From Cardiobacteriaceae bacterium (lineage in GTDB: Bacteria > Pseudomonadota > Gammaproteobacteria > Cardiobacteriales > Cardiobacteriaceae): 33,905 nucleotides of DNA. The notes under the pieces are model-generated. The model did not search any database. It was not told where the DNA came from and saw only the letters and a program-made list of their open reading frames with translations. Where the stretch lies: positions 1 to 33,905 of the forward strand of contig JAUNKJ010000004.1 of assembly GCA_030532785.1 (NCBI GenBank). The letters run 5' to 3'. Made by a program: the position numbers and the translations under genes. Every line of letters starts with the position of its first letter. The first letter of the stretch is position 1. Positions 1-33,905 of the stretch are shown here, piece after piece.

Positions 1-112
1 CTGCGGACGAGCTGGCAAGCCAGTCCCCCGCAAGCGGGGGAAGGAACTGATTGAGAAACAACGCCATATCCGTGAACGTCCACGTTCCTTATCTCGAACT
101 CAGGTTATTTAA
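1..112. repeat. Partial MITE-like repeat at the window edge
   Basis: Bases from about 25 to 112 match, in reverse complement, the 5505-5590 end of the element at 5505-5769. They share the hairpin CCCCGCAAGCGGGG, then GGAAGGAACTGATTG, a diverged stretch, and the terminus CGAACTCAGGTTA. Bases 1-25 hold a GGACGAGCTGGCAAGCCAGTC palindrome-like unit also seen, reversed, near 24946-24970. The rest of the element lies outside the window. Confidence 0.7.
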
Positions 113-160
113 AAAACCACCAAAACCGTACTTATCAATGATCAACACACCCGAAATATC

Positions 161-1060
161 ATGAACCCCTACCTCGAACTCATCCGCCCGAAAACCCTCC
201 CCCTCGCCGCCGCCGTCATCACCACCGGCAACGCCCTCGCCTGGTGGCACGCCGACGCCAGCCCCCTCATCTACCTCCTCGAACTCATCACCGCCCTCTC
301 CCTGCAAATCCTCTCCAACATCGCCAACGACTACGGCGACGGCCTGCGCGGCACCGACACCCACCGCCAAGGCCCGCGCCGCATGTACCAAAGCGGCCTC
401 ATCGGCGCACGCACCCTGCGCCTCCTCATCCTCTTCTTTGCCCTCTTCAGCCTCGCGAGCGGCATCCTCGTCATCGTCCTCTCCGAACGAAGCCCAAGCG
501 AAGGCCTCACCATCTTCGCCTTCGGCGTCCTCGCCATCCTCGCCGCCATCGGCTACACCGTCGGCCGCCACGCCTACGGCTACTACGCCCTCGGCGAAGT
601 CTCCGTCTACCTCTTCTTCGGCCTCCTCGGCGTCGTCGGCAGCTACGCCCTGCACCACATGCCCATCCCCCCCGCCATCTACCTCCCCGCAAGCGGCGCA
701 GGACTGCTTGCCGCAGGCGTCCTCCACATCAACAACCTCCGCGACCTCGACAGCGACGCCCAAGCCGGACGCAAAACCCTCGCCATCCACCTGGGCCTCG
801 CGCGCGGCAAACAACTCCACCTCATCCTCCTCGGCGCAGCACTTCTCTGCTACCTCCTCTTCGCCCTCCTCCACCTCAAAACCGCATGGGCAAGCCTCCT
901 CTGGCTCATCCTCCTCCCCGCCATCCTCGCCCACGGCAAACGCCTGCTGCACGCCAGCAACAGCGCGCAAATCGGCGGCGAACTCAAAACCCTCGTCATC
1001 CTCAACCTCGCCATCGCCCTCCTCTTCTCCGCTGGGCTCAGCATTCATAAAATCATCTAA
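161..1060 (+). CDS. menA: 1,4-dihydroxy-2-naphthoate polyprenyltransferase MenA
   Basis: Integral-membrane UbiA-family prenyltransferase that attaches a polyprenyl chain to 1,4-dihydroxy-2-naphthoate to give demethylmenaquinone in menaquinone synthesis. The 299-residue protein is close to E. coli MenA (308). It opens with LIRPKTLPLAAAV, like the MenA start, and carries both Asp-rich motifs: NIANDYGDGLRGTD near residues 52-65 (prenyl diphosphate and Mg binding) and NNLRDLDSDAQAGRKTL near 190-206. Several hydrophobic helices lie between and after them. The ATG at 161 has no evident Shine-Dalgarno sequence, but no better in-frame start was seen. Codons are overwhelmingly C-ending. The gene stands alone, followed 60 bp later by a palindromic repeat. 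It implies menaquinone is made; no other men gene is in the window. Confidence 0.93.
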   Translation: MNPYLELIRPKTLPLAAAVITTGNALAWWHADASPLIYLLELITALSLQILSNIANDYGDGLRGTDTHRQGPRRMYQSGLIGARTLRLLILFFALFSLASGILVIVLSERSPSEGLTIFAFGVLAILAAIGYTVGRHAYGYYALGEVSVYLFFGLLGVVGSYALHHMPIPPAIYLPASGAGLLAAGVLHINNLRDLDSDAQAGRKTLAIHLGLARGKQLHLILLGAALLCYLLFALLHLKTAWASLLWLILLPAILAHGKRLLHASNSAQIGGELKTLVILNLAIALLFSAGLSIHKII

Positions 1061-1061
1061 A

Positions 1062-1140
1062 ATAATCATTTTTTACCACCATAAAGCCTTATCATGCAAA
1101 AATTTCTCATGATAAGCGCTTAGACATGAGAAAATTTACC
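1062..1140. repeat. AAGCGCTT palindromic element, copy a
   Basis: Lies between menA and the yhcG remnant. The left arm ATTTTTTACCACC is followed by a decayed octamer (AAGCCTT, 1084-1090), an inner AAATTTCTCAT segment, an intact AAGCGCTT at 1114-1121, and a right arm ATGAGAAAATTTACC. The arm supplies the ATG at 1126, so the longer possible start of the next gene is probably repeat sequence. Confidence 0.75.
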
Positions 1141-2184
1141 ATGACCACACAAAACACCCCCGACACCCTCATCAACAGCATCGCCGCCATCATCGAACAG
1201 GCACGCCAACACATCCGCCACAGCGTCAACACCGCCATGGTGCAAAGTTACTGGGAAATCGGCCGCCTCATCGTCGAAGACGAACAACACGGCGAAAAAC
1301 GCGCTGCCTACGGCAAAGCGCAATTGCAAACCCTCTCCAAAGCCCTCACTGCCCGCCTCGGCAAAGGCTTCGACGTCACCAACCTGCGCAACATGCGCGC
1401 CTTCTACCTCGCCTTTCCAATTCGAGAGACAGTGTCTCCCGTTTTGAGCTGGTCACACTACAACCGCCTCACCCGCATTGAAAGCCCGGACGCCCGCCAG
1501 TGGTACATGCAAGAAGCCATCAGCCAAAACTAGAGCGTACGCGCACTCGACCGGCAAATCGGCAAACTCTACTACGAACGCCTGCTCTCCAGCCAAAACA
1601 AAGCCCTCGTCGCAAGCGAAGCCACCGCCCACACCGCCGCCCTCGAAGAAACCATCCACGACTACCTGCGCGATCCCTACATCCTCGACTTCCTCAACCT
1701 ACAAGACAAAACCTACCGCGAAAACGACCTCGAACAAGCCATCATCGACAACCTCCAGCACTTCCTCCTCGAAATGGGCAAAGGCTTCGCCTTCGTCGAA
1801 CGCCAGCAACGCATCCGCTTTGACGACGAAGACTTCTACCTCGACCTCGTCTTCTACAACTACCACCTGAAATGCTTCGTCCTGATCGACCTCAAACTCG
1901 GCAAACTCCGCCACCAGGACATCGGACAAATGGACACCTACATCCGCCTCTACGACGACACCCGCCGCAACGCCGACGACAATCCCACCATCGGCCTCCT
2001 CCTGTGCAGCGAAAAAAGCGAAACCGTCGCCCGCTACTCCATCCTCGCCGAACAAAAACAACTCTTCGCTCTCAAATACCTCCCCTACCTGCCCAGCGAA
2101 GCCGAACTGCAAACCGCACTTGCCGAACAGCGTGCCAAAGCCATCGCCCAACTCGCCCGCCAGCAAAACACCCACGAACCATAA
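1141..2184 (+). pseudogene. yhcG: YhcG/DUF1016-family PD-(D/E)XK nuclease gene with in-frame amber stop
   Basis: Read through one TAG at 1531-1533, this frame gives about 347 residues, near the size of E. coli YhcG (375). The upstream half has the DUF1016 N-terminal domain (SYWEIGRLIVEDEQHGEKRAAYG, split here as SYWEIGRLIVE and EKRAAYG; LSWSHYNRLTRIE). The downstream half has the nuclease-like core RFDDEDFYLDLVFYN followed by [11 protein letters not shown], the D...LK pattern of PD-(D/E)XK folds. The frame is otherwise open. The stop falls in QN-stop-SVRALDRQI, where relatives usually have NWSVR, so a TGG to TAG change is the simplest explanation. The ATG at 1141 was chosen; the one at 1126 lies in repeat DNA. 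Family members are poorly characterised and often linked to restriction or mobile loci. Internal starts could still give a C-terminal piece (open frame from 1774). Confidence 0.85.
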
Positions 2185-2199
2185 GCTCCCCCCACCCTA

Positions 2200-2208
2200 T
2201 GCTAAAAT
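2200..2208 (+). promoter_or_regulatory. Putative extended -10 promoter for prfC
   Basis: TGCTAAAAT matches an extended -10 (TGN plus TAAAAT) 31 bp before the prfC ATG. It would give a leader of only about 25 nt. No clear -35 was seen. The leader (CCCCACCCCGC before ATG) has no Shine-Dalgarno sequence. Confidence 0.4.
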
Positions 2209-2239
2209 CCGCGCCTTTCTTTCATCTCCCCCACCCCGC

Positions 2240-3832
2240 ATGACCGACATCCTCTCCAACGACTGGCGCGACCGCCGCACCTTCGCCATCATCTCCCACC
2301 CCGACGCCGGCAAAACCACCCTCACCGAAAAACTCCTCCTCTTCGGCGGTGCCATCGCCCTTGCCGGCACCGTCAAAGGCCGCAAAGCCGCGCGCCACGC
2401 CACCTCCGACTGGATGAAAATGGAACAGGAGCGCGGCATCTCCGTCACCTCCTCCGTCATGCAATTCCCCTATAACGGCAAAGTCATCAACCTGTTGGAC
2501 ACCCCCGGCCACGAAGACTTCTCCGAAGACACCTACCGCACCTTGACCGCCGTCGACTCCGCCCTCATGGTCATCGACTGCGCCAAGGGCGTCGAAGAAC
2601 GCACCATCAAACTCATGGAAGTCTGCCGCCTGCGCGACACCCCCATCTTCACTTTTATCAACAAATTAGATCGCGAAGGCCGCGACCCCATGAGCCTCCT
2701 CGACGAAGTCGAAGACATCCTGAAAATCCGCTGCGCCCCCGTCACCTGGCCCATCGGCATGGGACGCAGCCTGAAAGGCGTCTACCACCTCCTCAAAGAC
2801 ACCGTCTACTTCTACGAACCCGGCAAAGGCGCGCTCGTCAACGTCGGCGAAGAAGTGCAAGGCCTTGACAACCCGCGCCTTGACGAACTCCTCCCCGACA
2901 CCATCGACGACTTCCGCGCCGAAGTCGAACTCATCCGCGAAGCCGGCCACGCCTTTGATCACCAAGCCTATTTAAAAGGCGAACTCACCCCCGTCTACTT
3001 CGGCTCCGCCATCGGCAACTTCGGCGTGCGCGAAATGTTGAACGACTTCGCCACCTACGCCCCCGCACCGCGCGCCCGGCAAACCACCGCCCGCGAAGTC
3101 GAACCGCAAGAAACGAAATTGAGCGGCTTCGTCTTCAAAATCCAGGCCAACATGGACCCGAAACACCGCGACCGCATCGCCTTCATGCGCATCAACTCCG
3201 GCACCTTCACCCCCGGCATGAAACTGCGCCAGGTACGCATCAACCGCGACGTCAAAATCCCCGACGCCCTCACCTTCCTCGCCGCCGAACGCGAACACAT
3301 CGACACCGCCGTCGCCGGCGACATCATCGGCATCCACAACCACGGTACCATCCGCATCGGCGACACCTTCACCGAAGGCGAAGACCTCCAATTCACCGGC
3401 ATCCCCGACTTCGCCCCCGAACTCTTCCGCCGCGTGCGCTTGCAAGACCCGCTGAAAATGAAAGCGCTATTGAAAGGCCTCGAACAACTCTGCGAAGAAG
3501 GCGCCACCCAATTCTTCAAACCCCTGATCGGCAACGACCTCATCCTCGGCGCCGTCGGCGTCCTGCAATTCGACGTCGTCCAGCAACGGCTGGAAACCGA
3601 ATACAACGTCCACTGCGTCTTTGAAGGCGTCAACGTCGCCACCGCACGCTGGGTCGAAGCCCCCGACGACAAAACCCTCAAAACCTTCACCGACAAAAAC
3701 CAGCAAAACCTCGCCCACGACCACTACGGCCAACTCGTCTACGTCGCCCCCAGCCGCGTCAACCTGCAACTCACCCAGGAACGCCACCCCGACATCCGCT
3801 TCGCCGCCACCCGCGACCATTTGGCGCAATAG
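2240..3832 (+). CDS. prfC: Peptide chain release factor 3 (RF3)
   Basis: Translational GTPase that removes RF1/RF2 from the ribosome after peptide release. The 530-residue product matches the E. coli length (529). G1 is [12 protein letters not shown], the switch I region has [12 protein letters not shown]3 is DTPGHEDF and G4 is NKLDRE, followed by the RF3-specific domains 2 and 3. The start at 2240 ([20 protein letters not shown]) was chosen because homology begins there; the frame stays open upstream to 2120, but those residues are low-complexity and overlap the yhcG remnant. No Shine-Dalgarno sequence precedes the ATG. Codons are strongly C-ending, as in menA. A repeat-rich gap follows with no recognisable terminator hairpin plus U-tract. 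Confidence 0.96.
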
Positions 3833-3881
3833 CCAGAAATATCGCCGCAAATTCACGGAACGGACGTAGGCTGGGTTAGGT

Positions 3882-3928
3882 GCGCAGCACCGTAACCCAG
3901 CGCGATGTTTGAATCTTTTGCTGGGTTA
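3882..3928 (+). repeat. 47-bp direct repeat, copy 1
   Basis: GCGCAGCACCGTAACCCAGC continuing to TTTTGCTGGGTTA. It is repeated at 4215-4261 with a single mismatch (CGCG versus CGTG after CCCAG). The pair brackets the truncated MITE-like copy and the GC-rich hairpin unit. Confidence 0.85.
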
Positions 3929-4104
3929 ACCTGAGGTTCGGGATAAGAGAACAATCATTCTTGAATGATTTTTCGAAATTCTCTATGAAATGACAACCTA
4001 TTACCCTCCCCTGCTTGCGGGGGAGGGACAGGGTGGGGGTGTTGAAAACGAAGTTTTCATTCCATAGCCGTAAAAAATGCTGCGCATTTTACACCCCCAT
4101 CCTA
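3925..4104 (+). repeat. MITE-like repeat, copy A (3' truncated)
   Basis: Nearly identical over about 180 bp to the reverse complement of 5596-5769. It begins with the terminal repeat TTAACCTGAGGTTCGGGATA, continues through the GC-rich hairpin CCCTCCCCTGCTTGCGGGGG, and through GTTGAAAACGAAGTTTTCAT to TTTTACACCCCCATCCTA. The second half and the other terminus are missing; at 4105 the sequence changes to GGGCGTGTTGACAATTC. Confidence 0.8.
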
Positions 4105-4214
4105 GGGCGTGTTGACAATTCAAATTCTGATGCGATGAACTTCAAATAAAGCAACGAGCTAAAGCCCCTCCCCCTTGAGGGGGAGGGGTTGGGGAGAGGG
4201 GGATGAAGAAAATC

Positions 4215-4261
4215 GCGCAGCACCGTAACCCAGCGTGATGTTTGAATCTTTTGCTGGGTTA
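4215..4261 (+). repeat. 47-bp direct repeat, copy 2
   Basis: Second copy of 3882-3928. Here it continues into ACGCTATCGCTAACCCAGCC, which completes an inverted GGCTGGGTTA...TAACCCAGCC palindrome unit. Confidence 0.85.
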
Positions 4262-4307
4262 CGCTATCGCTAACCCAGCCTACGAACATCACCCGTTTTC
4301 AGGATTC

Positions 4308-4400
4308 ACCACCATAGCGTTTTTTTCTCATCACAAAGCGCTTATCGTGAGAAATTTTCTCATCATAAGCGCTTAACTGTGGTAAAAAATCGCTACTTTT
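4308..4400. repeat. AAGCGCTT palindromic element, copy b
   Basis: Octamers at 4336-4343 and 4367-4374, 31 bp apart, flank the inner palindrome GTGAGAAATTTTCTCAT. The right outer arm is TGGTAAAAAATCGCTACTTTT. The element lies just beyond the stop of the TfoX-domain gene on -, so in that transcript it is 3' UTR. Confidence 0.85.
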
Positions 4401-4427
4401 AATGTTTTCTTGAAAACACCCCTAACT

Positions 4428-4769
4428 TCAGGGCTTGGCCTTGAGCGTGCGGTTGTACGCCAGCGCCTGTTCCAGCCAATATTGCAAACGGGGCAGCGCC
4501 TCTGTATCGAGATCGATATAGCCACGGTATTCACGCCCGCGCATGATCGTGGTACGCACGCCGTTTTCGCGGAGCGCCGCATCATGGGCGTTCTTGCCGA
4601 TGCGCAGCATCACTTCGACGCCATCGCGGCCACTCACCGTCGCGCACATATGTCCGCGCACCATGAAAGCCAGTCCGCCGAACAGCGTTTTTTCCGTGAT
4701 GACCTCGGCGGGAAGGTGCTGGTGCAGAATGGTGCGGATGGATGCCGCAAGCGCCGCATCAATCGCCAT
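4428..4769 (-). CDS. TfoX N-terminal domain protein
   Basis: A 113-residue protein matching the small TfoX N-terminal domain family: KTLFGGLAFMVRGHMCATV near residues 27-45, then EVMLRIGKNAHDAAL and a YRGYIDLDTEALPRLQYWLEQAL tail (here split as YRGYIDLDTE and LPRLQYWLEQAL). The C-terminal TfoX domain is absent. E. coli TfoX/Sxy is a competence regulator, but single-domain proteins like this are mostly uncharacterised, so a competence role should not be assumed. The start overlaps the end of azoR by 11 bp, so the two genes are probably co-transcribed and translationally coupled. Palindromic element b follows the stop. Confidence 0.8.
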   Translation of the reverse strand: MAIDAALAASIRTILHQHLPAEVITEKTLFGGLAFMVRGHMCATVSGRDGVEVMLRIGKNAHDAALRENGVRTTIMRGREYRGYIDLDTEALPRLQYWLEQALAYNRTLKAKP

Positions 4770-5409
4770 CGCCGTATCCGTTTGCAGCGCCTAAAAAATC
4801 CGCCCATTGGCGGTCGATGTCGGCGCAGGCGTCGGCAACGCCCCGGGCGAAAGCGGCTTCGCCCTCGGTAGTGTTTTCCGCGCGGGTCACGCGCACATCG
4901 CGAATGCCGATAAAGCCCAGCGCGGTGCGCAGGAAGGGAATGCTGTGTTCCAGCGCGGCGATGGGGCTGCCTTCGCGATAACTGCCGCCGCTTGCTTGCA
5001 GAATCCACGCCTTGTGGCCGGTGAGCAGCCCTTGCGGCACGCCGTTGTCGTCGTGAACAAAGGTTTTGCCGGGGATGATGAGATTATCGACATAATCCTT
5101 GAGGCGCGCGGGAACGCCGAAATTGTGCAGGGGCAAGGCGATGATGAGGTGCGTGGCGGCGAGAAAGGGATCAAGCACGGCGGCACTGCGCGCGGCGACG
5201 GCTTCATCCTGTGCGTTCAATGGCTTGCCATGCAAGCGCTTGGTCATAAGGGCGAGGAGATCGGCATCAAGTGCGGGAATGTCGCTGTCGTACAGCACGA
5301 GTTCACGCGCGTCGGCAGGCAGCTTGCCGCGCAGGTGGGCAAGCATCTGCTCGGTGGCGGATTGCGGGTTGCGCGGATCGGGATGGGCGTTGATGACGAG
5401 GAGGTTCAT
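4759..5409 (-). CDS. azoR: FMN-dependent NADH-azoreductase / quinone reductase (AzoR family)
   Basis: Flavodoxin-fold two-electron reductase of the AzoR / NAD(P)H:quinone oxidoreductase family (216 residues; E. coli AzoR is 201). Visible motifs are the N-terminal strand MNLLVINAHPD, the FMN-contacting PLHNFGVPARLKDYVDNL near 93-110, TFVHDDNGVPQGLLTGHKA, QASGGSY at 138-144, and FLRTALGFIGIRDV near the C terminus. Members reduce quinones and azo compounds with FMN as cofactor; quinone detoxification is a reasonable but unproved role. It is the first gene of a two-gene unit with the TfoX-domain gene. The pair is bracketed by inverted MITE-like copies at 3925-4104 and 5505-5769. Confidence 0.87.
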   Translation of the reverse strand: MNLLVINAHPDPRNPQSATEQMLAHLRGKLPADARELVLYDSDIPALDADLLALMTKRLHGKPLNAQDEAVAARSAAVLDPFLAATHLIIALPLHNFGVPARLKDYVDNLIIPGKTFVHDDNGVPQGLLTGHKAWILQASGGSYREGSPIAALEHSIPFLRTALGFIGIRDVRVTRAENTTEGEAAFARGVADACADIDRQWADFLGAANGYGDGD

Positions 5410-5504
5410 GGCAGTTCCTGTGGTGAAAAAAGCGCAGGATAGCAGAGCGCTTCAACGGCCATTTGTCGCGGATTGCGTTGCTGGTCGGGCGAACAGTTAT
5501 TAAC

Positions 5505-5769
5505 CTCACCTGAGTTCGGAATAAGGAAAATAGATATATCCACCGATATAGCACTGTTCTCCAATCAGTTCCTTCCCCCGCTTGCGGGGGAAGGTTAGGA
5601 TGGGGGTGTAAAATGCGCAGCATTTTTTACGGCTATGGAATGAAAACTTCGTTTTCAACACCCCCACCCTGCCCCTCCCCCGCAAGCAGGGGAGGGGAAT
5701 GGTCGTCATTTCATAGAAAATTTCGAGAATTCAAGAATGATCATTCTCTTATCCCAAGATGAGGTTACC
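5505..5769 (-). repeat. MITE-like repeat, copy B (full length)
   Basis: About 265 bp, inverted relative to copy A. Both ends carry related terminal inverted repeats: ACCTGAGTTCGGAATAAGGA at 5509-5528 and, reversed, a GGATAAGAGAA...GGTTACC terminus at 5745-5769. Inside are two GC-rich hairpins, CCCCCGCTTGCGGGGG at 5575-5590 and CCTCCCCCGCAAGCAGGGGA near 5676-5695. There is no open reading frame, as expected for a non-autonomous element. Confidence 0.75.
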
Positions 5770-6035
5770 TACAAATCGCTTCGCGATACCGCATGGGCGA
5801 GGGTTCCCACGTCAAAATGCTTTGCGTTTTGCGTGGGTGCCCGGGGTTGCGCCCACCCTACGGTTCTGCGCGATTTCCCTTCTCTGCTCCGCAACTTTTC
5901 GGCTGAAACAGCTCGCGTAAGCGAGAGCCCTCAACCTCTCCTCGTGGAGAGAGGAGCTTTTTTGGTGGGTTGACACCCACCCTACCAAACGGTGGGCTGA
6001 AGCCCACCCTACGGTGATGAGGCGCAAGAGGACAA

Positions 6036-6130
6036 ATGGTAAATTTTCTCATCATGAAGCGCTTATCGTGCAAAATTTTCTCACGATAAGCGCTTAGTTA
6101 TGAGAAAAAACAACCATAAATCGTGATTTT
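6036..6130. repeat. AAGCGCTT palindromic element, copy c
   Basis: Octamers at 6057-6064 and 6088-6095 (31 bp apart) flank ATCGTGCAAAATTTTCTCACGAT. The outer arms are ATGGTAAATTTTCTCATCAT on the left and TATGAGAAAAAACAACCATA on the right. It lies 42 bp beyond the lpxC stop, at the end of the dcw transcript. Confidence 0.85.
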
Positions 6131-6172
6131 ATGAAAATTTTGCAAATCTGGGGATTTTGGGGATATGCGGCG

Positions 6173-7069
6173 TTATTTGCCGTAGTCGAGTTGCACGTTG
6201 CTTTGCGCGTCGAGTCCCGTCCATTCCCAGTTTTGCGTTTGCCGCAGGACTTCGAGGCAGAGGCGGTTGTTGAGGTCGTGGCCGGATTTGTAGCCTTGGT
6301 ACCAGCCGATGATGGGTGCGCCGAGGAGGTACATGTCGCCGACGGCGTCCAAGAGTTTGTGGCGCACGAATTCGTCGTCAAAGCGCAGCCCCTGTTCGTT
6401 CATGACGCGGAAGCGGTCGACGACGACGGCGTTGTCGAGGCTGCCACCAAGCGCCAGGCCGTGGCTTTGCAGGTATTCGATGTCGCGGAGGAAGCCGAAG
6501 GTGCGCGCGCGCGAGTAATCGCGGATGTAGTTCTGGGTGGTAAAGTCGAGGCGGGTTTGGCTGTTTCTGTGGCGGAAGACGGGGTGGTCGAAGTCAATGG
6601 CGAAGTCGAGGCGGTAGCCGTCGAAGGGGACGAGTTTTGCCCATTTGTCGCCGTCGCGCACTTCGATGGGGGCGAGGACGCGGAGGAAGCGTTTGCTGAC
6701 GTCCTGTTCGCGGATGCCCGCCTGCTGGATGAGGTAGACGAAGGGTGCGGCGGAGCCGTCCATGATGGGGATTTCCGGCGCGGTCATTTCGACGATGAGG
6801 TTGTCGATGCCAAGCCCTGCAAGGGCGGACATCAGGTGTTCGACGGTGGCAACGCGCACGCCGTCCACATTGAGGGCGGTGCAGAGCTGGGTATCGTTGA
6901 CGAGGTCGGCGCGCGCCGGTATGTCTACCGGCGTGTCGAGGTCGACGCGGCGGAAGAGGATGCCGCTGTCGGGTTTGGCGGGCAACAGGCGGATGTCCAC
7001 CTGGTTGCCGCTGTGTACCCCTATGCCCGAGCCGCTGATCGGCTGGCTGATGGTACGTTGTCTGACCAT
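6173..7069 (-). CDS. lpxC: UDP-3-O-acyl-N-acetylglucosamine deacetylase LpxC
   Basis: Zinc deacetylase for the committed step of lipid A synthesis. The 298 residues (E. coli 305) start MVRQRTISQPISGSGIGVHS. Zinc ligands are visible as H78 (VEHLMSAL), H237 and D241 (HKLLDAVGD), and the catalytic base region as H264 (YKSGHDLNN). The start codon shares one base with the ftsZ stop (TGATG), so translation is coupled to FtsZ. It is the last gene of the dcw unit, as in enterobacteria and pseudomonads, and supports a gammaproteobacterial origin. The protein ends QLDYGK. Codons are C-ending, like ftsZ and unlike ftsA. Confidence 0.96.
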   Translation of the reverse strand: MVRQRTISQPISGSGIGVHSGNQVDIRLLPAKPDSGILFRRVDLDTPVDIPARADLVNDTQLCTALNVDGVRVATVEHLMSALAGLGIDNLIVEMTAPEIPIMDGSAAPFVYLIQQAGIREQDVSKRFLRVLAPIEVRDGDKWAKLVPFDGYRLDFAIDFDHPVFRHRNSQTRLDFTTQNYIRDYSRARTFGFLRDIEYLQSHGLALGGSLDNAVVVDRFRVMNEQGLRFDDEFVRHKLLDAVGDMYLLGAPIIGWYQGYKSGHDLNNRLCLEVLRQTQNWEWTGLDAQSNVQLDYGK

Positions 7070-8172
7070 CAGCGCGAGCGGCGCAGGATGGCGGGGATGT
7101 CAAGGTCGATGAAGTCGTCGCCTTTCTTGCCGGAGGGTGCGGCCTGGGCGGCGGGCGCGGCGTCATCGTCTTCAAAGACGATGTCCGCTTCGTCGAGTTC
7201 GCTGCTGATGCCGGTGGCGATGACGGTGACGCGGATGGCGTCATCGAGGTCGTCGTCCATCATCAGGCCGATTTTGACGTTGACGCGTTCTTCATCCACC
7301 AGTTCGTTGATGAGCGCACCGATTTCGATGTATTCGCTTTTCAGGAAGTTGTGCTGGTTGGCGGAGACGTTGACGAGGAGGCCGCGCGCGCTGGAGAGAT
7401 CGATATTTTCTAAGAGCGGCGAGGAGATGGCCTTGTCGATGGCGGCGCGCGCACGGTTTTCGCCCTTGGCGATGCCGGTGCCCATCATGGCGATGCCGCG
7501 TTCGGACATGATGGTTTTCACATCTTCGAGGTCGGTGTTGATCAGGCCTTCGCGCTGGATGACGTTGGCGATGCTTTGCACGCCGTTTTTCAGCACGTCG
7601 TCCACAATCTTGAAGGAGTTGAACAGGGTGGCGTCTTCATCCATGACCGAGGAGATGCGGTCGTTGGGGATGATGATGAGGCAGTCCACTTCTTTTTTCA
7701 GTTCGCGCAAACCGGCTTCGGCAAGACGCATGCGTTTCGCGCCTTCAAAGAAAAACGGTTTGGTGACGATGGCGACGGTGAGAATGCCCATCTTGCGCGC
7801 GATGGAGGCAATGACCGGGGCGGCGCCGGTGCCGGTACCGCCGCCCATGCCGGCAGCGATGAATACCATGTCCGCGCCGCGCAGGATTTCCTGGATGCGG
7901 TCGCGGTCTTCTTCCGCCGCCTGACGCCCTACTTCCGGCTTGGAACCCGCGCCCTTGCCGCGCGTGGTTTGCACGCCGAGCTGCAATTTGTGGGCAATCG
8001 GGCTTTTGCTCAGTACTTGCATGTCGGTATTGGCGCAAATGAGCTCCACTCCTTCGAGGTCGAAATCCATCATTTGCTTGACGGCGTTGCAGCCACCGCC
8101 GCCCACGCCGATCACCTTGATGAGGACATGTGCCATGTCTTCGCTATCATCTATCAGTTCAAAATCACCCAT
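7069..8172 (-). CDS. ftsZ: Cell division protein FtsZ
   Basis: Tubulin-like GTPase that polymerises into the division ring. Of 367 residues (E. coli 383), residues 20-30 hold the nucleotide-binding loop VIGVGGGGCNA and 110-116 the tubulin signature GGGTGTG. GLINTDLEDVKTIM is the T7 synergy loop. After a short acidic linker the protein ends DFIDLDIPAILRRSR, the conserved C-terminal peptide that binds FtsA and ZipA. It starts 17 bp after the ftsA stop and overlaps lpxC by one base. Codon use shifts sharply to C-ending codons compared with ftsA just upstream. Confidence 0.97.
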   Translation of the reverse strand: MGDFELIDDSEDMAHVLIKVIGVGGGGCNAVKQMMDFDLEGVELICANTDMQVLSKSPIAHKLQLGVQTTRGKGAGSKPEVGRQAAEEDRDRIQEILRGADMVFIAAGMGGGTGTGAAPVIASIARKMGILTVAIVTKPFFFEGAKRMRLAEAGLRELKKEVDCLIIIPNDRISSVMDEDATLFNSFKIVDDVLKNGVQSIANVIQREGLINTDLEDVKTIMSERGIAMMGTGIAKGENRARAAIDKAISSPLLENIDLSSARGLLVNVSANQHNFLKSEYIEIGALINELVDEERVNVKIGLMMDDDLDDAIRVTVIATGISSELDEADIVFEDDDAAPAAQAAPSGKKGDDFIDLDIPAILRRSR

Positions 8173-8189
8173 AAATCACCTGACCGTAC

Positions 8190-9404
8190 TCAAAAACGAG
8201 AAAATAATTCTTTTATGCGGGCAAGTATACCGTTTTTTACCGGTTTTGCCCAAACATGATCCTCAAGCGGCGCATAATCGAGCTGCACCAGCCCGAGCGA
8301 CACCATCATCCCCGGATCGTGCTGGATGTGTTCCGGCATCCCGGCGATCACTTGCGGCTTGGCGATGCGCGCCGGAACGTGGAAATAATCGCCCGCCATT
8401 TCCGCAAGGCCGGGTGTTTGCGATGCGCCACCGGTGAGGACGATGCCGCCGTCGAAAAGATGCCTGAGTCCCGCGCGGTGCAGTTCCTGCTCCAGCATTT
8501 CAAAGAGTTCTTCGTAGCGCGTGGCCATGATGTCGACGATTTCGCGGCTGGAGACGCTGCGCGCCTGACGGTGTCCGGTACTCGGCAGGGACACTTCCCC
8601 GGCCTTGATCATCGCCTGGCGCACCGCGCCATGCTGGCATTTGAGCATTTCCGCAAAGGGACGCGGCGTTTTCAGCACCATGGCAATATCGCTCGACACC
8701 ATTTCCCCGCCGATTTTCAACACCGCGCTGTGCACCGGCTGGAAGTTGCGCCACAGCATGATTTCCGTGGTCCCCGCGCCGATGTCCACAAGGCACACGC
8801 CCATGTCGCGCTCGTCATCGGTGAGCGCCGCCTCGCAACCGGCAAGGCCGGAGAAAATCACTTCCTTCACGGCCACGCCCGCGTTTTCCACGCATTTTTT
8901 CAGGTTTTCCAGCGTGGTTCTTTTCACGGCAATGACATGCACCCGCGCTTCCAGACGGTCTGCCGCCATGCCCACCGGGTCTTCGATGCCTTCGTGTTCA
9001 TCGACGATATATTGCTGCGGCAGAATGTGGAGGATGTGGTAATCGTGTTTTTCCACCGCCGCGCGCGCCGCCGCAATCGCTTCGCTGACATCGCTGGCGC
9101 GGATCACCCCGCTTTTCACCGCGACCACCGCGTCGCTGTTCACCGCAAGCACATCGCCGCCGCCCACGGCAAGCGTCACGCTTTTGATATTGAAGCTCGC
9201 CTCGGCTTCCGCCGCCATCAGCGCTTCGTGTACCGCTTCGCTCACCTGCGCCAAATCGCTGATTACCCCTTTTTTCAAAGGCGCGGCAACGCTGAAGCAG
9301 CTGGCGAGAATTTCCAGCGGCGTGTCATCGTCCAGGCAGGCCATGGTCACGCGGATTCTCGCGCTGCCCACGTCCACCACCACGCGGATGGCATCATCTC
9401 TCAT
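8190..9404 (-). CDS. ftsA: Cell division protein FtsA
   Basis: Actin-like ATPase that tethers FtsZ to the inner membrane. The 404-residue protein begins VVVDVGSARIRV (phosphate 1) and has VCLVDIGAGTTEIMLWR (phosphate 2) and GIVLTGGASQTPGL (adenosine motif). The C-terminal NGILARIKELFSRF is an amphipathic helix that acts as the membrane target. The ATG overlaps the ftsQ stop by four bases (ATGA, 9401-9404), and ftsZ follows after 17 bp. Codon use is mixed, with many G-ending codons, unlike ftsZ. Confidence 0.96.
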   Translation of the reverse strand: MRDDAIRVVVDVGSARIRVTMACLDDDTPLEILASCFSVAAPLKKGVISDLAQVSEAVHEALMAAEAEASFNIKSVTLAVGGGDVLAVNSDAVVAVKSGVIRASDVSEAIAAARAAVEKHDYHILHILPQQYIVDEHEGIEDPVGMAADRLEARVHVIAVKRTTLENLKKCVENAGVAVKEVIFSGLAGCEAALTDDERDMGVCLVDIGAGTTEIMLWRNFQPVHSAVLKIGGEMVSSDIAMVLKTPRPFAEMLKCQHGAVRQAMIKAGEVSLPSTGHRQARSVSSREIVDIMATRYEELFEMLEQELHRAGLRHLFDGGIVLTGGASQTPGLAEMAGDYFHVPARIAKPQVIAGMPEHIQHDPGMMVSLGLVQLDYAPLEDHVWAKPVKNGILARIKELFSRF

Positions 9405-10228
9405 CGTTTCGCTCCTTTGCCTTGCGTTGCCGCCTCGGCGGTTTTCGGCGTGACCCCCTCTTTCCAGCGCACGGAAAAGCCGTCCTGATAGCGCAAATCC
9501 ACGGAGTGGATATAGGCGCGGTAGGGTTCGATGACCCGGCGGTTGACCACGGCAAGCTTGCGCAGGCGATCCGAGAGATGGTCGCGTCCGAGAATCACGT
9601 CAATCTTTCCGAGGCCGACATGCCACACCAGCCGCGGATCCAGGGTGATGGATTCTACGGCGATGCCCTGCGAGAGCAACCACGGCAGGAAGAGACGGTA
9701 ATGATCGAGCACGAAAGCCTCGTAGCCTTCGGGGCCGCGCACCGTGAACAATCCCTGCAATGCCGGGCTGTCCGGCAGGCTGAACTGCACCCCATTACCA
9801 TCGAGAAAGGTTTTGCTGCCCCAGCGCACCACCGGCTCGCGTTCAGTGAGTTTCACTTCAATGGCATCCGGCCATTTTTTATCGACGGTAACATCCTTCA
9901 CCCAGGAAATCTTGCCGATTTCCGCGACCAGCTCCGCCACATTCACATGGAGCAGATCGCTTTCGCCGTAAGCGCGCACCACATCGGTAATTTCGTGCGG
10001 ATCGGCATGCACCAGGGGTTCGACGAGGATTACCCGCTTCAGCGGAAAAAAAGCGCTTTCCGTCACGCGCTTGTACACGGCAAAGCAGGCGAGCGCGATC
10101 AGCGCCAGCAAGCCCACAATCAGCATCATTTCCATGATGGCGGTCAAGATATGCCACGCCGGACGCGCCTCGCGCGGACGGCTGACGGACGCGCGACGGT
10201 GCGCGGCCTTGGCACGGCGAATGCCCAT
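9401..10228 (-). CDS. ftsQ: Cell division protein FtsQ
   Basis: Bitopic divisome protein that with FtsL and FtsB links early and late division proteins. The 275 residues (E. coli 276) have a basic cytoplasmic N terminus, one transmembrane helix near residues 34-51 (MLIVGLLALIALACFAVY), a periplasmic POTRA domain starting around FPLKRVILVEPL, and the beta domain with WVKDVTVDKKWPDAIEVKL, typical of FtsQ. It starts 2 bp after the ddl stop and overlaps ftsA by four bases. No ftsB is present in the window, which is usual, as ftsB is normally elsewhere. Confidence 0.94.
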   Translation of the reverse strand: MGIRRAKAAHRRASVSRPREARPAWHILTAIMEMMLIVGLLALIALACFAVYKRVTESAFFPLKRVILVEPLVHADPHEITDVVRAYGESDLLHVNVAELVAEIGKISWVKDVTVDKKWPDAIEVKLTEREPVVRWGSKTFLDGNGVQFSLPDSPALQGLFTVRGPEGYEAFVLDHYRLFLPWLLSQGIAVESITLDPRLVWHVGLGKIDVILGRDHLSDRLRKLAVVNRRVIEPYRAYIHSVDLRYQDGFSVRWKEGVTPKTAEAATQGKGAKR

Positions 10229-10230
10229 GT

Positions 10231-11154
10231 TTACCCCAAAGTCTCTTGCAAAATGAAAAGCGCGAGTTTATCAAAAGACCACCCCGCGCTTTGCGCCGCC
10301 ATCGGCACGAGGGAATGCGAGGTCATGCCCGGTGCCATGTTCACTTCGAGCAACCACGGGCGGTTGTCATGGTCGAGCATCATATCCACCCTGCCCCAGC
10401 CGCGCCCGCCGAGTACGGCAAAGGCTTCGCGCGCGAGTTGGCGCAAATCTTCCTCCAGCGCGTCATCAATTGGCGGCGGGCAGAGGTAGCGCGTGTCTTC
10501 AGCGAGATACTTCGCCTCGTAGTCATAAAAAAGATGCGCATCGCTTGCCGCGATTTCGATGCCGGGCAGCGACAAGTCACCCACGATGGCGTAGGTCAGC
10601 TCGCGCCCTTCCACCCACGGCTCCGCCATGATTTTTTCCGCGAAACCACCGGCTTTGACAATCGCCGCCTGGAATTCCGCTTCATTGCTGACCGCGCTCA
10701 CCCCCACGCTCGAACCTTCAAGCGCCGGTTTGATCGCGAGCCGCGCCGCATCCAGTTCGCGCGCGAGTTGCGCGTAATCCATGCCGGGTTCGACGACCAC
10801 ATCTTTCTTCACCGGCAAGCCGCACGCCTGCCACAGCTTTTTCGTCAGCACCTTGTCCATCGCGAGCGCACAGGCCAAGACGCCCGAGCCGGTGTAGGGA
10901 ATGCCCTGCCAGTCGAGAATCGCCTGCATTTGCCCGTCTTCGCCGCCGCGTCCGTGCAGCATGACAAAAGCGCGCTCATAACCTTCGCTTTTCAGCGCCA
11001 GTACCCGCTCGCGGTTTTGCGTATCCACAAGATGCGCGTCCACGCCGCCGTTTTTCAGCGCCTGATAAACCGCCGCGCCGCTTTGCAAAGAGACTTCGCG
11101 CTCGGCGGAATCGCCGCCGTAAAGCACGGCAACCTTGCCAAAATCCTGGATCAT
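10231..11154 (-). CDS. ddl: D-alanine--D-alanine ligase
   Basis: ATP-grasp ligase making D-Ala-D-Ala, the substrate of MurF. The 307-residue product matches DdlB (306). It starts MIQDFGKVAVLYGGDSAEREVS; visible motifs are GGDSAEREVSLQSG, the RGGEDGQMQAILDWQGIPYTG region, and the C-terminal EVNMAPGMTSHSLVP Mg/substrate loop (EVNTxPGMTSHS in E. coli). The ATG at 11154 overlaps the murC stop (ATGA) and has a good GGAGG 5 nt upstream; the frame stays open much further upstream but only as antisense-like, Arg-rich sequence over murC. Cytoplasmic; ftsQ follows after 2 bp. Confidence 0.96.
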   Translation of the reverse strand: MIQDFGKVAVLYGGDSAEREVSLQSGAAVYQALKNGGVDAHLVDTQNRERVLALKSEGYERAFVMLHGRGGEDGQMQAILDWQGIPYTGSGVLACALAMDKVLTKKLWQACGLPVKKDVVVEPGMDYAQLARELDAARLAIKPALEGSSVGVSAVSNEAEFQAAIVKAGGFAEKIMAEPWVEGRELTYAIVGDLSLPGIEIAASDAHLFYDYEAKYLAEDTRYLCPPPIDDALEEDLRQLAREAFAVLGGRGWGRVDMMLDHDNRPWLLEVNMAPGMTSHSLVPMAAQSAGWSFDKLALFILQETLG

Positions 11155-12602
11155 GCGCCCTCCCCGTACTGTTCGCCCATGAGACGCGCCTGGCGGCCAA
11201 TGTCGCCCGCGCCGAAATAAATCACCACATCGCCGTCGGCGAGCAAATCGTCGGCGAGACGCGCGTTGACTTCCTCGCGCTCGGCAATGAGCAGCGGCTC
11301 GACGCGGCCATGCGCGCGAATCGCGCGCGCGAGTGCCTTGCTGTCCGCGCCGACAATTTCCGCTTCGCCAGCGGAATAGACGTCGGTCAACACCAGCGCT
11401 TCGCAATCCGCAAGGACTTCGGCGAACTCATCGAGAAGATCGCGCGTTCTGGTAAAACGGTGCGGCTGGAAAACGGCGAAGATTCTGCGCCCGGCAAAGC
11501 CTTCCTTCGCTGCATGAAGCACCGCGCGGATTTCGCTCGGGTGATGGCCGTAATCCTCGAAAATATCGGCGCTGCCGCTCGCATGACGGATGCGCCCGTG
11601 ATAGGTGAAACGCCGCCCTACCCCTTTGAAATGCAAAAGGCCGTGGACAATGGTGTCGCGATCCAGCCCCAGCTCTTCGGCAACGATGATCGCCGCGAGC
11701 GCATTCAGCACATTGTGGCGGCCGGGCATGTTGAGCACCGCTGCGAAGGTTTCGTCGCGGTCGCGGTCGTAAACGTCAAAGTGCATTTGCAGGCCTTGCT
11801 GGCGCACGTTGAGCGCACGCATCTCCGCCTGCTCGGAGAAGCCATAGGTACGCAGCGGACGCCCGACATCGGGCAGCACCGCCTGCACCCCCGGATCATC
11901 CACACACATCACCGCCAGCCCGTAAAACGGCAGATTGTGCAAAAAGCGCACAAAGCCTTCTTTCAGCGTGGCAAAACTGCCACCGTAGTTTTCCAGATGG
12001 TCGGCGTCGATATTGGTGACAATGGAAATCATCGGCTGCAAATGCCAGAAGGACGCATCCGATTCATCCGCTTCCGCCACCAGATATTGCCCTTCGCCCA
12101 GGCGTGCATTGCTGCCGGCGGCGGTCAACACGCCGCCGATAACGAAGGTGGGATCAAGCCCCGCATCGGAGAGCATGGAGGCGACGAGGCTCGTGGTCGT
12201 CGTTTTCCCATGCGTTCCCGCCACCGCGATGCCGAAGCGGAAGCGCATCAGCTCCGCGAGCATTTCCGCACGCCGGATCACCGGAATGCCCAGTTCGCGC
12301 GCGCGCGCCACTTCCGGGTTGCGGGTGTCGATGGCGGATGAGGTAACGACCACTGACGCGTTCTCCACATTCTCGCCGCGATGGCCGATATACACCGTCG
12401 CCCCGCGTGCCACCAGGCGCTCGGTATTGGCGGAGGCCTTCATGTCCGAGCCGCTCACGCGGTAGCCCATGTTCATCAACACTTCGGCAATCGCGCTCAT
12501 CCCCACGCCGCCGATGCCGACGAAAAACACCTCCTGCACCCGGCGCATCTGCCGCTTTTCGATCCGTCCGAAGTGAATATCCGCTGCATGTATGGCATTC
12601 AT
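11151..12602 (-). CDS. murC: UDP-N-acetylmuramate--L-alanine ligase MurC
   Basis: Adds L-Ala to UDP-MurNAc, the first peptide-stem step. The 483 residues (E. coli 491) carry FFVGIGGVGMSAIAEVL at the N-terminal UDP-binding domain, AGTHGKTTTTSLVASML as the P-loop, EADESDASFWHL, and the C-terminal DVYSAGE motif. The ATG at 12602 gives the usual N-terminal extension before MRRVQ. Upstream is a 92-bp gap holding palindromic element d, one of only two sizeable gaps in the cluster, so murC may depend on readthrough from murG or on its own promoter. It ends overlapping ddl by four bases. Confidence 0.96.
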   Translation of the reverse strand: MNAIHAADIHFGRIEKRQMRRVQEVFFVGIGGVGMSAIAEVLMNMGYRVSGSDMKASANTERLVARGATVYIGHRGENVENASVVVTSSAIDTRNPEVARARELGIPVIRRAEMLAELMRFRFGIAVAGTHGKTTTTSLVASMLSDAGLDPTFVIGGVLTAAGSNARLGEGQYLVAEADESDASFWHLQPMISIVTNIDADHLENYGGSFATLKEGFVRFLHNLPFYGLAVMCVDDPGVQAVLPDVGRPLRTYGFSEQAEMRALNVRQQGLQMHFDVYDRDRDETFAAVLNMPGRHNVLNALAAIIVAEELGLDRDTIVHGLLHFKGVGRRFTYHGRIRHASGSADIFEDYGHHPSEIRAVLHAAKEGFAGRRIFAVFQPHRFTRTRDLLDEFAEVLADCEALVLTDVYSAGEAEIVGADSKALARAIRAHGRVEPLLIAEREEVNARLADDLLADGDVVIYFGAGDIGRQARLMGEQYGEGA

Positions 12603-12616
12603 TGTGTAAAACCTAA

Positions 12617-12702
12617 ATGGTAAAATTTCTCATTGATAAGCGCTTGGTGTGAGAAAATTTCTCGTAGTAAGCGCTTCATGATGGTAAAAAACAGCTATTT
12701 TT
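12617..12702. repeat. AAGCGCTT palindromic element, copy d (inside dcw operon)
   Basis: Octamers at 12638-12645 and 12669-12676, 31 bp apart, flank GGTGTGAGAAAATTTCTCGT. The arms are ATGGTAAAATTTCTCATTG and CATGATGGTAAAAAACAGCT. The right arm contains CTA at 12695-12697, which is the murG TAG stop, so the repeat supplies the end of murG. Confidence 0.88.
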
Positions 12703-13795
12703 CGCTGTTTTTTGCAATAACGTTATAGACGGCATCCATGATGCGCTCAAGCGCTTCGCCGTGCGACACCGCGCGCGCCGCTTCGGCTTTTTTGCGCAGC
12801 GCCGTGCGATCGGCGTGCGCGGCAATCTGTCCGGCGAGAATATCTGCCGTCAAATCCGCCTGCTGCACCACCTGCGCCGCCCCGGCATCAACCAGGGTCT
12901 GCGCGTTCGCGGTTTGATGATCATCGACAGCATGAGGAAACGGCACGAAAAGCGCGGGCAAGCCCACCGTGGCAATCTCCGCCACCGTCAGCGCCCCGGA
13001 ACGGGCAATCACCCAGTCGGCATCGGCATAGGCGCTCGCCATGTCTTCCATGAACGGCACGACTTGCGCCTCCACGCCGCTCGCCACATAAGCGCTTTGC
13101 GCCTCCGGCAAACCGCGCTCGCCCGCCTGATGCAGTACCTCGGGGCGCGCCGCTTCCGGCAGCAATGCCAGCGCTTGCGGCAGCAAAGTATTGAGCGCCT
13201 TTGCACCCTGTGAACCGCCGAGTACCAGCAAACGGATTTTCCCTGCGCGCGCGGCATAACGCACGGCAGGCGCAGGCACATCGGCAAAGGCGGCGCGCAC
13301 CGGATTGCCGACCGCCTCGCCCCTGCCGCGCAAACGCGCCGACGCACGGGCATCGCCCAAAAGCACCACATCGGCGACACGCGCGAGCAAACGGTTGGTC
13401 AGCCCCGCCACCGCATTCTGTTCGTGAATGATGAGCGGCACGCCCGCCATTTTCGCCGCCACCCCGCCAGGGCCAGCGGCAAAGCCGCCCATGCCGATGA
13501 CCGCATCGGGGCGAATGTCCTTGATGACGCGGCGCGCGGCGCGGATGGCACGGGTAAGCATGATGGGCGCTTGCAGCCAGCCAATGAGGCCGTTGCCGCG
13601 CAAACCGCGCACCGCAATATCATGAAAGGCAAAGCCGTATGCCGGCACCTTGCGCCCTTCAAACCCCTGCGCGTTGCCGAGCCAATGCACGCTCGCGCCC
13701 GCTTCGCGCGCCGCCTGTGCCACCGCGAGCGCGGGGTAGACGTGGCCGCCGGTGCCGCCCGCCATCATCAGCAGCGTTTTCCCGGCGAGGTTCAC
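12695..13795 (-). CDS. murG: UDP-GlcNAc:undecaprenyl-PP-MurNAc-pentapeptide GlcNAc transferase MurG
   Basis: Membrane-associated GT-B glycosyltransferase that converts lipid I to lipid II. The 366 residues (E. coli 355) have MMAGGTGGHVYPALAVA near the N terminus, LVLGGSQGAKALN in the linker region, and the donor-binding run ARSGALTVAEIATVGLPALF followed by PFPHAVDDHQTANA. The start is GTG at 13795, in a GTGA overlap with the ftsW stop. The last codons (AAC AGC GAA AAA TAG) lie in or beside the arm of palindromic element d, so the C-terminal tail may have been altered by insertion of that repeat. Confidence 0.95.
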   Translation of the reverse strand: MNLAGKTLLMMAGGTGGHVYPALAVAQAAREAGASVHWLGNAQGFEGRKVPAYGFAFHDIAVRGLRGNGLIGWLQAPIMLTRAIRAARRVIKDIRPDAVIGMGGFAAGPGGVAAKMAGVPLIIHEQNAVAGLTNRLLARVADVVLLGDARASARLRGRGEAVGNPVRAAFADVPAPAVRYAARAGKIRLLVLGGSQGAKALNTLLPQALALLPEAARPEVLHQAGERGLPEAQSAYVASGVEAQVVPFMEDMASAYADADWVIARSGALTVAEIATVGLPALFVPFPHAVDDHQTANAQTLVDAGAAQVVQQADLTADILAGQIAAHADRTALRKKAEAARAVSHGEALERIMDAVYNVIAKNSEK

Positions 13796-15000
13796 AACAG
13801 ACCCTCGCGCTTCGCCTGAAAACGGCTTTCCGCATCAATGCGCAGCAAAATGGCGAGCGCCATGAAAAGAATCAGCACGGAACTGCCGCCGTAGCTGATA
13901 AACGGCAGGGTCAAGCCCTTGGTGGGCAACGCGCCGGTCGCCACCCCGATATTGATCAACGACTGGCAGCCGACCCAGAGGCCGATGCCGTAGGCGATAT
14001 AACTGGCAAAGCGCTTGCGCATCTGGTCGGCCAGCTTGCCGATGGCAAAGGCGCGCCACACCACGAGCGCGAGCAACCCCATCACCACCAGCGCGCCGAT
14101 AAGCCCCAGCTCCTCGCTGATGATGGCGAAGATGAAGTCGGTATGCGCTTCCGGCAGATATTGATGCTTCTGCACGCTTTCGCCCAGTCCCACGCCGGAC
14201 ACTCCGCCGCGCCCCACGGCAATCAGCGAGTTGACGAGCTGGTAGCCCTGGTCAAACTGCTTTTCCCACGGGTCGAGGAAGGAGGTCAGGCGCGCGCGGC
14301 GATACGGGGCAATGAGCAGCGCGGCGACCATGAGGAAGCTCACCACGCCCACCAGCATGCTGTAGCGCTTGATGGAAACGCCCGCCATGAAGAGCATGCC
14401 CATCAGCGTCATCATCATCACGAAAGTGGTGCCAAAGTCGGGCTGCTTGAGCAGCACCACGGCAAACACCCCGCCGATGGCGAGCAGCCCCAGCATGGGT
14501 TTCCAACTGTTTTCAATGCAATAATTGTGGCGCTGCAAATAACCTGCGGCGTAGAGAATCATGACGAGTTTCACGAGTTCGCCCACCTGGAAGTTGAACA
14601 CGCGGAAGTTGATCCAGCGGTGCGCACCGTTCACCGACGAGCCTATCCCCGGCACGAAAACGAGGAAGAGCATCAAGAACGTGACCAGCAGCAGTTTGCT
14701 GCCGTGTTCGTAATAAACGTTCGTCGGCAACTGGAACACCACATACGCCATCACCAGCCCGAGGCCGTAATACGCCAACTGCCGGTAGCTGAAATACAGG
14801 GGACTCGCATTGTGGCTCACCGCCTCCGACATCGAGGCGGAAGTAACCATCACCATGCCGATCACCACCAGGGCAAACCAGGCAATCATCAGCCAGATAT
14901 CGGGAAACGCCAGCCCGCTGAAGCGCGGCTGCTGCTGGCTTTGGCTGCGGCGGAAATCGGCGACGGGGTTTCTCAGGGCTGCGGCGCTTCGGGTCGGCAT
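13792..15000 (-). CDS. ftsW: Septal peptidoglycan glycosyltransferase FtsW
   Basis: SEDS-family polytopic membrane protein that polymerises septal peptidoglycan with FtsI. The 402 residues (E. coli 414) have a cytoplasmic Gln/Arg-rich tail, about ten hydrophobic helices, VNGAHRWINFRVFNFQVGEL (SEDS core, near residues 120-140), and the signature GALPTKGLTLPFISYGGSS near the C terminus. The ATG at 15000 overlaps murD by 28 bp; no nearer start was seen that keeps the N-terminal tail. It is joined to murG by a four-base overlap. Confidence 0.95.
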   Translation of the reverse strand: MPTRSAAALRNPVADFRRSQSQQQPRFSGLAFPDIWLMIAWFALVVIGMVMVTSASMSEAVSHNASPLYFSYRQLAYYGLGLVMAYVVFQLPTNVYYEHGSKLLLVTFLMLFLVFVPGIGSSVNGAHRWINFRVFNFQVGELVKLVMILYAAGYLQRHNYCIENSWKPMLGLLAIGGVFAVVLLKQPDFGTTFVMMMTLMGMLFMAGVSIKRYSMLVGVVSFLMVAALLIAPYRRARLTSFLDPWEKQFDQGYQLVNSLIAVGRGGVSGVGLGESVQKHQYLPEAHTDFIFAIISEELGLIGALVVMGLLALVVWRAFAIGKLADQMRKRFASYIAYGIGLWVGCQSLINIGVATGALPTKGLTLPFISYGGSSVLILFMALAILLRIDAESRFQAKREGLL

Positions 15001-16307
15001 GTTGTGGTTACCTCATAGGCAAAGGCTTGGCCGCGCTCGGCGAAGCCGGAATATTGGTCGAAACTGGCGGTGGCGGGCGAGAGCAGGACGATGTCGCCGG
15101 AGAGCGCCACTTCGCGCGCGCGCGCGACTGCCCTGTCCATCGTGCCGCAGTCCTCAAACGCGAGTCCTGCCTTGGCAAAGGCTTGCTGCATCTCGCTGTT
15201 GTCCTTGCCGATCAAAAAGATATGGCGCACGCTGGAAGTGGCGATGACTTTGGCGAAATCGTTGAAATCCTGCCCCTTGCCCACGCCGCCAGCGATGAGA
15301 TGCAAGGGCGCGGTCAGCCCGGAAAGCGCGGCGGCGGCAGCGCCGATATTGGTGGCCTTGGAATCATTGATGTAGCGCACTCCGCTCTGTTCGGCGACGA
15401 GCTGCATGCGGTGCGGCAAACCGGCAAAGGTTTCCAGCACGGCGCGCACCTCGTCGGGTGCCACACCGATGACATCGAGCATCACCAGCACCGCGAGCAC
15501 ATTGGCGTGATTGGGCGCGCCCTGAAGCGTGAGCGCCGACACCGGCATCACCGCCTCGTTGTGCAGATAGAACTCGCCCTGCTCGACGCGGTTTTCCGCG
15601 TGATTGTCGCCAAGGGCGAACCAGCGCACCTGCCGCGCCTCGTTGGCCATGCTGCGGCAGAAGGCATCGTCGGCATTGAGTACGCTGATGTCCGCCTGGC
15701 GCACCAGATTGGCCTTGGCATCGGCATAGGCGATAAAGCTGCCGTAGCGGTCGAGATGATCGGGGGTTACATTCATCACCGCGCCCACATCCGGCGACAG
15801 CGACGGACAAAATTCAAGCTGGTAACTCGACAGCTCCATCACATAGCAATCCGCCTCCGCGTCCTCGGCAAACAGCGCCTCCAACACCGGGCGGCCGATA
15901 TTGCCGCAAAGCACCGCCCTCTTCCCCGCATGACGCAGGCATTCGGCCAAGAGCGTTACCACCGTGGATTTGCCGTTGGAGCCGGTCACGGCATAAACGG
16001 GCTTGTCGTTTAACAGCGCAAAGAGTTCGATGTCATTGATTTTCTGGGCATGGCTGCTGGCAATTGCCGCCTTGCGGCTGTCCACCCCCGGACTCAGAAT
16101 CATCGTCGCCGCCGCGCGCAGCGCCCCGGCATCGTCAAGATCGCATTGCAGCACATGGCGCGCCGCCTTGTTTTCGTCCGCACCAAAAGCGTCATAACCC
16201 GCCTCGCGCAGCACTTTCAGCGTCATCGTCCCCGACGCGCCCATGCCCACCACGGCAATCGGCTCGGGCAAACCCAGCGCATACAATTTGGAATGCAAGG
16301 TATCCAT
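14973..16307 (-). CDS. murD: UDP-N-acetylmuramoylalanine--D-glutamate ligase MurD
   Basis: Adds D-Glu to UDP-MurNAc-L-Ala. The 444-residue protein (E. coli 438) has AVVGMGASGTMTLKVL at the N-terminal UDP-binding domain, AVTGSNGKSTVVTLLAECL as the P-loop, MNVTPDHLDRYGS, and RYINDSKATN in the C-terminal domain. The ATG at 16307 is preferred over the GTG two codons upstream, because GAGG lies 5 nt before the ATG and overlaps the mraY stop. So mraY and murD are tightly coupled. Confidence 0.95.
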   Translation of the reverse strand: MDTLHSKLYALGLPEPIAVVGMGASGTMTLKVLREAGYDAFGADENKAARHVLQCDLDDAGALRAAATMILSPGVDSRKAAIASSHAQKINDIELFALLNDKPVYAVTGSNGKSTVVTLLAECLRHAGKRAVLCGNIGRPVLEALFAEDAEADCYVMELSSYQLEFCPSLSPDVGAVMNVTPDHLDRYGSFIAYADAKANLVRQADISVLNADDAFCRSMANEARQVRWFALGDNHAENRVEQGEFYLHNEAVMPVSALTLQGAPNHANVLAVLVMLDVIGVAPDEVRAVLETFAGLPHRMQLVAEQSGVRYINDSKATNIGAAAAALSGLTAPLHLIAGGVGKGQDFNDFAKVIATSSVRHIFLIGKDNSEMQQAFAKAGLAFEDCGTMDRAVARAREVALSGDIVLLSPATASFDQYSGFAERGQAFAYEVTTTCRPEAPQP

Positions 16308-16314
16308 ACCCACC

Positions 16315-17397
16315 TCAACGCAATTTCAATGTGGAAAGCCCGACCAGCACCAAGACCACGGTCACGATCCAGAAACGGATGGTCACCCGCGATTCCGGCC
16401 AGCCGGAAAGTTCAAAATGATGATGCAGCGGCGCCATACGGAACACGCGCTTCTTGCGGTAGCGGTAAGACGTCACCTGAATCATCACCGACAGCGCTTC
16501 CGCGACAAACAGCCCGCCCATGATCGCGAACACCAGCTCCTGACGGATGACCACTGCCACCACCGCGAGCGCCGCGCCGAGCGACAGCGCCCCGACATCG
16601 CCCATGAACACCAGCGCCGGATGGGCGTTGTACCAAAGGAAACCGAGCCCCGCCCCGGCAATCGTCGCGCAAAAGACCGCCATCTCCCCCGCGCCGGGCA
16701 CGGCGGGAATATGCAGATAATTGGCGAAATACGGGTTGCCCGACGCATAGGCAAAAACGCCCAAACCCGCCGCAACCAGCACAATGGGCATGATCGCAAG
16801 CCCGTCGAGACCATCGGTCAGGTTCACCGCATTGCTCGCCCCGGTCAGCACCACATAGGCAAAAGGAATGAAAAGCCAGCCCATGTGCCAGCCCACATCC
16901 TTGAAAAACGGCACAATCAGCGTCGTTTCCACCGGGGTATCGGCCAGCGCATAGAGCCAGATCGCGGTTATCAGGGCAACGGCGGACAGCGCCGTGTACT
17001 TCTCTTTGGCGCTCAACCCCTTGGAATTCTTCAGCACCAGTTTGCGGTAATCGTCCACCCAGCCCACCGCGCCGAAACCGAGCAACACGAACAGCGCCAC
17101 CCAGCTATAGGCCACGCGCAAATCCGCCCACAACAGCATCGCCACGGTAATGCTCACGATAATCAGCGCGCCGCCCATCGTCGGTGTCCCCGCCTTCTGC
17201 AAATGGGTCTGCGGGCCGTCATCGCGCACGAACTGCCCCATCTGCAAATTCTTCAGCAGCGCAATCATGCGCCCGCCAAAACCGATGGAAAGCAACAACG
17301 CGGTCAGCGCCGCGAGAATCATGCGCGAGGTTTGATAGGTCAGCGCGTTCAGCGGGGAAAAATAGGGGCTTAACACCTCAGCCAGCCAATACAACAT
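16315..17397 (-). CDS. mraY: Phospho-N-acetylmuramoyl-pentapeptide transferase MraY
   Basis: Polytopic inner-membrane enzyme that forms lipid I from UDP-MurNAc-pentapeptide and undecaprenyl phosphate. Starting at [20 protein letters not shown] gives 360 residues, exactly the E. coli length, with GGAG a few bases upstream. Catalytic motifs are [28 protein letters not shown] (Mg-binding Asp pair), [14 protein letters not shown] and MAPLHHHFE. Upstream is an unusual 234-bp gap after murF, containing a 27-bp-arm hairpin and palindromic element e, so expression may be modulated or restarted here. Confidence 0.96.
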
Positions 17398-17433
17398 GCG
17401 AACTCCTTTTCTCAACCCCGCCGTGTGTCGTCC

Positions 17434-17503
17434 CGTAGGATGGGCGTAAGCCCATGCGGTGGTGAGCGGATTGGCAACCGCATGGGCTTACGCCCATCCT
17501 ACG
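17434..17503. repeat. 70-bp inverted repeat with perfect 27-bp arms
   Basis: Arms 17434-17460 (starting CGTAGGATGGGCGTAAGCCC) and 17477-17503 are perfect reverse complements around a 16-nt loop. In the murF-mraY transcript this would fold into a very stable hairpin 37 nt before the mraY start. It has no U-tract, so it does not look like an intrinsic terminator. Single-arm relatives occur at 27606-27632 and 33774-33798. Confidence 0.9.
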
Positions 17504-17518
17504 ACCCAAATATACAAT

Positions 17519-17630
17519 TGGGAAAATTTCCCACCCAAAAGCGCTTATATCGTTATTTTTTACCACACATAAGCGCTTATGATGAGAAATTTTCTCACAA
17601 CAAGCGCTTTCCCATGAGAAATTTTCCCAT
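17519..17630. repeat. AAGCGCTT palindromic element, copy e (inside dcw operon, three octamers)
   Basis: The longest copy: octamers at 17539-17546, 17571-17578 and 17602-17609, spaced 32 and 31 bp. The connectors are ATATCGTTATTTTTTACCAC and ATGATGAGAAATTTTCTCAC, one of each connector type. It ends directly at the murF stop (TGA, 17632-17634). Confidence 0.9.
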
Positions 17631-17631
17631 T

Positions 17632-18963
17632 TCATGTTTTCAACCCCGCCGCGTGCAGCACGTTTTCCATCGCCGCGCTGCGCGAGCCTTTCACCAGCAC
17701 TTGCCCGCCCTGATGTGCCGCGAGCCATTCGCGCAAGGCACTGCCCGCGCTTTGCGCATCGGCAAAGCTGCGCAGGCCGGGGAAACCTGCAGCGTAATCG
17801 TCGGCATGTTCGCCCACCGCCCAGAATTCGCCGACGCCCTGTTCGCGGGCGAAGGCGGCGACTTCCGTATGCAGCGCGGCGCTGTCCGCGCCCAGTTCCG
17901 CCATTTTCCCGGCGATGACCAGCGCCGGTTGGCGCAACACGGCGATGCCCGCCTTGAAGGAGGCGGGATTGGCGTTGTAGGTGTCGTCGTAGACGGTGTG
18001 GCTGCCGACGGCGAGCGCGGTCAAGCGGCTGTTGGCAACGTTGAAGCCGTCGAGCGCGGCGCACACGGTGGCGAAGTCGATGCCGCCCAAAAGCGCGCTG
18101 GCGCAGGCGGCAAGCGCATTCATCACGTTGTGCGCGCCGACGAGCTGCCAGGCAATCTCCGCGCTTTGCCCCTGCACGGTGAGGCGGAAGCGCTTGGCGT
18201 CGAGCATTGCCGCGTGGCAGTCGGCGTTGTCGTTCTGCATGGAGAAGGTGAGGCGCTTGCGCCCGGAGGTCAGCGCGAGCCACGCGTCCGATGCCGGGGT
18301 GTCGAGGTTGACGGCGACCGCCCCCTCGCTTGCCGCGTAGATTTCTGTTTTCGCGCTGATGACCCCGGCAAAATCGCCGAAGCCTTCAAGATGGGCGGGC
18401 GCGACGTTGGTGATCACCGCCACATCCGGCAACGCGAGTTTGGCGAGGTAATCGATTTCGCCAAGATGGTTGGCGCCCATTTCGATCACGGCGTAGCGGT
18501 GCGCATCGCGCAGGCGCAGCAGGGTCAGCGGCACGCCGATGTCGTTGTTCAAATTGCCTTGCGTATAAAGGGTTTCCCCTGCGCGGGCGAGGATGGCGGC
18601 CAAGATTTCCTTGGTGGTGGTCTTGCCGTTGCTGCCGGTCATGGCAAAGACGGTGGCGCGGCTTTGCCTGCGCCGCCATCTGGCGATTTGCCCCAGCGCC
18701 ACGCGGGTGTCCGCAACGACAATCTGCGGCAAGGCGCTCGCGCTTTTTTCCGACACCACGGCGGCAACCGCCCCCGCCGCTTCCGCCTGCGCCAGAAAAT
18801 CCGCGCCGCGAAAATGCTCGCCATCGAGCGCAACAAACAAATCGCCCGCTTTCAGGCTGCGGGTGTCGGTGCTGACGTCCCACGCGGTGAAATCCGCGCC
18901 GCTGCGCGTGCCACCGGTGGCATCCACAATATCCCTTGCGGTAAAAGCGCTTATCCCAGCCAT
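17632..18963 (-). CDS. murF: UDP-MurNAc-tripeptide--D-alanyl-D-alanine ligase MurF
   Basis: Adds D-Ala-D-Ala to complete the pentapeptide stem. The 443 residues (E. coli 452) show the MurF N-terminal domain (DVSTDTRSLKAGDLFVALDG), the P-loop FAMTGSNGKTTTKEILAAIL, EMGANHLGEI, and DDTYNANPASFKAGI. The ATG at 18963 overlaps the murE stop by 13 bp. An AAGCGCTT octamer at about 18944 lies inside the early coding sequence and is unpaired. The gene ends at palindromic element e, followed by the 70-bp inverted repeat, before mraY. Confidence 0.95.
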   Translation of the reverse strand: MAGISAFTARDIVDATGGTRSGADFTAWDVSTDTRSLKAGDLFVALDGEHFRGADFLAQAEAAGAVAAVVSEKSASALPQIVVADTRVALGQIARWRRRQSRATVFAMTGSNGKTTTKEILAAILARAGETLYTQGNLNNDIGVPLTLLRLRDAHRYAVIEMGANHLGEIDYLAKLALPDVAVITNVAPAHLEGFGDFAGVISAKTEIYAASEGAVAVNLDTPASDAWLALTSGRKRLTFSMQNDNADCHAAMLDAKRFRLTVQGQSAEIAWQLVGAHNVMNALAACASALLGGIDFATVCAALDGFNVANSRLTALAVGSHTVYDDTYNANPASFKAGIAVLRQPALVIAGKMAELGADSAALHTEVAAFAREQGVGEFWAVGEHADDYAAGFPGLRSFADAQSAGSALREWLAAHQGGQVLVKGSRSAAMENVLHAAGLKT

Positions 18964-20396
18964 GCGCGCACCACTTCCTGATCGGCGTAATGGTGTTTCA
19001 CCGTGCCGATAATCTGATAATTTTCATGCCCTTTGCCGGCGATGACCACGGCGTCGCCCGCCTGCAATTCGCGCAAAACATGGCGGATCGCCGCCTCGCG
19101 CGGCTGCACGACTTGCGCGGCGTCGGGATTTTGCAAACCTGCGAGCATGTCGTGGATGATGGAGAGGGGCGCTTCCGTGCGCGGGTTGTCGTCCGTGAAA
19201 ACGGCTTCGTCGGCAAAGGCAACAGCGGCCTGCGCCATCAGCGGGCGCTTGCCACGGTCGCGGTCGCCGCCGCATCCGCACACCACCCACAACCGCCCCG
19301 GCACATGGGGACGGATGCCGGACAGTACGCTTTCCAGCGCTTTCGGGGTGTGCGCATAATCGATAATCGCCGCCGCGCCATTGGGCAGAGCCAAACGCTC
19401 GACGCGGCCGGGCACGCCCGCGAGCGCCGCGAGTTTTGCGGGAATGGCGGCAAAGGGGATGTTCTGGCTCAGGAGGCAGGCGGCGACGTTCAAGAGGTTG
19501 TCGACATTGAAACGCGCGAGCAAGGCGCTTTGCACTTGGGCTTGTTCGCGCTTGCCGCTCTGCTCATAAACCAGCCGCATGGCAATGCCGCCCTCGCCCA
19601 ACTGCCAGTCTTGCGCGAGCAGATGGGCGTGCGCCTTGCCGTGGCGCGCGCCGCTGCTGGAAACGGCGATGATGTGCGCGCCTTCGTGAATGCGGTTCTC
19701 ATCGAGCAGGCGCTTGCCGTGGGCGTCGTCAATATTGATGACCGCGACGCGCAGCGGGCGCGCGAACAGCCGGGCTTTCGCGAGGAAATAGTCTTCTTCG
19801 TCCTTGTGGTAATCGAGATGGTCGCGGCTCAGATTGGAAAACACGGCAACATCGAAATCAACGGCATCGACGCGCCCCTGCGCCAGCGCATGGGAGGAGA
19901 CTTCCATCGCCACCGTCCCTATGCCCTGATCGGCAAATTCGCGCAGATAGCGCTGTACGCGCAGCACGTCGGGCGTGGTGTGGCTTGCTTCCTGAAGCCG
20001 TGCCAAGCGGCCGTAGCCGATGGTGCCGAGCATCGCCGCATCGAGCGCTTGCGCCAAGAAATGCACCAGCGAGGATTTGCCGTCGGTGCCGGTCACGCCA
20101 ATCACGCGCAGCTCGCGCGAGGGGTGGCGGTAAAAGCGCGCGGCAATCTCGCCCATTTTTTCCGACAGCGCTTCGCAGGCGATGGCGCGCAGCGGCGCGT
20201 TGGCATAGGGCGGCTCGTAGACAATCGCGGCAGCGCGCATGTCATCGCGGTAAAAATCAAGCGCATGGTGGCTGATGCCGCGTGTCGCGAGCCACAGCGT
20301 CCCCGCGCGCACCTCGCGCGAATCGCTGGCGATGGCATGAATCTCCGTGGTGTCGTCGCACTCGGCGATACCCTGCAACAAATCATTGAGACGCAA
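18951..20396 (-). CDS. murE: UDP-MurNAc-L-alanyl-D-glutamate--2,6-diaminopimelate ligase MurE
   Basis: Adds the third stem residue. The motif DDNPRTEAP near residue 402 is the DNPR signature for meso-diaminopimelate, so the cell wall is the Gram-negative type. The P-loop is GVTGTDGKSSLVHFLAQAL, and the N-terminal domain has ASDSREVRAGTLWLA. The start is uncertain. TTG at 20396 (about 481 residues, beginning as MRLNDLLQ) has a strong GGAGGT 5 nt upstream and matches the usual MurE N terminus. ATG at 20414 and a start at 20441 are also in frame but lack a good ribosome site and lengthen the overlap with ftsI from 14 bp to 32 or 59 bp. Confidence 0.94.
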   Translation of the reverse strand: MRLNDLLQGIAECDDTTEIHAIASDSREVRAGTLWLATRGISHHALDFYRDDMRAAAIVYEPPYANAPLRAIACEALSEKMGEIAARFYRHPSRELRVIGVTGTDGKSSLVHFLAQALDAAMLGTIGYGRLARLQEASHTTPDVLRVQRYLREFADQGIGTVAMEVSSHALAQGRVDAVDFDVAVFSNLSRDHLDYHKDEEDYFLAKARLFARPLRVAVINIDDAHGKRLLDENRIHEGAHIIAVSSSGARHGKAHAHLLAQDWQLGEGGIAMRLVYEQSGKREQAQVQSALLARFNVDNLLNVAACLLSQNIPFAAIPAKLAALAGVPGRVERLALPNGAAAIIDYAHTPKALESVLSGIRPHVPGRLWVVCGCGGDRDRGKRPLMAQAAVAFADEAVFTDDNPRTEAPLSIIHDMLAGLQNPDAAQVVQPREAAIRHVLRELQAGDAVVIAGKGHENYQIIGTVKHHYADQEVVRAWLG

Positions 20397-22263
20397 AGGG
20401 AACCTCCGAATCATTGTCTTCAAAAAGCGCCGGGTCGACATCGAGTTCGACCTGCTCGGTCTTGGCGATCTTGTCCGGCAGCACCCCGAGCATTTTCAGC
20501 GACCATTCGGCAATGCGTCCGAAAGGCGGCGCGGCGGTGAGGCCGCCGTAGTAGTTCTTGCCTTGCGGCACGGGATCGTCCACAACGATAACCATGGCAA
20601 TGCGCGGGTCATTGACCGGGGCGAATCCAGCAAAGAGGCTGCGGTAGCGCTTCTCGGCATAGCGGCCGTTGATGATTTTGTGCGAGGTGCCGGTTTTGCC
20701 GGCAACGGTGTAGCTCTCGGTATTGGCGCGGGTGCCGGTGCCGCCCTGCCCGGTGGCGGCGGCGAGCATTTCCGTGACCTGCTTCGCGGTCTTCTCGCTC
20801 ATCACCCGCACGCCATCGCCGGGGCGGTCAACTTTCAGGAGCGACAACGGCAAACGCACCCCGCCGTTGGCCACCGTGGCATAGGCGTGCGCCACTTGCA
20901 GCGCGGTGGTGGAAATGCCGTAGCCGAAGGTGGTGGTCGCGTATTCGAAGTCGTTCAATTTTTTCGGGTTGCGCAGCACCCCCGGTTGCTCGCCGGGAAA
21001 ACGCACCCCGGAATAGCCGCCAAAGCCGAGTTTTTTCAGGAATTCATAATATTGCTGGCGCGGCATTTTCTGGCTGAGTATGGCCATGCCGACGTTGGAC
21101 GATTTGCGGATAACGCCGATGGCGTCCTGGGTGCCGTAGTAATGCACGTCGCGCACCACGTTCTTGCCCATCGGGTAGGTGAGATTGGTCTTGAACTGGG
21201 TCTTGGGGGTGATGATGCCGTGGTCAAGCGCGGCGGCCATCGCCAGCGGCTTGATGGTGGAGCCGGGTTCGAACACGTCGGTGATGATGTGGTTTTTCAT
21301 CAGCTCCGGCACGCGCTCGGCGGAGTTGTTGGGGTTGCCCGCGGGCAGCGACACCATGGCGAGGATTTCCCCGCTTTTGACATCGACCATCACCCCGGAG
21401 ACGGAGGCGGCGCGGAACTCGGCGAGCGTTTCCGACAGCACCTGGTGCATGATGTACTGGATGCGCTTGTCGATGGACAACTGCAACGGCGAGCCGGGCG
21501 AGGCCGGCATTTCTTCATCGACCACCTGGATGGCGTTGCCGCTCTTGTCGCGCATGATGCGCACGCGGCCCACCTGCCCGGCAAGCCATTGGTCATACAC
21601 GAGTTCGATGCCTTCCTGGCCTTTTTCGTCGATGCCGGTAAAGCCGACAATCTGCCCCACCACTTCACCGGCGGGATAAAAGCGCTGGTAGCTGTCTTCG
21701 CGCTCCAGCCCCGCGATGTTGAGCGCCATGATTTCATCGACTTCCACCGGCGAAATCTGGCGCTTCAGATAATAGAACTTGCGGCTTTCCCGCGTTTTCA
21801 GAGCGTCATACAGCTCTTCCAGCGGCATGCCGAGAATTTCCGCGACCGGCGCCAGGCGCTCGCGCTGGAAATGCAAAAGCGCTTCCGCCTTTTCCGCGTC
21901 GCTCTTGCCGGACATCCACGCGCAGCGCTCATCGGCCTTGGCGTCCTGCTGGCATTTTTCATGGAGACGGTCGAAATCGCCCTGCAACGTTGCCCACAGC
22001 ATTTGCGGGTTTGCCCACAGCGCCGATACCGGGGTGGAAATGGCAAGCGGCTCGCCCTCGCGATCCATGATCATGCCGCGCAGCGCATCTTCGCGCTGCA
22101 CGCGCAAAAAGCGGTTCATGCCCTGCTCTTCGAGGAATTCCGACGTTCCTCCCACTTGCAGGCGCACGAGATTGGCGACAAGGCCAAGCGCACACAGCCC
22201 GAGAAACCCGAGCACAATGCGCTGGCGCTGCGCTGCGCCGTAACGTGATGCCGAACGCGCCAT
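20383..22263 (-). CDS. ftsI: Septal peptidoglycan transpeptidase FtsI (PBP3)
   Basis: Class B penicillin-binding protein that cross-links septal peptidoglycan with FtsW. It has 626 residues (E. coli 588), with a basic tail and a transmembrane helix near 16-34. The transpeptidase motifs are S335-T-I-K338, S388-S-N390 and K523-T-G-T. Relative to E. coli there is an insert of roughly 35 residues near 92-130 in the periplasmic pedestal domain, with two cysteines (C104, C114) that could form a disulfide. It starts 11 bp after ftsL. The end contains the murE ribosome-binding site. Confidence 0.95.
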   Translation of the reverse strand: MARSASRYGAAQRQRIVLGFLGLCALGLVANLVRLQVGGTSEFLEEQGMNRFLRVQREDALRGMIMDREGEPLAISTPVSALWANPQMLWATLQGDFDRLHEKCQQDAKADERCAWMSGKSDAEKAEALLHFQRERLAPVAEILGMPLEELYDALKTRESRKFYYLKRQISPVEVDEIMALNIAGLEREDSYQRFYPAGEVVGQIVGFTGIDEKGQEGIELVYDQWLAGQVGRVRIMRDKSGNAIQVVDEEMPASPGSPLQLSIDKRIQYIMHQVLSETLAEFRAASVSGVMVDVKSGEILAMVSLPAGNPNNSAERVPELMKNHIITDVFEPGSTIKPLAMAAALDHGIITPKTQFKTNLTYPMGKNVVRDVHYYGTQDAIGVIRKSSNVGMAILSQKMPRQQYYEFLKKLGFGGYSGVRFPGEQPGVLRNPKKLNDFEYATTTFGYGISTTALQVAHAYATVANGGVRLPLSLLKVDRPGDGVRVMSEKTAKQVTEMLAAATGQGGTGTRANTESYTVAGKTGTSHKIINGRYAEKRYRSLFAGFAPVNDPRIAMVIVVDDPVPQGKNYYGGLTAAPPFGRIAEWSLKMLGVLPDKIAKTEQVELDVDPALFEDNDSEVPFASQ

Positions 22264-22274
22264 CCGCCGGAAAA

Positions 22275-22541
22275 TCAGTACAGATAAACGACTTGCGTGG
22301 CCTGGGGCAGGTGCATTTCCAGCCCGTGCGCCACGGCGCGGCTGATCACGCTGTCATCGGCGAGCATTTTTTGCTCAAGCAGGAGCTGCGTCCATTCCGC
22401 GTTGATCTTGTCGCGCGATTGCTTGAGGGTCTGCACTTCGCTGACCAGATTGGCATGTTCATGGGCATAAACGACCGTGCGCACCCCCTGGAATCCGAGT
22501 ACGCCTGTCAGCGCCAGTACCACCAGCATCAGGAATTTCAT
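22275..22541 (-). CDS. ftsL: Cell division protein FtsL
   Basis: Small bitopic divisome protein that pairs with FtsB and FtsQ and helps activate FtsWI. Starting at the ATG at 22541 (a four-base ATGA overlap with the rsmH stop) gives 88 residues. There is an N-terminal hydrophobic helix, MKFLMLVVLALTGVLGFQGV, then a coiled-coil stretch LVSEVQTLKQSRDKINAEW, and the typical end around SRAVAHGLEMHLPQ. E. coli FtsL is 121 residues, so the cytoplasmic tail is almost absent here. A longer start at 22577 would add 12 residues but overlap rsmH by 40 bp. Confidence 0.9.
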   Translation of the reverse strand: MKFLMLVVLALTGVLGFQGVRTVVYAHEHANLVSEVQTLKQSRDKINAEWTQLLLEQKMLADDSVISRAVAHGLEMHLPQATQVVYLY

Positions 22542-23458
22542 ATTTTCACCGCCTTTCTTAACCGTGCACTCCTGCACCTTGGATTGGCCGCGATCGCGTC
22601 GACCGTCGGCTTGATCACCGGACGCACCAGGCGCAACACCTGGTTCATCCGTCCCTGTTCCGACGGAATCTCCGCCGGCAATTCATCGCCCTCCCGCGCG
22701 CGGACAAAGCGCTTGACCAGCGCGTCCTCCAGCCCGTGAAAGGTAATCACCGCCAGCACACCGCCGCTTTTGAGGCAACGGGTGGCTGCGGCAAGTCCGC
22801 GTTCAATCTCGCCCACCTCGTCGTTGACCACCATGCGGATGGCCTGAAAGGTTTGCGTCGCCGGGTGATACCCCGGCTTGTGGAATTTCTTCGGCACTGC
22901 TTCGGCAATCACCGCCGCAAGTTCCGTGGTCGTCTGCAAACGCTCGCGCCTGGCGATCACCGCCTCGGCAATGCGTTTCGCCACCGTGTGCGGCTCACCG
23001 CCCAAATCGCGGATGGCGCGCGCCAGCGTCGCCACATCTGTTGCCAGCAGCCAGTCGCGGGCGCTCATGCCGCTTTCGGGGTCCATGCGCATATCGATCG
23101 GCCCCTCATGCAAAAAGGAAAAGCCGCGCGCGCCGTCATCAAGCTGCGGCGAAGAAACGCCCAAATCGAAAAGCACGCCATCAAGACTGCCCTCGCCCAC
23201 GTCGGCAAAAGCGCTGTCGAGCGCGGAAAACGGCGATTTGGCAAAACGGAAACGCGCATCGGCAATCGTTGCCGCCACCGCCGCCGCCTCGGGATCGCGA
23301 TCCAGCGCATACAAGCGCCCCGCGTCCCCCAAACGCGCCAGTATCGCGCGGCTGTGGCCGCCGCGACCAAAAGTGCCATCGAGATATGCCCCATCGGCGC
23401 GAACATCAAGCGCCTCCACGCTCTCATCGAGCAAAACGCTCACATGCGATCCACTCAT
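22538..23458 (-). CDS. rsmH: 16S rRNA (cytosine-1402-N4)-methyltransferase RsmH
   Basis: S-adenosylmethionine-dependent enzyme (formerly MraW) that methylates C1402 of 16S rRNA. The 306 residues (E. coli 313) have HVSVLLDESVEAL, the SAM motif YLDGTFGRGGHSRAIL, LFDLGVSSPQLDD, the segment RGFSFLHEGPIDMRMD, and AIRMVVNDEVGEIERGL. The start overlaps the mraZ stop (ATGA, 23455-23458), and its end overlaps ftsL in the same way. It is the second gene of the dcw cluster, its usual place. Confidence 0.96.
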   Translation of the reverse strand: MSGSHVSVLLDESVEALDVRADGAYLDGTFGRGGHSRAILARLGDAGRLYALDRDPEAAAVAATIADARFRFAKSPFSALDSAFADVGEGSLDGVLFDLGVSSPQLDDGARGFSFLHEGPIDMRMDPESGMSARDWLLATDVATLARAIRDLGGEPHTVAKRIAEAVIARRERLQTTTELAAVIAEAVPKKFHKPGYHPATQTFQAIRMVVNDEVGEIERGLAAATRCLKSGGVLAVITFHGLEDALVKRFVRAREGDELPAEIPSEQGRMNQVLRLVRPVIKPTVDAIAANPRCRSARLRKAVKI

Positions 23459-23910
23459 ATCGACAACCCGCCCAGCGCGTCATCGAGATCGACGCCGTCT
23501 TCCAGTAACTCGTCAATATCGGCCGCCAGCTGGCTTTCCCAGCGCTCGGCGCTCCACAGCTCGAACTTGTTGCCCATACCCACCAGCGTCACCTTCTTGT
23601 CCAGCCCCGCGTAATCGCGCAGCATCCCCGGAATCAGCACGCGACCCGTGCCGTCCAGCTCCAGCTCGCTGGCATAGCCCATGAACAGGCGCTTCAATTG
23701 CCGCGCCTTCTTGTCGAGACTCGGCAGTTTGGTGAGCTTCGCCTCCACCGCTTCCCACTGCGGCAAGGTGTAAATCATCAAATTCTTTTCAATATCCGCC
23801 GTCATCACCAGCTTGTTCTCGGATTCCTCTTCAAAAAATGCACGCAACTTCGCCGGAATCGACAAGCGACCCTTGGCATCAAGCGTGATTTGATGAATTC
23901 CACGAAACAT
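23455..23910 (-). CDS. mraZ: Transcriptional regulator MraZ
   Basis: AbrB-like DNA-binding protein with two SpoVT/AbrB-type repeats that forms rings and regulates the dcw promoter. Starting at MFRGIHQITLDAKGRLSIPA gives 151 residues (E. coli 152). The second repeat has ASELELDGTGRVLIPGMLRD. The frame is open 10 codons further upstream, but homology begins at MFRG. It is the first gene of the dcw unit, with a good promoter 39-66 bp upstream. In E. coli MraZ represses its own promoter through TGGGN repeats; only one clear TGGGA (beside the -10) is visible here. Confidence 0.95.
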   Translation of the reverse strand: MFRGIHQITLDAKGRLSIPAKLRAFFEEESENKLVMTADIEKNLMIYTLPQWEAVEAKLTKLPSLDKKARQLKRLFMGYASELELDGTGRVLIPGMLRDYAGLDKKVTLVGMGNKFELWSAERWESQLAADIDELLEDGVDLDDALGGLSI

Positions 23911-23948
23911 GGGGTTAATGACATCCCGTTCATTGCACAATTTCCCAC

Positions 23949-23976
23949 ATTATAACCACCGTCATCTTCATTGCAA
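23949..23976 (-). promoter_or_regulatory. Putative dcw (mraZ) promoter
   Basis: On the - strand, TTGCAA (23971-23976) and TATAAT (23949-23954) are 16 bp apart, a near-consensus sigma-70 promoter. TGGGA follows the -10 almost at once and GGGAT occurs 20 nt further on, possibly part of a MraZ operator, but a regular TGGGN array is not evident. The leader to the mraZ ATG is about 33 nt. Confidence 0.6.
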
Positions 23977-24119
23977 TAAGCGATAGATAAAACATGAAAA
24001 TAACGGGCAATTCCGCTGCTGCCACCCACCAGGAAATCCACAGGAAACGCGGGTTATGCACAACTTTATCAACAAACGTGCAATAAAGTGGGAGAAAAAA
24101 GGCGCGCGACGGGAGAACA

Positions 24120-24150
24120 CAAAAAAACCGCTGCAAGCAGCGGTTTTTTC
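24120..24150 (-). terminator. Intrinsic terminator, possibly bidirectional
   Basis: Hairpin ACCGCTG-CAAG-CAGCGGT flanked by A-runs on one side and T-runs on the other, so it can terminate either strand. It lies 23 bp beyond the stop of the serine hydrolase (-) and separates that gene from the dcw promoter region. Confidence 0.8.
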
Positions 24151-24172
24151 TTGGGTTTGTACAGCATGCGCT

Positions 24173-24742
24173 TTACAGCAGCGCTTCCACCGCCTGCCAC
24201 GCGGGCGGCAAAGTGGTAAAACCCTCGCGCCCGAGAAAATGGCCGCCCTGCGCCACGCGGACGCTGCGCGCGCGCAACCCTTCCGCCAGTGTGTCGCTGA
24301 GCGCGGGCGGCACCACACGGTCGTTATCACTGATCACGCAGGTAATTTCCGGCGTCATCGCCGCCACCCGCGCCAAATCGACCCGCGCCTCGCCAATAAA
24401 CGCATCCATATCGAAATCGCCAATCGCGGCAAAGCCCGGCAACTTGTCCACAAAACCCGACACCAGCACCAAACCGCCAATGCGCGCAGGCGACATTGCC
24501 ATCAGGTAATGCAAAAGGCTCAGGCAACCGAGACTGTGTCCCACGAAAATATCCGTCGCCTGCGGCATGCCGATCGCATCCTGCAAACCCTGCTGCCACG
24601 CGGCAAAATCCGGGTTTTCACAATCGGGCAAACTCAGCGCAACCGCCTCTGCCCCGCGCCCCTGCGCCTGATCACGCAACCAGCCAAACCAATGATTGGC
24701 CGCCGTCGCCCCGTAACCATGCACGACAAATACCCGTTTCAT
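24173..24742 (-). CDS. RBBP9/YdeN-family alpha/beta serine hydrolase
   Basis: Small alpha/beta hydrolase of 189 residues, the size of the RBBP9/YdeN family. It begins MKRVFVVHGYGATAANHWFG, has the nucleophile elbow FVGHSLGCLSLLHYL, the acid in ISDNDRVVP, and the histidine in QGGHFLGREGF, so the triad appears complete. The physiological substrate is unknown. The second ATG of the pair (24742) was chosen because GGAGG lies 4 nt upstream; the frame is open further to 24823, but that extension runs into palindromic element f. A hairpin terminator follows. It is probably a single-gene unit. Confidence 0.88.
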   Translation of the reverse strand: MKRVFVVHGYGATAANHWFGWLRDQAQGRGAEAVALSLPDCENPDFAAWQQGLQDAIGMPQATDIFVGHSLGCLSLLHYLMAMSPARIGGLVLVSGFVDKLPGFAAIGDFDMDAFIGEARVDLARVAAMTPEITCVISDNDRVVPPALSDTLAEGLRARSVRVAQGGHFLGREGFTTLPPAWQAVEALL

Positions 24743-24780
24743 CATACCTCCCTGATTTTCAATCATTTCACAAAAAGACG

Positions 24781-24872
24781 AAAAATAGTGATTTTTTACC
24801 ACCATTAAGCGCTTAACGTGCAATTTTTTCTCACAAAAATCACTTCATGATGGTAAAAAACCGCTATTTTTT
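24781..24872. repeat. AAGCGCTT palindromic element, copy f (nearly full length)
   Basis: The most complete copy. Outer arms AAAAATAGTGATTTTTTACC and GGTAAAAAACCGCTATTTTT are inverted. The left octamer at 24807-24814 is intact; the right one at 24838-24845 has decayed to AATCACTT but keeps the 31-bp spacing. It is just upstream of the serine hydrolase. Confidence 0.88.
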
Positions 24873-25003
24873 CCGTTTAATCTCAGTATACGACAAAACT
24901 CTTCTTTTGATTGAAAGCACGGTTCAAAAGCCCCTCCCCCTGTGGGACGACTGGCTTGCCAGCTCGTCCGAAAAACGAGAAAAGTTGGGAAGAGGGCAGC
25001 AAA

Positions 25004-25097
25004 TATAGTGGAATCATCATAAAAGCAGCCATACCGTAGGTTGGTGGTGAGTCCACCAACCCACATCTCCGTTCCGTTTTTTGTTGATTTAGCTATA
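25004..25097. repeat. 94-bp Correia-like inverted-repeat element
   Basis: Bounded by TATAGTGGAATCATCATAAA on the left and, reversed, TATAGCTAAATCAACAAAAA on the right. Both ends start with TA, as in elements that duplicate a TA target. The centre holds the hairpin GGTTGGTGGTGAGTCCACCA plus ACC. A related end starts at 33806. The ends resemble the TATAGTGGATTAACAAAAA termini of Neisseria Correia elements, as recalled, not searched. Confidence 0.6.
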
Positions 25098-25154
25098 GTG
25101 AATGTTTTTAAGTTTTGTCGTGTACTGAGCCGTTTTATAAATCAACATTCCACC

Positions 25155-25191
25155 CACAAAAAAACCCGCAAACCGTTGCGGTTTGCGGGTT
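25155..25191 (-). terminator. Intrinsic terminator after the DUF465 gene
   Basis: Arms CCCGCAAACCG and CGGTTTGCGGG around TTG form a perfect 11-bp stem. On the - strand it is followed by a run of seven or more T residues. It lies 17 bp after the stop at 25208. Confidence 0.85.
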
Positions 25192-25207
25192 GTGCGAGGC
25201 GGGTTGT

Positions 25208-25441
25208 TCAGCCCTTGCGCTCGGCGTCTTTCTGTTTGACGAGACGGGTGATTTCGTCTTTGAGGCGCAGTTTTTCCCGTTTTTTCTGTTCGATTTCGTC
25301 GTGGCGGGAGGCGACGGCGACGGGGTCGTTTTCCAGGCGCGAGATTTCTTCATCGAGTTCGTTGTGTTCGTTGAACAGGCGCGCGAAGTGGTTGTCGTTC
25401 TGGCGCAGTTCGTTAATGAGATCGCGGTATTCGTGCAACAT
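25208..25441 (-). CDS. YdcH-like DUF465 family protein
   Basis: A 77-residue, highly charged, predicted coiled-coil protein: LHEYRDLINELRQNDNHFAR then LFNEHNELDEEISRLEND and EQKKREKLRLKDEITRL. This is the DUF465/YdcH pattern found widely in proteobacteria. Its biochemical function is unknown. The ATG at 25441 has GGAG 7 nt upstream. It lies 77 bp downstream of glnA on the same strand and ends in its own terminator, so it may be co-transcribed with glnA. Confidence 0.85.
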   Translation of the reverse strand: MLHEYRDLINELRQNDNHFARLFNEHNELDEEISRLENDPVAVASRHDEIEQKKREKLRLKDEITRLVKQKDAERKG

Positions 25442-25518
25442 GTGCTCTCCTTTTGTCTAGAGGGTTGGGGGTGTGCGGCAGTATAGCGCGCTTTCCTGCA
25501 GGTCGCAGGAAAAGACGC

Positions 25519-26928
25519 TCAGCAGCCATAGTAAAGTTCGAATTCCATGGGGTGGATTTGCAGGCGCAGCTTTTCCACTTCCTGGCGCTTGAGCGCGATG
25601 TAACCTTGCAGCAGGTCGTCGGTGAAGACGTCTCCGGCGCGGAGGAAGGCGTGGTCGGCTTCAAGGGCGTCGAGCGCTTCTTCGAGGGAAAAGGCGACTT
25701 GCGGGATGTTGTTGGCTTCTTCCGGCGGCAGGTCGTAGAGGTCTTTGTCCATGGCGTCGCCGGGGTGGATTTTGTTTTTGATGCCGTCCAGCCCCGCCAT
25801 GAGCAGGGCGGCGAAGGCGAGGTAGGGGTTGGCGGTGGAGTCGGGGAAGCGCACTTCGATGCGCCGAGCCTTGGGGTTGGTGATGTAGGGGATGCGGATG
25901 GAGGCGGAGCGGTTGCGCGCGGAGTAGGCGAGCATGACCGGCGCTTCGAAGTGGGGGACGAGGCGTTTGTAGCTGTTGACGGCGGGGTTGGTGAAGGCGT
26001 TGAGCGCGCGCGCGTGTTTGATGATGCCGCCGATGTAGTAGAGCGCCATGTCGGAGAGGCCGCCGTAGCCGTCGCCGGAGAAGAGGTTTTTCCCGTCTTT
26101 GATCAATGACATGTGCACATGCATCCCCGAGCCGTTGTCGCCGACGAGCGGCTTGGGCATGAAGGTGGCGGTGCGCCCGGCGGCGTGGGCGACGTTGCGC
26201 ACGACGTGCTTGAAGAGTTGCACTTCGTCGGCTTTGGCGAGCAAGGTGTTGAAGCGGATGCCGATTTCGCATTGTCCGGCGGTGGCGGTTTCGTGGTGGT
26301 GTACTTCGACGTGTTGGCCGAGCTGGTCGAGTACGAGGCACATTTCCGCGCGCAAATCGCCCAGGGTGTCGATGGGTGCCATTTGCGCGTAGCCGCCTTT
26401 GGTCGCGGGGCGGTAGCCGGTGTTGGCGTCGTCGAATTTCGCGGCGCTGTTCCAGCTGCCTTCTTCGGAGATGATTTCAAACATGACTTTGTGCATCCCG
26501 GTTTGGTGACGCACGCCGTCGAAGACGAAGAATTCGTTTTCCGGGCCGAAGAGCGCGGTGTCGGCGAGGCCGGAGGATTTCAGATAGGCTTCGGCGCGGC
26601 GCGCGACGGAGCGCGGGTCGCGTTCGTAGCCTTGCAGGGTGTCGGGTTCGATGACGTCGCAGGCCACCGCAAGGGTTTTGTAGGCGGTGAAGGGGTCGAT
26701 GTAGGCGGAGGCCGGGTCGGGCATGAGGATCATGTCGGAGTTGTCGATGCCCTTCCAGCCAGCGACGGATGAGGCATCGAACATGCTGCCTTCTTCAAAG
26801 AAATCTTCATCGACGCGTTCTGCCGGGTAGCTGATGCGCAACTGTCGCCCGTGGGTGTCGGTAAAGCGCAAATCGACGAAACGGATGTCTTCTGCCTCGA
26901 TGAGGTTCAAAATTTCTTGCACATTCAT
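25519..26928 (-). CDS. glnA: Glutamine synthetase, type I
   Basis: Cytoplasmic dodecameric enzyme that makes glutamine from glutamate, ammonia and ATP. The 469 residues match E. coli GlnA (469). Motifs: [27 protein letters not shown] (N-terminal latch), [11 protein letters not shown] (metal ligands), [24 protein letters not shown], and the adenylylation loop with Y398 in [10 protein letters not shown]. The last motif marks the GSI-beta type regulated by GlnE. The ATG at 26928 has AAGG upstream. No convincing NtrC or sigma-54 site was found before it; palindromic element g lies about 95 bp upstream. Codons are C-ending throughout, as in highly expressed neighbours. Confidence 0.97.
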
Positions 26929-27654
26929 GGGATTGCCTTGCTGTTTGGACGATACGGCGACGCCGCCGAAAGCGCGGTATTGTGCCTCATGGCCGGGGTT
27001 TTTGCACGATTTTGTTGCGGCAATGGTAAAAAATCACTATCTAAAGCGCTTATATGGTTATTTTTTACCGAGTTAAGCGCTTCATGATGGTAAAAAACAG
27101 CTATTTTTGATGGTTTTTTGGATTTTTATATGAATGAATCCAGACAGCTTATTAATGAAATGCCGATTGTAGCTACGGTTAGGCGCAAAGCGCCGTAACC
27201 GTACATTCTTCAAAGCGTTTTGTACGGTTACGCGCCGTTGGTGCTAACGGTATCTACATCAAGGTGGGTTGACACCCACCCTACGGCCTATCCATGAAAT
27301 GCGGTACGTCATTCGTAGGTCGGCCATTTATGGCCGACATTAAACCCCTCTCCCCAACCCCTCCCCCGTGGGGGGAGGGGCTTTAGTCCATTGCTTTGTT
27401 TGAAATTCATCGTATAAGAACGTCCTACGCTGGTGGACTAAAGTCCACCCTACGGCTTTGCACGAATTTGGTAGGCTGGGTTAGGCGTTAGCCGTAACCC
27501 AGCGCAAGATTGGGGTTTGTTGCCGAATTACGCGGCAATGTCGCTAACTCAGCCTACAAGCGCTGCCCGTTGGGGTTCGCTTCGCTCACCACCAACCTAC
27601 TTACCGCATGGGCTTACGCCCATCCTTACGCTACTAAAGCCCCCCCATGGTTCA
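26929..27654. other. Gene-free palindrome-dense gap between dnaE and glnA
   Basis: About 725 bp with no credible gene. After AAGCGCTT element g (27023-27108) come at least six different short palindromes: GGCGCAAAGCGCC and GTACGGTTACGCGCC units (27180-27245), GGTGGGTTGACACCCACC (27263-27280), GTCGGCCATTTATGGCCGAC (27318-27337), a CCCCTCCCCC/GGGGGAGGGG hairpin (27358-27380), GTGGACTAAAGTCCAC (27433-27448), GGCTGGGTTA...AACCCAGC (27473-27502), and GCATGGGCTTACGCCCATCC (27607-27626). The glnA promoter must lie within 26929-27022 or inside element g. Confidence 0.8.
27023..27108. repeat. AAGCGCTT palindromic element, copy g
   Basis: Octamers at 27044-27051 and 27075-27082, 31 bp apart, around ATATGGTTATTTTTTACCGA. 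The outer arms are ATGGTAAAAAATCACTAT and GATGGTAAAAAACAGCTATT. It lies upstream of glnA. Confidence 0.88.
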
Positions 27655-30600
27655 TCAATAATGCAGCGAGATGCGGCTGTCGCCGAAGCGTGCTTTGAGT
27701 GCGCCGAGTTGTTCGCCGCCGAAGCGGTAGTGGCCGGGGATGCGCAGGTCGCCTTTGGCGGCGATGCTCGGCAGTTGCAGGTGGAGCATGAGGCGCGCGC
27801 CGTTGTCGTCTTTGCAGGTGGCAAGGAGTTGTTGCAGGTCGGTGAGCGCTTGTGCTTCGAGTTGGGTTTCTTCCGCGTGGATGCGCAGTTCGCGCAGGAG
27901 CTGGATGCGGGCGGTGTCGATGTCGTGGAGTTCGAGGAGTCCCAGGCGCCATTCGTCGCGGAAGAAGGCGTAGCTGGCTTTGACTTTGGCGATGAGGACG
28001 GTGTCCATTTTCAGTTGGTCGCGGTATTTGCCGACGTCTTCGCCGAAGACGCCGAATTCGATGCGCCCGGAGCGGTCATCGAGGGTGACGAAGGCCATGG
28101 GGCTGCCGTCTTTTTTGCTGTTGATGATGCGGATGTCGACGACGAGGCCGCCGATGGTCATTTCCATGCCGTCGTCGCGGCGGCGCGGTTTTTCCCATTT
28201 TTCAAAGTTTTCGTGGACTTCGGCCAGTGTATGGCTGCTCATGGCGAGGAGTTCGTGTCTCACGGCGTTGACGGGGTGGTCGGTCAAGAATAACCCCAGG
28301 GTTTCTTTTTCGTATTCAAGTTGTTCGCGTTTTTCCCAGGCGTCTTCAGCTTTGATGACGAGGGTGGCGTCGGGCTGGTAGTTGTCGCCGCCGAAGAGGC
28401 CGAACATGTCGCCCTGTTGGCTGGACTGGTTTTTGTGGTGTTGTTCGGCGAGTTTGAAGGCTTGCGGCAGGGCTGCGAAGAGGCCGCCGCGGTTGGCTTC
28501 GATTTGGTCGAAGGCACCGGCGCGGATGAGGGTTTCCAGGGTTTTTTTGTTGAGTTTTTTGATGTCCATGCGCTCGCAGAGGTGGGTGAGCGAGGTGAAG
28601 GCACCGCGCCGTTTGCGTTCATCCAGCAGTCTGCCGATGGCGGCTTCGCCGACGCCTTTGACAGCGCCGAGGCCGTAGATGATCTCGCCGTTTTCCACGG
28701 TGAAGGCGTAGTCGGAGCGGTTGATGCAGGGGGGGCGGATGGTGAGGCCCATGTCGAAGCATTCATCGATGACGCGCACGAGTTTGTCGGTGTGTTCCAT
28801 TTCCGAGGAGAGGACGGCGGCCATGAATTCGGCGGGGTAGTGCGCCTTGAGCCACGCGGTGTGGTAGGAGAGGAGCGCGTAGGCGGCGGAGTGCGATTTG
28901 TTGAAGCCGTATTCGGCGAATTTCGCCATCAAATCAAAGATGTCACCTGCGAGTTTTTCGTTGACGTCGTTCTTGGTCGCGCCGTCGACGAAGATGCCGC
29001 GATGGCGCGCCATTTCTTCGGCTTTTTTCTTGCCCATGGCGCGGCGCAGTTCGTCGGCGCCGCCCAACGTATATTTGGCGAGCACCTGCGCGACTTGCAT
29101 GACTTGCTCCTGGTAGACCATGACGCCGTAGGTGGTGCGCAGTATCGGTTCGAGGGCGGGATGGGGGTAGACGACGTCGGCAAGGCCATGTTTGCGCGCG
29201 ATAAAGTCATCCACCATGCCCGATTGCAAGGGGCCGGGGCGAAAGAGCGCGACGAGGGCGATGATGTCTTCAAAATTATCGGGTTGCAGTTTTTTGATGA
29301 GGTTTTTCATGCCGCTCGATTCGAGCTGGAAGACGGCGGTGGTCTGGCAGGCTTTGAGGAGACGGAAGGTGGCGGGGTCGTCCAGCGGCACATCGTTCAT
29401 GGAAAGCGGCGCTTCGCCTTGCGCGGCGCGGCGTTTGTTGACGTGCGCGAGCGCCCAGTCGATGACGGTGAGGGTGCGCAGCCCCAAAAAGTCGAATTTG
29501 ACGAGGCCGACGGCTTCGATGTCGTCCTTGTCGAACTGGGTGGAGAGGCTGGCGCCCGCCGATTCGGCGTAGATGGCAGAAAAGTCGGTCAGGCGCGTGG
29601 GGGCGATGACGACGCCGCCCGCGTGTTTGCCGACGTTGCGCGCGAGGCCTTCGAGGCGCAAGGCGGTGTCGATGAGTTGTTTGGTGTCTTCGTCGTTGCC
29701 GTATTGCTCGATGAGGGCGGTGGAGACGCGCTCGGGTTCCTCCGCGCTTTTCTTGCTGCGGCCAAGGGCGTCTGAGAGCGAGGTGCCGAGCGGTTTCGCC
29801 GGGATCATTTTCGAAATACGGTCGCAGAAAGAATAGGATAGACCCATCACGCGCCCGACATCGCGCACCACCGCTTTCGCCGCCATGGTGCCGTGGGTCG
29901 CGATTTGCGAGACCTTGTCATGCCCGTATTTGTCGGCGACGTAGGCGATGACGCGGTCGCGCTTGTCCATGCAGAAATCGACGTCGAAGTCGGGCATGGA
30001 AACGCGCTCCGGGTTCAAAAAGCGTTCAAAAAGCAGATCATAGGCGAGCGGATCGAGGTCGGTAATGCCGAGGGCGTAGGCGACGAGCGAACCCGCGCCC
30101 GAGCCACGTCCGGGGCCGACGGGAATATCGTGATCCTTCGCCCACTGGATAAAGTCGGCGACGATGAGGAAATAACCGGGGAAGCCCATGCTGTTGATGA
30201 CGCCGATTTCCACATCAAGCCGCGCGCGATATTCTCCTTCCTTTTCCGCACGTTGCGCGTCATCGGGGAAGAGTTGCAACAAACGCGCGGAAAGCCCCTC
30301 ATGCGAACGCGCGCCAAGATGCTCCTCAATCGTCTGCCCCTCGGGAATGGGAAAATCGGGCAGATAGTTTTTGCCAAGTTCCAGTTCGAGATTGCAACGC
30401 TTGGCAATTTCCCCCGCGTTGGCAATGAGTTGCGGCGTATCGGCAAAGCGCGATGCCATCGTCGCGTGCGATTTCAGATGGTGTTCCGTGGTGAAATCGC
30501 GCGGACGCCGCGTGTCATCGAGCAGATAACCGCCGGAAATGCAGACCCGCGTTTCGTGAATGGGGAAATCATCGGGCTGCTCGAAACAGGCGAGATTGGT

Positions 30601-31188
30601 CGCGACCGCCGCCACCCCCAACTTATGCCCCAGGGTTTCGCAGGCGCTGAGATACGCAGCCTCGCCCGCCTTGCCGTGGCGCGCGATTTGCAAATAGAAA
30701 CGGTCGGCAAATATTTGTTGCCAATGGCGAATCCGCGCCTCCGCCTCCTCCATCCGCTGCGCAACAATGCACTGGCCGACATCGCCTTCCAGCGCCCCGG
30801 ACAGCGCAATCAACCCCGTGCATTGCGCCGCCGTGAGGCGCTTTTCATCGACGGCAATCACCCCATGGCGCTGGTCTTCCTCATAGGCAAAGCTCACCAG
30901 CTCGCACAAATGGACAAAGCCCTCGCGGTTCATCGCCAACAAAACCAAGCGATAAGTGCTTTCCTCATCGGCCGCGCGAACCGTCAAATCGCAGCCGATA
31001 ATCGGCTTCACCCCGAGCGCGCGCGCCTTTTTGTAAAACTTCACCGCGCCATAAAGATTGTTGCGATCGGTCAGCGCCACCGCACTCGCGCCCTCCCTGG
31101 CGGCAAAGGCAGCAATCTGCTCCACCGTCAGGATGCTGTCAACCAGGGAAAACTCGCTGTGGGTATGCAAATGAACAAACTCGGACAT
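27655..31188 (-). CDS. dnaE: DNA polymerase III alpha subunit
   Basis: Catalytic subunit of the replicative polymerase. Starting at [20 protein letters not shown] gives 1177 residues (E. coli 1160); the GTG four codons upstream is less likely. Order of domains: N-terminal PHP (HLHTHSEFS), polymerase palm with catalytic D402 and D404 in [13 protein letters not shown] and D566 in [10 protein letters not shown], the helix-hairpin-helix region ([14 protein letters not shown]), OB fold ([16 protein letters not shown]) and a C-terminal tau-binding region ending RISLHY. Codon use changes within the gene: the first ~400 codons are mixed (AAG, GAG, CAG, GTG common), the rest nearly all C- or A-ending. 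Divergent from hemB. Confidence 0.97.
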
Positions 31189-31262
31189 GGGAAAAATCAC
31201 GGCAAAAGAAAGCCGCGTAGCTTACCCGATTCGTTATCCAGCGCCAATATGGTGCTGTTGAT

Positions 31263-31348
31263 CGTGAGAAATCTTCTCATCAAGAAGCGCTTATGATGAT
31301 AAATTTTCTCATCATAAGCGCTTCATCGTGGTAAAAAACTACTATTTT
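31263..31348. repeat. AAGCGCTT palindromic element, copy h (dnaE-hemB intergenic)
   Basis: Octamers at 31285-31292 and 31316-31323, 31 bp apart, around ATGATGATAAATTTTCTCATCAT. The left arm is CGTGAGAAATCTTCTCATCA; the right arm is CATCGTGGTAAAAAACTACT. It fills the centre of the 222-bp divergent promoter region, so it is 5' to both genes. Confidence 0.88.
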
Positions 31349-31362
31349 CAAGCAAAATATGA

Positions 31363-32415
<1,053 letters not shown>

Positions 32416-32422
32416 AAACGCC

Positions 32423-32480
32423 CAAAATAACCGTTTTTTACCATCGTGAAGCGCTTGTCGCGGTAAAAAACCCCTATTTT
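32423..32480. repeat. AAGCGCTT palindromic element, copy i (single octamer)
   Basis: Minimal copy: one octamer at 32449-32456 between inverted arms AAAATAACCGTTTTTTACCA and CGGTAAAAAACCCCTATTTT. It lacks the second octamer and the inner GAGAAATTTTCTC segment, and shows the outer arms can pair around a single octamer. Lies between hemB and the M20 gene. Confidence 0.85.
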
Positions 32481-32502
32481 CAAACAAAACCTGGAGAGCA
32501 AC

Positions 32503-33666
32503 ATGACACCGGCGATCACCGCCCATGACCCCATCGACACCCTGATGCGCGCGTGGCGGCACGACTTTCACCAGCACCCGGAAACCGCCTTCGAAGAAAC
32601 GCGCACCTCGGCCAAGGTCGCGGAACTGTTGCAATCCTTCGCGCTTGACGAAGTGCACACCGGCCTCGCGGTTACGGGCGTCGTCGGCGTCCTCCACGGC
32701 GAAAAGCCCGGGCCGCGCATCGCTCTGCGCGCCGACATGGACGCCCTCGACATCCATGAAACCAACACCTTCGCCCACCGCTCCACCACACCTGGCAAAA
32801 TGCACGCCTGCGGCCACGACGGCCACACCAGCATGCTCCTCGGTGCCGCCAAATACCTGAGCGAACACCGCGACTTCCCCGGCACCGCCATCTTCATCTT
32901 CCAGCCCGCCGAAGAAAACGAAGTTGGCGGACGGCGCATGTGCGACGAAGGATTATTCGAACAATTTCCGGCAGATGCCGTCTACGGCCTGCACAACTGG
33001 CCGGAACTGCCCGCTGGCACCGCCGCCGTACACGACCGCGAAGTCATGGCCTCCTTCGACATCTTCGACATCGACATCCACGGCAAAGGCTGCCACGGCG
33101 CCATGCCCCACCTCGGTATCGACGCCGTCGCCATCGCCGCGCAAATCGTCAGCGCCCTGCAACTCATCGTCAGCCGCAACGTCGACAGCGCCGAACGCGC
33201 CGTCGTCAGCGTCACCCAAATCCACGGCGGCGACATGTACAACATCCTCCCCGCCAGCGTGCGCCTCTCCGGCGGCACCCGCGCCCTCGACCCCGCCGTG
33301 CGCGACCTGCTGGAAACCCGCATCCGCGAAACCGCAAGCGGCATCGCGGAAGCCCTCGGCGCAAGCGCCAGCGTCCATTACCAACGCCGCTACCCGCCCA
33401 CCATCAACCACCCCGCGCAGGCCGAAACCATCCACCGCGCCGCCTGCGCGCTCCTTGGCAACGACAACGTACAGCGCAACCCGCCGCCGAGCATGGCCGC
33501 AGAAGACTTCGCCGTCATGCTCGAACGCCGCCCCGGTGCCTACATCTGGCTCGGCAACGGCAAACCGCACCCCGGCGCGGTACTGCACAGCCCCGGCTAC
33601 GACTTCAACGACGACATCCTCGCCCTCGGTGCCAGCCTGTGGGTAGCATTGATCCAACAGGGATGA
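32503..33666 (+). CDS. M20-family amidohydrolase (hippurate hydrolase-like)
   Basis: Zinc-dependent amidohydrolase of the M20D group (hippurate hydrolase, N-acyl-amino-acid hydrolases, IAA-amino-acid hydrolase relatives), 387 residues. Metal-binding residues are visible: C103 and H105 in MHACGHDGHTSML, E137-E138 in FQPAEENE, H164 in YGLHNWPELP, and a late His in VLHSPGYDFNDD; SMAAEDFAVML is the conserved C-terminal motif. The dimerisation or lid domain lies between about residues 185 and 300. The physiological substrate cannot be told from sequence. The ATG at 32503 has GGAG 7 nt upstream. It is co-directional with hemB across element i. Codons are C-ending. Confidence 0.9.
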   Translation: MTPAITAHDPIDTLMRAWRHDFHQHPETAFEETRTSAKVAELLQSFALDEVHTGLAVTGVVGVLHGEKPGPRIALRADMDALDIHETNTFAHRSTTPGKMHACGHDGHTSMLLGAAKYLSEHRDFPGTAIFIFQPAEENEVGGRRMCDEGLFEQFPADAVYGLHNWPELPAGTAAVHDREVMASFDIFDIDIHGKGCHGAMPHLGIDAVAIAAQIVSALQLIVSRNVDSAERAVVSVTQIHGGDMYNILPASVRLSGGTRALDPAVRDLLETRIRETASGIAEALGASASVHYQRRYPPTINHPAQAETIHRAACALLGNDNVQRNPPPSMAAEDFAVMLERRPGAYIWLGNGKPHPGAVLHSPGYDFNDDILALGASLWVALIQQG

Positions 33667-33752
33667 TAAAAAATCATCATACAAAGCGCTTTATATGGTT
33701 GTTTTTTACCATCATGAAGCGCTTATCGCGATAAAAAATGACGATTTTTATT
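33667..33752. repeat. AAGCGCTT palindromic element, copy j
   Basis: Octamers at 33684-33691 and 33717-33724, 33 bp apart (the widest spacing seen), around TATATGGTTGTTTTTTACCA. The outer arms are ATAAAAAATCATCATAC and CGATAAAAAATGACGATTTT. It follows the M20 gene stop directly. Confidence 0.85.
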
Positions 33753-33905
33753 GGCTTTATAAAAACAAACATCGTAGGATGGGCGTCAGCCCATGCGGTT
33801 TGCGATATAGTCAAACCAACAAAAAACAGAACGGAGATGTAGGTTGATGGTGAGCCGTCAGGCGAACCCCAACATAATGAATTTTAAAATGTTGGGGTTC
33901 GTGCT
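33753..33905. other. Window end: repeat fragments, no gene seen
   Basis: Holds GTAGGATGGGCGTCAGCCCATGC (here as GTAGGATGGGCG and TCAGCCCATGC, 33774-33796), a Correia-like terminus starting TATAGTCAAACCAACAAAAA at 33806, a GTAGGTTGATGGTGAGC unit, and an inverted repeat with 12-bp arms GAACCCCAACAT and ATGTTGGGGTTC (33864-33875, 33889-33900). The last may be the start of another mobile or repeat unit cut off by the window. Confidence 0.6.

What the first reader, a model, noticed from the sequence alone, without database searches (positions are those of the whole stretch)
1531..1533. Single amber codon at a conserved Trp in a YhcG-family nuclease
The frame from 1141 to 2184 is intact and conserved on both sides of the TAG, and the stop replaces the Trp expected in the NWSVR motif. 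One base change (TGG to TAG) explains it. Either this is a very recent inactivation, a sequencing error, or the gene is read by suppression. The missing 3' decay argues for recent loss or continued use.
Basis: partly seen in the sequence, partly recalled or inferred. Interest (0 to 1): 0.55.

Follow-up and report, generated by a model that had tools for sequence, protein, structure and literature searches.

The report
Nuclease gene broken by one stop
A bacterial nuclease gene carries a single stop codon where its relatives have tryptophan; it looks like an ordinary recent gene loss, or a one-base error in a draft assembly, and nothing suggests that the cell reads through it.

Summary
In detail: window 1141-2184 reads as a full-length YhcG/DUF1016 PD-(D/E)XK nuclease gene with one in-frame TAG at 1531-1533. 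That codon is TGG (Trp) in 93 of 93 related loci covering it. The rest of the frame shows no decay. The next gene, prfC, itself ends in TAG where its same-genus orthologue ends in TGA; release factor 1 is encoded; no CUA tRNA or pylS was found. So TAG is a stop here and recoding is unlikely, though the tRNA list is incomplete (draft genome, 78% complete). Broken yhcG copies are common: 5 of 80 fetched relatives have a stop in the body or a frameshift; another copy in this genome has lost its catalytic core by an in-frame deletion; three copies in related genomes are in pieces. Best account: a recent nonsense mutation in an accessory, perhaps defence-related gene. A one-base assembly or mixed-strain error cannot be excluded without reads. 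Interest is low. More striking, in passing: a ~100-bp palindromic intergenic repeat with about 450 copies in each of two same-genus genomes, one copy ending at this gene's start codon.

The parts
1531..1533 (+). in-frame TAG at codon 131, where relatives have Trp
1141..1530 (+). 5' part of the yhcG frame (DUF1016_N domain); an ATG at 1126 is an alternative start
1534..2184 (+). 3' part of the yhcG frame (YhcG PD-(D/E)XK nuclease domain), open and conserved but behind the stop; first in-frame ATG at 1774
1044..1142 (+). copy of the dispersed palindromic repeat; its right end meets the ATG at 1141; its first AAGCGCTT core is decayed to AAAGCCTT
161..1060 (+). upstream neighbour, UbiA-family prenyltransferase gene
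2240..3832 (+). downstream neighbour prfC (RF3), intact, itself ending in TAG

Best explanation
The window carries a recently inactivated copy of a widely spread yhcG gene (DUF1016 helical domain plus YhcG PD-(D/E)XK nuclease). One base change turned the invariant Trp codon 131 into TAG. Translation should end after the DUF1016_N domain, giving a fragment of 130-135 residues without the nuclease. The first in-frame restart codon (ATG 1774, residue 212) lies inside the nuclease domain, so a restarted product would lack the start of that domain. Shown: the stop, the intact flanks, the conserved Trp, TAG serving as stop in the neighbouring prfC, RF1 encoded, and other broken yhcG copies in this and related genomes. 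Inferred: that the mutation is real in the organism, that it abolishes function, and that loss is tolerated because the gene is accessory (two other copies without internal stops in this genome, none in the same-genus genome).
For: Single lesion in a full-length frame. TGG at the position in 93 of 93 covering loci. Conserved columns at the 95% level: 0 mismatches of 29 before and 1 of 72 after the stop, so little time without selection. TAG is a real stop here: prfC ends in TAG at the orthologous position, prfA/RF1 is present over its family cut-off. The contig looks accurate: 19 orthologous genes, about 7,150 aligned codons against the same-genus genome, show no internal stop or frameshift (of 20 rows I leave out 1 antisense ORF, and 2 rows hold a stop only upstream of the G000 start codon). 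Accessory nature: no match in same-genus G001 and in 35 of the 40 genomes of the call's tally; best matches in Halomonas, Pasteurellaceae, Neisseria and others. Loss is common: of 80 fetched relatives 74 are clean, 4 have a stop in the body (L021 TAG, L024 TAA, L088 TGA, L096 TGA), 1 only a terminal stop (L061), 1 is frameshift-like (L045). The C93 copy of this genome has an in-frame deletion of about 45 residues over the catalytic Asp region. G002:C27, G008:C15 and G035:C24 hold copies in pieces (frames of the first two).
Against: No reads and no second strain: a one-base assembly or consensus error at the site would look the same. Absence of further decay is also what continued use would give. 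The census of broken relatives is biased by how the loci were fetched (the best 80 of 555 confirmed).
Confidence: 0.72

Rival explanations
1. The TAG is a one-base error of the assembly, or a minority or mixed-strain allele fixed in the consensus of a draft genome; the living population has an intact gene.
For: The genome is a draft of 206 contigs, 78% complete, and the site lies 1.5 kb from the end of its contig. The rest of the gene shows no decay.
Against: About 7,150 codons of 19 orthologous genes on the same contig show no internal stop or frameshift, so a high error rate is excluded, though not a single error. Many of those genes are essential, which would also remove real mutations.
Confidence: 0.2
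2. The stop is kept because the 130-135 residue DUF1016_N fragment has a use of its own, for example as a partner or inhibitor of the intact paralogues.
For: The fragment is a nearly whole domain (profile positions 2-120 of 137), and two other yhcG copies in the genome have no internal stop.
Against: The part behind the stop is as well conserved as the part before it, which a selected truncation would not maintain. The fragment lacks the end of its domain.
Confidence: 0.05
3. The gene is still read in full, by a suppressor tRNA, leaky termination or transcript editing of UAG to UGG.
For: No decay behind the stop. The tRNA list of the draft genome is incomplete: 21 matches against 39 in the same-genus genome.
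Against: prfC ends in TAG, RF1 is encoded, no CUA anticodon was seen, no pylS in G000, no structure around the stop (z-score +1.75). Other broken relatives use all three stop codons.
Confidence: 0.03

Closest known systems
YhcG family, COG4804/PF06250 with DUF1016_N (PF17761); PADLOC candidate defence family PDC-S02
   Same: Both domains complete when the stop is read as Trp; PDC-S02 models match up to E 2.6e-144; D235 and K252 invariant and D250 nearly so in the alignment, in line with the E-D-E(I/L/V)K motif given for YhcG in PMC1189080 (passages seen).
   Different: The nuclease domain lies behind an in-frame TAG.
Single-nonsense pseudogenes of the same family (L021, L024, L096)
   Same: One in-frame stop in an otherwise open and conserved frame.
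   Different: Other positions (aligned residues 20 and 147) and other stop codons in two of the three.
Amber recoding (suppression, pyrrolysine, reassigned TAG)
   Same: An in-frame TAG with a conserved frame behind it.
   Different: None of the machinery or of the expected sense use of TAG was found.

Membership tests
YhcG / DUF1016 nuclease family | DUF1016_N followed by YhcG_C in one frame | tested here: met
   with the TAG read as Trp; each half also scores alone.
YhcG / DUF1016 nuclease family | PD-(D/E)XK residues kept | tested here: met
   D235 and K252 invariant, D250 nearly invariant and present in the window frame.
YhcG / DUF1016 nuclease family | nuclease activity | not testable with these tools
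   No assay; the activity of the family is a prediction in PMC1189080.
Nonsense pseudogene | in-frame stop that removes a conserved functional domain | tested here: met
Nonsense pseudogene | mutation present in the organism's DNA, not an assembly error | not testable with these tools
   No reads and no second strain; contig quality is good.
Amber recoding | TAG used as a sense codon in other genes | tested here: not met
   No internal TAG in 19 orthologous genes of the contig, and prfC ends in TAG at the orthologous position.
Amber recoding | tRNA with a CUA anticodon, or pylS | tested here: inconclusive
   None found in G000 or in 22 scanned G001 loci, but the G000 assembly is 78% complete.
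PDC-S02 defence candidate | anti-phage activity | not testable with these tools
   Only the profile match.

The most novel reading that the evidence does not exclude
The gene is still expressed as a full-length nuclease through leaky reading of this single TAG (a suppressor tRNA in the unassembled part of the genome, or editing of UAG to UGG in the transcript), which would keep a potentially self-harming nuclease at a low dose.
Probability: 0.03. Interest if true: 0.65.

Novelty: new member of a known kind. Interest (0 to 1): 0.12.

Why it matters
As it stands it matters little: one more young loss in a nuclease family that is gained and lost often, and a warning that the 135-residue ORF is not a separate gene. 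If read-through were shown, it would be a case of dosage control of a nuclease through a stop codon.

Tried and rejected
Tested and set aside: code reassignment (prfC ends in TAG; RF1); pyrrolysine (no match in G000, two hits of 21.8 bits in G001 far below the cut-off of 178.15); suppressor tRNA (none, list incomplete); a structured recoding signal (none); the same site with A or G in viral contigs (0 matches); a solved relative (none). A structure model from 38 sequences was only moderate (mean pLDDT 66.1, pTM 0.39); in it residue 131 lies in a turn before a helix and the beta strands of the nuclease come after the stop, but I put no weight on it and ran no fold search. That prfC lies next door does not explain read-through: it is intact.

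Literature: PMC1189080 (passages on YhcG seen), PMC11341870 (one passage, a figure legend), PMC8040213 (passages), PMC3733652 (three terms looked for, no occurrence). Of the searches I saw the listings. No search was made for this allele in print.

Results against my reading: no decay behind the stop, and no reads or second strain, so an assembly error cannot be excluded.

Full report
What is there. The frame 1141-2184 translates to 347 residues with one stop, TAG at 1531-1533, and ends in TAA. Pfam places DUF1016_N before the stop and the YhcG PD-(D/E)XK domain after it. Models of PADLOC's candidate defence family PDC-S02 match over residues 4-339. The window is one contig of a draft genome of 2.07 Mb in 206 contigs, 78% complete. 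The gene sits between a UbiA-family gene and prfC. The only same-genus genome held (G001) has no yhcG match, and there the ubiA and prfC counterparts lie about 10 kb apart in the other order. So yhcG is accessory here.

Is the stop out of place? Yes. Trp131 is invariant in the 38-row alignment, whose first row is the window read as Trp.

Is the rest decayed? No. With 83 near-full-length relatives of 95, the window frame agrees at 29 of 29 columns conserved at 95% or more before the stop and at 71 of 72 after it; relatives have a median of 1 mismatch after the stop, range 0 to 14. Third-position G+C is 0.75 before and 0.76 after the stop, within the 0.73-0.87 of 11 other genes of the window.

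Is TAG read as sense in this organism? The evidence says no. prfC, the next gene, ends in TAG at 3830-3832, where the G001 orthologue (96.6% over 529 of 529 residues) ends in TGA. RF1 is encoded over its cut-off. ARAGORN read the anticodons in the loci round the 21 tRNA matches of G000, and none is CUA. G001 has 39 matches; loci exist for the best 30, of which I scanned 22, and again none is CUA. G000 has no pylS match. The RNA around the stop folds less well than its shuffles, and Rfam has nothing in 900-2300. The gap: the tRNA list of G000 is about half that of G001.

Is the contig trustworthy? Of 20 matches between G001 ORFs and the window, I take one as an antisense ORF; the other 19, about 7,150 codons, show no frameshift, and the only two stops in the alignments lie upstream of the G000 start codons. 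This excludes a high error rate but not a single error.

Is a broken yhcG unusual? No. Of the 80 genome-contig relatives, 74 are clean; L021 (TAG), L024 (TAA), L088 (TGA) and L096 (TGA) carry stops in the body, L061 only a terminal one, and L045 is frameshift-like. In this genome the C93 copy lacks about 45 residues after aligned position 202, including the catalytic Asp region, in an open frame; the C7 and C193 copies have no stop inside. G002:C27 and G008:C15 hold copies split over two and three frames, and G035:C24 one in two pieces. All three stop codons occur, with no preference for amber.

How it works. Translation should yield a DUF1016_N fragment of 130-135 residues. The first in-frame ATG, GTG or TTG after the stop is ATG 1774 (residue 212), inside the nuclease domain, which starts near residue 174. 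So no separate nuclease can be made from its own beginning, and I infer loss of function. PMC1189080 (passages) predicts DNA cleavage for YhcG and reports no known function.

Conclusion. Recent nonsense mutation in an accessory nuclease gene 0.72; single-base error or mixed-strain consensus 0.20; useful fragment 0.05; read-through 0.03.

Seen on the way. Directly upstream, at 1044-1142, lies one copy of a dispersed repeat. The oriented consensus of 64 distinct copies with a 39-bp core, taken from the loci at hand, holds two AAGCGCTT palindromes 31 bp apart, joined by a GTGAGAAA-TTTCTCAC palindrome, with a T-rich left arm and a right arm GAGAAAATTT followed by a variable CCAT. The paired core occurs 446 times in G000, 461 in G001 and 29 in G003, once in G005 and not in the other eight of 12 family genomes; the pattern read backwards gives 0 in all 12. 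The window's own copy upstream of yhcG has a decayed first core and is not among the 446. Four sites of the window (near 6057, 12638, 17539 and 24807) have a paired-core element at the matching place in G001, and the site after ubiA has a single core there, so these sites are old. G000 has one REP-transposase-like gene (Y1_Tnp, 30 bits) with two near-identical copies of the repeat within 300 bases upstream, though at this density nearness alone proves little. It resembles a REP/REPIN family; this was not tested further. The three searches on it showed no description in their listings.

Noticed in passing
window 1044-1142, 4313-4415, 6034-6136, 12615-12717, 17519-17632, 24765-24886, 27021-27123, 31262-31364, 32409-32480, 33665-33748: A ~100-bp palindromic intergenic repeat with AAGCGCTT cores 31 bp apart: 446 exact paired cores in this draft genome, 461 in the same-genus genome, 29 in one other genus of the family, 0-1 in the other nine of 12 genomes, 0 for the reversed control. 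Four sites are shared with the same-genus genome. Probably REP/REPIN-like; function unknown.
   Followed up: partly
L183 1366-2025 (G000:C53): The one REP-transposase-like gene (Y1_Tnp, PF01797) found in the genome, with two near-identical copies of the repeat within 300 bases upstream: a candidate mobiliser of the repeat.
   Followed up: partly
L173 1759-2652 (G000:C93): A second damaged yhcG copy in the same genome: an in-frame deletion of about 45 residues removes the catalytic Asp region while the frame stays open.
   Followed up: yes
L021 3064 and L024 3037: Two relatives (a Halomonas and an Actinobacillus record) carry a nonsense codon at the same aligned residue 20, as TAG and TAA; a start further downstream is possible.
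   Followed up: no
window 4000-4104 and 5596-5700: A 105-base inverted repeat, 98% complementary, 1.5 kb apart.
   Followed up: no
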